Origin: Candidatus Sumerlaeota bacterium
Lineage (GTDB): Bacteria; Sumerlaeota; Sumerlaeia; JAFGJS01
Direction: 5' to 3'
NCBI GenBank assembly: GCA_016928995.1
Contig: JAFGJS010000142.1
Coordinates: 1 to 47,899 of the forward strand
Length of the DNA stretch: 47,899 nt
The notes beneath the pieces are model-generated. The model made no database searches. It was not told where the DNA came from and saw only the letters and a list, made by a program, of their open reading frames with translations. Position 1 is the stretch's first letter. Every line of letters begins with the position of its first letter. Of this stretch, positions 1-47,899 are shown one piece after another. The position numbers and the translations under genes are program-made.

Positions 1-864
1 CGTCAAAGCCGTGGCGTTGACCGGATCCTCAGTGTCAACGGCAGCCTCGCCCTCCGCGCCGCCGGACGTCACCAGAAACCAGTGGGGGACATTCGCGATC
101 GGACGGATGGGAACGTCCTCGCTCGGATTGCGGTCGATTATTTGGCCTCCTTCAAATCCAGTCTCCGGCTGCCAGACTTTGCCAATCGAGTCCGTGTATG
201 GCTCGCTCGCTCCGGCATTGATGCGCACTGCCGTTGCAGCAAGTCCGGGGCCGCCGGCATGTTCCGGCAGCGGAAGCACGGCGATTGCGCTGATAGCTGG
301 ATTTCCAGTTTGAGCCTTAAAATTAATCTCAAATTTTTCGTCAGTCACTTCCACGAGCACGGGTTCGATGTAGGCGCACTTGAGACCGTCGGCCTTTTGT
401 AAAATGTCAAAGTCTTCGATGTCACGCCCCTGGACATTGAAGGAAAAAACACGTTGTCCGGGACCGGTGATGTTTTCATCCGTTTCCGCAAAGTAGAGCT
501 TTGCGAGATACTTGCCGTTGGGAATTTTGCAGGAGAACGCAGTCATCGAATCATGTTCGGTAAGAAACAGGTCAACATCGTCGGTGCGGTAGATCAATGG
601 CGCCGGTCCACGGTTGTCACGTGGATTTTTGAAAATACGGTTTTGGATCAATTCGCCATACAGACCGCCGTCGTAAGAGTAGTTGATCTCTTCGGTCATC
701 AGGCCATAAAACATCGGGTCGATAGGGGCGCCCGGTTTGTCAACCTGCAAGACGATCCTGCCGGGTTCGGCGGCGAAAATAGACGCCGTGGAAACCGTGG
801 CCAACATCATAACGATCAGTTGTGCGAAATGTTTTTTTTCAGAACAATTGAAATACGTTTTCAT
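1..864 (-). CDS. Alpha-L-arabinofuranosidase-like GH51 protein with malectin-like insert (3' end outside window)
   Basis: The frame is open from the ATG at 864 (minus) to the window edge: 288 codons with no stop. Residues 1-32 look like a signal peptide ending near IFAAEPG. Residues about 38-80 carry the classic GH51 N-terminal signature (MFYGLMTEEINYSYDGGLYG, then ELIQNRIF), which in this family forms part of the arabinofuranosidase active-site barrel. From about residue 90 a malectin-like carbohydrate-binding module follows (KYLAKLYFAE, then RVFSFNVQGR), and a second similar segment begins near AVRINAGASEPYTDS. The start is supported by GGGAGG seven bases upstream. It probably releases arabinose from arabinan or arabinoxylan outside the cytoplasm, which fits the araGHF importer at 24-28 kb. 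The catalytic acid/base and nucleophile lie beyond the edge and cannot be checked. Family call fairly sure; exact substrate inferred. Confidence 0.8.
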   Translation of the reverse strand, partial: MKTYFNCSEKKHFAQLIVMMLATVSTASIFAAEPGRIVLQVDKPGAPIDPMFYGLMTEEINYSYDGGLYGELIQNRIFKNPRDNRGPAPLIYRTDDVDLFLTEHDSMTAFSCKIPNGKYLAKLYFAETDENITGPGQRVFSFNVQGRDIEDFDILQKADGLKCAYIEPVLVEVTDEKFEINFKAQTGNPAISAIAVLPLPEHAGGPGLAATAVRINAGASEPYTDSIGKVWQPETGFEGGQIIDRNPSEDVPIRPIANVPHWFLVTSGGAEGEAAVDTEDPVNATALT

Positions 865-1332
865 AAATGATCCTCCCTGAAAAAAAATTAAAATCAGTGA
901 CTCCATATACTTCAAAATATTTTTTGGTTGCCATTGAACAATGATGCCGCCGCACCGGTTATCGACGGCCAAGATTTCATCTTGCCGCCTGACTCATTCA
1001 TTTATTTGCGCAGCCAAGATCGAGGCAGTGATGATCTTGGCACAAACAATCAGCGTCATGACAGTTTTTTTTCATCTTAAGTCCAAAATTCAGAGACCGG
1101 CCATCGCCCCGTACTCAAACCCATCATCCGATCCCCAAACATTCTCACGATTAACTGGACTGAGACGACAATCAAATGGCTTGGCCTTAGATTCAAAGGT
1201 ATGGCTCGTTTTGGATCTACCATAAAAAAAGCGGCAATAACAAGAGCTCGAAGAGATGCCAATTCTTCATTTTGTCATATATATCATCAGACACTGCTGA
1301 AATTAAAACATATATTTCTATCTTTGCTTGAT
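865..1332. other. Intergenic region, no gene seen
   Basis: About 470 bp of comparatively AT-rich sequence lies between the two minus-strand glycoside hydrolase genes. Short open frames occur on both strands, but none has a ribosome binding site or protein-like composition. It presumably holds the promoter of the arabinofuranosidase gene. I could not pick out a convincing terminator. Confidence 0.5.
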
Positions 1333-3486
1333 CTATTTACGAGTCAGTTCCGCAATTTCGGCGTGGCTGAGTGCGTAGTTATAAATGCGAAAGTCATCAA
1401 TGCTGCCGTTGAACAAGGGATCCGGCCATTGGCTTTTGCCGATGTAGTTATGCTTTGGTTTAAAGGACGATGGATTCAACGAGATGTAACCTAAACTGAT
1501 GGGCTGTCCATCCAGATAAATCCAGCCTGTGTTTCCGCAAAGCGTCACTGCCAGATGATGCCATTCGCCGACAGGCAATGGCGGGGCGTCCACGAGCTGC
1601 TCGTCGTCTTTGTCTTTGATGGCCAGGCGCAGCGAGCGCCGGCCGGAATTCGGCGTGAGGAAGATGTACTGCGAGGTGTCGTTGCCAAAATCAAAAATGC
1701 GTTGCCAGGCGTCGCCGCCGTTCCATTTCACCCAAGCGGCTACGGTCATGTCGTTGCGGTCGGCCACAACGGAAGGCAGAGTCACGTAATCATCGGCGCC
1801 GTCCAATTCGAGCGCCTGGCCGATCTTTCCGTCAACATATGCAAGCTTGCCTGACGTGGATGCATCATGGGCGCCTGTGCCGTCATTGGCGCCGCCATCG
1901 AACCGGTAATGCGCGATGAGCTCGCCGCGATTGCTCAACTCAACCGGCTCGAAGCGCCATTGCTGGCCATGGCCTGCCGGGCCGTCCTGTTGCGTGATGC
2001 TCGAACCGTCCAGGTTTTCACCGTCGCCGCCGTCCATGTACTTGCAGCTGTGCCCGTTCCGCACGTAGAAGTATCCATCGCCGGCGTCTTCGAGAAACCA
2101 TTCCTGCAGCGTGTTGTCGGCCATGCCCCATTGCCGGATATTCGCGCCGCTTTCGGTCTTCCAGTCGGCGACCTCGGCCGTTCTTCCGCAGTGCGCGGCT
2201 TTCAAGCGATAATAACCGAAACCGGTGCGCGTGATGTCCCACTGTTGATGCAATCCTCCGGTGTAAGCCGCCTGACGGATGTCCGCGCCGTTTTCCGCGT
2301 TCGCGTCAGCGACTTCCAAGGCCAGGCCGCTGTGGCGGTTGACGATCTTGCATCGCTTGCCATCGATCGCCGGCGGCATCTCGTCGCCGTTCACATCAAT
2401 ATCGAAATACTTGTCGTCGCCGGAAACGGTCGAGACCAGGAATTCACGCGCTGGTCCGACGCCATTGTAATACACGTCGTGATCCGTGCAGACGAAACGG
2501 AACATTGTCGGCGTCGCATATCTTTCATAGGCGGAGGCAAAGCCGCGGATCCGGCCGTCCGGCGCGCGATACACCGCGGCGGCGGTCCAGTTGGCCCGGT
2601 TTTCCGCATATCCCAAGCGCATCCCCTGGCACGAGCGGACGAACATCCCGCGAGCCAAATGCGTCGGTCCCCACCAGATACCGCCTTCAAGGCCGTACTC
2701 GGCGCCGACGATCACCTCGGCGATACTATGGATTTCAGGATTGAATGGCGTGTCGCCATTGGCTCTCACGTTTAAAATGTAATTGATGTAGTTTTCCATG
2801 CTGCCCGCGATGGCGTGAGTGGTGCCGTATGACACCCGGTCTTGAATAACGTCGTACCAGGGCTGGGCGAAATCGCAGTTCAACGGACTCGGACCGGCGA
2901 GGATTGTACCTTTGTAATATGGGCTTTTTTGCAGCAGCCCCAGGATGTCATAAAGATTTTGCTTGGTGCCCTGGCCCCAGCCATAGTCCGGTTCATTGAA
3001 GGGCTCGAGCATATGGATGGGCTTTCCGGCGTATCTTTGCGTGGCTTCGAGCGCTTGAACCCAGCGCTTCGCATTGACTTCGCGCTCATTGATTTTATAC
3101 CACTCATGCGCTCCCGATTCCGTCGCCGGAACCATGGTTAACGGCTTGTCTCCCGCCATTGCCGCGACCTGCAGCATTCTGTCGATATGCCTTTTGGAAC
3201 GAGCGCCGATATCTCCGTATTCATCCAGCGGTTCGTCGATGAAAAAACAGAACCGCACCATGTCGATTTGATCGGCGCCCATATGAACGATGCAGTTGCG
3301 CATGTTGTCGGGACTGGGCCAGGCGGTGTCCGCGCCCCATGTCGCAATTGATTTCGTCGTCCCTGGATCGCTCACGCTGAAGTAAACCGTGGTCTCCTCA
3401 GCCTGGATCGTCGCTGAAGCTAGCACGCTGAGCACGATCAGGATTATACGCTGCGTGTTCGTGGTTTCGCTGAATAATTTTTTCAT
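1333..3486 (-). CDS. Secreted clan GH-A-like glycoside hydrolase with ricin-type and LamG-like C-terminal domains
   Basis: 717 aa. Residues 1-29 are a signal peptide. Residues about 33-370 look like a (beta/alpha)8 glycosidase. EPFNEPDYGW at 161-170 matches the asparagine-glutamate acid/base motif of clan GH-A, with E165 the likely acid/base. A second glutamate, E257 or E263 in the IAEVIVGAEYG segment, is the candidate nucleophile. Residues about 376-518 form a ricin-type beta-trefoil with repeated QQW/QEW motifs. Residues about 525-715 form a LamG-like jelly roll (LIAHYRFDGGANDGTGAHDA, then GSIDDFRIYNYALS). Both accessory modules usually bind glycans. It lies on the same strand as the GH51-type gene, so the pair probably attacks one plant polysaccharide. 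I cannot assign the GH family number. Start chosen at the first ATG, preceding the signal peptide. Confidence 0.78.
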   Translation of the reverse strand: MKKLFSETTNTQRIILIVLSVLASATIQAEETTVYFSVSDPGTTKSIATWGADTAWPSPDNMRNCIVHMGADQIDMVRFCFFIDEPLDEYGDIGARSKRHIDRMLQVAAMAGDKPLTMVPATESGAHEWYKINEREVNAKRWVQALEATQRYAGKPIHMLEPFNEPDYGWGQGTKQNLYDILGLLQKSPYYKGTILAGPSPLNCDFAQPWYDVIQDRVSYGTTHAIAGSMENYINYILNVRANGDTPFNPEIHSIAEVIVGAEYGLEGGIWWGPTHLARGMFVRSCQGMRLGYAENRANWTAAAVYRAPDGRIRGFASAYERYATPTMFRFVCTDHDVYYNGVGPAREFLVSTVSGDDKYFDIDVNGDEMPPAIDGKRCKIVNRHSGLALEVADANAENGADIRQAAYTGGLHQQWDITRTGFGYYRLKAAHCGRTAEVADWKTESGANIRQWGMADNTLQEWFLEDAGDGYFYVRNGHSCKYMDGGDGENLDGSSITQQDGPAGHGQQWRFEPVELSNRGELIAHYRFDGGANDGTGAHDASTSGKLAYVDGKIGQALELDGADDYVTLPSVVADRNDMTVAAWVKWNGGDAWQRIFDFGNDTSQYIFLTPNSGRRSLRLAIKDKDDEQLVDAPPLPVGEWHHLAVTLCGNTGWIYLDGQPISLGYISLNPSSFKPKHNYIGKSQWPDPLFNGSIDDFRIYNYALSHAEIAELTRK

Positions 3487-3740
3487 TTTGCCGTCCGATT
3501 GATATTGTGTAGGCGCATCTGATAGAGCGATGACGCCGTAATCTATTGAGCCTTGGACATCTGTAGTTGCCTTGGCAGCCGCGTTTTGTCAATAGATCAT
3601 CGATTTGTTGAAATACGAGGGCATCACTGTCTCGCTTTATTCAGACCGCTGGGCGGCGCTTTTCGTTTGCCCGCTGCGCTAAAACTATGGATTGATGCCG
3701 ATGATTGATATTTGATTTTGAAGCGGATTTTCTGGCGCAA

Positions 3741-4505
3741 TCAACGCAACCAATTTTGCAATAAGTCATGCTCGACTCGAGGGAGATGGGCAATGGCTGA
3801 TTCGATTTGAGTTTTGAATTCTCCGGATAAATCGGGACTGCTGTTTTCCTTCATGGTTGTCAGCTGCTGGAAGGTTTTGGAGCGGCGAGGTTCGGTTTCG
3901 AAGAAGCAGACGCCGTTGAAACTGAAACGGTGGATGCTGCAAGGGCCATGCTCGAGCAGAGCGGCCTTGTGCGCGGCTGCGGCGTAGCCTTTATGCGCGG
4001 CGAAGCCGTACTCCGGCCATTCCACGTCGTAGCGGCGCATAAGCCGGTCACGCGTGACCTTGGCCAGGATCGAGGCGGCGGCCACGCTGGCTGAGGTGGC
4101 GTCGCCTTTTTTGATCGCCTCCACGGCGCATGGCTGGTCAGGGATTTTCAGGTAGTCGCTGATGATGTGATCCGGCTGCGTTTGCAGCTGCGACAAGGCG
4201 CGCTGAGCGGCGCGCAACGTGGCTTGCAGGATATTGATCCGGTCGATCTCGTCCGCCTCGGCGATGCCTACGCCCCAGGCAATGGCGCGGGCGCATATCT
4301 CGTCGTAGAGTTCTTCGCGGCGCTCTTCCGGCACTTGTTTCGAATCGTTCAGCCCGTCGAATCGCGCCTCGGGCGGCAGGATCGCCGCCGCAGCCACGAC
4401 CGGTCCGGCCAGCGGACCGCGTCCGGCTTCATCCACGCCGGCCAACTGCGCGCAGCCAGTCCGCTCGCGCGCCGCTTGATCGTATTGATATAAAGCTTCA
4501 GTCAT
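3741..4505 (-). CDS. rnhB: Ribonuclease HII
   Basis: 254 aa. It cleaves the RNA strand of RNA-DNA hybrids and single ribonucleotides embedded in DNA, in the cytoplasm. The diagnostic motif GVDEAGRGPLAGPVVAAA lies at residues 23-40, with catalytic D25 and E26. The DSK motif (54-56), D117 in IISDYLK, and the KGDATSASVAAASILAKV block match the RNase HII fold. The core ends near residue 215. About 40 further residues, not needed for the fold, extend the usual 200-215 aa length. No strong Shine-Dalgarno sequence precedes the ATG at 4505. It stands alone between the secreted hydrolases and the Fic gene. Confidence 0.96.
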   Translation of the reverse strand: MTEALYQYDQAARERTGCAQLAGVDEAGRGPLAGPVVAAAAILPPEARFDGLNDSKQVPEERREELYDEICARAIAWGVGIAEADEIDRINILQATLRAAQRALSQLQTQPDHIISDYLKIPDQPCAVEAIKKGDATSASVAAASILAKVTRDRLMRRYDVEWPEYGFAAHKGYAAAAHKAALLEHGPCSIHRFSFNGVCFFETEPRRSKTFQQLTTMKENSSPDLSGEFKTQIESAIAHLPRVEHDLLQNWLR

Positions 4506-4612
4506 CAGTAGATTAATTATTCACAATTGTATGCGCTTTGATAAAGCACTTCTATTTTTTTCCTGCTTAAGCAGTTTCATGAGGTATCTGAAAATATATA
4601 TCTTTTCGTGTA

Positions 4613-5986
4613 TTATCCTCCAAAGTGCTTTTCGATGATGTCTTGTACAAATCTACGACAGAGGGTATCAATTTTTTCAGAACGAATATTATTGTTTTTT
4701 TCACGAACCACAAATATTTCTTCTGATGCTTTATATGCAATTTCCATTATATTAGGTACGTTTGATGCTGAAATATCATCTAAACGCTCATAATGATAAG
4801 AGCCAGTTGGCTCTTCTCGGCTTATATGAAGTGATACATCAATATCAGTTTCACGTCTCATTGGGATGCTGAGCGACTCGAAGAAAAATAAATATCGTGC
4901 CGCATTATTACCGCTTCGAAAATCTAATCGGAAAAACCATGTTTTTTTTGCAGATCCATAATTTTTTAAGGAGAGATATTTTTCAAATTCCAAATTACCA
5001 AAATCCTTAAAATATATTTCACTAAGGTTTGCCGATGTGCTTAGCAATTCTGTAGTTTGCTTAAACAGACTTTTGAGAAACTCCATTGCATTTCGCCAAA
5101 CTTCATATTGATTTGATGCTTTTATCTTCTCTTTTTGATCAAACCTACTCGCTAACGATTTAGCCCATTCAACTGCTTCGCGTTGTTCTTGAGCAGCCAT
5201 CTCATATTCTTCCAAACTTTCTGTAACACATTCAGCAATCAACGATACAAAGGGTGTGATATCTGAAGTCTGAGAGATTTCAAGAGCATCGTAGTATCGT
5301 TCCCGATCTTCCCGTGACACAATTGCAATAGGATATCCATATCGCATTAACACTAAATTCATCATTAACCGTGCCACGCGCCCATTTCCATCGATAAATG
5401 GATGAATAGTCACAAACCAAGTGTGTGCGGCGCATGCAATTAAGATAGCATTTTCTGAAGTTGAAATGTTACCAGGTACACTTGCACATTGAATCCATTC
5501 ACCAAATTCGCGCATTTGTGGAGGTATTGATTCAGGCGCGGGAGGTTTATAATGTGAGCCGCTAATTTCTACTATTGATGAACGATATTGGCCGGCATCT
5601 ATGTCATTAATACCTTTTAAAACCAAAAAATGAATCTGACGAACATCGGCTTCGGTAATAGGTCGTGATGGATTTTCAACTAATTCTTCAAGAAAATCTA
5701 GTGCAGCACTAAGATTTTTCGCCTCAGCTTGATCTTTAAGTGGTTTTCCTGTAATAGTTAAACCCTGCTCAACCACTAATCTCGTTTCTCCAACATTTAA
5801 TTTATTTCCTTCAATGGCATTTGAGTGGTAGATATTTTTTATACGGAAATATCTACGTAACTTATTGAGAACATCTGGTGTAAGTGCGCCTGTTGTGCGC
5901 ATCTCAACAACGCGGCGATCTATTTCTTCAATCATGGATCGCTGCTGAGAATCTACTTCATAAGGAGTGCCTTGAATTTGATTCAT
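4613..5986 (-). CDS. Fic-domain protein with N-terminal inhibitory helix
   Basis: 457 aa from the ATG at 5986, chosen because GGAGG lies seven bases upstream; the earlier ATG at 6013 has no such site. Fic enzymes usually transfer AMP from ATP onto a protein hydroxyl. The Fic motif HPFIDGNGRVAR is complete at residues 195-206, including the catalytic H195. SNAIEGN at 55-61 matches the (S/T)xxxE(G/N) inhibitory motif placed N-terminally, as in class II Fic proteins, whose glutamate blocks productive ATP binding. Residues about 260-457 form a C-terminal region I do not recognise, longer than in ordinary Fic proteins. The gene is clearly more AT-rich than its neighbours and stands alone, which suggests horizontal transfer. 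The target protein is unknown, and I see no antitoxin-like partner beside it. Confidence 0.9.
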   Translation of the reverse strand: MNQIQGTPYEVDSQQRSMIEEIDRRVVEMRTTGALTPDVLNKLRRYFRIKNIYHSNAIEGNKLNVGETRLVVEQGLTITGKPLKDQAEAKNLSAALDFLEELVENPSRPITEADVRQIHFLVLKGINDIDAGQYRSSIVEISGSHYKPPAPESIPPQMREFGEWIQCASVPGNISTSENAILIACAAHTWFVTIHPFIDGNGRVARLMMNLVLMRYGYPIAIVSREDRERYYDALEISQTSDITPFVSLIAECVTESLEEYEMAAQEQREAVEWAKSLASRFDQKEKIKASNQYEVWRNAMEFLKSLFKQTTELLSTSANLSEIYFKDFGNLEFEKYLSLKNYGSAKKTWFFRLDFRSGNNAARYLFFFESLSIPMRRETDIDVSLHISREEPTGSYHYERLDDISASNVPNIMEIAYKASEEIFVVREKNNNIRSEKIDTLCRRFVQDIIEKHFGG

Positions 5987-6095
5987 GACGTTTCCTCCAG
6001 ATGATATAGTCAAAAAACATCTAGCTAATGGTCTTTCAGGTTATAAAATTTAAAAAGTGTTGATACCATCCAATGAATATCAGACTTGTTTAGTG

Positions 6096-7676
6096 TTATT
6101 TCTCCTTCTGTTCATCATCCAACTTAACAAGGTCCGCGAGCAAGATGTTGAACGGAGCTGCGCGCAATTGCTCGTCGAACGCCTTGAGCGTCGCGTTCAG
6201 CTTGTTGAATTGCTCCGACTCCACCAGTGGCAATTCTTCCTTGCGGCCCAGATGCTCCCAAGCCTCCAGCACGTCGTGGACCTTGAGCCGGTCGAGCGGC
6301 CGTCCCGGTTGATATACTGAATCCTGATTGCGCGGACTCACCACTTCGGCCAGTACGCCGCATTGCGTCAGTTGATTGAGCAAGTCGTTCACCAGCCGGA
6401 TGGGAATGCCGAGGTTGAGCGAAATCGTGCGCGCGTCCGGCGCCGCTTCGTTGTGCATAAAGCATTCCACGCAAAACAGCGTGATGCGCAGCGTCAGCAG
6501 CCGCTTGAGCGAATGGCTGGCTTCCAGACAATCCGTCTCGTATTCGAACAGGTCGGCGTTCTGGTGCGCGAAGGAGATCTGTCCGCCAAGCAGCACGATC
6601 TGCCAGGAGAGCTGCACCCAGATGATAAAGAGCGGCAGCGCGGCGAAGGAGCCGTAGATCGCGTTGTAGTTCGACACAATCACCTGCAGGCTGATGTACA
6701 CCGTCTGCACCACGCTGTAGATCGTGCCGCCGATGATCCCGGCTGTGAACGCCGGAACGAGCCGCACCTGCGTGTTCGGGATCAACATGTACATCAGCGC
6801 GAAGAGGGGCCAGATCACCGTCATCTTGGCCTGCGAGAGCATCAGCGCGACGAACGGCTTGAGCGTGCTAAGGAAGGTGCTGCTTTCCGTCAACACGTGC
6901 ACCTTCGTAGCCAGCCACACGGTGATGCTGTTCGAAAAGACGAACATCACCGGCAGGATGAACGCGATCGCCAGGTAGTCGCTGAACTTGCGCGCGAGCG
7001 TGCGCGAGCGATGCACGCCCCAAATTTCATTGAACGCCCGCTCAATGTTGTTCAGCACCTTCATCATCGTGAAGATCAGCACGAGCACGCCGAAGCCCGC
7101 GATCAGGCCGCCGCTGGTTTTTTCCAGCAGCTTGTCCGCGAACTCGATGAGCTTGTCCGCGATCTGCACGTACGCCTGGGCCGCATTGGATGGCGCTTCG
7201 ACCGTCGTTGTTGTGCGTTCGTCTTCATTGGATGTCGCAGGCGCATCAGACGCCGCAGCCAGCTCTTGACCGAAGACATCCGTGCTTGCTTCGTCCGCGA
7301 AGGTCAACACGCCGCTCGTTGTCTTGTCTTGCTGTTTCCCATTGCGAGCCAGGGTGTTGGTGATTTGCGTCACGAATCGCGATGTGTCCGATTGATCGAC
7401 GAAATTGCGGATTTCTTGTTTCAAGCGGTCTTGCAGGTTGAAGCCCTGCGCAATGCCGAACGCCAGCGCCAGCACCGGCACAATAGAAAGCAAAGAATAC
7501 AGCGTCAGCGCCGCGGAGCGCAGCCCGCAACGTTCGTGAAAAAATCCGCGCAAGGATAAGATGACGATACGCGCGATCAGAACCATCTGGCGTTGCTTCC
7601 ACGCCAACGATTGACGTTGAACGCGCCAGACGTCGTACTGCACGAAATGAACGATGCGGTCAATCTGACGCTTCAT
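6096..7676 (-). CDS. YihY/BrkB-family inner-membrane protein with C-terminal winged-helix-like region
   Basis: 526 aa from the ATG at 7676, chosen over the longer frame because GGAGG lies just upstream. It overlaps the stop of the nuclease gene (7660) by 17 bp, so the two are probably co-translated. The N-terminal block around CGLRSAALTLYSLLSIVPVL and the following hydrophobic segments match the YihY/BrkB family (formerly called RNase BN), multipass inner-membrane proteins of uncertain function. A low-complexity acidic and threonine-rich insert at about residues 90-165 (DERTTTTVEAPSNAA) separates the first two membrane segments and is unusual for the family. After the last membrane segment, residues about 400-500 look like a winged helix, as seen in long members of this family. 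Confidence 0.85.
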   Translation of the reverse strand: MKRQIDRIVHFVQYDVWRVQRQSLAWKQRQMVLIARIVILSLRGFFHERCGLRSAALTLYSLLSIVPVLALAFGIAQGFNLQDRLKQEIRNFVDQSDTSRFVTQITNTLARNGKQQDKTTSGVLTFADEASTDVFGQELAAASDAPATSNEDERTTTTVEAPSNAAQAYVQIADKLIEFADKLLEKTSGGLIAGFGVLVLIFTMMKVLNNIERAFNEIWGVHRSRTLARKFSDYLAIAFILPVMFVFSNSITVWLATKVHVLTESSTFLSTLKPFVALMLSQAKMTVIWPLFALMYMLIPNTQVRLVPAFTAGIIGGTIYSVVQTVYISLQVIVSNYNAIYGSFAALPLFIIWVQLSWQIVLLGGQISFAHQNADLFEYETDCLEASHSLKRLLTLRITLFCVECFMHNEAAPDARTISLNLGIPIRLVNDLLNQLTQCGVLAEVVSPRNQDSVYQPGRPLDRLKVHDVLEAWEHLGRKEELPLVESEQFNKLNATLKAFDEQLRAAPFNILLADLVKLDDEQKEK

Positions 7677-8679
7677 CGTTGTCCTCCTTGTGCTCGCCGT
7701 TGTTCGCGGACGGAGGCGGTCCCGTCTTGCCATGACACAGCCGCTGATAGTTGCACGTCCGGCACTTGAATACCTGCTCCGTCATTGGAAAGTGATCCAT
7801 CGAAGCGATGTTGCGCTGCGGATCGTCCAGCCGCTCGCGCATCGCCGCCGCGCTCTGGTAGATCGTTTCGCGCATCGCGATCAGGTCCTCCGGCTTCGCG
7901 CGCCACTCCAGGTGCTCGCCGGTGTCGAGATACGCCAGCGCCAGCTGCACCTGATCCGGCGGCACGCGCCACTCGTGAAAGGCGAACAGCGCGTAGTTTG
8001 CCAGCTGCCCCGTGTCCTCGTCGCACAGCTTGCCTGTTTTCCAATCGACCAGCACCAGCGGTCCGCCATCCTCGCGGTCGTAGGCGAAGTCGATCACGAC
8101 GAAGTTCTTGATGTCTTCCAGGTAGTACTGCGCCAGCGTCTCCAGCGAACGCCAGCGTTGGGCTCCAAGCGAGAGCGCCTCCTCCAGCGCCGTGCTGGCG
8201 AAAAAATGATCCACGCAACGGAAGACCTTCGTGCGAAAATCCTCGCGCGCTTCCTTCGTGATTTCAAGTCCATAGAAATGCTCGAACAGATTCCGGTTGT
8301 GCTTGGCGTTCTGCCGCCAACTCTGGTTGGCTGACTGGAACCACTCGTCGTTCATGCGCCGTCGCAGCCAAGTCTTCAACTCGTCCGGCGAGATCAGGCG
8401 CATCGAACGCGCCCGGCGCAACGCATGCTCCACGCCGCGATGCACCAGGTCGCCGGCCCACATCGGCATGTTCACGATCTGCTTGAGCTGATACGCCAGC
8501 CGCGCTTCCGGCTCTGCCTCCTGCTCCCAGCCGCCCCATGAACCGTAATACTGCCAATAGTAGCGCCGCAGGCAATCGCGAAACGCCTTGAGCCGTGAAT
8601 ACGACCAGGAAAATTCATTCTGAAAAGGCTGCTTCATGCCAAAAAGCATAACCCGCGATTCAATTTCGTCAAGCAGCAA
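7660..8679 (-). CDS. RecB-like PD-(D/E)XK nuclease with four Fe-S-type cysteines
   Basis: 339 aa for the longest frame; an internal ATG at 8637 (MKQPFQNEFSWSYSRLKAF) is equally plausible, since neither has a clear Shine-Dalgarno site. The nuclease core is VVIDFAYD followed by PLVLVDWKTGK, matching the D-(D/E)xK catalytic pattern, with an upstream GDLVHRGVEHAL histidine motif. A lone cysteine in FRDCLRRYYW near the N-terminus plus three at the end (FKCRTCNYQRLC) reproduce the 1+3 cysteine arrangement that holds a 4Fe-4S cluster in AddB- and Cas4-type nucleases. It likely acts on DNA ends in repair. No helicase partner or cas gene is nearby. Its neighbour is a membrane protein of the BrkB family. 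Confidence 0.82.
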   Translation of the reverse strand: MLLDEIESRVMLFGMKQPFQNEFSWSYSRLKAFRDCLRRYYWQYYGSWGGWEQEAEPEARLAYQLKQIVNMPMWAGDLVHRGVEHALRRARSMRLISPDELKTWLRRRMNDEWFQSANQSWRQNAKHNRNLFEHFYGLEITKEAREDFRTKVFRCVDHFFASTALEEALSLGAQRWRSLETLAQYYLEDIKNFVVIDFAYDREDGGPLVLVDWKTGKLCDEDTGQLANYALFAFHEWRVPPDQVQLALAYLDTGEHLEWRAKPEDLIAMRETIYQSAAAMRERLDDPQRNIASMDHFPMTEQVFKCRTCNYQRLCHGKTGPPPSANNGEHKEDNDEASD

Positions 8680-8818
8680 GCGGTTAATTGATCCGGACGG
8701 AACATGATTTCCTGATGGTGTTTCATTCCGGTCAATTCACAATAATCAATTGTCAATTGCCAATTGATTATTGTGAATGCGAATTGCCTTGAAGGAAAGC
8801 AAGCTGCGCGCGATACAA

Positions 8819-9667
8819 TCAATCCCTTGCCCGCCATTTCGCGGCGAGCTGGCGCATGGATTCCGCTTCATCTTGCTTGCCGCGCTTTTCCGCGCCATGG
8901 GCCACGATGCGGCATTTCCGTTCGAGTTCGGCGACGGCCTGCTGCGTTTGTTCCGCATTGAGACATCCGGCGCTGAGCAACTTGTCAATCGCGCGGATGC
9001 GGAAGCGGTCCATCACTAATTCGGAGGAGGAAAGTTGATCGGCATGGCCGCCGCGCCGCGTGGCGAGCGGCTCTTTGATTAGGCCCACCGGCTCGCGGCA
9101 CGCGATGCGCAACCACAGATCGTAATCCTCGCACACCGGCAGCGATTCGTCGAAACCGCCCGTCTCCTCGAACAGCCCGCGGCTTAGCATCACGGTGGAC
9201 GGACTGATCACGCACAGCTCCAGCGAACGCGCAAAACAATCGCCTTCGCCCTTCGCGTGTTTTCTCATCGGATTCACCCGTACGCTGTGGCGGATCCACA
9301 CATCCTCAGTCTGGCAGATGCGCAGCTGCGGATGCGCGCGCAGGAATTCCATTTGCAGCTCTAGCTTGCGCGAATGCCAGAAGTCGTCGCTGTCCAGAAA
9401 CGCGATCCACGGCGCACGCGTCGCCGCCACACCCCGATTTCGCGCCGCGCTCACGCCCATGTTGCGCTCCAGCCGCAACAAGCATACACGTTCATCGGAC
9501 ACATCGAGTTGATCGCAAGTTCCATCCGTCGAGCCGTCATCTACCACCACGCACTCAAAGTCCGTGAAGGTTTGCTCCAGCACCGACTTCAATGCCTCCG
9601 CCGCCAGCGCCGCCCGATTAAACGTCGGAATGATCACAGCGATAGTCGGCGCGCCATCCGGTTTCAT
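8819..9667 (-). CDS. Family 2 glycosyltransferase
   Basis: 282 aa from the ATG at 9667 (MKPDGAPTIAV). The start codon overlaps the stop of the upstream membrane gene in an ATGA junction, and GGAGG precedes it. The GT-A fold is clear: IAVIIPTFNRA at the N-terminus, VVVDDGSTDGT, then the metal-binding DSDD in WIAFLDSDDFW, and ETGGFDESLPVCEDYDLWLR in the acceptor region. It probably transfers a sugar from a nucleotide donor onto a surface polysaccharide or glycoprotein on the cytoplasmic side. Sugar and acceptor cannot be read from the sequence. The tail after about residue 225 is charged and helical. Confidence 0.88.
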   Translation of the reverse strand: MKPDGAPTIAVIIPTFNRAALAAEALKSVLEQTFTDFECVVVDDGSTDGTCDQLDVSDERVCLLRLERNMGVSAARNRGVAATRAPWIAFLDSDDFWHSRKLELQMEFLRAHPQLRICQTEDVWIRHSVRVNPMRKHAKGEGDCFARSLELCVISPSTVMLSRGLFEETGGFDESLPVCEDYDLWLRIACREPVGLIKEPLATRRGGHADQLSSSELVMDRFRIRAIDKLLSAGCLNAEQTQQAVAELERKCRIVAHGAEKRGKQDEAESMRQLAAKWRARD

Positions 9668-10650
9668 TGCTCGCCCTCCTCCAACCGGGCCATTCGATTT
9701 TGAAACATCATCCATAACGCGCCGGGCAGGAGCAGAATCAAGAATTCAAAAAAGCATATAGGGAGGATGAGGATCGCTGCTGTGATGCTTTGAGGTCTCA
9801 GCTGGAAGGCAATAATGGGAAGATAAAGGAGTAAATTGGATAGAAGATGAAGTAGAACGTGCAGCAGCAAAACCCAGCCAAGAACAGGCATCCAATTGAA
9901 GTTCTCGGAGCGTTTTTTACACCATCGCCAAGCGATCAGCGAGAGACTAAGCAAATTGAAGCTGATTGATGAATATTGTCGAATCAGGTTATGTAAATTC
10001 ATCGCCGCATAAAAAGGCATAAATCTTCCACTATCATCAAACAGAACTGAAAAAAAGCCTCCGAAAAAGACAAATTCCAAAATACTCCCCATATTGAAGT
10101 TTTGAAATACTGCTGTCCTGAACAAGCGATAGTATAACCACCAGTAGGCGCGTGTCATGAATGACAACAGCAACAGTACGATAAGCAGAAGAATCATCTG
10201 CAAGGCAATGGCGCGCCATCTTTGAGCGTGGGAATGCGGGATGATTTCCAGTTCTTCATTGAAAAAGCGGGATCGCAGCAGTTGGTGCAGCCGCCATGCG
10301 AACAGAAGCGAGATAAAAACGCTGAGGGAAAACAGCGCGGACACCGATTGTATCATGAAACTCATTGCGCTCAAAATCGATGTCGAAGGTGGATTCCGAG
10401 AGGTAAGCCACGTATAAAATTGGTTTATTAACGGATTGAACAATGCATTAATAATCTTATGCAACGCTTGAAGTGCGACAATGGCGCAGAATAAATGTAG
10501 AACAGGACGCTTGCCCCACATGAAGCGCAGAATAGGTTTGTAATAAAGATTCTCATGCCGTGCATAGAAATCGCGGCGGATTTGCAGCCAGCCGGTGAAC
10601 AATGTGAAAGGGAATTTGCGGATGATCATTCTGTTTCGAGACATGGGCAT
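9664..10650 (-). CDS. Polytopic membrane protein of unknown function
   Basis: 328 aa from the ATG at 10650 (MPMSRNRMIIRKFPFTLF). A longer frame back to 10749 and a shorter start at 10644 are possible; none has a good Shine-Dalgarno site. I count six or seven strongly hydrophobic stretches, for example around LFCAIVALQAL, ALFSLSVFISLLFAW, MILLLIVLLLLSFM, WVLLLHVLLHLL and ILPICFFEFLILLLPGALW. I recognise no family. The stop overlaps the start of the family 2 glycosyltransferase by four bases, so a role in the same envelope or glycan process is plausible, but that is context only. Confidence 0.65.
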   Translation of the reverse strand: MPMSRNRMIIRKFPFTLFTGWLQIRRDFYARHENLYYKPILRFMWGKRPVLHLFCAIVALQALHKIINALFNPLINQFYTWLTSRNPPSTSILSAMSFMIQSVSALFSLSVFISLLFAWRLHQLLRSRFFNEELEIIPHSHAQRWRAIALQMILLLIVLLLLSFMTRAYWWLYYRLFRTAVFQNFNMGSILEFVFFGGFFSVLFDDSGRFMPFYAAMNLHNLIRQYSSISFNLLSLSLIAWRWCKKRSENFNWMPVLGWVLLLHVLLHLLSNLLLYLPIIAFQLRPQSITAAILILPICFFEFLILLLPGALWMMFQNRMARLEEGEQ

Positions 10651-10789
10651 TCGTTTTCCGTTTTTCCAATAGACCATTGCACGACAGACTGAGATATAGC
10701 CTGTCCCGCAGCTTGGCGTCCAATCATTTTTATTGCGTAGTGTATGCACGATGAAGCCGTGCGCATGGCTTTGCAGCTAGTTGAAAAAC

Positions 10790-10868
10790 GTAGCGCCAGC
10801 GTCTCGCTGGCTTTTTTGAGGATTGTAGAGTATTGAATGGATTGATGCCGGCGAGACGCCAGCGCTAC
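10790..10868. repeat. Paired GCGTCTCGC palindromes (REP-like element)
   Basis: Two 22-bp arms, 10790-10811 and 10847-10868, are inverted copies of each other with three mismatches. Each arm is itself a hairpin: GCCAGCG-TCT-CGCTGGC and the near-copy GCCGGCG-AGA-CGCCAGC. A T6 run follows the first hairpin, so it could also end transcription on the plus strand. It sits between rpoN and the membrane-protein gene. A short degenerate copy of the core (AGCGTCTCGCT) coincides with the stop of the phosphatase gene near 15750-15762. Confidence 0.75.
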
Positions 10869-10901
10869 AATTCTGGCCGGCAATCCTTTTTCAACGGACT
10901 G

Positions 10902-12539
10902 TCAGCGTTCCTTGCGGAGCTTGGCGGGAAGGATCTTGAGCTGTTCGCGGTATTTCGCGACGGTGCGGCGGGCGATCTGGATGCCGCGATCGTTCAGCAT
11001 GCGGGTGATCTTCAGGTCGCTGAGCGGCTTCTTGGGATCCTCGGCGGAGATGGCTTCGCGGATCAGGTTCTTCACGCTGCGCGAGGATGCGGCGTCGCCG
11101 TCGTCGGTTTCGAGCTGACTGGAGAAGAAATATTTGAGTTCGAAAACGCCGCGCGGCGTTTCGACGTACTTGCCGCTGGTCACGCGCGCCACGGTCGATT
11201 CGTGCATCTCGACGACCGCCGCGATGTCCTTGAGCGTAAGCGGCCTGAGATGGTCGATCCCCTTCTCCAGGAATTCGATCTGGTGGTTCATGATCGCCCA
11301 GGCGACGCGAATGATGGTGCTCTTGCGTTTCTGGATGTTTTTGATCAGCCAGTTCGCCGCGTTGTATTTCTCCTTGGCGTAGGCCGCTTCCTCTTTGTTG
11401 AAGCCGTTGTTGCTTTGGAATATGTTGCGATAGTAGTTGTCGATGTGCAGCAGCCGGGTGTTGTGGCTCTCGCGCAGGTCGATCATGTATTCGGACACGA
11501 CGCGGCCGTTGGGGCCGAGATAGAGCAGCCGGTTGTAGATCCCCTCGGCGAGTTGCTTCTCGTATTCCTGGATGCGCGGGGCGTCGCCGTCTTCGTATTC
11601 GGTCTTGGTGACGTAAACGTCGGGCGTGATGTACTGGACTTGATCCTTGGTGATCGAACGCCCGGGTTTGGGATCGCAGCGGGTGATGTGCTTGCGCACT
11701 TCCTGGATGCGGCTGATGTCCACGTTGTACTTGCGGGCGAGTTCGCGGTAGCGGCCCTTCTGCAGATCGACGAAGTCATGCTCCAGGATGCGATACACGA
11801 GCAAATCGCGCACGTTCATCTCCTCGAGCTGCAAGCGCAGGCATTCCTCTTCGTCGCGCGCGAGCACGCCGGTCGGTTCGAACTCCTGGCAGATCTCCAG
11901 CACTTCCTCGATTAAATCGACCGGCAGTTTCAGGTCCTCTGCGGCCTCTTCGACGCTGACGCGCAGAAAGCCGTTTTCATCCACGTTGTAAATCAGGTAA
12001 CGGGCCGCCTCGAATTTCTCGCCGTCGAGTCCGGAGACGCGCAACTGCCAGTCCAGGTGGTCGTAGAGGCTTTTGCCCAGGGCGGTGTATTCGGTGAAGT
12101 CCTGCTGATCGTCGTCGGGGGCTTCATTCAAGCCGCGATACTTTGTCTGACTCTGGAATGGATCGAACACATCGTCCCATTCAGCGTCCACGTCGTCGAA
12201 GGTCTCCGGTTTTTCCGGATCATCGAGCGCATGCGTTTCGTTAACGTCATCATCAACGCCGGCCGCGCGCTCTTCCGCTGCTGCATCACCGGAATCGGCA
12301 TCGGCGTCCGTGTCCGCCTCGTCTTTATCGGCTTGCGGCTCCTTGTCGAGCGAGGAGGCATCGGCTTCCTCTTCTTCGCTGTCGGTGAGGAACGGATTCT
12401 CCATCAGTTCCTGTTCGATATGCTGCTCCAGTTCCTGGGTGGTCATTTGCAACAGCTGGATCGACTGCTGCATCTGCTGAGTCATGATCAGCCGCTGTTG
12501 CTGGCTCTGGGTTTGCTGCATGCTCAAAGTTTGAGCCAT
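10902..12539 (-). CDS. rpoN: RNA polymerase sigma-54 factor
   Basis: 545 aa. Sigma-54 directs RNA polymerase to -24/-12 promoters and needs AAA+ activators. Region I is present as a glutamine-rich start (MQQTQSQQQRLIMTQQMQQS) followed by TTQELEQHIEQELMENPFL. A very acidic linker (about residues 52-125, rich in D and E) is longer than in typical 470-500 aa proteins. The core-binding and helix-turn-helix regions follow (LTLKDIAAVVEMHESTVARV). The RpoN box ARRTVAKYRE that reads the -24 element is intact near the C-terminus. GAGGCGG lies upstream of the ATG. No activator gene is in the window, so regulon members elsewhere are implied. Confidence 0.97.
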   Translation of the reverse strand: MAQTLSMQQTQSQQQRLIMTQQMQQSIQLLQMTTQELEQHIEQELMENPFLTDSEEEEADASSLDKEPQADKDEADTDADADSGDAAAEERAAGVDDDVNETHALDDPEKPETFDDVDAEWDDVFDPFQSQTKYRGLNEAPDDDQQDFTEYTALGKSLYDHLDWQLRVSGLDGEKFEAARYLIYNVDENGFLRVSVEEAAEDLKLPVDLIEEVLEICQEFEPTGVLARDEEECLRLQLEEMNVRDLLVYRILEHDFVDLQKGRYRELARKYNVDISRIQEVRKHITRCDPKPGRSITKDQVQYITPDVYVTKTEYEDGDAPRIQEYEKQLAEGIYNRLLYLGPNGRVVSEYMIDLRESHNTRLLHIDNYYRNIFQSNNGFNKEEAAYAKEKYNAANWLIKNIQKRKSTIIRVAWAIMNHQIEFLEKGIDHLRPLTLKDIAAVVEMHESTVARVTSGKYVETPRGVFELKYFFSSQLETDDGDAASSRSVKNLIREAISAEDPKKPLSDLKITRMLNDRGIQIARRTVAKYREQLKILPAKLRKER

Positions 12540-12821
12540 GATCCGCCTCGATTGCCCTGCGCCTGCGTTCGGGAATGATTCGGCCCGATTCTTGCTTACT
12601 CTTTCAATATCGTCGAATTTAGGGTAGGAGTCAATTGAAAATTGTCAAAATGGAATAGTTTTGGCTAGACGTGGATCATCGGATGCATAACTCAATAAGA
12701 TGCAATAATTTATATGTTGGTTCCCGATTCTGGCGTTGTCTTGATGGTTCATTGCAATGTAGTTGCCAGGCACGTGTCACAAAAAAAAACGCATCTTTTG
12801 CTCAATGATTTCAGGCTGAAT

Positions 12822-13802
12822 TCAGGCGGTTTCCGGCTCTTTTGCGTCTTCGTCAGGCTTGGCGGGATGATCTTTTTCAGGATGGTCGGATTGACGCAAC
12901 ACAAGCGCGGAGGGCGTTTCTCCAGAGGCAGGATCCAGCCAGGTTTCCTGATCGTCGAAGAAAATATGCGGCTTGATGTTCCGTAGGAAATCGGCCTTGC
13001 TCAATCCGCCGAGAAAGAACGATTCGTTCACACGCACATTCCATTGCCGCAGGGTGTTGATCGCGCGTTTGATCGCCGGGGCGTTGCGTGCGGTGACCAG
13101 GTAGGTGCGTAGCGGACACTGTTTCGGTTCGAATTGCCGTTGGATCAACGCGACGGCTTGCAGAAAATTCTTAAACGGTCCGGGATCCAACGGAACGTCC
13201 TGCTTGGAATTTTCATAATCGTAAAAGCCCTTGAGCTTTTCGGTCTGATACACGCGCTCAGCTTCGTCGGAAAAAATGACGGCGTCGCCGTCGAAGGCGA
13301 TGCGCACTTCGCCGGGCGCGTCATCGAAACGACCCGGAGGCGGGTACACTCGTCCGGCGGCGATGCCTTGCTGCAAGGCGCCGCGCACGTCTTCTTCATG
13401 CGCGGAGAGAAATAAATCGACGCAAAAAGATTTGAGGTAGGGATATGCCTCGCGTCCGTCGGTGAACGCGTAACGCGAAATGCCGATGCCGTGATGCTCG
13501 ATTGAGTTGATGATGCGATAGCCCGACTCGGAGTCGTTGCGCGAGATCATGATCACTTCGACAAGGTCGTCGTTGCGTTCGGGATTATGCATGCGCGCTT
13601 TTTCGTTGATTTGCAGCAAGCCTTTCACGAGCGGGAAGCCGGTGCCGGGTTTGAGCGGTTCGCTTTCACGTTCACGTTGATGTTTGCGATACGCGTCGAG
13701 ACCGCCGCTTTCGAAAACGCGATGCTCTTCGTCAAGATCGAACAGCGCGCGCGATGTGATCGCGACGACGAGCTTGTTCTCCAATGAGACTTGTGGCGAC
13801 AT
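12822..13802 (-). CDS. 5'-nucleotidase (cytosolic type, PF06189-like)
   Basis: 326 aa. The family hydrolyses nucleoside 5'-monophosphates to nucleosides and phosphate in the cytoplasm. Family marks include KLVVAITSRALFDLDEEHRVF near the start, VEVIMISRNDSESGYRIINS, and VRIAFDGDAVIFSDEAERVY, the last a HAD-like D-x-D segment. The tail SKADFLRNIKPHIFFDDQ is also typical. The final 30 residues are a charged extension. The ATG at 13802 is preceded by AAAGGAAATGAAG. The gene is transcribed divergently from the histone-like gene with a 454-bp gap. Substrate preference (AMP, IMP or deoxy forms) cannot be told. Confidence 0.88.
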   Translation of the reverse strand: MSPQVSLENKLVVAITSRALFDLDEEHRVFESGGLDAYRKHQRERESEPLKPGTGFPLVKGLLQINEKARMHNPERNDDLVEVIMISRNDSESGYRIINSIEHHGIGISRYAFTDGREAYPYLKSFCVDLFLSAHEEDVRGALQQGIAAGRVYPPPGRFDDAPGEVRIAFDGDAVIFSDEAERVYQTEKLKGFYDYENSKQDVPLDPGPFKNFLQAVALIQRQFEPKQCPLRTYLVTARNAPAIKRAINTLRQWNVRVNESFFLGGLSKADFLRNIKPHIFFDDQETWLDPASGETPSALVLRQSDHPEKDHPAKPDEDAKEPETA

Positions 13803-14256
13803 GCGTCTTCATTTCCTTTTTATTTTCACGCGCGCTTCGTTCGGCGCAATCCAGCTCGGCGCTCGTCCGCGCTGGATAAGGCTGAGCGCGGATGCCGAAT
13901 TGCTCCCGCGGCGCCGGGTGAATGGAAAAATTTTATGACGCTTGCACGTGCGATGACAAGCAAAACTATAAGATGTTTTTTTCGCTTCGCGTGCGAAATT
14001 TTTCAGCGCAGGAAAATATCGCGCGAAAAAAAATGAAACAACAACGCATGCATGATGCAAATTGTCTTGACTTGAAACGCATTGTTCATGAAAAGTATGT
14101 GGACGCCGTATGAAGTTTAAAGCGCGGCGACAGCGTCAGGTTCATTGACATGTTCGTTGGAGAGTTCAAAAGCATTCGGCTTTATACGCGATCGCGCGTG
14201 AGCCTCGCTCCGCGGATCCGCCGAACGCCAACATTCCGAAAGGAGGGACTTCGTTC
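13803..14256. other. Divergent intergenic region
   Basis: 454 bp between the divergent 5'-nucleotidase and histone-like genes, so promoters for both must lie here. A consensus TTGACA occurs at 14145-14150 on the plus strand, but no well-placed -10 box follows it. Short A/T runs occur around 13975-14040. I see no gene. Confidence 0.4.
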
Positions 14257-14625
14257 GTGGCAGCGAAAAAACCAGCCGCTAAAAAAGCGGCAAAAAAAGC
14301 GACGAAGAAGGCCGTGAAGAAAGCTCCGGCCAAAAAGGCAGCTCCCAAGAAAAAAACGGCTAAGAAAGCCACTGCCAAAAAAGCGGTGAAGAAAGCCGCG
14401 AAAAAACCCGCTAAGAAAGCGGTGAAGAAAAAATCCGCGGCTAAGAAAGCGACGAAGAAAAAAGTCGCGAAGAAAAAACCAGCCGCTAAAAAGGTAGTGA
14501 AGAAAAAAGCCACGAAGAAAACGGCGAAAAAGGCTGTGAAGAAGGTTGCGGCCAAGAAGAAAAAAGCCGCCCCGAAGAAAAAGGCGGCAAAGAAAACCGC
14601 CAAGAAGGCGACCAAGAAAAAATAA
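14257..14625 (+). CDS. Histone H1-like Lys/Ala-repeat DNA-binding protein
   Basis: 122 aa, starting at GTG 14257 with AAAGGAGGG nine to eleven bases upstream, which fixes the start. After the initiator it uses only K, A, T, V, P and S. It consists of repeated KKAAKK, KKAVKK, AKKKAAPKKK and KKATKK blocks with no globular domain. This composition resembles eukaryotic linker-histone tails and bacterial H1-like proteins such as chlamydial Hc proteins. It probably binds and compacts nucleoid DNA through charge alone. It contains no acidic or aromatic residue. The gene is monocistronic, with a strong terminator about 240 bp downstream. Confidence 0.85.
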   Translation: MAAKKPAAKKAAKKATKKAVKKAPAKKAAPKKKTAKKATAKKAVKKAAKKPAKKAVKKKSAAKKATKKKVAKKKPAAKKVVKKKATKKTAKKAVKKVAAKKKKAAPKKKAAKKTAKKATKKK

Positions 14626-14998
14626 GCTGCAGGAGAAGTCCTGAAGATTTCCAGGTCGCTGATGGGGCCGCTGTTCCCATTCATGGCTGTGAGCAAACTC
14701 TTAATGTGGTACCATGATGATGTGCAATGCTAGATGACAGTGACTGTTCGGAGGAACAAAGGCGCGCAGGCGCCGCTGAAGTCTTCCTTCGATCCCATCG
14801 GACCGGACGATCCGGTTCGGGCAACACTCCAGCGAACGATTCAGCGAACGTGACGCGATCCGCGCGCCGCCCGGCGATGATTGACTCGCCCGGGCGGCGC
14901 GCTTTTTAAACTTGTCAAATCATTCATTTCTCCGTATGCCTCTTCGCTAGCCGTGCGATAGCGCCGCGCGGCGTTCATTCCGCAAGGCGGAGTTGATC
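14626..14998. other. Intergenic region ending in a strong terminator; possible small RNA
   Basis: 373 bp between the histone-like gene and the LmbE-type gene. The only clear element is the G+C-rich terminator at 14862-14907. The 150-200 bases before it are GC-rich and contain short inverted repeats, and the one open frame (14727-14909) runs through the terminator stem. The stretch is either a long 3' UTR or a separate small RNA. I cannot match it to a known RNA family. Confidence 0.35.
14862..14907 (+). terminator. Rho-independent terminator
   Basis: A perfect 13-bp stem, GCGCGCCGCCCGG (14862-14874) with CCGGGCGGCGCGC (14890-14902), is followed by TTTTT. It ends plus-strand transcription coming from the histone-like gene or a small RNA upstream. 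Confidence 0.9.
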
Positions 14999-15724
14999 AT
15001 GGTTTCTAATTCACTGCTGCCGGAGTCCCTGCCTGTTTTTGACGGACAGCCGTTCGACTTTGTGGCGTTCGGACCGCATCCGGATGACATCGAGCACACC
15101 ATCGGCGGATCGATCATCCGCTGGAGCGACGCAGGCAAGCGAATCTTATTCTGTCACTTGACCAGCGGCGAGGCCGGCACGTATGGATCGGGCGAACTGC
15201 GCCAGGAGGAGGCCCGCGCGGCGGCGAAAGCCTGCGGCGCGGAGCTCCTGTTTCTGAATTTCGAGGATTCGAATATTCACGACACGCCTGAGGCGCGCCG
15301 CGCGATCATCGCGGTGATCCGCGCCTACAAGCCCGGCGCGATTTTCGCTCCGTACTACCATTTTCCATTGATGCATCCCGATCATGAAGCGACGGGCGAG
15401 ATCGTGCGCGCGGCGTTTCGCATGGCGCGCTTCAAAGGCATCGACACAGGTCAGGAGACGCACTGGACGCGATACCTGTTTCATTACCTGCTGCCGCCGG
15501 ATGTGCGACCGAGCTTTGTCGTGGACGTCAGCGACGTCTTGGAGCGCTGGCTTGAGGCGGCGCACTGCTACGAGTCGCAGGTTAACAACATTCCGAATTA
15601 TTACAACCGCATCATGTCGTTCAAAAAGACGCATCTGGCGCATCATCCCGCGGCCGAGGCGCTCGAGCCGTTTTACTGCGACCAGCCGCTGGATCTTGCC
15701 GATCTGGATTTGATCCGGTTGTAG
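14999..15724 (+). CDS. LmbE/PIG-L family deacetylase (BshB-like)
   Basis: 241 aa from ATG 14999, preceded by AAGGCGGAG; a TTG two codons earlier is less likely. These zinc enzymes remove acetyl groups from N-acetylglucosamine conjugates. The zinc and catalytic motif HPDDIE lies near residue 30 (VAFGPHPDDIEHTIGG), and the second zinc motif is MHPDHEATG near residue 127. The block TSGEAGTYGSGELRQEEARAAAKACG is very like BshB1, the deacetylase of bacillithiol synthesis. BshA and BshC are not in the window, so bacillithiol is possible but unproven; another glycan or sugar-amine substrate is the alternative. Confidence 0.88.
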   Translation: MVSNSLLPESLPVFDGQPFDFVAFGPHPDDIEHTIGGSIIRWSDAGKRILFCHLTSGEAGTYGSGELRQEEARAAAKACGAELLFLNFEDSNIHDTPEARRAIIAVIRAYKPGAIFAPYYHFPLMHPDHEATGEIVRAAFRMARFKGIDTGQETHWTRYLFHYLLPPDVRPSFVVDVSDVLERWLEAAHCYESQVNNIPNYYNRIMSFKKTHLAHHPAAEALEPFYCDQPLDLADLDLIRL

Positions 15725-15748
15725 GAGGCGATTCGTGAAGACCGGGAG

Positions 15749-16417
15749 CTAGCGTCTCGCTTTCATGTCGTTGAGCGTCCACTTCACGGCTTCGAGCAAG
15801 TTATGCGCGATATGATCCGGCTGCTCCGTCCATGTGTCCCGTTGAAATTCATATTCGCCCAGGCCATAGCCGGTCAGCACCAGGATGGATTTCAGGCCGA
15901 TTCGATGTCCGAAGTAAACATCGGTGATCTTATCGCCGATCATATAAGAATGAGCCAGGTCGATCGGCAAGTCCTGGCAGGCGCGTTTAACCATTCCCGC
16001 ATTAGGCTTGCGCAGATTGGAGTCTATGGCGTATTGCGGGACGGCGCCGTTGGGATGATACGGACAGTAATACAGCGCGTCGAGCCGGGCGCCGTGGCGC
16101 TGGAGTTTGCGGCACAGCGCGGCGTGGGTTTTCGCCAGCGTCTCCTCGGTGAAATATCCGCGGGCCACGCCCGATTGATTCGTGGCCAGCACGGCCAGCA
16201 CGCCGGCTTGATTGAGCATGCGGATGGCTTGCGCGGCGCCGCGCTCCAGGCGGATGCGCGAGGGATGGTTGATGTAGCCGGCTTCCACGCTGACGCAGCC
16301 GTCGCGGTCGAGAAACACGCAAGGTTTTTGAGCGGCCTGGACCATAATCGCGTTCACATAAAGGTTGTATTCAGCAATTGCTGAGGGCCATTTTGCCGCT
16401 TGCGAAGAGAAATGCAA
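15749..16417 (-). CDS. HAD-IIIA phosphatase, GmhB-like (heptose bisphosphate phosphatase family)
   Basis: 222 aa for the longest frame; MVQAAQKPCVFLDRDG (ATG at 16345) may be the true start, since no Shine-Dalgarno site favours either. The HAD motifs are complete: CVFLDRDGCVSVE (nucleophile and acid/base aspartates), VLAVLATNQSGVARG, and MIGDKITDV for metal binding. The family includes D-glycero-D-manno-heptose 1,7-bisphosphate phosphatase, used for the lipopolysaccharide inner core, and histidinol phosphatase. The zinc loop that normally reads CPHHP...CxCRKP is here CPYHPNGAVPQYAIDSNLRKP: the second cysteine pair is missing, so zinc binding is probably lost. The function assignment is therefore by family only. 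Confidence 0.8.
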   Translation of the reverse strand: MHFSSQAAKWPSAIAEYNLYVNAIMVQAAQKPCVFLDRDGCVSVEAGYINHPSRIRLERGAAQAIRMLNQAGVLAVLATNQSGVARGYFTEETLAKTHAALCRKLQRHGARLDALYYCPYHPNGAVPQYAIDSNLRKPNAGMVKRACQDLPIDLAHSYMIGDKITDVYFGHRIGLKSILVLTGYGLGEYEFQRDTWTEQPDHIAHNLLEAVKWTLNDMKARR

Positions 16418-16512
16418 CCGTGATTATAGTGGAATCGGGTCTTTTTCATTTTTCATGAGCGCCTCAGGCGGCTTATGCACGTGTCAAAAAAAGTGTTTTG
16501 AGCATTGCAGGC

Positions 16513-16521
16513 TGGTATAAT
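16513..16521 (+). promoter_or_regulatory. Extended -10 promoter of the first lectin/thioredoxin-like gene
   Basis: TGGTATAAT gives a perfect -10 hexamer (16516-16521) with the extended TG motif, about 60 bp before the ATG at 16582. No good -35 box is seen, which fits an extended -10 promoter. Confidence 0.55.
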
Positions 16522-16581
16522 GAATGCATAAAGTAGTTCATTATTTCAGAAAAACCGATCAATTTTCAAAGAGGTGAAAGC

Positions 16582-18243
16582 ATGATTTCCATCAGGCGGA
16601 TGTCGCAAAGTTGCATGTTGCGTCGGGCTTTGCTGATTCTCATCGCGTCGCTGCCATGCTGGACGACCGGATACGCGCAGACAACCACTGATCTTCCCGT
16701 GCGAAAAGGCCTGGTGCTGCATTTGGACGCCGGCGACACGGACGGCCGCGGGAACGGCGATCTTGGCGATTCGATGGTTGTGCAGAACTGGATCGACAAA
16801 TCCGGCCAGGGCAATCATGCCGTAAGCCCCACTCCGCTCGAATCGCCCAAAAAGGGCCGGGGCGTGATGGGCCCCAACCTTTTGCCGGGCGTGGTCTTTG
16901 ACGGACGCAACGATTTTATGATTTTCAACAAGGCGATCGCCGGCGTGCGGACGGCGGTGATGGTGGTTTATGAGGATGATGCGGTGCAGTTTCCGCAGAC
17001 TTATGCGCCGCTGATCTGCAACTCGGCGCGCATCATCATGCATCGCGGATATCGCGATTCGCGCTACATCGAAGGCGCGCAGTACTTATCGGAGGGCGTG
17101 CCGCACAAAGTGCGCATGAACGGCAAAGTCATCGATCAAACCCAGACCAAACTGGAAAAAGATGCGGCAATCATCATCGTTTCCTTTACAGGCGAAGGCG
17201 CGACCGTGGATCAATTGGGCCGGGATCGAAACTTCACGGATCGCGTGCTGCATGGAGGCATCGGCGAATACGCGCTATACGATATTTTGCTCACGGAAAC
17301 GGACATGAAGATCCTGGAGGGCTACTTGTCGGATAAATACGGCATCCCTTTGTCGGGCAACGTCCGCTATACGAAGATCGATCTGGTGAATCCCGGATTT
17401 GAAGAGCCGGGCACGGGGAAAATCTGGCATGGCTTCGATGACAATCCGGACGTTCCCGGCTGGAGCAGCAAGCAGTGGAAGAATTCTGGGATCGAATTCG
17501 GCCATCATGTGGAGCGCACCGGCACGAGCGCGGCGTATCTCTGGGCCGCGGAAAAAGCGAGCTGCTATCAGATCACAAACCACGGCATTCATGACGGAGA
17601 GATGTACCGTCTTTCCTTTTGGGCGAACAACGCTCCCAATTTGAAAGTGGAACTGATCGGCTGGACCGAAACCCGCGAAGTGCCGCTCGCGGAGGCTGTT
17701 TTCAACCACAACAGCAAAGATTATATGAATTATTCTTTGGACTGCACCGTCAAGCCGGACTTGATGGCGGCCGGCATGTGGCTGGGAATTCGGTTTACCG
17801 ACATCAACACTCCGCCTCCGGGACAAAACACATGGGCCTATATTGACGACGTGGAGCTGGGATATGCGCGGCCAGCCGACGTGGAGACGAATCCGCTGCA
17901 TCAATCCGTCAGTTGGCTGTACTCCTTTGAGGATGCCAAGCGAAAGGCTAACGCTGAGAAAAAGAAAATTCTGGCCGTGTTTATACGCCAAAACGATCTG
18001 GCCTCCACGGAGTTGGATGTGCGTGTGTTGAACTCCAAGGACTTTCAACTGCGCTCCGCCGGATACGTGACCGTGAAACTGGACGTTGATGCCAATGTGG
18101 AGATGGTGGAGCATTACCGGATTGTGGTGATTCCGACAGTGATGATTTTTGACAGCCGAGGGCATTATTTGGACGGCCTGTCCAGCATCAATTCTGAGCG
18201 GCCGGATGAACAGCTTTATCCCTTGATGGATAAAATGCGCTAA
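16582..18243 (+). CDS. Secreted LamG-like / CBM-like / thioredoxin-like protein, paralogue 1
   Basis: 553 aa. ATG 16582 follows AGAGGTG. Residues 1-33 are a signal peptide ending YAQ. Residues about 38-255 resemble the LamG/concanavalin-like region seen in surface proteins of planctomycete-type bacteria (GLVLHLDAGD, NWIDKSGQGNHA, PGVVFDGRNDFM, EGYLSDKYGI). Residues about 265-430 look like a CBM4/9-type jelly roll (VNPGFEEPGTGK, DVPGWSSKQW, YIDDVELGYA). Residues about 445-553 look like a thioredoxin fold (KKILAVFIRQND, KLDVDANVEMVEHYRIVVIP, then TVMIFDSRGHY), with the cis-proline in place but no CXXC. A redox role is therefore unlikely; binding is more probable. It is about 50% similar along its length by eye to the next gene, so the two arose by tandem duplication. 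Function unknown. Confidence 0.8.
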   Translation: MISIRRMSQSCMLRRALLILIASLPCWTTGYAQTTTDLPVRKGLVLHLDAGDTDGRGNGDLGDSMVVQNWIDKSGQGNHAVSPTPLESPKKGRGVMGPNLLPGVVFDGRNDFMIFNKAIAGVRTAVMVVYEDDAVQFPQTYAPLICNSARIIMHRGYRDSRYIEGAQYLSEGVPHKVRMNGKVIDQTQTKLEKDAAIIIVSFTGEGATVDQLGRDRNFTDRVLHGGIGEYALYDILLTETDMKILEGYLSDKYGIPLSGNVRYTKIDLVNPGFEEPGTGKIWHGFDDNPDVPGWSSKQWKNSGIEFGHHVERTGTSAAYLWAAEKASCYQITNHGIHDGEMYRLSFWANNAPNLKVELIGWTETREVPLAEAVFNHNSKDYMNYSLDCTVKPDLMAAGMWLGIRFTDINTPPPGQNTWAYIDDVELGYARPADVETNPLHQSVSWLYSFEDAKRKANAEKKKILAVFIRQNDLASTELDVRVLNSKDFQLRSAGYVTVKLDVDANVEMVEHYRIVVIPTVMIFDSRGHYLDGLSSINSERPDEQLYPLMDKMR

Positions 18244-18267
18244 GGAAAATAATTTCAAAAGACACCG

Positions 18268-18313
18268 ATTCGCCGGGGCGGCGCAGACCAGCGCCATCCC
18301 GGCGAATTGTCTT
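18268..18313 (+). terminator. Hairpin terminator between the paralogues
   Basis: Stem ATTCGCCGGG (18268-18277) pairs with CCCGGCGAAT (18298-18307), with an inner GGCGC/GCGCC stem, followed by TGTCTTTGT. The U-run is weak. Confidence 0.6.
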
Positions 18314-18393
18314 TGTCCCCGCCAGTTTTTTTTACACGTATAAAATTGCAGTTTCAGGAATTATCCCTGGAAAAAATTGTGGGACATTTCAAG

Positions 18394-18419
18394 CAATCGC
18401 TCAAGATTTTGGGCGATTG
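18394..18419. promoter_or_regulatory. Inverted repeat upstream of paralogue 2
   Basis: CAATCGCTC (18394-18402) and GGGCGATTG (18411-18419) are inverted copies with one mismatch, 50-75 bp before the start codon at 18469. It could be an operator or a leader hairpin. Confidence 0.3.
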
Positions 18420-18468
18420 ATTCGATATTTTAAATAGGAAGTTTGACCGTGGGACAAGGGGGAGAACG

Positions 18469-20142
18469 ATGTTGGCGTTGATGCGAGCAAAGCCACGCTT
18501 TCTGCTCCAACGGGCGCTGCTGGCTTCAGTATTGCTGCTGCCCATGATGGCCGGAGACGCCGCTGCGGCCGCCTCCGATCTGCCCGTGCAGAGAGGCTTG
18601 GTATTGTATTTGAGCGCCGGTGATATTGACGGCCAGAGTAATGGGGAATTGGGCGATCCTGCGCAGGTGCAGAATTGGGTTGATCAATCGGGAAAAGGGA
18701 ATCGGGCCTATATCGCCGATCCGCTCTGGGCGCCGCAAAAGGCGCCAAACAAAATCGGCGGCAACCATCTGCCTGCTGTGGTGTTTGATGGATACGACGA
18801 TTGGCTGCGTTTGAATGACCCAGTGGCCAATGTGCGCACCGCGATTATGGTGCTGTATGAAGACGCGGACGCGGTCAGCCCGCAAACATTGGCGCCCGTT
18901 CTGGCATGCAGTCAGCGAATGGTTCTTCATCGCGGATTGAAGTCATCCCACTTCATTGGACTCAGCAATTCAAATCCCAAGCCCAGTGTGCGAGTCAACG
19001 GTGTGCCGGTGGATGAAACGATCACGCCGTTGACGCCGGAAGCCTCGATCATCACGATAACCTATCCGCAAGGTTCCGTGGAAGTGGATCAGCTCTTCAA
19101 GGATCGCAATTTTTCCGACCGCGTGTTGAAAGGCGGCGTCGGGGAGTACATCCTCTACAACGAACTGCTTGCTGAGACGGAGATTGGAATCCTCGAAACC
19201 TACCTTGCAGCGAAGTACGGCGTTTCGCAGTCTGGCGGCGGGAAGTATATCAAGATCGAGCTGACGAATGCAGGCTTCGAAGAACCGGGGCGCGGCAAAA
19301 TCGCCAGCGGTTTCGACTCCAGTCCGGATGTTCCGGGCTGGAGCAGCTGGCCCTATCGCGACTCCGGAGTGGAAACCGGTTCTCAGCGCTCCGGCCGATG
19401 GAACGCTTATTTATTTTGCGAAGAGCAGGGAAGTTGCCAGCAGGCGACGAGTCATCAAATTCACCCCAATGAGGCCTATCGCCTGTCATTCTGGGCGCGC
19501 AAGGCGCCCCATTTGAAGGCGCAGCTGATCGGCTGGACCAATAATCATGAGGTCGTGCTGGCGGAAAAGATCGTTACGCACAACTCCTATGAATACGCGA
19601 ATTTTCAACTGGACTGCAATGTTGAGGCGAGCTCGCCGGCGGCGGAGATGTGGCTTGGGATTCGCTTCACCAATGTGTACGCCGGGCCGGACGAAGGCGG
19701 CAACTCCTGGGCGCAGATCGACGATGTCGACTTGGGATATACGGCGCAGGCAATCACTGCTGAACCGCAGATAATACAGATGACGCAGATGACGCGGAGC
19801 GATGTGCATTGGCTCTCATCATTTGACGATGCGATGAATCAGGCCTATTACGAGGACAAGCGCATCCTGGCCGTGTTTATACGCATGAATGACCGCAGGT
19901 CCGAGGAACTGAACGCGCAGGTATTATCCTCGATGGATTTCCAACGGCGCTCGGCGGGATATGTGCTGGCCAAATTGAATGTGGATGAATGCAAGTACCT
20001 GGCGGATCTTTATCATATCACCAACTATCCTGAGGTGATTGTTTTTGACAGCCTGGGAAACATGATCCATCGCATTTCCGGCGTCAATCCAAGCCGGCCG
20101 GATGAGCAGCTCTATCCTTTGCTGGATAACGCGCGGCAATAG
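18469..20142 (+). CDS. Secreted LamG-like / CBM-like / thioredoxin-like protein, paralogue 2
   Basis: 557 aa. ATG 18469 follows GGGGGAG. The signal peptide ends near GDAAAA. Domain order is the same as in the gene upstream: a LamG-like region (GLVLYLSAGD, NWVDQSGKGNRA, PAVVFDGYDDWL), a CBM-like region (LTNAGFEEPGRGK, DVPGWSSWPY, QIDDVDLGYT), and a thioredoxin-like region (KRILAVFIRMND, KLNVDECKYLADLYHI, TNYPEVIVFDSLGN). The CXXC site is again replaced (MNDRRSEEL), although one cysteine survives in VDECKYL. A short glutamine/methionine-rich linker (IIQMTQMTR) before the last domain is absent from the other copy. Its own terminator and the gap before it suggest separate transcription. Function unknown; exported binding protein most likely. 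Confidence 0.8.
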   Translation: MLALMRAKPRFLLQRALLASVLLLPMMAGDAAAAASDLPVQRGLVLYLSAGDIDGQSNGELGDPAQVQNWVDQSGKGNRAYIADPLWAPQKAPNKIGGNHLPAVVFDGYDDWLRLNDPVANVRTAIMVLYEDADAVSPQTLAPVLACSQRMVLHRGLKSSHFIGLSNSNPKPSVRVNGVPVDETITPLTPEASIITITYPQGSVEVDQLFKDRNFSDRVLKGGVGEYILYNELLAETEIGILETYLAAKYGVSQSGGGKYIKIELTNAGFEEPGRGKIASGFDSSPDVPGWSSWPYRDSGVETGSQRSGRWNAYLFCEEQGSCQQATSHQIHPNEAYRLSFWARKAPHLKAQLIGWTNNHEVVLAEKIVTHNSYEYANFQLDCNVEASSPAAEMWLGIRFTNVYAGPDEGGNSWAQIDDVDLGYTAQAITAEPQIIQMTQMTRSDVHWLSSFDDAMNQAYYEDKRILAVFIRMNDRRSEELNAQVLSSMDFQRRSAGYVLAKLNVDECKYLADLYHITNYPEVIVFDSLGNMIHRISGVNPSRPDEQLYPLLDNARQ

Positions 20143-20169
20143 CACTGCGCGAAACAATCAGCAAGACTG

Positions 20170-20202
20170 CCGGGCGGATGCGAACAGCGCCGCCCGGTTT
20201 TT
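20170..20202 (+). terminator. Rho-independent terminator
   Basis: CCGGGCGG (20170-20177) pairs with CCGCCCGG (20190-20197) and is followed by TTTTT. It lies 28 bp after the stop of the second lectin/thioredoxin-like gene. Confidence 0.85.
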
Positions 20203-20249
20203 ACATATCGATTCGAGCGTGAGGTGTTCTGGTTTTTCCGTTTCCATGC

Positions 20250-20981
20250 TTAAGCCAAGGCGCGTTTACGGCGCACTTGAGCTTGCGCCGGTTGAATATA
20301 AAGCGGCGCCAGGGCGTGGGGCGAATCCGTCTCTCCGGCGGCCAGGCGGCGCACGCCGAGAGCGGCCACGTCTTCAGCGGAGGGAGTCATCCGCGAGGCA
20401 GGCGGGAAGATCGCTTTTTCGCCCAGTTCATGCAATAGCGCATCGCGATGCGCATTGGCGCCGTCGCCGAGAAACACGGTCGGGCGCCGGATTTTCTGGA
20501 TCAGCGCTTCCAGCGGCAGGATGCTCTCTTTCATGCGCGGCTTAAGGCTGAGTCCGGAAGCGTCAGGAGCGAAGAGCGCGGCATAGACCTGGCCGCGGCG
20601 CGCATCGATCATCGGGCAGGCCTCGCAGCCCTTCAGGTAAAACCGGCAAGCCAGCGCATGCAGCGTCGATATTCCGATAAGCGGCAGATTCGCGCCGCGC
20701 GCGAATCCCTTGGCCGTGCTGATGCCAATCCGAACGCCCGTGAACGAACCGGGCCCCAACGAAACGGCGATGGCGGCCAAATCTTTCAGCTCCATGTCGA
20801 GATCGCTCAGCAACCGGTCGATGGACGGCATCATGCGCACGGAATGATCGCGGCGGGCGCGCAACGTCACACTGCCCAGCACGCCCAGGCTGTCCACGAT
20901 GGCAACAGAGCCGCAGAATGTGGCGCATTCGATGCCCAGCACGGGACCGGAGACCGATGTGGCGTTCAGTGTTTGCGTCAC
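20250..20981 (-). CDS. tsaB: tRNA threonylcarbamoyladenosine biosynthesis protein TsaB
   Basis: 243 aa. TsaB partners TsaD and TsaE in transferring threonylcarbamoyl to A37 of ANN-decoding tRNAs. The ASKHA-type start VLGIECATFCGSVAIVDS and the hallmark AIAVSLGPGSFTGVRIGIST are both present, followed by PLIGISTLHALA and MIDARRGQVYAALF. The C-terminal third is variable, as usual. Its start overlaps the tsaE stop by four bases, so the two are translationally coupled. tsaD is not in the window. Confidence 0.95.
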   Translation of the reverse strand: MTQTLNATSVSGPVLGIECATFCGSVAIVDSLGVLGSVTLRARRDHSVRMMPSIDRLLSDLDMELKDLAAIAVSLGPGSFTGVRIGISTAKGFARGANLPLIGISTLHALACRFYLKGCEACPMIDARRGQVYAALFAPDASGLSLKPRMKESILPLEALIQKIRRPTVFLGDGANAHRDALLHELGEKAIFPPASRMTPSAEDVAALGVRRLAAGETDSPHALAPLYIQPAQAQVRRKRALA

Positions 20982-21547
20982 GATGCCGCGCTCCTTTGCT
21001 GTTCCGCATCCCAGGCGGCGGCGAGATGTTGCAGCGCCTCGCGTAAAGCGGGCGCTGAACCCTCAAGGCGCAGGGTGATTTCCCGTATGTCGCCGCTCAA
21101 GGTTTGAATCTCGATCCAAAGCATCGGCGGTTGCAGGAAGCCGGGGAATTTCTCGGCCCATTCGACGGCGATCACCGCCGGTTCGATTTCCAGGTCGTCG
21201 AATCCACTGCTGACGATGTCGCTTTCCGTACGATGGCGATGCCAGTCGCAATGATGCAGGATCAACCGCCCGCCACGATAGGTTTTAATCAGCACATACG
21301 AGGGGCTGTTCACTGCGCCCTGCACGCCAAGGCCGCGCGCCACGCCGCGGATGAAGGCTGTTTTGCCCGCGCCAAGCACGCCGCGCAACGCCAGCCGCGC
21401 CGGTTCGTGCAAGCCTTCGCCGAGGAGTTCGCCGAGGCGCTCTGTCTGCGCCTCGCCGTCCGTCCGTGCGCGTATTGCTTTCGCCTTGCCGTCCTTGCAG
21501 GCGGTTGCGTCTTGCTGCGATCGCTCGCGTTTATTCTGCATCGTCAT
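20978..21547 (-). CDS. tsaE: tRNA threonylcarbamoyladenosine biosynthesis ATPase TsaE
   Basis: 189 aa. TsaE is the small P-loop ATPase that resets the TsaB-TsaD complex during t6A synthesis. The Walker A motif GVLGAGKT lies at residues 56-63; most homologues have D or E where V stands. NSPSYVLIKTY, LHHCDWHRH and AVIAVEWAEKF match the family blocks. About 30 charged residues precede the usual start, so initiation at an internal codon is possible. The frame overlaps the 3' end of the upstream cohesin-like gene by 17 bp, and tsaB follows with a four-base overlap. Confidence 0.93.
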   Translation of the reverse strand: MTMQNKRERSQQDATACKDGKAKAIRARTDGEAQTERLGELLGEGLHEPARLALRGVLGAGKTAFIRGVARGLGVQGAVNSPSYVLIKTYRGGRLILHHCDWHRHRTESDIVSSGFDDLEIEPAVIAVEWAEKFPGFLQPPMLWIEIQTLSGDIREITLRLEGSAPALREALQHLAAAWDAEQQRSAAS

Positions 21548-23066
21548 GGATTGCCTTGGCGCTATCTTCGATCACGGAGAGGTCCAGGGCCGTTGGAGAA
21601 TGCGCTTCCGCAACGACGTCGTTGGTCTTATCCGCGGCCACATCGATCGTGTCAGACTCCACAATATGCACCGCCATGCCGCGGATCGATGTCTTGCCGG
21701 TCTCGGGATTTGTCAGCAGGTTGACGCCGTACCCCGAAGCGCTTGATCTGACTTCGCCAGTGTGTGTGCGTTCAAACCAGATCGGCGCGAAATCGCTGAC
21801 TTTCCGCGCACGGCAACGGATCGTGGCGATGCGGCCGTGCTGAGACAACGAGACCGCCGAACTGACCGCCATCTCGTAATGAATGGCGCCGAGCCGGTTG
21901 TTCACTTCGTTGGCGATGTGGACATTGAATGGAAAATCCATGTGATACGGGCCGTCAAGGATGTTGATGCCCGTGCGGATGTAATTCTTGTCGTCCGCAT
22001 CCAGGACTTGAATGACCTCTGGATCGAAACTCAAGCGAATGTCGAAATGATCGATCGGCAGCCCGAACTCATTCTGGTAAAGGAGTTGCACGTCGAATTC
22101 CTCATCCACCAGCACGGTGTCATGCTCCGAGCGCAGCGCCAGGGCTACGGTTTGCAGGTCTCCCGACGCATCGCGCGCTGAATTGCGCACTTCACGCTCC
22201 CATTGGTCGTCGTCGATCCAGATTTCCAGCTGATCATCGACGTCATCGGGACGATCCACGATGGACGCGCGCGCGCCGATGCATCCGCGAGTGAAAACGT
22301 CGTCGCCCACTTCCATCAGCGGCATTCCGTTTTGGATCAATGTCGTTTTAAACGGGCCATATGCGCCGAATCCAAGCGACGTGCCGTTGACCGGCTCCAG
22401 GGCCTTGTAGGTGACCGTCAGCAAATCGGTCAGACCGAGATCTACCGGTTTTTCCATTGTGATGCTGTATTCGTGATAGCCCTTCGCGAGTTCGTTCTGG
22501 TTGCGTTTGGATCCCATCCCTCCGATTTCGATCAGCGCCATGTCGTCGACGCTGATTAATTCCATGTATGACGGATCGTATTTCAAAACCACCCGCAGGC
22601 TGTCGATCCGCTTTTTTTGCGGATTGCTGAGCATGACCTTGAATTCACTCTGTTCACCCGGCTTCATCGTCGTGAATCCCGGTTGCAGCATGAGCACCGG
22701 CATATCCCGGTTGACGCGCAGATTCAGCGCATCGCCGCTGCTCCGTTGTGGTGTGCTGCTGCGCGGCGAAATCCTTTGAGCGCGATTTACATTCGCTCGA
22801 GCGTTTCTCGACCGGCTGGACGTTGAGCCGGTTGGAGGGCCTCCGGGTCTGTTGCCGCTTGCCGCCGAACGGCGCGGTTGATTCCGTCGAGCTCGTACGT
22901 CATCGCTGGCCGGTCCTGGCAATTGCGTCGGTGGTGCATCGCTGGAACTCGAAACGGACGAGGATTCGGGTATCGAGTCGGATTGCGAAAGGGCCGTCTG
23001 TTGCATCGGCGCGGCCAGGGCGAACAGAATCAAGACGAGACTCAATTGAAGCGGATGTTTCAGCAT
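21531..23066 (-). CDS. Secreted protein with two cohesin-like domains
   Basis: 511 aa. A signal peptide (LSLVLILFALAAPMQQTALS) is followed by a disordered Ser/Arg/Pro-rich stretch to about residue 110. Two beta-sandwich segments then follow. The first has MKPGEQSEFKVMLSNP and LRVVLKYDPSYMELISVD; the second has VLVDEEFDVQLLYQNE and FDIRLSFDPEVIQVLDAD. Both fit the cohesin-like pattern (a defined strand, then YDP or FDP, then hydrophobic-acid residues), known from cellulosomes and from exported proteins of many non-cellulosomal bacteria. No dockerin is evident in the window. It lies first in a minus-strand run with tsaE and tsaB, an odd pairing that probably reflects packing rather than function. 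Confidence 0.72.
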   Translation of the reverse strand: MLKHPLQLSLVLILFALAAPMQQTALSQSDSIPESSSVSSSSDAPPTQLPGPASDDVRARRNQPRRSAASGNRPGGPPTGSTSSRSRNARANVNRAQRISPRSSTPQRSSGDALNLRVNRDMPVLMLQPGFTTMKPGEQSEFKVMLSNPQKKRIDSLRVVLKYDPSYMELISVDDMALIEIGGMGSKRNQNELAKGYHEYSITMEKPVDLGLTDLLTVTYKALEPVNGTSLGFGAYGPFKTTLIQNGMPLMEVGDDVFTRGCIGARASIVDRPDDVDDQLEIWIDDDQWEREVRNSARDASGDLQTVALALRSEHDTVLVDEEFDVQLLYQNEFGLPIDHFDIRLSFDPEVIQVLDADDKNYIRTGINILDGPYHMDFPFNVHIANEVNNRLGAIHYEMAVSSAVSLSQHGRIATIRCRARKVSDFAPIWFERTHTGEVRSSASGYGVNLLTNPETGKTSIRGMAVHIVESDTIDVAADKTNDVVAEAHSPTALDLSVIEDSAKAIHDDAE

Positions 23067-23330
23067 GTTTGTGCTCTCATTCCGGTTGATGCATAAAGTT
23101 TATCGTTGCGATATCGCAATTGGCAAATTGTATTTTCGCGGTTTGAGCGCATGCGCCGGGTTGTTCGTCTCGACTAATCCGGGCGCAACTCTTGATTTAG
23201 CAAGGGTTTCCGCTCTAGCAGCGTTTAGCGTATGAGCGCGATTGTATTGCTCATGATCACTATGGAGCAAACATGGCGCCAGACGAAACCGGAATCGGCT
23301 TCCGGGGACCGCCGTCGATTGAAATCAGGA

Positions 23331-23924
23331 TCAGTCATAGATATGCGCCCGGTGTTCATGCCAGAAAACCAGCCGCTGATCGGACCGGCAGGAACGGGTG
23401 AGGCGGTAGATGTCTTCGATTTTCACGATACAGCGCCCATTGCGTTCGCCGTCCGAGTTCAGCATGCGCAGTTTCAGGTAGTGCGGATCGTATTCCTCGA
23501 CAAAACCGGTGACTTCCACGTCGCCTTCATCGTTTTCCGGGCCGATTTGCAGCGTGATGATCTCGCCGGAACGCTTCGCAGTGTCGATTTCGGATATCGT
23601 CGATGACGCGGCGGGGGAGCGGAGCTGCGCCGGTTCGGCCTTGGGATATGCGCGATGGACGTTTTCGTAAAGGAAGCGGATTTTACGCAGATAGCGCGTG
23701 TCCATCTCGATGCGGACGATCTCCTCGATTTTACGCACGCCGATGCCGTCCGGTTCGCCTCCGGGCGAGATGGCTTCGAAGGTGAAATCTTCCTCATGGA
23801 CGGCGCGCACGAAGCCTACGGCGAAGTAACTCTGGTCGTTGGAGGGATTGTAGGTGTATATCGCCAGCATTTCATTGTCTTCCAGCGCTTCTTCCAAACT
23901 GACGCGAAAACTATCAATCATCAT
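23331..23924 (-). CDS. Hypothetical protein with two Sm-like repeats
   Basis: 197 aa, starting MMIDSFRV after CACGAGG. The protein is an internal duplication. AVGFVRAVHEEDFTFEAISP with GEPDGIGVRKIEEIVRIE in the first half lines up with VTGFVEEYDPHYLKLRMLNS with GERNGRCIVKIEDIYRLT in the second. Each half has the five-strand, Sm-like pattern (G-[FY]-V, then D-G and K-I-E-[DE]-I-x-R) seen in small uncharacterised regulators of other bacteria, which normally have one copy. Each repeat is followed by a helix (LRKIRFLYENV, then QRLVFWHEH). No catalytic residue is visible. It is cytoplasmic and may bind nucleic acid or protein; function unknown. Confidence 0.7.
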   Translation of the reverse strand: MMIDSFRVSLEEALEDNEMLAIYTYNPSNDQSYFAVGFVRAVHEEDFTFEAISPGGEPDGIGVRKIEEIVRIEMDTRYLRKIRFLYENVHRAYPKAEPAQLRSPAASSTISEIDTAKRSGEIITLQIGPENDEGDVEVTGFVEEYDPHYLKLRMLNSDGERNGRCIVKIEDIYRLTRSCRSDQRLVFWHEHRAHIYD

Positions 23925-23941
23925 GAACCTCGTGACAAAAC

Positions 23942-23969
23942 TTCAGGTGTTGAATGGAGTCTTTATAAT
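23942..23969 (+). promoter_or_regulatory. Putative promoter of the araGHF operon
   Basis: A perfect TATAAT (23964-23969) lies about 180 bp before the araG start. The nearest -35-like hexamer, TTCAGG at 23942-23947 with a 16-bp spacer, is weak, as expected of a promoter needing an activator. Confidence 0.35.
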
Positions 23970-24146
23970 ATGGCTCTATCCCCCAGAGCATGCAAGCACT
24001 TTGTCGCCGCAGTCTTGGCGGTTCGAGGCGCATGGAGCGCCGTATTGCGCGGCTGAGATGAAAACCGGTCTGGCTTCTTTGCTTGACGAGCGCGTCGAGG
24101 CCGCGCAAGGTTCTAAACTGAAACGAGAAGCCCCAAGGGAGGGCTC

Positions 24147-25661
24147 ATGGCAGATCCCGCGAGATATCTGGAGTTCGTAGAAATCAGCAAGGAGTTTCCC
24201 GGCGTCCGTGCGCTGGACGGCGTTCAACTCAGCGTGGGCGAGGGGAGCGTGCGCGCGCTGATCGGAGAAAACGGCGCGGGCAAATCGACTCTGCTGAAAA
24301 TCCTCAGCGGCGCGTACACGCCGACCGAAGGCAAATTGCGCATCGATGGCAAGGACGCCGCTTTCGCCAACACGCAGGAGGCGCTCGACGCGGGCATCGC
24401 GGTGATTTACCAGGAGCTGCATCTGGCGCCGGAAATGACCGTGGCGGAGAACCTTTTCCTGGGGCATATGCCCGCTAAATTCGGCGTGGTGAATAAACCG
24501 GCGATGAACGCCAAGGCCCGCCGGATGCTGGAGCGGCTGGGCGAAGAGATCGAGCCGGCGGCCAAGGTCGGGCGGCTGCCCATTGCGCAACGGCAGATGG
24601 TGGAGATCGCCAAGGCCCTCACGCGCGGCGCGAAGATCATCGCCTTTGACGAGCCGACGTCGAGCCTTTCCGACCGCGAAATCCGGCGGCTGTTTCAGAT
24701 CATTCGCGATTTGAAGGACCAGGGGCATGTGATTCTTTACGTCTCGCACCGTCTGGAGGAGATTTTCAAGATTTGCGATTCCGTGACGGTGTTTCGCGAC
24801 GGTCGGCTGGTGGAGACTTTTGAGACGATGGACGGCGTCACGCCCGACGTGCTGGTGAACCGCATGGTCGGCCGGGACATCCAGAATATTTATGGCTATT
24901 ACGAGCGTCCGCAGGGCGAACCGGCGCTGGAGGCGAACGGCCTGATGGGCGCCGGACTGAAACAGCCTGTTTCGTTCAGCGTGTCGAAAGGCGAGATCCT
25001 CGGCGTGTTTGGCCTGGTGGGCGCCGGACGCACGGAACTGATGAAGTTGATCTACGGCGCCGCGCCCAAGTCCGCAGGAACACTGAAACTGCTTGGCCGG
25101 GATATTACGATCCGGAGCACGCGCGACGCGATTCGCAACGGCATGATGCTGTGTCCGGAAGATCGCAAGGCGGAAGGCGTCATCCCGATTCGGTCCGTAA
25201 TGGAGAACCTGAACATCAGCGCGCGACGCCGCAACGGCTTTGTCGTCCGTCCGGGTTGGGAGAAGCGCAACGCCACGGAACAATGCGAGCGGCTCAAGGT
25301 GCGCACGCCGTCCCTGCAGCAACTCATCATGAACCTCTCCGGCGGCAATCAACAGAAGGTGATTCTGGCGCGATGGCTGTCAGAGGAGATCAAGGTGCTG
25401 CTGATGGACGAGCCGACGCGCGGCATCGACGTCGGCGCGAAGAGCGAGATTTACAACATCATGTACCACTTGGCGGAACAGGGGATCGGCATCGTGATGG
25501 TCAGCAGCGACCTGCCCGAGGTGATGGGCGCTTCGGACCGGATGATGGTGATGCGCGATGGCCAGGTGTCGGGCTTTTTACATCGCGCGGAATATAACGA
25601 AGAGAAAATTCTCAGCATGGCCTTGCCGGCGAGCGAGCCGGAAGCGACCTTGATGTCATAA
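24147..25661 (+). CDS. araG: L-arabinose ABC importer, ATP-binding protein
   Basis: 504 aa, ATG 24147 after GGGAGGG. It has the double-ATPase architecture of the AraG/RbsA/MglA/XylG family, which powers monosaccharide uptake. The first half is canonical: Walker A GENGAGKST at 40-48, Walker B KIIAFDEPTSSL. The second half has the degenerate P-loop VFGLVGAGRTELMKL typical of these proteins, the signature LSGGNQQKVILARWL and Walker B VLLMDEPTRGIDVG. It is followed by araH (48-bp gap) and araF, whose product identifies the sugar as L-arabinose. Confidence 0.93.
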   Translation: MADPARYLEFVEISKEFPGVRALDGVQLSVGEGSVRALIGENGAGKSTLLKILSGAYTPTEGKLRIDGKDAAFANTQEALDAGIAVIYQELHLAPEMTVAENLFLGHMPAKFGVVNKPAMNAKARRMLERLGEEIEPAAKVGRLPIAQRQMVEIAKALTRGAKIIAFDEPTSSLSDREIRRLFQIIRDLKDQGHVILYVSHRLEEIFKICDSVTVFRDGRLVETFETMDGVTPDVLVNRMVGRDIQNIYGYYERPQGEPALEANGLMGAGLKQPVSFSVSKGEILGVFGLVGAGRTELMKLIYGAAPKSAGTLKLLGRDITIRSTRDAIRNGMMLCPEDRKAEGVIPIRSVMENLNISARRRNGFVVRPGWEKRNATEQCERLKVRTPSLQQLIMNLSGGNQQKVILARWLSEEIKVLLMDEPTRGIDVGAKSEIYNIMYHLAEQGIGIVMVSSDLPEVMGASDRMMVMRDGQVSGFLHRAEYNEEKILSMALPASEPEATLMS

Positions 25662-25709
25662 CGCTTCACGGGAAGCGTGATTGAAACGCAAAGACAGGAG
25701 CAAGCAACT

Positions 25710-26714
25710 ATGCCGGAGCAGCAGGTACAAAATCCAGACGCCGGTTTCCGCAAGGCGGGATTGTCCATCTGGGAAATTTGGGACAAGGCGGGCATGGCCG
25801 TCGTGTGTGTGGTTTTATTTCTTCTTTGCTCCTGGTGGGTGCCTGGGTTTCGTTCCGCGCCGAACATGGTCGGGCTGTCGCTCCAGGTTTCCTCCATCGG
25901 CATCGTGGCTTGCACGATGCTGTTTTGTCTGGCTTCGGGAGATTTCGACCTTTCCGTCGGCTCGGTGCTGGCTTGTTCGGGCGTGCTCGCGGCGCTGGTG
26001 ACGCGGCAAACCAGCGAGGCGATCGGCGCGACGAACGGCGTGCTGCTGGGCGTGACAGCGGGCATCCTGATCGGCGCGCTGGTCGGTCTGATCAACGGCG
26101 TCATCATCGCCTTCTTCAAGATCAACGCGTTGATCACCACGCTGGCCACGATGCAGATCGTGCGCGGACTGGCGCTGCTCTTTGCGGATGGCAAGTCGGT
26201 CTTCGTGCCCAATGAGCGTTTCAGCTGGCTGGGCACTTCGTCGCTATGGGGCGTGCCGATGCCGGTCGTGTCGCTGATCGTCTTTTTTGTCTTCTTCGGG
26301 CTGCTGTTGAGCTGGACTACGTTCGGCCGCAACACGCTGGCGATCGGCGGCAACAAGGAAGCGGCGCATCTGGCCGGCATCTCCGTGCCGTTTTACAAAA
26401 CCGTAATCTTCACCATGCAGGGCATGGCCGCCGGTTTCGCCGGAGTGATTCTGGCTTCGCGGATGGAGATCGGCGACCCCAAGGTCGGCATGATGTTCGA
26501 ATTGCAGGTGATCAGCGCATGCGTGCTGGGCGGCGTGTCGCTGACCGGCGGCATCGGTTCGATGATCTTTGTCGTCAGCGGCGTGCTGATCATGGGCATG
26601 GTGGAGAACGCAATGAACCTGCAAAGCGTCCCGACTTTCTGGCAATACGTTGTGCGCGGCGCGATCCTGCTGGCCGCGGTGATGCTGGACAAATTCAAGC
26701 AATCGCGCGGCTGA
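25710..26714 (+). CDS. araH: L-arabinose ABC importer, permease
   Basis: 334 aa from ATG 25710, preceded by CAGGAG; the frame also runs up to a GTG at 25677 without a ribosome binding site. It has eight to ten membrane segments, beginning with AGMAVVCVVLFLLCSWWVPG. Family blocks of the RbsC/AraH type are present: FCLASGDFDLSVGSVLACSG, NGVIIAFFKINALITTLATM, and the cytoplasmic EAA-like region GGNKEAAHLAGISV. It forms the membrane channel with two AraG ATPase units. The order araG-araH-araF differs from araFGH of E. coli. Confidence 0.93.
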   Translation: MPEQQVQNPDAGFRKAGLSIWEIWDKAGMAVVCVVLFLLCSWWVPGFRSAPNMVGLSLQVSSIGIVACTMLFCLASGDFDLSVGSVLACSGVLAALVTRQTSEAIGATNGVLLGVTAGILIGALVGLINGVIIAFFKINALITTLATMQIVRGLALLFADGKSVFVPNERFSWLGTSSLWGVPMPVVSLIVFFVFFGLLLSWTTFGRNTLAIGGNKEAAHLAGISVPFYKTVIFTMQGMAAGFAGVILASRMEIGDPKVGMMFELQVISACVLGGVSLTGGIGSMIFVVSGVLIMGMVENAMNLQSVPTFWQYVVRGAILLAAVMLDKFKQSRG

Positions 26715-26758
26715 GGTCCGCCTGGAGCTTTCTCAACTTTCTTCCATTCCAATCGAAA

Positions 26759-26830
26759 TCGCTATCGGGATCGGGATCGCTATCGAAAAAACAATGGCAA
26801 CGACGATTGCGATCCCGATCCCGATAGCGA
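26759..26830. repeat. Hexanucleotide island folded as an inverted repeat (GGGATC type)
   Basis: A perfect 22-bp inverted repeat, 26759-26780 and 26809-26830, is built of ATCGGG-like hexamers (core GCTATCGGGATCGGGATCGC). The 28-base loop is A-rich. It lies between araH and araF, where a hairpin could stabilise the upstream mRNA or make AraF expression partly independent. The same hexamer reappears as a direct tandem run at 37675-37728. Confidence 0.8.
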
Positions 26831-26968
26831 AGAGCGAGAAAACCGCACGTCGAACGGACTTTGGAAAGCTTCTGAGGAACCGTCGCATATCGATGTAAAT
26901 TGCTTGCGCGCTGGCCGGCAAGCTTGCTATGCATGATGGGATTCCCAAATAGAACGAAGGAGATTGAA

Positions 26969-28018
26969 ATGCGTAAAGCAATCAGCGTGTTCATGACATT
27001 ATTTTTTGCGTCGAATCTGCTGCTGGCGGGTTGCGGCGGCGGCGAATCGGGCGGAGGCGCGAGCAAGCCCGAAGTCAAGAGCGCACCCAGCGGCGGCGGG
27101 AAGCAGGCCGTGAAAATCGGCTTCATCGTGAAGCAACCCGAAGAGCCGTGGTTTCAGATGGAGCATAAGTTCGCCCGTCAGGCCGCTGAAGAGCTCGGCT
27201 TTGAATTGCTGGAGCTCGCCGGCATCGACGGCGAAAAGGCGCTGGCGCAGATTGATAATCTGGGCGTGCAGAAGGCGGCTGGCTTCGTGATTTGCACGCC
27301 GGACGTGAAACTCGGTCCGGCGATCATGTCTTACGCCAAACGGAATAACATGAAGGTGATCGCCGTGGACGACCGGTTCATCGGCAACGACGGCCAGCCG
27401 ATGGAAGATGTGCATTATCTGGGCATCGCGGCCCGTGCGATCGGCGAGGACGTGGGCAAGGCGCTGTACGAGCAGCTGCAGGCGCGCGGCTGGCCGGTGG
27501 AAGAGACCGGCGTGTGCGCTGTGACGTATGAGGAACTGGACACGGCGAAAGAGCGCACCGACGGCGCGATAACGGCTTTGATCGAAGCCGGTTTCCCGGA
27601 GAGCCAAATCTACAAAGCGCCGCAGAAAACCACGGACGTCAACGGCGCCTTGCAAGCCGTGGACATTCTGCTGGTGCAGCAACCGGACGTGAAATACTGG
27701 CTTGTGTGCGGCATGAACGACAGCGCCGTGCTGGGCGCGGTGCGCTCGATGGCCGCGCGGGGCTTCACGCATGAGGATGTCTGCGGCATCGGCATCAACG
27801 GCACGGATTGCATCGATGAACTGAAGAAGGAAAATCCGACGGGCTTTTACGGCTCGATGTTGCTTCAGGCCAAGAAGCACGGTTATGAAACGGCGAAGAT
27901 GATGTACGAATGGGTGACCAAGGATCAGGAGCCTCCGCTCGACACCCGCACCCGCGGCATCCTGATCACGCGCGAGAATTTCCGCGAGGTGTTGAAGGAT
28001 CAAGGCTACGAAATCTAG
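26969..28018 (+). CDS. araF: L-arabinose-binding lipoprotein
   Basis: 349 aa from ATG 26969, after AAGGAGA; the longer frame from 26900 has no such site. It is strikingly similar to E. coli AraF: KIGFIVKQPEEPWFQMEHKF, KAAGFVICTPDVKLGPAIMS, MKVIAVDDRF, DVKYWLVCGMNDSAVLGAVR and GIGINGTDCIDELKKENPTG all match its sugar-binding blocks. Unlike E. coli AraF, it has a lipoprotein signal, LLLAGC with acylated C22, and a Gly/Ser-rich linker, so it is membrane-anchored. It delivers L-arabinose to AraHG. A 254-bp gap holding a hairpin island separates it from araH. Confidence 0.94.
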   Translation: MRKAISVFMTLFFASNLLLAGCGGGESGGGASKPEVKSAPSGGGKQAVKIGFIVKQPEEPWFQMEHKFARQAAEELGFELLELAGIDGEKALAQIDNLGVQKAAGFVICTPDVKLGPAIMSYAKRNNMKVIAVDDRFIGNDGQPMEDVHYLGIAARAIGEDVGKALYEQLQARGWPVEETGVCAVTYEELDTAKERTDGAITALIEAGFPESQIYKAPQKTTDVNGALQAVDILLVQQPDVKYWLVCGMNDSAVLGAVRSMAARGFTHEDVCGIGINGTDCIDELKKENPTGFYGSMLLQAKKHGYETAKMMYEWVTKDQEPPLDTRTRGILITRENFREVLKDQGYEI

Positions 28019-28029
28019 AAAGTTTTGCG

Positions 28030-29571
28030 ATGAAGAATAACGCCTTGCATCAGCGCGAGATGCTTCTTCCAGCCATCTTGATCGTGGCGGTTCTTCTGTT
28101 GGCCTTTGGCTTTCAGGGATCGCGAGGGCTTTATGCGCCGGATGAAGGTTATTATGTCAGTCTTTCACAGGCGATGGCGGAGACGGGGGACTACATTGTC
28201 CCCCGTCTTCATTCTGAGCCTTGGCTGGACAAACCGCCGCTGAGCCTGTGGGGCACGGCGATTGGACTGCGTCTGTTCGGCATGAATGAATGGGGCGCGC
28301 GCGTGTTTCATGGGCTTTGCTACGCGCTGACTACGCTGCTGGTGTTTTTATTCGGAGTGTCTTTTGGCGGGAAGCGTGAAGGGATGCTGACTGCGGCGTT
28401 TTACGTGACGATGATCCTCCCATTCATCGCAGGCAACATCGTGACGCCCGATACGCCGTTGGCCTTATGGACCACGGCCGCGTTTTATTGTTTCTGGAAG
28501 AGCGTGGAGCCTGGCGCGCGCCGCGTCGTCTTATGGAAGATGCTGATGTGCGCAGCCTTTGGTCTTGGATTTCTGACCAAAGGCCCCGCGATGCTGATCC
28601 CCTCCGCTGCAATGTTCCTGTTCCTGCTTTTCCAGCGCCGTACGCTGGAATATTTTATCACGCCTTGGGCCGTCGCCGGAGTCGCGCTGTTTTGCATATT
28701 TGGACTGGGCTGGTATGCTTACGTGGCGCATGCCTTGCCCGGCGCCTTCGATTACTTTCTGGATAATCAATTGTTGGGCCGCACAATTTCCTCAAAATAC
28801 TCGCGTAATCCCGGATTGACAGGCGCATTGATCTACGCGCCCGTCATCCTGCTGGGCACGCTGCCGTGGTCGTGGCTTTGGTGGAAAGAACTCATCCAGA
28901 ACAGAAAGACAATTTTTCATCATGCCTCATGGAAGAATTTATACAACGATCCTCAGCGTTTGTTTCTTGCGCTCTGGATCGTCGTTCCGATGACGGTGCT
29001 TTGCCTCGCCAGTTCCAAGCTTCCGCTTTATGCGCTGCCTGTTTTTCCTGCGTTTGCGCTGGCGACTGCGCGGTTGTTGCGAGCGCCCGCCGCTGCCGCT
29101 CAATGGCTTGAGAATCCGTGGGGCATTCCCTGGCGGACGGCGATTGTGTTTTTGATTTACATCATGGCGTTGATGGGGACGAAGTATGCCGCGGCGCATA
29201 TCCCCCACAAGAAAGACATGCGCGCGCTGCATGCGCTGATTGAACAATACCTGCCCGATGAACAGTATGAGATTGTTTCTATTCGGGAGCATTTGGAAGG
29301 ATTGGGTTTTTACGACAACGCGGTCATTGAGCGCGTGACCACCAAAGAAGATCCCTATCCTTTTTTTGTTCTGCCTGAGCAACTCCTCGAAGAAGTTGAA
29401 GAGATGAAAACAGACAATTATCATCACGTGCTTATATGCCATGGAGCAAAGCACGCCAGTGAATTGAGCACCGTGTTGCATAGAGCGGCCATCACATTCC
29501 AGGAAGTCGATCTATCCAGCAACGAGTATTATCTTTTTATTTGCGATCCCATTGAAAGCGCTTCGAATTAG
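28030..29571 (+). CDS. GT83/ArnT-like membrane glycosyltransferase
   Basis: 513 aa from ATG 28030, 11 bp after araF. It is a polytopic GT-C enzyme with about ten membrane segments. The first periplasmic loop carries LYAPDEGYYVSLSQAMAETG, whose DE pair is the metal or catalytic motif of the PMT/ArnT family, and PWLDKPPLSLWG follows as expected. KGPAMLIPSAAMFLF is another family block. Such enzymes move a sugar from an undecaprenyl- or dolichol-phosphate donor onto lipid A, protein or another glycan at the outer face of the membrane. The soluble C-terminus (about 150 aa) is not recognised. Donor and acceptor unknown. The dolichol-phosphate-mannose-synthase-like gene at 41 kb could supply a lipid-linked donor. 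Confidence 0.85.
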   Translation: MKNNALHQREMLLPAILIVAVLLLAFGFQGSRGLYAPDEGYYVSLSQAMAETGDYIVPRLHSEPWLDKPPLSLWGTAIGLRLFGMNEWGARVFHGLCYALTTLLVFLFGVSFGGKREGMLTAAFYVTMILPFIAGNIVTPDTPLALWTTAAFYCFWKSVEPGARRVVLWKMLMCAAFGLGFLTKGPAMLIPSAAMFLFLLFQRRTLEYFITPWAVAGVALFCIFGLGWYAYVAHALPGAFDYFLDNQLLGRTISSKYSRNPGLTGALIYAPVILLGTLPWSWLWWKELIQNRKTIFHHASWKNLYNDPQRLFLALWIVVPMTVLCLASSKLPLYALPVFPAFALATARLLRAPAAAAQWLENPWGIPWRTAIVFLIYIMALMGTKYAAAHIPHKKDMRALHALIEQYLPDEQYEIVSIREHLEGLGFYDNAVIERVTTKEDPYPFFVLPEQLLEEVEEMKTDNYHHVLICHGAKHASELSTVLHRAAITFQEVDLSSNEYYLFICDPIESASN

Positions 29572-30433
29572 CGCTGCCGTTCCACTGAAAAGGCGGACGA
29601 AATTGATTTCAGGCACATTGCTCCATGCGATCGAGGCGATCGTCCTGTTGGGTTATTTTTGCGCGATGGGCGGTTATATCCTGTTTTTCGCACATCAAGA
29701 ACCGCGGCAGGCGCGGATGGCTTCGCGCATCCTTGGCGCCACGGTCGCGATCCACATGACGTGGTGGGTGCTGAAGATTCATCGCCTCGGTTATTTCCCG
29801 TTCAGCCAATGGGCGGACTGCGTGTCGTTCATCGCTTTCGCTTTGGCGCTGGGCTATCTGTTTATCGAACTCGCCGCGCGCGAACGGCGCATGGGTTTTT
29901 GCATCACGCCGCTGCCGTTCCTCTTGCAGGCGCTGGCGATTCATCAGCTTTGGCGTTCGAATCTCGCTGTGCAGCCGCCCGCGGAGCTGCATAGCGCCTG
30001 GGCCAATCTGCATGTGGCCACGGCGTTGATCGCCTGCGCGGCGTTCGCGCTTTCCTTTTGCGTCAGCGTGATGTACCTGATGCTCTCGCGGGAAATCCGG
30101 TCGAAGATTCTCGGGCGGTTTTTTCATCGCATCCCGCCGCTGGCCGTGCTGGATGAGATCAACGCCAAGCTGCTGGCGCTGGGACTGGCGTTGTTCACCG
30201 TGGCCGTGGCGGTCGGAATCATTTGGGAGCAAGTGGAGTCGGTCGAGCGGATCCCGGCGGCCGGTCAGGCGCTGATGATGGCGATTTGGGCGTGCTACGG
30301 CGTGAACGTGCTGGGCGGCATGAAGTTCGGCTGGCAAGGCGCGCGGATGTCGCTGCTGTCGATCTTCAACTTCACATTGGTTTTGGTGGCCATTATCCTG
30401 GGGGGATTCGCCGGAAAGACGTTTCACGGCTGA
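29552..30433 (+). CDS. HemX/CcsA-like cytochrome c assembly membrane protein
   Basis: 293 aa. The frame starts at TTG 29552, overlapping the upstream gene by 20 bp; a TTG near 29602 is an alternative, and no ATG fits before the first membrane segment. Eight or so membrane helices, the block HRLGYFPFSQWADCVSFIAF, and HSAWANLHVATALIACAAFA with conserved histidines fit the CcsA/HemX group. These handle haem for cytochrome c maturation or tune glutamyl-tRNA reductase levels. hemA follows 58 bp downstream, as in hemAX-type loci, which favours the HemX reading. Confidence 0.8.
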   Translation: MKALRISAAVPLKRRTKLISGTLLHAIEAIVLLGYFCAMGGYILFFAHQEPRQARMASRILGATVAIHMTWWVLKIHRLGYFPFSQWADCVSFIAFALALGYLFIELAARERRMGFCITPLPFLLQALAIHQLWRSNLAVQPPAELHSAWANLHVATALIACAAFALSFCVSVMYLMLSREIRSKILGRFFHRIPPLAVLDEINAKLLALGLALFTVAVAVGIIWEQVESVERIPAAGQALMMAIWACYGVNVLGGMKFGWQGARMSLLSIFNFTLVLVAIILGGFAGKTFHG

Positions 30434-30449
30434 TCTCCAGCAGTGTGTG

Positions 30450-30471
30450 GCACAGCCGCCCTCGGCTGTGC
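30450..30471. repeat. GCACAGCC hairpin repeat, copy 1
   Basis: GCACAGCCG (30450-30458) pairs with CGGCTGTGC (30463-30471). It has the same core as the pgk terminator hairpin at 37626-37655, here without a T-run, in the short gap before hemA. Confidence 0.7.
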
Positions 30472-30491
30472 GGAAATAAGCGAGGAGTGTT

Positions 30492-31757
30492 ATGCAATTT
30501 CTCATTCTCGGCATCAATCATCAATCGGCGCCAGTAGAAGTGCGCGATGCCTTGACGCTGGACGCGGTCCGGCGAAGGGAATTGCTGCGCCGATTGACGC
30601 TGAGCGACGAGTCTTGCGAGGCCGTCGCGTTGAGCACCTGCAACCGGATCGAGGCGGCGCTTTGCGCGATCGATCCCGCGGCCGCCGGAGAATGCGTGAT
30701 CGACGCGTTTTGCGAATGGGGCGGGCTGGAGCGCGACGCGTTGCGGGCGATGCTTTATCGCCATACGCAGCGCATGGCTTTTCTGCATCTGTTTAAGGTC
30801 ATCTGTGGGCTTGATTCGATGGCGCTGGGCGAGACCGAGATCGCCGGGCAGGTCCGCGAGGCGTATGAAGCGGCGCTGGAGGAAGGCGCGGCTCGCGAAA
30901 ACTTGCGGCGGCTGTTCGATCAGGCGTTTCATGCGAACAAACAGGTGCGCACGCAGACCAACATCGGTAAGGGCGCCGTGTCGATCAGCCACATGGCCGT
31001 GGATATGGCCGAGCAGATTTTCGGCGGTTTGGGACAGCGCCGCGCGCTGGTGCTGGGCGCCGGGCAGACCGGACAGCTCACCGTGCAGCACCTCAAGGAG
31101 CATGGCGTGACGCGCATCGGCGTGGCGAATCGCACGCCGGAGCGCGCTCGTGCCTTGGCCGAGGAACACGGACTGGAGGCCGTGCCGTGGGATGGCTTCG
31201 CCAAGACGCTGGACGAGGTGGATATCGTGATCAGCGGCACCTCCTCGCCTGATCCGGTGCTCACAGTCGAGATGGTGCGCGAGTCGATGAGACGCCGTCG
31301 CAACCGGCAATTGCTGCTGCTCGACATCGCCGCGCCGCGCGACATCGAGGCCGGCGCCGGCGATCTGTACAATGTGTTCCTCTACAACATCGACGATTTG
31401 CAGCAGATCGTAGATCGCAACATGGAAGAACGCCGCGGCGAGATCGGCAAGGCGATGCGGCTGATCGAGGTGGAGTGCGACGCGTTCGAAAACTGGATCG
31501 TCGCGCGCGACTCGAAGAGCGTCATCGTCGAGTTGCGCGGCCAATACGACGAAATTCGCCGTCAGGAGTTGGAGCGCCTGCGCGGCAAACTCAACGGCAT
31601 TTCAGCGGAAGATTGGCTCCAGATCGAACAAGCCACGCAGCGCATCATGAACAAGTACCTCGATCCGCCGACGCGCGAGCTGCGCAATCCGCAAGGCCGC
31701 AAAGCCTCTGGCGGCATCGTGGATCTTATTCGGGGATTGTTTGAAATCAAAAAATAG
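30492..31757 (+). CDS. hemA: Glutamyl-tRNA reductase
   Basis: 421 aa, ATG 30492 after GAGGAG. It catalyses the NADPH-dependent reduction of glutamyl-tRNA to glutamate-1-semialdehyde, the first committed step of C5-pathway tetrapyrrole synthesis. The nucleophile C50 sits in ALSTCNRIE. VICGLDSMALGETEIAGQVR and HANKQVRTQTNIGKGAVSIS match the catalytic domain, VLGAGQTGQLTVQHL the Rossmann fold, and LLDIAAPRDIE the signature after it. A normal-length helical dimerisation domain ends the protein. hemL and hemB are not in the window. Confidence 0.96.
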   Translation: MQFLILGINHQSAPVEVRDALTLDAVRRRELLRRLTLSDESCEAVALSTCNRIEAALCAIDPAAAGECVIDAFCEWGGLERDALRAMLYRHTQRMAFLHLFKVICGLDSMALGETEIAGQVREAYEAALEEGAARENLRRLFDQAFHANKQVRTQTNIGKGAVSISHMAVDMAEQIFGGLGQRRALVLGAGQTGQLTVQHLKEHGVTRIGVANRTPERARALAEEHGLEAVPWDGFAKTLDEVDIVISGTSSPDPVLTVEMVRESMRRRRNRQLLLLDIAAPRDIEAGAGDLYNVFLYNIDDLQQIVDRNMEERRGEIGKAMRLIEVECDAFENWIVARDSKSVIVELRGQYDEIRRQELERLRGKLNGISAEDWLQIEQATQRIMNKYLDPPTRELRNPQGRKASGGIVDLIRGLFEIKK

Positions 31758-31784
31758 TAAGATCTACTGCTGAAGGAGCGTTGG

Positions 31785-32909
31785 ATGACAAAATTGGATA
31801 AGGCTCTGGAGCATGCGCGCCGCGGCGATGTTCCCAAGGCGATCGAGCAGTTGAGCGAGATGATCGGCGAACCGGACATGCGCCTGGCGGTCTTGTATCA
31901 GCGCGCCTGGCTGTTGCGGGGATTGGGGCGCTATGAAGAAGCCCTGGAAGACTACCGCGCGATCCTTGCGCTGGCTCCGGAAGATTCGAAAGCCGAATCT
32001 TTGCTGGCCGATTGCCTGAATGCCACGGGCGAAGCACGGGAAGCGCTTAAGCTTGCGCAGCGGCTGATCTCGCAGGATCCCATGAACGCCGAGGCCGCGG
32101 AAGTCTTGCGCAAATGCCAGCGCGCCTTGGGCGCGGAAGCGACGCTGCTTTCCGGCTGCAATACGCGCGAGATCCAGTATCAGCGCAAATCGTCTCATTC
32201 CATCAATGGCATAGTTGATCAACTTGAAGCGGATATCTCCATCTTTCCTGCGTCGATTTCTCCGATTATCGCCAGAACAATTTATTATCTTGTGCGAAGT
32301 TTGCGTCCGAAAATCATGGCGGAGACCGGCAGTTTCATCGGCTATTCGACTCTGTGCATCGCCCAGGCGTTGAATGACAATCAATCCGGAATCTTGCATG
32401 CCTTTGATCTGTTTACGGAATTGGCCGGTTTCAAATCCCCTGTGATCGGGCCTTGCTCCGACCGGCTGGAAATCTGCCGCCGCCATATCGCCGCCGCACA
32501 GTTGGATGAACGCGTTGTCATTCATGCGGGCGACTCCTCCAGCAACATCAGAAAGTTTTTTCAGCAGGACGGTTTGGAAATGCAGATGGCGTTCATCGAC
32601 GGAGACCATTCATCCGAAGGTTGCCTGAAGGATTGGCTGGCGGTCGATGAATATCTGGTTGAAGGCGGATTGGTGTTGTTCCACGACACGATTCCAGAGA
32701 TTTGTAATCACTTGGGACCGCGATATGTGCTTGAGGAGCTTCAGAAACGCGCCCCTTCGCGGTATCATGTGATCAATCTTCCTACTTTTGACGGACCTGG
32801 ATTAGGCATGGTGCAAAAAAGAACTCCAGGCCGTTCGCCGCGCTGGAAACCGTCATTATATCACGCGTTGCTTGAGAAAGTCTTTCAGCATGGCCTTGGA
32901 ATCGAATAA
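31785..32909 (+). CDS. TPR-methyltransferase fusion protein
   Basis: 374 aa, ATG 31785 after AAGGAG. Residues 1-115 are three tetratricopeptide-like repeats (LYQRAWLLRGLGRYEEALED is typical). Residues about 150-330 form a class I SAM-dependent methyltransferase of the Methyltransf_24 kind: MAETGSFIGYSTLCIAQAL (SAM-binding motif I), VVIHAGDSSSNIRKFF, MAFIDGDHSSEGCLKDWLAV, and GGLVLFHDTIPE with the DGDH and HDT acidic residues. Such enzymes often modify sugars or small metabolites. The TPR half probably docks a partner. Its stop lies 22 bp before the nadE start, so the two may be coupled. Substrate unknown. Confidence 0.82.
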   Translation: MTKLDKALEHARRGDVPKAIEQLSEMIGEPDMRLAVLYQRAWLLRGLGRYEEALEDYRAILALAPEDSKAESLLADCLNATGEAREALKLAQRLISQDPMNAEAAEVLRKCQRALGAEATLLSGCNTREIQYQRKSSHSINGIVDQLEADISIFPASISPIIARTIYYLVRSLRPKIMAETGSFIGYSTLCIAQALNDNQSGILHAFDLFTELAGFKSPVIGPCSDRLEICRRHIAAAQLDERVVIHAGDSSSNIRKFFQQDGLEMQMAFIDGDHSSEGCLKDWLAVDEYLVEGGLVLFHDTIPEICNHLGPRYVLEELQKRAPSRYHVINLPTFDGPGLGMVQKRTPGRSPRWKPSLYHALLEKVFQHGLGIE

Positions 32910-32931
32910 TTCAGGAGCGATTCATACAAAC

Positions 32932-34566
32932 ATGAAAATACTGCTGGCACAGATCAATACGACCGTCGGTGCGATCGACGACAATATGCGCAAGGCGCGC
33001 GAGGCGATGCAGCAGGCGCGCACAATGGGCGCGGAACTTTGTGTGTTTCCGGAGATGACAATCACCGGTTATCCGCCGCTTGATTTGCTCGAGTACGACT
33101 GGTTCATCGAGAAGAACGAGCAGGCTTTGCGCGAGCTGGCCGCCGTGACGGACGACTCGCTGGGTGCGATCATCGGCTATGTGGCGCGGCGCAACACGCA
33201 AGGCTCCAAGGCGTTGATGAATAGCGCGGCGCTGATCGGCGGCGGGCGCGTGATCTCGCGGCACGACAAGACGCTGCTGCCGACTTATGACGTGTTCGAC
33301 GAGGGGCGCTGGTTTCATCCGGCGCACAGCGTGCAGCCGGCCGTGTGGCGCGGCGTGCGCTTCGGCGTGGGCATCTGCGAGGATTACTGGGGCGGCGCGG
33401 CCGGAGTGCGGCATCCCAACTGCGACCTGCGTCCGATTGCGACGCTGGCGGCGCAGGGCGCGGATTTGCTGCTGAGCATCTCGGCGTCGCCGTACACGCT
33501 GGGCAAGCGCGCGATCCGCCGCGGCATCTACAGCGGCGCGGCGCGGCGGCATCATTTGCCGGTGGCGCAGGTGAACTTGGCCGGCGGCAACGACAGCCTG
33601 GTGTTCGACGGCTGGAGCAATGTGTATAATCCGGCGGGCGAGATCGTGGCGCAGGCGGCGGACTTCAAAGAGGATTTGCTGCTGTTCGAATTGGATACGC
33701 TAAGCGGCCCTGTGCATCCGACGGCGCAATCGGACGAGGAGGAAGTCTATCACGCGCTGTGCCTCGGTCTGCGCGATTACGTGCGCAAGTGCGGTTTTAA
33801 AAAGGTCGTGATCGGCCTCAGCGGCGGGATCGACTCCGCGCTCACGGCCGCGCTGGCCGTGGCGGCGCTGGGCGCGGAGAACGTGACCGGCGTGTCCATG
33901 CCCTCGCGTTACTCGTCGGACCACAGCAAGGACGACGCGCGAGTGCTGGCGGAGAATCTTGGGATCGAATACCTGACGATTCCCATCGAAGGCATGTTCG
34001 GCGCGTTTCTCGACGGCCTGTCGCCGGCGTTCGCCGGACGCGAGCCGGACGTGACCGAGGAGAACATTCAGGCGCGCTGCCGGGGGATCGTGCTGATGGC
34101 GCTGTCGAATAAATTCGGCAGCCTGGTGCTCAGCACCGGCAACAAGTCCGAGATGGCCGTGGGCTACGCCACGCTGTACGGCGATATGTGCGGCGGGGTT
34201 TCGTTGATCAGCGATCTGCCGAAATTGTGGGTCTATCGCCTTTCCCGCTGGATCAACCGCGAGCGCGAGATCATTCCCTGGAACACCATCGAGAAGCCGC
34301 CCAGCGCAGAGCTGCGTCCCGATCAGAAGGACAGCGATTCGCTGCCGGAATACGCCACGCTCGATCCGATTATCACGAAATACGTGGAAGAATTCAAGAG
34401 CGTGGAGCAGATCATCGCGGAAGGCGCGGACGATGCCACGGTGCGGCGGGTGATCCGCATGATCAACGTGAACGAATACAAGCGCCGTCAGGCCGCGCCA
34501 AACATCAAGATCACCGGCAAAGCCTTCGGCCACGGCCGCCGCATGCCCATCGCCGCGAAGTATTGA
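32932..34566 (+). CDS. nadE: Glutamine-dependent NAD+ synthetase
   Basis: 544 aa from ATG 32932 (MKILLAQINTTVGAID), where homology starts; earlier in-frame codons lie inside the preceding gene. It amidates nicotinic acid adenine dinucleotide to NAD+. The N-terminal nitrilase-type glutaminase has the full triad E41 (FPEMTITGYPP), K113 (RHDKTLLPTYD) and C149 (VGICEDYW). The C-terminal synthetase has the ATP pyrophosphatase loop SGGIDSALTAALA at about 296-308, and LSTGNKSEMAVGYATLYGDM. The tail (YKRRQAAPNIKITGKAFG, then HGRRMPIAAKY) is also typical. Confidence 0.96.
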   Translation: MKILLAQINTTVGAIDDNMRKAREAMQQARTMGAELCVFPEMTITGYPPLDLLEYDWFIEKNEQALRELAAVTDDSLGAIIGYVARRNTQGSKALMNSAALIGGGRVISRHDKTLLPTYDVFDEGRWFHPAHSVQPAVWRGVRFGVGICEDYWGGAAGVRHPNCDLRPIATLAAQGADLLLSISASPYTLGKRAIRRGIYSGAARRHHLPVAQVNLAGGNDSLVFDGWSNVYNPAGEIVAQAADFKEDLLLFELDTLSGPVHPTAQSDEEEVYHALCLGLRDYVRKCGFKKVVIGLSGGIDSALTAALAVAALGAENVTGVSMPSRYSSDHSKDDARVLAENLGIEYLTIPIEGMFGAFLDGLSPAFAGREPDVTEENIQARCRGIVLMALSNKFGSLVLSTGNKSEMAVGYATLYGDMCGGVSLISDLPKLWVYRLSRWINREREIIPWNTIEKPPSAELRPDQKDSDSLPEYATLDPIITKYVEEFKSVEQIIAEGADDATVRRVIRMINVNEYKRRQAAPNIKITGKAFGHGRRMPIAAKY

Positions 34567-34573
34567 TTCAATG

Positions 34574-34596
34574 GCCTTGTTCAAGGCGTTATTTTT
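34574..34596 (+). terminator. nadE terminator
   Basis: GCCTT-GTTC-AAGGC (34574-34587) is followed by GTTATTTTT. The stem is short but the T-run is good, directly after the nadE stop. Confidence 0.5.
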
Positions 34597-34627
34597 ACGG
34601 GTGTATCTTGATTTTATCCCGTGTCAA

Positions 34628-34716
34628 TTCTTGCTCTTGCTCCTGCTCTTGCTCTTGCTCCGAAACTGAAGATAGAATTTCGATTGCAAGCAAGAGCAAG
34701 AGCGAGAGCAAGCAGC
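34628..34716. repeat. Hexanucleotide island folded as an inverted repeat (TTGCTC type)
   Basis: The left arm (34628-34660) is a tandem run of CTTGCT hexamers. The right arm (34686-34716) is a run of AGCAAG and GAGCAA hexamers, the reverse complement with only a few mismatches. CGAAA and TTTCG at the loop base extend the stem. Apart from the hexamer used, this is the same design as the island at 26759-26830. Confidence 0.8.
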
Positions 34717-34921
34717 GCATTATCCAGATAAACTTGTGATGAGCCCTGCTTTCACCGGACGATTGACAACCGAAACCAGTTTTTGCCCTTATTGACCTTC
34801 GGATTATAGCCCTTTTGAAATCAGTCATCTACGGCTTTTCTGAGAATACGCTCAACTTCCTTGAGAGTCATGTCGATGAGATTCTTGGAACGCAATGCCA
34901 CGAAAGCGGAGAACTGGATCT

Positions 34922-36166
34922 ATGTCTGTTAAAGCGCCGGATCATAACGCCTCGCTGCCCGCGTCGCTGTTTGAGATTTGCAACGCCATGGGCTCCGCGA
35001 TGAAGCTGGACGATTTGTTGATGCTGATTCTGGATACTTCGATGGGCGCCTTGCACACGCAGCAAGGCTCGATTCTGTTGTACGATGAAAAGACGAACAT
35101 GCTGAAGATGCTGGCGGCGATGGGGCTGCCGCGCAATGTGATGCAGCAGGGCTACGAGCCGCGCAAAGGCAGCATCGCGGAATACGTGATCCAGAACAAC
35201 GAGCCGTTGCTGTTGAACGACGACGACGTGGATCGCGACAACCGGATCACATCAGTGGCCCGTGAGCGCGGGATCAAATCCTCCATGTGCGTGCCTTTGC
35301 GTTCGAGCAACAAGGTGATCGGCACGCTGAACCTGACGCGCACGGACGTGTCGATCGGCTATCTCAGCGAGCGTGAACTGGAAATCTGCACGATCCTGGC
35401 CCAGCAGGCGGCGATCAGCATCGAACGCGCCCAGCTGCATGAGATGGCCCTGCAGTCCGAGCGCATGGCGGCGTTCGGCCAGACCGTGGCGGGCATTTCG
35501 CATTGCATCAAGAATATCCTGACTGGCTTGAAGGGCGGCTCCTCGATCTGCAAGCTCGGACTCGACACCGACAATGCGGAATTGATGCGCAAGGGTTGGG
35601 AGATGCAGCGGCGCAACATTGAGCGCATTTCGCTGCTGGTGCTTGACATGCTGGATTATTCGAAAGACCGCACGCCCATGAGACAGCCGTTCGAGTTGCG
35701 GCCGCTGGTTGAGGAAGTCTTTGAACTCACACAACTGCGCGAGACGGAATTCACCATTGATTTATCCTGCAAGGATTTCCCTGAGGACATCTCGATCAAC
35801 GCCGATAAAGATCAAATTTTTCGCTGTTTATTGAATCTGGTGGGCAACGCATACGATGCGTTGAGTGAAAGAGGGGGAGAGATCACTGTGTCTGCTTCGC
35901 TCGTCGAGGGCGGGGAGGAGCATGGCGTGGAGGGTGCGGATCGCTGTATCAGCGTCCGCGTGATCGACGACGGGCCGGGCATCCCACCAGAATACCAAGA
36001 AGAGATCTTCAGTCCGTTTTTCAGTTCGAAAGGCTCGCGCGGGACGGGTCTGGGGCTGCCAGTGACCAAGAAAATCATCGAAGAGCACGGCGGCCGCCTT
36101 AAACTGAACTCCGATTCCACACACGGCACAACTTTTACGATAATCCTGCCCTGCGTCGAGGAATGA
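34922..36166 (+). CDS. GAF-domain sensor histidine kinase (orphan)
   Basis: 414 aa from ATG 34922 (MSVKAPDHNA), with GGAG about 12 bases upstream. There is no membrane segment, so it is cytoplasmic. Residues about 12-165 form a GAF domain (GSILLYDEKTNMLKMLAAMG, IKSSMCVPLRSSNKVIGTLN). The phosphoacceptor histidine lies near residue 194 in TVAGISHCIKNILTGL. The ATP-binding domain has an N box (NLVGNAYDALSE), G1 (VIDDGPGIP), F box (IFSPFFSSKGSRG) and G2 (GTGLGLPVTKKII), all intact. The NtrB-like HxxKN arrangement after the histidine is frequent in kinases that feed sigma-54 activators, and rpoN is in this window; no response regulator is adjacent. Confidence 0.9.
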   Translation: MSVKAPDHNASLPASLFEICNAMGSAMKLDDLLMLILDTSMGALHTQQGSILLYDEKTNMLKMLAAMGLPRNVMQQGYEPRKGSIAEYVIQNNEPLLLNDDDVDRDNRITSVARERGIKSSMCVPLRSSNKVIGTLNLTRTDVSIGYLSERELEICTILAQQAAISIERAQLHEMALQSERMAAFGQTVAGISHCIKNILTGLKGGSSICKLGLDTDNAELMRKGWEMQRRNIERISLLVLDMLDYSKDRTPMRQPFELRPLVEEVFELTQLRETEFTIDLSCKDFPEDISINADKDQIFRCLLNLVGNAYDALSERGGEITVSASLVEGGEEHGVEGADRCISVRVIDDGPGIPPEYQEEIFSPFFSSKGSRGTGLGLPVTKKIIEEHGGRLKLNSDSTHGTTFTIILPCVEE

Positions 36167-36313
36167 TTGTCTTGGACGAATCCTGCAGTTGATCAGCTTG
36201 TCTGCCTTTCACGATTGTAATTATATGCAAAGCAAAGCTCTGTTTCCGGCATTGACCACAATTCCTCACGCCGATAGACATTGTTAATTTTTATCCGGCG
36301 GCTCTTGTATGCA

Positions 36314-36342
36314 TTGACAGCGCACGCCGGAGTTCTCTTAAT
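36314..36342 (+). promoter_or_regulatory. Predicted sigma-70-type promoter of pgk
   Basis: A perfect -35 TTGACA (36314-36319) is followed after 17 bp by CTTAAT (36337-36342), four of six matches to the -10 consensus, 58 bp before the pgk start. Confidence 0.5.
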
Positions 36343-36400
36343 AAGGCATCGAACACAACAATACAGGACGAAAACGAACGTTAGGAATGGAGTGTGAATC

Positions 36401-37591
36401 ATGGCAAAATTGAGCGTCAGTCAACTGCAGGACTTCAAAGGCAAACGGGTGTTTTGCCGCGTGGATTTCAATGTGCCGCTGAATGAAGACGGCAGCGTGC
36501 GCGACGACACGCGCATCCGCGCCGCGCTGCCGACCATCGAGCATATCATCAAACAGGGCGGACGCGCGGTGCTGGCTTCGCACCTGGGGCGCCCGAAGGG
36601 CAAGGCGCAGGACAGCATGCGGCTGAAACCGGTCGCGGCGCGTTTGAGCGAGCTGCTCGGTCAGCCCGTGGCCATGGCGCCGGACTGCATCGGACCCGAT
36701 GTCGAGGCGCTCGTGGATCATATGGAAGACGGCGATGTCGTGCTGCTGGAAAACCTGCGCTTCCATGCGGGCGAAGAGAAAAACGATCCGGAGTTTGCGC
36801 AGGCTCTGGCCAAACTGGCCGACGTTTACGTGAGCGACGCGTTCGGCACGGTGCATCGCGCCCACGCCTCCACGGCGGGCGTGCCGGCCTTGGTCAAACC
36901 CGCCGCCGCCGGACTCCTGATTGAAAAGGAACTCAAGTATCTCGGCGAGTCGATGGAAAATCCACAGCGTCCGGTCGTCGCGATCCTGGCGGGCAAAAAG
37001 ATCGACACGAAAATCGCCGTGATCAAGAACCTGCTGAATAAAGTGGACACGATCCTGCTCGGCGGCGCCATGACCTTCGCGTTCATGAAAGCCAAGGGGC
37101 TGGAGATCGGCAAGTCGTACTTCGACGAAGGGACCGATACCGTGGCGAAGGAGATCATGGCGATGGCCGGCAGCGCGCAGGCCGAGCTGGTGCTTCCGGT
37201 TGACACGCTGGTCGCCGACGCTTTTCAGGCGGGCGCCAAGACGAAAGTCGTGCCGGTCGATCAGATCCCGGCGGACATGGAAGGCGTGGATATCGGCACG
37301 CAGACCATCGCGCAATACTGCGAATACGTGAAGAACGCCAAGACCGTAGTGTGGAACGGCCCGGTGGGCGTGTTTGAAATCGAAGACTTCGCCAAGGGCA
37401 GCCGCGCGATCGCGGAATGCCTGGCTGAAGCGGACAACATCTCGATCCTGGGCGGCGGCGACACGGCCGCGGCCGTGGCTCAATTCGGTCTGGCGGACAA
37501 GATGTCGCACATCAGCACGGGCGGCGGCGCCTCGCTGGAGTTCATGGAAGGCAAAGCGCTCCCCGGCATCGAAGCGCTGGACGAAGCATAA
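36401..37591 (+). CDS. pgk: Phosphoglycerate kinase
   Basis: 396 aa, ATG 36401 with GGAG 9-12 bases upstream. It transfers phosphate between 1,3-bisphosphoglycerate and ADP in glycolysis. The signature RVFCRVDFNVPLNEDGSVRD is near the start. Substrate-binding blocks HLGRPKGKAQDSMRLKPVAA and VLLENLRFHAGEEKNDPEFA follow, then SDAFGTVHRAHAS. The C-terminal nucleotide domain has VVWNGPVGVFEIEDFAKGS and the GGGDTAAAV / STGGGASLEFMEGK loops. Full length with every key block. Monocistronic, with its own promoter and a strong terminator; gap is not adjacent. Confidence 0.97.
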   Translation: MAKLSVSQLQDFKGKRVFCRVDFNVPLNEDGSVRDDTRIRAALPTIEHIIKQGGRAVLASHLGRPKGKAQDSMRLKPVAARLSELLGQPVAMAPDCIGPDVEALVDHMEDGDVVLLENLRFHAGEEKNDPEFAQALAKLADVYVSDAFGTVHRAHASTAGVPALVKPAAAGLLIEKELKYLGESMENPQRPVVAILAGKKIDTKIAVIKNLLNKVDTILLGGAMTFAFMKAKGLEIGKSYFDEGTDTVAKEIMAMAGSAQAELVLPVDTLVADAFQAGAKTKVVPVDQIPADMEGVDIGTQTIAQYCEYVKNAKTVVWNGPVGVFEIEDFAKGSRAIAECLAEADNISILGGGDTAAAVAQFGLADKMSHISTGGGASLEFMEGKALPGIEALDEA

Positions 37592-37625
37592 TTCATCGCT
37601 GTAACAGAAGCATTGAAACGAAATT

Positions 37626-37665
37626 TGTGGCACAGCCCCGGACGGCTGTGCCACATTTTATTTTT
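37626..37665 (+). terminator. pgk terminator made of a GCACAGCC hairpin (copy 2)
   Basis: TGTGGCACAGCC (37626-37637) pairs perfectly with GGCTGTGCCACA (37644-37655), with a 6-base loop, followed by TTTTATTTTT. The stem is a longer version of the hairpin before hemA, so a repeat has been recruited as a terminator. Confidence 0.88.
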
Positions 37666-37674
37666 GTATGGGAA

Positions 37675-37728
37675 ATCGGGATCGGGATCGAAATCGGGAT
37701 CGGGATCGGGATCGAAATCGAAATCGTT
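37675..37728. repeat. Direct hexanucleotide run (ATCGGG/ATCGAA)
   Basis: Nine consecutive hexamers, five ATCGGG, three ATCGAA and one ATCGTT, fill exactly 54 bp between the pgk terminator and the ComF-type gene. The units are those of the inverted island at 26759-26830. Confidence 0.88.
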
Positions 37729-37814
37729 TCGGGGCTGAGAACAGCCCCTCCCACTTGACATCGATCCCGCAATGAATCGGAAATGGTATGTGAGATGAAC
37801 GACAAGCGAGCGCG

Positions 37815-38543
37815 ATGTTGAAACTGCTCTATAATTTCGCCAGCGACGTGCTGGCGTTGGCGTTTCCGCGCATTTGTCCGGTGTGCGGCGGGCGCGTGGC
37901 CGATGATTTTCTGGATGCCATCGTGTGCGAGAGCTGCCGGTCGAAACTTCAGCGCGCCCTGCCTCCGCATTGCGAGCGCTGCGGCAGACCGGACGTCGTT
38001 CATCATGCCTATTGTTGCAGTTTGATGAACACCGGTCTGCATTTCGACCAAGCGCGGGCGTATTGCCTGTTTGAGGATTACGCGCGCCGCGTCGTGCACG
38101 ACATGAAATTCAACCAGCGCCGGGAACTCGCGGAGCCGATGGCCGGGATGATGGCGCGCGCATGGATTGAGCGGCTGGAGGAACGGCGTTACGATTGTCT
38201 GATTCCCGTGCCGCTGCATCCCTCGCGGCGCCATGCGCGAGGCTACAATCAATCCGATTTGCTGGCGGAGCGGCTTGGGGACATGCTTGACATGCCGGTG
38301 GACTGCTGGAACCTGGAGCGCCGTCGCAACACCCGGCCGCAATCGTCATTGCGGCCGCAGGAAAAAGTGGAAAACGTCCGAGGCGCCTTTACGCTGGACA
38401 AACCGGAGCGCGTGAAGGGATGCGAGATGTTGCTCATCGACGACATCATCACGACCGGCAGCACGGCCAATGAGTGCGCCCGCGTGCTGCGCGAGGCTGG
38501 TGCCGTGCGCATCGACGTTCTTACCTTCGCCCGCACGCGATAA
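37815..38543 (+). CDS. ComF-family phosphoribosyltransferase-like protein
   Basis: 242 aa. The N-terminus has zinc-ribbon cysteines (CPVCGGRVADDF, VCESCRSK, CERCGRPD, CC). The rest is a type I phosphoribosyltransferase fold: VHDMKFNQRRELAEPMAGMM, LIPVPLHPSRRHARGYNQSD and the PRPP loop MLLIDDIITTGSTANECARV. In naturally competent bacteria ComF works in uptake of single-stranded DNA, in others in genome maintenance; the catalytic reaction is unknown. The ATG at 37815 has only a weak ribosome binding site, and an out-of-frame eight-codon ORF overlaps it. No other competence gene is in the window. Confidence 0.9.
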   Translation: MLKLLYNFASDVLALAFPRICPVCGGRVADDFLDAIVCESCRSKLQRALPPHCERCGRPDVVHHAYCCSLMNTGLHFDQARAYCLFEDYARRVVHDMKFNQRRELAEPMAGMMARAWIERLEERRYDCLIPVPLHPSRRHARGYNQSDLLAERLGDMLDMPVDCWNLERRRNTRPQSSLRPQEKVENVRGAFTLDKPERVKGCEMLLIDDIITTGSTANECARVLREAGAVRIDVLTFARTR

Positions 38544-38681
38544 GCGCCGCGCCGCGCCATTCACGATTTATGATTGATTTTCCAGTGTGATTTGTAGCTA
38601 CCTTAACGCAGTGCTTTTCACTGTTCGCAATTATCCCGGATCATGCGCGTCAGAGTATCTTATATCAAAAAGGAGACCACG

Positions 38682-40442
38682 ATGAAACGCTTTTGGATGC
38701 CGATGCTGGTTTGTGTCACGTTGTTCGCTTTAGGCTATTTCACATTCTGGCAGCCTTCCGTTGGCTATTCGGCCGGCGATGCGCCGGGAAAAAATCCGCG
38801 TTTTGAACAGGCGGCGAAGCATCTGGACGCCGGTGGAACGCTTTACGTCTATGCAGACGTGAGGGATGTATTACGCGAATTCGTGCAGTTGTTCGCACAG
38901 ACCATGGAATCCGAGCCGAGAGCGCAGGGCGCGTTGCTCATGCTGGACCGAGCCATCGACGCGCTTGGAGTTTACGGCGTCGAGGATGTGGCGTTCAGTT
39001 CGCTGAAGGTCGGCCACCGTTATCGCCATAAGGCGTTCCTTGGCATTCCAGGCGGGCGCAACGGCGTATTGAAACTACTCGGCGGCAAGCCTCATGCATT
39101 TGATCTGCTGGATTACGCGCCGGTTTCGACGCAACTGTTCAGCTGCGATGACCTGGATTTCGCCGGGGCGCTGCCGTGGATTCGCATGAACGCCATTCAG
39201 CTCGCTGGTCCGCCTGCCGAGGCTCAACTGGACATGATGCTGTCGCAAGTGAAGGAATCAACCGGAGTCGATCTGGAGAGATTCTTCGACTCGATCGACG
39301 GCGAGATCGTCGTATTGGCGGAAACGGACTCCGCGCGCATGATCACGATTGAAGACGCCGAATTGGCGCAGCCGATTGAGATGGCTTTTCCGATGTTGGC
39401 CGTGATCTTCAAGACGCGCCATGACGGCGCTTATGAGAACATTAAAGCCGTCATGATGCGGTCGGAGAGCGCGCAGAGCGTGGAACAAAACGGCATGAAG
39501 CGCGTCACGCTAGCCCAGGACCTTCCCAATTACCCCATGACGCTGTCATTGGCGCAACAAGGAGAATACTGCATCCTGGCGTCGCATCAGGAATACCTGG
39601 ATAAGATCCTTGCGGCGAAGCAAAGCGGTGAGAACCTGCGCTCGAATCCGGACTTCAAGGAATTGATGGCGAAGATGCCGGAGCAGGGCAATGGAATATA
39701 TTATATCAGCGCGGATTTTTACCAAGCCATCAATCGATCTCTGGATAGTTTTAAGAACACCATGCCACGGAACATAGGAACGACTTTCGCATTCACTCAG
39801 TTTCAAATGTACTCTGCTCAACTTCCAGCGCTCAGTTCAATCGGCGTGCGGGTGAATGAGCCGGACGGACTTTATTGGATCGCGCTGGATGAGTCGCGCG
39901 CGAATCAAGCGCTGATCAGCAGCATATCGCTGCCAATTATGGCAGTGCTGGCGGCGATGGTCGTGCCGAATTACATGGAATACCAGGTTCGCGCCAAGGT
40001 TTCGCGGACCAGGGCCGATCAGCGTTCGCTTGCCACGGCTCTTGAGGCGTTTTATATCGATAACAACCAATATCCCAACTGGGCTACCGGCGTTGATTCG
40101 ATCAATAATTCCAAAGAGCCCTCCGTGGCGTTGAAGGCGGTCGATTCGATGAACGCGCAGGAATACAGCGCTTGGCATTTGACTTCGCCGATTGCGTATA
40201 TCACACGGTATCCCGAAGATGTGTTTTCCACGAAAGGATATGGCTTTAACTACTACAGCGACGGCAACGGATGGATCTTGTGGAGCTGCGGACCGGACAA
40301 GGTTTTGGATTTGACGGTCGATAATATTTTCGAACTGTACGATCCCACAATCCAGCAGCCTTCGAAGGCGTTGTTGAATTTCAGCTACGACCCGACGAAC
40401 GGAACGAGAAGCGGCGGCGACATTATCCGTGTGAAGCAATGA
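38682..40442 (+). CDS. Exported DUF3352-like protein with internal pseudopilin segment
   Basis: 586 aa from ATG 38682, after AAAGGAG. An N-terminal membrane anchor or signal ([15 protein letters not shown]) is followed by about 380 residues resembling DUF3352 proteins ([20 protein letters not shown] near the start, paired beta-rich halves). A second hydrophobic helix at about 410-430 ([20 protein letters not shown]) then runs into [20 protein letters not shown] and [10 protein letters not shown]. This is the N-terminal helix and early loop of type II secretion pseudopilins (GspG type), but placed mid-protein and without a prepilin peptidase site. The last 120 residues continue as in these pseudopilins ([19 protein letters not shown]). 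Function unknown; the release-factor-like gene follows 25 bp on. Confidence 0.75.
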
Positions 40443-40467
40443 AAGAAGACTGAAGGAGCGACGCGCG

Positions 40468-40833
40468 ATGTGCGAGCATCATCCGCGAATTGACATCCCG
40501 GCATCCGATGATGACCTGCTGGCGCAATGCGACGTGGAGTTCGCGCGCTCCAGCGGCCCGGGCGGGCAGAATGTGAACCGGCGCGAGACGGCGGTGCGGA
40601 TCGTGCATTGCCCGACCGGGATCAGCGCGTCGTGCCAGCAGGAACGCAGCCAATATCAGAACAAGGTCATTGCGTTGCAGCGCCTGCGCGAAAAGTTGAA
40701 GCATCAGAATCGGCGCGTCAAGAAACGTGTGCCGACTCAGATCCCGCCAGGCGTCAAGCGCCGCATGCTGCAGACCAAGCGCCGCCAATCCGAAAAGAAG
40801 CAGCTTCGCAAGAAGCCCGGCTGGGATGATTGA
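40468..40833 (+). CDS. Stand-alone GGQ release-factor-like protein
   Basis: 121 aa, ATG 40468 after AAGGAG. It holds only the peptidyl-tRNA hydrolysis domain of class I release factors: [20 protein letters not shown] contains the universal GGQ, followed by [21 protein letters not shown] Lys/Arg-rich tail ([20 protein letters not shown]) resembles the tail by which ArfB (YaeJ) enters empty mRNA channels. There is no codon-recognition domain. It likely rescues stalled ribosomes or helps release nascent chains; a plain RF-like paralogue is the alternative. Confidence 0.88.
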
Positions 40834-40847
40834 AAATTAAGAGGTGA

Positions 40848-40874
40848 AGTCGGACAGGTCTGACCTGTCCGACT
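40848..40874. repeat. Perfect palindrome AGTCGGACAGGTC
   Basis: AGTCGGACAGGTC (40848-40860) and its exact reverse complement (40862-40874) are separated by one base. It lies between the convergent release-factor-like gene and the glycosyltransferase, without a T-run. It may act as a bidirectional transcription block or a REP-like element. Confidence 0.75.
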
Positions 40875-40900
40875 CGTCTGACGCTTCAGGCTTTGATCTT

Positions 40901-41689
40901 TCAAGCATTCCGGACGAGCGAAGGCGGTGTCTTCGCCGCGTGCCGCTTGGCGCAACGCCGCAACCGGGCGAAGAACTGAAAGTATTCCATGATGGTCTTT
41001 TTCACGTTGAGCTTGCTCGCGCCGGCCTTGGCGCTGTAGCGATACAGCATGCCCGCGGAATAGCCCTTGAGTTTGAAGATACGCGCCTTGATCAGAATCT
41101 CCGCATTGGCCACGAAGCCGACCGACTCGATCCAGTCCTCGCCGTAGAACTCGATGGATTGCTGAATCACCTCGGCGCGATAAGCGCGCATGAAGATGCT
41201 GTAGTCCGAGCAGCCCTGCACCGGATACATCACGCGCAGCATCAGATTGATCCAGTAGCTATAGATGCGGCGCATGAAGGGGAACCCGACGATCTGGCCG
41301 CCCTTTTCGTAGCGCGTGGCCACGGCCACGTCCTTGCCTTGCTCGATGGCCTGGATCATCTCCTCGAAAATCTCCGGCGCACAGGTGTTGTCCGCCTCGG
41401 TGGTCAGGATGATGTCCTCGGGCCGGGCCAGCTGCGCGGCGCGCGTCAGGCCGTTGCGAAACACCGCTCCAACGTTTTTATTCACATCGTGGCGGATGAT
41501 CTCCACCGGCATCGTCCGCGCCGCTTCCTCGGCGACTTCCTGCGTGCGATCCTTGCTGCCGTCGTTGACCACGATGAAGAGAAATTCGCGCTCCATTTTT
41601 GTGAGGAGCTCCTTGATCTCATTCATCGCCGCCGGCAGTCCTGTTTCCTCGTTATACGCCGGGAAAACCACAAATACTTTGGCTGTCAT
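40901..41689 (-). CDS. Dolichol-phosphate mannosyltransferase-like family 2 glycosyltransferase
   Basis: 262 aa. The ATG at 41689 is preceded by GAGGCAGG. Motifs are those of the polyprenyl-phosphate sugar transferase branch of GT2: VFVVFPAYNEETGLPAAMNE, FIVVNDGSKDRTQEVAEEAA, LTTEADNTCAPEIFEEMI with the DxD-like TEAD, and KDVAVATRYEKGG. It lacks the membrane helices of DPMS-type enzymes with a C-terminal anchor, so it is probably peripheral. Its likely product, a polyprenyl-phosphate sugar, is the kind of donor the GT83-like enzyme at 28-29.6 kb would use. Sugar not known. Confidence 0.88.
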   Translation of the reverse strand: MTAKVFVVFPAYNEETGLPAAMNEIKELLTKMEREFLFIVVNDGSKDRTQEVAEEAARTMPVEIIRHDVNKNVGAVFRNGLTRAAQLARPEDIILTTEADNTCAPEIFEEMIQAIEQGKDVAVATRYEKGGQIVGFPFMRRIYSYWINLMLRVMYPVQGCSDYSIFMRAYRAEVIQQSIEFYGEDWIESVGFVANAEILIKARIFKLKGYSAGMLYRYSAKAGASKLNVKKTIMEYFQFFARLRRCAKRHAAKTPPSLVRNA

Positions 41690-41775
41690 TGCCTGCCTCG
41701 TGAAAACTGGTTGTTATTGCATGGGTAGAACCTGTGACAAATTGAACAAATCACAGCGCTAGGTTGAATTTGATG

Positions 41776-43734
41776 TTATTCATCCGTCTCGTCATTGAGC
41801 CTCGGCTCTGGATCGAAGATGTATTCCAGGCCGCTCGCCGCGTCGATCGCCTCGTGCTTTTGCTGGATAGCGTCTTTGATGCGCTTGTTGATTACGGCTT
41901 TGCGCACATCCAGCCGCGCCCGCTCGTATGGCGTCTCGATTTGCGGGATGTGGCGGTCCACGTAATACACGGCGTATCCCGGGCCGTGCTCGAAAACTTT
42001 TGAGAAATCGCCGTCCTTCAAATCGCGCAGACGCTTGAGCAGCTCTTTGCTGGAGTCATCATCGTCATCCTTCTCATCGCTGGCTTCTCTCTCGATGAAT
42101 CCCAGGTCTTGCGCGTTGAAGGCCAGCTCCTCCGTGTTGTAACGGTCGAAGTCGCTGAAGAACGGCGGCGCCGTCATCGCATAGCGCTGGAAACGCAGGA
42201 ATGCGACGGGCGACGTTCCATAGTCAATCGCGCTCGTCAGCATGATGCCGCGCTTGCGTCCCTCGGATTCTTCCCAGGCGGCGCGCTGCTGATTGTAATT
42301 CGCAATGTCCGGCGCGATGCCGCTTGTCAGGCTGATGAGCGCCTGGCGGTATTCCCCGCTGCGCGTCACGAACTCCTGCGGCGCCATGCCGGAAACGTCG
42401 CGCGGCGCGCACGTGATCAGGAACACGCGCCATTGCTCGTTCGAGGAGAAGTCATCGCGATTGTCGTCGTAAAAATCCTGCGCTTCCTGCTCATCGACGC
42501 TGGGCGAAATCTGCAGCGCCATGCTGCGATAGGCGTTATTCGCTCGGATCAGCGTATCGGCTAGTTCTTTAGCGCGGGTGATGCGCGGATCGGCGATGTA
42601 TGGCGTCTCGCGCACCTGCTCGGTGATCATCTCGCCGTCATGCAGCCGGTATACTGCGCGGTTGAGCGCCTTACGGTCCATTTTCACCGGCGATTGATAA
42701 ATTTCCGGAAACATGTAAAGGAACTGCCGCAGCGTGACCTGCACGGCGCGCGACCAGATGATCGTCTGGTCCATCGGCCGTTGATGAAAACGGCCTGTTT
42801 CCGTCAACGAATCGCGCACACGCGTCATTTGCCGGAAACGCAGATCATGAAACGCGCTCAGCGCAGCCGGCGTCAGTTCTTCATCAATGTCTTCCTGCGC
42901 TTCGCTGACTGATAGTTCGCGATAGGGGAAACGATCCACGACCTGCATGATGTAAAAGCCGCCGGGGCCGCGAAAGACCGGAGTCAGATCGCCGGGTTGC
43001 AGATTGAAAATCGCCTCCTCGATGGTGAAGGCGTAACGTCCTTTTTCCAACGGCGGCAGCAGACCGCCATTCGCCGCGCTGGGCGACTCGCTGTGCTCAC
43101 GAGCCAGCGCCGCGAAATCCCCGCCCTCGGTCAATTGCTGATGCAGCGCCTGCATCGCGCTGTGGATTTCATCTTCCTTCTCGCGCGATATGTCCTCGCC
43201 CGCCTTACGGAAGATCATTCGCACCTGCACACTTTCGTCCGTTGTGTAATCTTCTCTGTGCTGTTCGTAGTAATTCGCACGGTCGGCGGGATCGATCTGG
43301 ATTTGCGGCAGCAGGATTTCGCTCAGCCATACCCATTCGATGATGGGATAGGTCAGGTAACGGCGATACAGATCCAGCGCGCCGGGAACATCCACATTCA
43401 GGCCGCCTTCCGCGGCCATGCCCTGGAAACGCACGTATTGCCGCAGCTGGCGTTGAATCTCCTTGGAGATTTTAACCTTGTCCTTGGGCCGTTTCGCTTC
43501 CATGTACAAATCATAAATGTGCGGCTTCTTATGCCCGGTCATTTGCAGAAAGATATACAAATCCAGATCCGTGATCGCTCCGCCGTTGCAGCGCGCCAGT
43601 TCCACGTCGCCCCGCGGATCGTACTTATGTTCCGTGTAGGGATGAGGATAGCGCGCCACACGCTCATGCGCGGCGAACGGCGCGTTGAGCAACGCCGTCA
43701 TCAGGATTCCACAAAGAAGCAGTCGCAGTTTCAT
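41776..43734 (-). CDS. Periplasmic parvulin-type peptidyl-prolyl isomerase (SurA/PpiD-like)
   Basis: 652 aa. Residues 1-22 are a signal peptide (LLLCGILMTALLNAPFAA). A parvulin domain lies at about 165-275: VQVRMIFRKAGEDISREKED, GGDFAALAREHSESPSAANG, and GGLLPPLEKGRYAFTIEEAI with LQPGDLTPVF, all standard rotamase blocks. A second, weaker parvulin-like segment sits at about 430-615 (WRVFLITCAPRDVSG, LRDLKDGDFSKVFEHGPGYA, VYYVDRH). Helical stretches before and between resemble the SurA chaperone module. It probably assists folding of exported and outer-membrane proteins, of which this locus encodes many. Confidence 0.88.
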   Translation of the reverse strand: MKLRLLLCGILMTALLNAPFAAHERVARYPHPYTEHKYDPRGDVELARCNGGAITDLDLYIFLQMTGHKKPHIYDLYMEAKRPKDKVKISKEIQRQLRQYVRFQGMAAEGGLNVDVPGALDLYRRYLTYPIIEWVWLSEILLPQIQIDPADRANYYEQHREDYTTDESVQVRMIFRKAGEDISREKEDEIHSAMQALHQQLTEGGDFAALAREHSESPSAANGGLLPPLEKGRYAFTIEEAIFNLQPGDLTPVFRGPGGFYIMQVVDRFPYRELSVSEAQEDIDEELTPAALSAFHDLRFRQMTRVRDSLTETGRFHQRPMDQTIIWSRAVQVTLRQFLYMFPEIYQSPVKMDRKALNRAVYRLHDGEMITEQVRETPYIADPRITRAKELADTLIRANNAYRSMALQISPSVDEQEAQDFYDDNRDDFSSNEQWRVFLITCAPRDVSGMAPQEFVTRSGEYRQALISLTSGIAPDIANYNQQRAAWEESEGRKRGIMLTSAIDYGTSPVAFLRFQRYAMTAPPFFSDFDRYNTEELAFNAQDLGFIEREASDEKDDDDDSSKELLKRLRDLKDGDFSKVFEHGPGYAVYYVDRHIPQIETPYERARLDVRKAVINKRIKDAIQQKHEAIDAASGLEYIFDPEPRLNDETDE

Positions 43735-43943
43735 ATATTCATCCTGTCGGTCCGGCGCGGTCTGCGCCGGTGATTTGCCAATACGCTTGAGTTAAATTGA
43801 ATCGCGTCGATAAGTAAAGATCAACATTTTTTCACGAGTGATGAGTATGCGGGGCGTGGATCTTGATCTTGCCGGCGAAATGGGATGAAATTCAGCCCTC
43901 AAAATGCCTGACAACAAAGGCATGCATGCCTTTTGAAACAGGC

Positions 43944-43972
43944 TTGACAAGCGCATTCCGCATTTTTAGCAT
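43944..43972 (+). promoter_or_regulatory. Promoter of tRNA-Gln
   Basis: TTGACA (43944-43949), a 17-bp spacer and TAGCAT (43967-43972) lie 22 bp before the tRNA. Confidence 0.6.
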
Positions 43973-43993
43973 CTGCTCATCATTCACGCCTGC

Positions 43994-44069
43994 TGGGGAG
44001 TGGTGCAATTGGCAGCGCGCCTGACTCTGGATCAGGAAGTTGGAGGTTCGAGCCCTCCCTCCCCAGCCA
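43994..44069 (+). tRNA. tRNA-Gln (anticodon CTG)
   Basis: 76 nt including an encoded CCA. The acceptor stem TGGGGAG pairs with CTCCCCA. The anticodon stem CCTGA/TCAGG holds the loop CTCTGGA, giving anticodon CTG (44027-44029) for CAG codons. The T arm GGAGG-TTCGAGC-CCTCC is perfect. The U1 start is typical of tRNA-Gln. Confidence 0.96.
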
Positions 44070-44229
44070 AACCAACCTGAATAAATCCAACCCTTTGTGA
44101 AATTATCCGATCAAGAGCCGAATTTGTTTTTACGGCTTCAATCGGGCTTGATTCCGGCAACATTCTGGCAACAATAAGGCAATGATGGGATCCCCCCTGT
44201 TTGCCGTGGCGACATGGAGTGGGGGATTT
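44032..44229 (-). pseudogene. Open reading tail ending inside tRNA-Gln; possible recombinase relic
   Basis: A 66-codon stretch with no start codon of its own lies between in-frame TGA stops. It contains LIVARMLPESSPIEAVKTNS and ends GLAGEGGLEPPTS, with the last residues read from the antisense of the tRNA. Tyrosine recombinases of elements integrated at tRNA genes often end in such antisense-tRNA tails. No catalytic block of an integrase is left, and the evidence is only this tail and its position. Confidence 0.25.
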
Positions 44230-45080
44230 TCATTCATGGATTCACGGATTGAATTCCCGCCTCGTCATTAATTGACTGACGATGCTTTCAGAGTTGAAGC
44301 GTGCTTACATGAACAAGATTCGATCGGCGCAATGCGGAAAAAGAGCAGGATGATCAATGGCTTGAATCCAATCTGCGAACTTTGACATGTAGCGGTCGGC
44401 AATCTGAAAGCATATCAATAAAATGCTGAATGGGATTCTGCCCTTAGTGATCGGAGGCATACTGAGCGAGAACATCGCTCCAAAATTGCGTTATCTTCGC
44501 CTTGATTCTTGACGGACTGCATAAGTCATTTCTTGCGCTCTCGAAAGAATCTTTGATTTGTTTCTTACGTGTACGTCCTATCGTTTTTTTTCAGCAATAA
44601 TAGTGCTATCATCGTGGCGTTCTCGCACACGGCGATGACGGCTTGTGTTGTTTTCATGGCTCTATCCTGGTTTTTTTACATTATCCAAAAAGAAAGAACC
44701 GCGATAATATTTTGAGGCTTTATTCAGTTAAGAAGCAAAGTGTGGTTTGATCGCTTCTGGAAAACTACCAGATATGATATTTATGCAGATCAAGTTTATT
44801 TCGTGGATTCAATAGACGGTTCAGCAACGACTTTGGGATCTATCAGCATGTTTTTGCATCTCACACATAATTCAAAATAGTGGTGATATGTATTTTTATG
44901 CATAATTTTAAGATTTCACTTGAAATCGTCAATTTCTCTCTGTTAGGTTAGTTCTGTGGTATGTAAATGAGTTGTGCAAAATAAACATTAAAGTTTGCAG
45001 TTATTTCAAAATTATCGATTTACGCATTATTTAGATTTTCCCCGATAGTCATCTTTGAATCCATTTTGAAGGAGCCGGTC
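44070..45080. other. Gene-poor AT-rich region downstream of tRNA-Gln
   Basis: About 1 kb with no clear gene, visibly richer in A+T than the rest of the window. It contains the terminator at 44190-44231 and two small open frames worth noting. One, at 44565-44657 (minus), encodes 30 aa starting MKTTQAVIAVCENATMIALL. The other, at 44740-44871 (plus, GTG start), encodes 43 aa including WFDRFWKTTRYDIYADQVYF. Neither has a ribosome binding site. The composition and emptiness fit a decayed insertion beside the tRNA. Confidence 0.5.
44190..44231 (+). terminator. Terminator after tRNA-Gln
   Basis: ATCCCCC (44190-44196) pairs with GGGGGAT (44221-44227), followed by TTTTC. The intervening loop is long (24 bases). 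Confidence 0.5.
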
Positions 45081-45962
45081 ATGCGTTTCGAAGCCGAACT
45101 TTCCCGTCCCATATCCCGTATTATTATGTTATTCATTGTCATATCTATGATTATCTTCGCGCCGCGGGGGGGCGTTGCGGCGACATGGACCATTGGGAGC
45201 GGGGGGGATTTTGGGGCGCTGGCCGAGGCGCTGGGTTCGGCGTCGGTGGGGGAGGGGGATACGCTGGAACTGGCGACGGGGGCGCATGCTTGCGGGGCTT
45301 TGACGTGGACGAAGCGGGTGAGCATCACGGGGGCGGAGGGCACGGGCGTTGGATCGGGGCGCGGAGTGGGCTTGGGCGTGGGTGTAGGTTCAGGCTCCGG
45401 GTTCCGGGTTCCGGGGTTTGGGCTTGCGCCGTGGTGGGCGCTGCGGGCGGTTTGGAATGTGCGGCAGGTTCCCTGGCGTGTGCGTTTTTTTCCAGGCGCA
45501 TGGCGCGCATGCTGGTGCATGTGGAGGGTGCGCTTGGAACGATACGGCTCGTTCTTGAGTGAATGGAACAGCTGCCAGAGGGCATGCCGTGGTTGCCAAT
45601 GTGGATGGCGAAGGTGCCTTCGTCGATTGCGGACGTGCCAAGGAGTCCGGCCCGCATGGCGAAATGGATACGGCAGCAACCTAGGCGCATACCCTTTGTG
45701 CCTTAACTCATATGATATGTGCTCAGGCAAATGTGGTTTATTCCTTGGAATGCACGATATATTCCTTGGCAAGAATCGCTCATGCCACGGCACCTGTGGC
45801 ATATTCCTTGGAGTATATCGATTATTTTTTGCAACGTGTTTTATGCTCCTTGGAATTTGTCGTACATTTTCCCGCTTCTATTTGGATAAGTCGCGGTTTA
45901 ATGCGCTTAATTTCAATGATATACGGATTTTATTGTTTCATGCTGGAGTCGAGCCAAGATGA
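45081..45962 (+). CDS. Secreted beta-helix-like N-terminus running into a 21-bp repeat array (possibly a pseudogene)
   Basis: The frame from ATG 45081 (AAGGAG upstream) encodes 293 aa. Residues 1-34 are a signal peptide. Residues about 35-90 read like the start of a pectin-lyase-type beta-helix (WTIGSGGDFGALAEALGSAS, GEGDTLELATGAHACG, LTWTKRVSITGAEG). After about residue 93 the sequence turns into Gly/Val-rich GVGSGRGVGLGVGVGSGSG over a G-rich run at 45350-45420. From about residue 130 it becomes Trp/Cys/Arg-rich heptapeptides (CGLFLGM, HDIFLGK, CGIFLGV) dictated by the 21-bp array. The array keeps this frame and one minus-strand frame open, so coding here is uncertain. A real repeat protein, or a beta-helix gene broken by repeat expansion, are both possible. 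Confidence 0.4.
   Translation: MRFEAELSRPISRIIMLFIVISMIIFAPRGGVAATWTIGSGGDFGALAEALGSASVGEGDTLELATGAHACGALTWTKRVSITGAEGTGVGSGRGVGLGVGVGSGSGFRVPGFGLAPWWALRAVWNVRQVPWRVRFFPGAWRACWCMWRVRLERYGSFLSEWNSCQRACRGCQCGWRRCLRRLRTCQGVRPAWRNGYGSNLGAYPLCLNSYDMCSGKCGLFLGMHDIFLGKNRSCHGTCGIFLGVYRLFFATCFMLLGICRTFSRFYLDKSRFNALNFNDIRILLFHAGVEPR
45466..45885. repeat. Degenerate 21-bp tandem array, about 20 units
   Basis: Cutting the sequence every 21 bases, with units starting at 45466+21n, aligns a conserved core [T/G]CC[T/A][T/A]GG at unit positions 4-10, then a more variable 10-11 bases. The best copies, TATTCCTTGG at 45739, 45760 and 45802 and TGCTCCTTGG at 45844, are spaced 21, 42 and 42 bp. Others include GTGCCAAGG (45635), CATGCCACGG (45781) and TGTGCTCAGG (45718). 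In many units CC-NN-GG can form a tiny hairpin (TGCCACGGCA, TTCCTTGGAA). Copies to the left are more diverged. There are no flanking cas-like genes. Confidence 0.75.
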
Positions 45963-46085
45963 AAAGTTTGGATTGACAGCCGCATGGAATGATATAGACT
46001 GACTCATAGGTTTTCAATGATGCAACCGCATACAAGGCGGTGGATTTTTCATCCGCTTCAATCCATACAACCCAAGGAGCATATC

Positions 46086-46760
46086 ATGCCGGACTTTATT
46101 CCACAACAGGACGCCGAGTTTGACGAGTGGCTGGCGGGCTACAACACCTACGCGCAGGCGAACGGAGCACGGCTAGGATTGGACGAGGGTCAACTGCTGG
46201 AACTCGCCGGGGCTAATACGAACTTTCATGACTCTTTAGTGTCTTTGCTTGCCTCGAAAGCCACAACGCGCGGCTGGACCGTGACGAAAAATGAGAACAA
46301 GAGCGACGCCAAGGACGTGGTTCGCGCACTGACGCGCATCATCCAGGCCAACCCCGCGACGACGGATGCGGATCGCCGTGCGCTGGGCATCACTGTGGCC
46401 GACGAAAAACCCACGGTTGGCGGTGGAGCGCAATTGGACGCGGCCATCGCCTCGCCGCTGATCCGCCTCGACTGGAGCCAGCGCGGGCAAATCACGATTC
46501 ACTTCGGTCCGAATCCAGCCAACGAACGGGAAAACGGCCTGCCGCGCGGCATGAAAGGCGCGAAACTTTGGTATGCTTGGGGCGGAATTCCGGAAAACGA
46601 GGACGACTGGCGCTGGCTTGGTGACGACACCAACAGCCCCTACACCCACAACATCCCGGCAGACAAGGCCGGCGTTGTCGCCTATAAAGCGCAATACTTC
46701 GACGCCCGCATGAACCTTGGGCCCTTCAGCGATCCCGCCACGGCAACTGTGACGGTGTGA
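46086..46760 (+). CDS. Conserved hypothetical protein (PDFIPxxDAEFxxW family)
   Basis: 224 aa from ATG 46086, with AAGGAG upstream; the longer frame from 46017 lacks a site. It starts MPDFIPQQDAEFDEWLAGYN, has a helical first half with RALTRIIQANPATTDADRRA and LGITVADEKPT, then a beta-rich second half ending YKAQYFDARMNLGPFSDPAT. I have seen this layout (a four-helix part, the QANPAVTDAxRAALGI block, then a fibronectin-like end) in uncharacterised proteins from varied environmental bacteria. There is no signal peptide and no catalytic motif. Function unknown. GC-rich like the main chromosome although it lies in the AT-rich tail of the window. Confidence 0.72.
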   Translation: MPDFIPQQDAEFDEWLAGYNTYAQANGARLGLDEGQLLELAGANTNFHDSLVSLLASKATTRGWTVTKNENKSDAKDVVRALTRIIQANPATTDADRRALGITVADEKPTVGGGAQLDAAIASPLIRLDWSQRGQITIHFGPNPANERENGLPRGMKGAKLWYAWGGIPENEDDWRWLGDDTNSPYTHNIPADKAGVVAYKAQYFDARMNLGPFSDPATATVTV

Positions 46761-46819
46761 TGCTATCGTCTTGATGTATTGTTCTTCTAACGTTGCGGAT
46801 CAGCGGATCAGGCGCGCAA

Positions 46820-47093
46820 TCAAGTGTCGCCTGCATTTGGCAAGTTACGCTCATCTTCTGTTTTCGAGAATTCATAGACTGCCCCACCGCCGATCACGAC
46901 CAAGCCGGCGATCAGCGCCAGTGTGGCCCAAATTGTTAGACCATTGCCGGATGTGAGCATACGCGTCTTGAAACAAGCGTTCGCTCAAACCAATCAGTCT
47001 TCCCGTGATGAAGATTCCGGTCGCAATATAGCATGTGGCATATAAGAAGGCCGCCACAAAGATGAGCATATATCCATCTATATCACATCTCAT
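46820..47093 (-). pseudogene. Small two-helix membrane protein gene, apparently frameshifted
   Basis: The ATG at 47093 has an excellent site (AGGAGGAG). The first frame gives MLIFVAAFLYATCYIATGIF, one membrane helix, then GRLIGLSERLFQ. Past about 46975 it becomes Arg/Trp-rich and stops at 46872. Another frame, open from before 46960 down to 46820, gives LTIWATLALIAGLVVIGGGA and VYEFSKTEDERN, a clean second membrane helix with a charged tail and no ribosome binding site of its own. The simplest reading is one gene of about 85-90 codons with a single-base indel near 46960-46980, real or from sequencing. Two overlapping genes are the alternative. Function unknown. Confidence 0.6.
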
Positions 47094-47130
47094 TTATTCT
47101 CCTCCTGCATAATAGACCATATACTCGATT

Positions 47131-47826
47131 TCACGGAATAATAATAATAGGAATGGTGATCTCAGGCTCTAGCGAACTATCAGTCTTTAACGTAATAAAT
47201 GCATGTAAATAACCCTTGTTCGTGATTGCTTTTTTAAGTTTGACGGTCAACGTCTGATAATCCGAATCTGGATTTGTCGCCAAGATTAGTTGAATATCGT
47301 TTCTCATTTCATCAAGATTTGCTTCAATGACCTTTGATATTGCGCTTGTCGGACGGTAGATTCGAACATTTTTTGAAAAGAATCCGCCTTCAACATAATC
47401 TATTTCAGAAGCCTTTATGAGAATTTTATCTGGAACTATGAGAAATGTAGGATATAGTATCTGCGCACGCACATATAATGTGTAGTTTAGTAGGCCATTG
47501 TTGGCCGTGATAAAGATTTGTTTCTTGAATCTTCCTTTTTGTTCATCGAAATTAAATTCGATAAATATGCTTGATTCTTCTCTGGGAGCAATTTCCTTGG
47601 GATAACTAGCAATCCTCATACATTTGGAACAGGAAACTTTAATATCATCAATGATGAGCGGCTCTATCCCAATATTTTTTATTGGAAATTCATAAGTGGT
47701 CGTTTCACCTAATAAATATTCCCCGATATGCCATGGATTCTGTTGAAAATAAATTTCAGGCGCTCTCGTTCTGCCGAGGGTTAAAGACATCACAAGCACA
47801 AAGATTGTAAAGATTCCCGGATTCAA
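47131..47826 (-). CDS. DUF1573-like exported protein
   Basis: 231 aa. The only start that keeps the hydrophobic leader (FTIFVLVMSLTLGRT) is TTG 47826, with a weak site; an in-frame stop lies 9 codons upstream, next to a run of eight C (plus strand), so the true 5' end may be lost to an indel. The body is an immunoglobulin-like fold: YLLGETTTYEFPIKNIGIEP, LIIDDIKVSCSKCMRI, IAPREESSIFIEFNFDEQKG. The cysteine pair SCSKC stands where DUF1573 proteins have SCGC. Such domains are common in exported proteins of Bacteroidetes and PVC-type bacteria. The gene is AT-rich, unlike most of the window. Confidence 0.68.
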   Translation of the reverse strand: MNPGIFTIFVLVMSLTLGRTRAPEIYFQQNPWHIGEYLLGETTTYEFPIKNIGIEPLIIDDIKVSCSKCMRIASYPKEIAPREESSIFIEFNFDEQKGRFKKQIFITANNGLLNYTLYVRAQILYPTFLIVPDKILIKASEIDYVEGGFFSKNVRIYRPTSAISKVIEANLDEMRNDIQLILATNPDSDYQTLTVKLKKAITNKGYLHAFITLKTDSSLEPEITIPIIIIP

Positions 47827-47899
47827 CTTCCAAGTGCCCCCCCCACGGGGTGGTCACGTGTTCTTTGAGAATACAACTGCTGGCGTGGCGAAGCCAAGC

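Follow-up and report, generated by a model that had tools for sequence, protein, structure and literature searches.

The locus and its flanks

The window, i.e. the whole 47,899-nt stretch of DNA that we analysed, contains a tandem array with a 21-bp period, located between the remains of a beta-helix-type gene and another gene, hereafter called the partner gene. The coordinates of these features are listed in Table 1. The beta-helix-type gene broke off near 45341, before the array, and this fragment is a flank that lies outside the array-gene system. On contig C109 (L002:285-1285, G000), an IS-like insertion was found to interrupt the sequence preceding the beta-helix gene; the homologous site in the window (44722-44900) carried no IS-like element. 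A tRNA-Gln gene was present at 43994-44069, approximately 1.4 kb to the left, separated from the array by a gene-poor interval. Finally, we observed a perfect 12-nt complementarity between an array unit (45842-45853) and the region of the partner ribosome-binding site (46072-46083), which includes the common AAGGAG and may be due to chance.

Table 1. Position, strand and description of the features identified at the array locus in the window.
Feature	Position	Strand	Description
Beta-helix-type gene, 5' end	45081..45341	+	76% identical to the copy on contig C109; upstream region from ~44868
Pro-rich-linker-like stretch	45328..45425	-	Flank; minus-strand match to genes of C85 and C109
Array, left extension	45422..45483		Strong unit at 45464, weaker units at 45443 and 45422; symmetric-PWM scan
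Array, core	45484..45882		19 exactly phased 21-bp units; consensus GnATnTKCCWWGGMAnATnC-like, 20 bp plus 1
Array, strongest stretch	45736..45861		TTCCTTGG cores at 45741, 45762 and 45804; CTCCTTGG at 45846
Promoter-like TTGACA-16-TAGACT	45973..46000	+	In the interval from array to gene; identified only by its match to the consensus
Shine-Dalgarno-like AAGGAG of the partner gene	46074..46079	+	Read from the sequence
Partner gene, 224 aa	46086..46760	+	Helical hairpin 9-88; Fn3-like domain 126-222

Period, symmetry and spacing of the array

The first-pass annotation had described a run of some 20 degenerate units recurring exactly every 21 bp. This description was borne out, with 19 units in phase and two to three more, shifted by 1 bp, that extend the array to the left. 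In the comparison with shuffled controls that it had suggested, lag 21 stood far above the shuffles: identity at this lag over positions 45466-45885 was 0.44, whereas dinucleotide shuffles gave 0.255 (z = 8.6) and none of the 500 reached as high a value. The remaining top autocorrelation lags were 42, 63, 84, 105 and 126. When the contig was scanned in 210-bp windows, the array had the highest lag-21 score (0.48), followed by a score of 0.46 at 7014. The G+C content dropped from approximately 62% to 35% along the array, with the phase being kept, and conservation was uneven among columns (P ~0.015).

The array unit is palindromic as a whole. Its profile scored 0.385 against its own reverse complement, versus 0.313 for column permutations (P = 0.0002), the dyads being centred on columns 9.5 and 20, and a model derived from the plus strand also detected the array on the minus strand. 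Since complementarity inside the units was no higher than across units, the dyad symmetry is a property of the consensus and not of single hairpins; the 4-bp mini-hairpin towards which the units had been said to tend was therefore recovered in the consensus, but not for individual units.

The three units of the left extension sit 1 bp off the core phase, which corresponds to one 1-bp slip in the array, against 187 departures from the consensus. The noncoding part of the flanking paralogue alignment showed approximately 1 indel per 10 substitutions. At this flank rate, 19 indels would be expected in the array (P ~1e-7); assuming a rate of 0.03 instead, P was 0.02. With one slip observed for 19 indels expected, the spacing of the array is maintained.

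The array sequence model, run on its own genome and 39 others, returned no match except the array itself. In viral contigs, a pattern scan for CCNNGG or TTCCTTGG recurring every 21 bp yielded many unrelated tandem repeats, none of them resembling the array of the window.

The partner protein and its homologues

The AlphaFold2 model of the partner protein (mean pLDDT of 78) consisted of a helical hairpin (residues 9-30 and 34-88) followed by an Fn3-like domain of eight strands (126-222), whose placement relative to each other is uncertain (pTM of 0.43). Foldseek matched this model to Fn3 domains from the PDB and, in the viral library, to Fn3 proteins and phage tail proteins. No match to the partner family was found in Pfam, NCBIfam, PHROGs or PADLOC, nor in a search for defence systems. 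Family searches and the structural model revealed no recognisable DNA-binding domain, and family, structure and defence-system searches revealed no Nop, Cas or nuclease domain; a search for the Nop domain across members of the partner family gave no match either.

Among 84,980 species genomes, a single match to the partner protein was found, L268 in a KSB1 MAG, which shared 77.5% DNA identity with the partner gene of the window over the gene. Two further full-length copies, L276 and L277, were present in the window's genome, and a relative from the same class carried a homologue, L275. The latter gene (1495-2157, minus strand) was broken by a single in-frame TAG. Profile scans of viral contigs added L293 (on the contig of L286), L294, L295 (on the contig of L290), L296 and L297. 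No partner homologues were found in the plasmid and phage collections searched.

Arrays upstream of the partner homologues

A 21-bp array was located directly upstream of ten genes (the partner gene of the window, L268, L275, L276, L277 and L293-L297). An array was thus present at 10 of the 10 first-copy genes of full length, which belong to about seven independent families and were delimited as a set post hoc, and at 10 of the 13 full-length genes overall. No array was found at L287, L288 and L289, which are second copies located farther along contigs whose first copy has one, nor at L281, L300 and L301, which are distant, N-terminal-only homologues from another phylum. The viral arrays (L293-L297) ended approximately 45-65 bp before the gene.

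Lag-21 z values ranged from 6.5 to 9.1 in the ten arrays; for reference, lag-21 identity was at least 0.43 in 3.6% and at least 0.48 in 0.4% of 2,300 random 700-bp viral windows. The consensus was palindromic (P ≤ 0.008) in all arrays except that of L268 (P = 0.055, full 11-unit test). Units within an array were only 45-60% alike, and the array consensus was unrelated between families, the 21-bp period being common to all. We searched for within-unit covariation across the arrays and detected none. The L293-type motif pattern also matched other 21-bp repeats that had no gene of the partner family.

The periodicity was thus present at related loci, upstream of related genes, the reverse of the refuting outcome named in the first-pass annotation. 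Its occurrence before partner homologues in several bacterial and viral genomes suggests that array and partner gene form one two-part unit.

A 22-bp palindromic array (P = 0.01) was also observed at L278:2535-2765 (G000:C122), approximately 190 bp upstream of a different gene. This gene likewise had an Fn3-like end, contained an in-frame stop, and preceded a C-terminal scrap of a partner-family gene; in a search of relatives, its own family was represented only by L278 itself. This single case hints that such arrays may accompany more than one protein family.

Divergence and transfer of the arrays

The arrays of L293-L296 were orthologous over nine units without a gap. The viral arrays (L293-L297) could be split into 12-nt repeats and 9-nt spacers; those of the window and L268 were not cleanly divisible in this way. 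Among the four orthologous arrays, variable positions accounted for 7% of the half-sites GGA/TCC, 36% of the 9-nt spacers and 37% of the core middle. The core was GGAACRYGTTCC in the L293-type arrays versus GTCGCACGCGAC in L297, with an unchanged dyad register. Despite these different repeats, the last three spacers (7-9) were alike between the L293-type arrays and L297: the first (gactgaagt) was identical, the next matched at 7-8 of 9 positions and the last at 5-6 of 9, but at 2 in L296. On-diagonal spacer similarity exceeded off-diagonal similarity by 2.5-3.8 standard errors, mostly owing to these three spacers.

Array and gene were common to two viral backbones with different upstream genes, similarity starting at the first unit; between L293/L294 and L295/L296, it stopped just past the gene. 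The right boundary was less clear, as L293 and L294 shared their left backbone and not their right flank. Because it is shared across backbones from the first unit on, the array-gene pair looks like a transferable module. The genes abutting the arrays differed, including histone-like, capsid and terminase genes and, in the window, the truncated beta-helix gene.

Two of the viral contigs showed further features around the unit. The terminase large-subunit gene of L297 (858-2727, minus strand) apparently lacked its N-terminal part where the array begins. In L295, a Vsr-like endonuclease gene (3685-4104, minus strand) was located directly downstream of the array-gene unit and was adjoined by a possible restriction gene, both identified by eye.

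A proposed role as phased dyad DNA sites

Among the options listed in the first-pass annotation, protein-binding sites on one helix face fit best, given the dyads, the two-turn period and the conserved half-sites. We therefore tentatively favour, with a confidence that falls a little short of an even chance, a reading in which the array is a series of helically phased dyad DNA sites bound by a symmetric protein and constitutes the cis half of a two-part unit. This half would comprise some 9 to 22 non-coding dyad sites spaced two helical turns apart (21 bp; 22 bp in one related case), and the second half would be the gene directly following, whose product of approximately 225 aa combines a helical hairpin with an Fn3-like domain. 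A symmetric (dimeric) protein may bind all units from one side of the helix, which would build a regular nucleoprotein fibre. The binder could be the partner gene product, the natural candidate because of its position and its co-transfer with the array, or a host factor that co-evolves with the gene. The array would then have an operator-, iteron- or centromere-like role, either controlling the downstream gene or maintaining or moving the unit. As the motif is locus-specific, site and binder would switch specificity together.

The dyad symmetry, the two-turn period, the retention of half-sites over spacers and the independence from unit order all point to a symmetric protein on one DNA face. 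The arrays at all ten first-copy genes, the dyad register kept between L293-type arrays and L297, the near-absence of indels and the sharing of array and gene between two viral backbones also speak for this reading. Moreover, the lack of within-unit covariation and the mostly absent effect of unit order on folding (see below) suggest that the sites act singly, in DNA, and not as paired RNA. Four observations argue against these phased binding sites. The partner protein has no recognised DNA-binding fold; the site is changed at every locus, even among the three copies in one genome, which is unusual for an operator; the kept spacers 7-9 of the L293-type arrays and L297 are not predicted by simple sites; and the symmetry of the L268 array is weak.

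Alternative explanations

The kept gene-proximal spacers do not follow from a binding-site model and leave room for a guide-like reading. In its broadest form, to which we give a small chance, the locus would represent a new array-protein system, in which a short palindromic-repeat array with 9-nt spacers, replaced as a whole from locus to locus but retaining part of its spacers, and an Fn3-like partner would together perform sequence-specific recognition, guide-like or self-templated, as a mobile unit of bacteria and viruses. More narrowly, the array might be transcribed into RNA that is cut into units, with the 9-nt spacers recognising targets and the partner or another factor serving as effector. 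The division of the viral arrays into 12-nt repeats and 9-nt spacers is in keeping with this, as are the retention of spacers 7-9 and the repeats themselves, which are similar within a locus and different between loci, as in TIGR arrays (PMC12045711). However, in nine arrays the repeats showed no odd/even alternation, no effector domain of the Nop, Cas or nuclease type was recognised in the partner, spacers were more variable than half-sites among orthologues, and the 12 + 9 split was not clean in the window and L268. The guide-like array, already among the options of the first-pass annotation, thus gained the split and the three kept spacers in the viral arrays, but neither alternation nor an effector, and we consider it unlikely.

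A role of the array as the recombination or transposition end of a non-autonomous mobile unit, i.e. a cluster of recombinase sites with the gene as cargo, appears to be just as doubtful. The extent of similarity between L293/L294 and L295/L296, from the first unit to just past the gene, and the variety of genes that the arrays abut are both in keeping with such an end, but no matching array was present at the opposite end, no common recombinase is known, and locus-specific motifs would require locus-specific recombinases.

A structured non-coding RNA, in which the palindromic repeats fold into a hairpin-rich leader controlling the gene, is less likely, and we regard it as improbable. Folding was indeed more stable than in dinucleotide shuffles for the window (z = -3.3), L293 (-3.7) and L277 (-4.0), although only slightly so for L297 (-1.4). 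Nevertheless, shuffling the order of the units barely altered the folding energy in 16 of the 18 strand tests, and within-unit pairing was not accompanied by covariation; the stability of the RNA is thus a by-product of palindromic repeats. Moreover, Rfam covariance models gave no match to the array up to E = 1.

An old minisatellite, decayed within a dead gene, is very improbable. The array does come after a beta-helix gene that has been truncated and a stray piece of linker sequence, and its own sequence was found nowhere else in its own genome. Nevertheless, a minisatellite consists of tandem-duplicated units without spacing constraint, and the array, with a single indel for its 187 differences and its uneven column conservation, does not behave as such. 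In addition, arrays of identical period and unrelated sequence precede the same gene family elsewhere. This option of the first-pass annotation was accordingly ruled out.

The idea that the array codes for a heptapeptide repeat has almost no probability left. The period is a multiple of three, and one plus and one minus frame are open, as had been noted. Such openness is nevertheless expected from the column dinucleotides (P = 0.21 and 0.28 for the plus and minus frames, respectively; joint P = 0.05), as estimated by comparing stop counts with shuffles preserving columns and dinucleotides. No coding signal was detected in any of the six frames based on stops, BLOSUM or codon usage: in none of them did amino-acid similarity between units exceed that of shuffles, and codon usage was, in every frame, under the 5th percentile of the real genes of the window. 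Furthermore, the related arrays have no commonly open frame, that of L277 containing at least two stops in each of its six frames, and differences among the orthologous viral arrays followed no three-base rhythm. The array of the window is non-coding, and heptapeptide coding was ruled out.

Significance and comparison with known systems

The array is real and constrained, and is part of a two-part unit that is undescribed in the literature searched and whose function we infer. We did not find the array-gene arrangement in the open papers searched, which included few subscription papers and preprints. It associates a non-coding array of helically phased palindromes with a single protein family, both in bacteria and in viral contigs. 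Because spacing and symmetry are kept while the sequence is replaced at each locus, similarity searches would miss such arrays. Natural switches of site specificity would become available for study if the sites are bound by the partner or by a host factor; if the spacers are functional, this would be a spacer array of a new type.

Iteron, operator and centromere arrays are made of tandem, helically phased sites, dyad or direct, and the array of the window has this organisation. In iteron and centromere-type arrays, such as plasmid iterons, the parC of type II partition systems or pSK1 par, the site is nearly constant and is bound by a known DNA-binding protein. The arrays described here resemble them in having tandem, helically phased sites of conserved spacing beside a gene, but differ in that the motif changes from locus to locus, the units are only 45-60% alike and no DNA-binding fold is known in the neighbouring protein. 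Should the binding-site reading prove correct, the unit may be regarded by specialists as an unusual operator or iteron array.

As in CRISPR arrays, palindromic repeats are combined with spacers. CRISPR-Cas loci are, however, characterised by cas genes and near-identical repeats of ~23-47 nt, whereas the unit here measures 21 bp instead of ~60, its repeats are as degenerate as stated above, and no cas gene occupies the partner slot.

TIGR arrays consist of two alternating repeats (edge and loop), with 8-12-nt repeats and 9-nt spacers, adjacent to a gene for a Nop-domain Tas protein (PMC12045711). Short locus-specific repeats, an adjoining gene and an occurrence in prokaryotes and their viruses are features common to TIGR-Tas and the present arrays, and the viral arrays L293-L297 also have 9-nt spacers. 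Here, by contrast, even and odd units did not alternate in the nine arrays in which this was sought, there is a single palindromic repeat class, and the protein is Fn3-like instead of Nop-containing.

Finally, Cluster O mycobacteriophages contain 17-bp dyad repeats of unknown function (PMC4351075). Both these and the viral arrays consist of many short dyad-symmetric sites in phage genomes; the Cluster O dyads are dispersed and nearly invariant, whereas the arrays described here are tandem, phased and tied to one gene.
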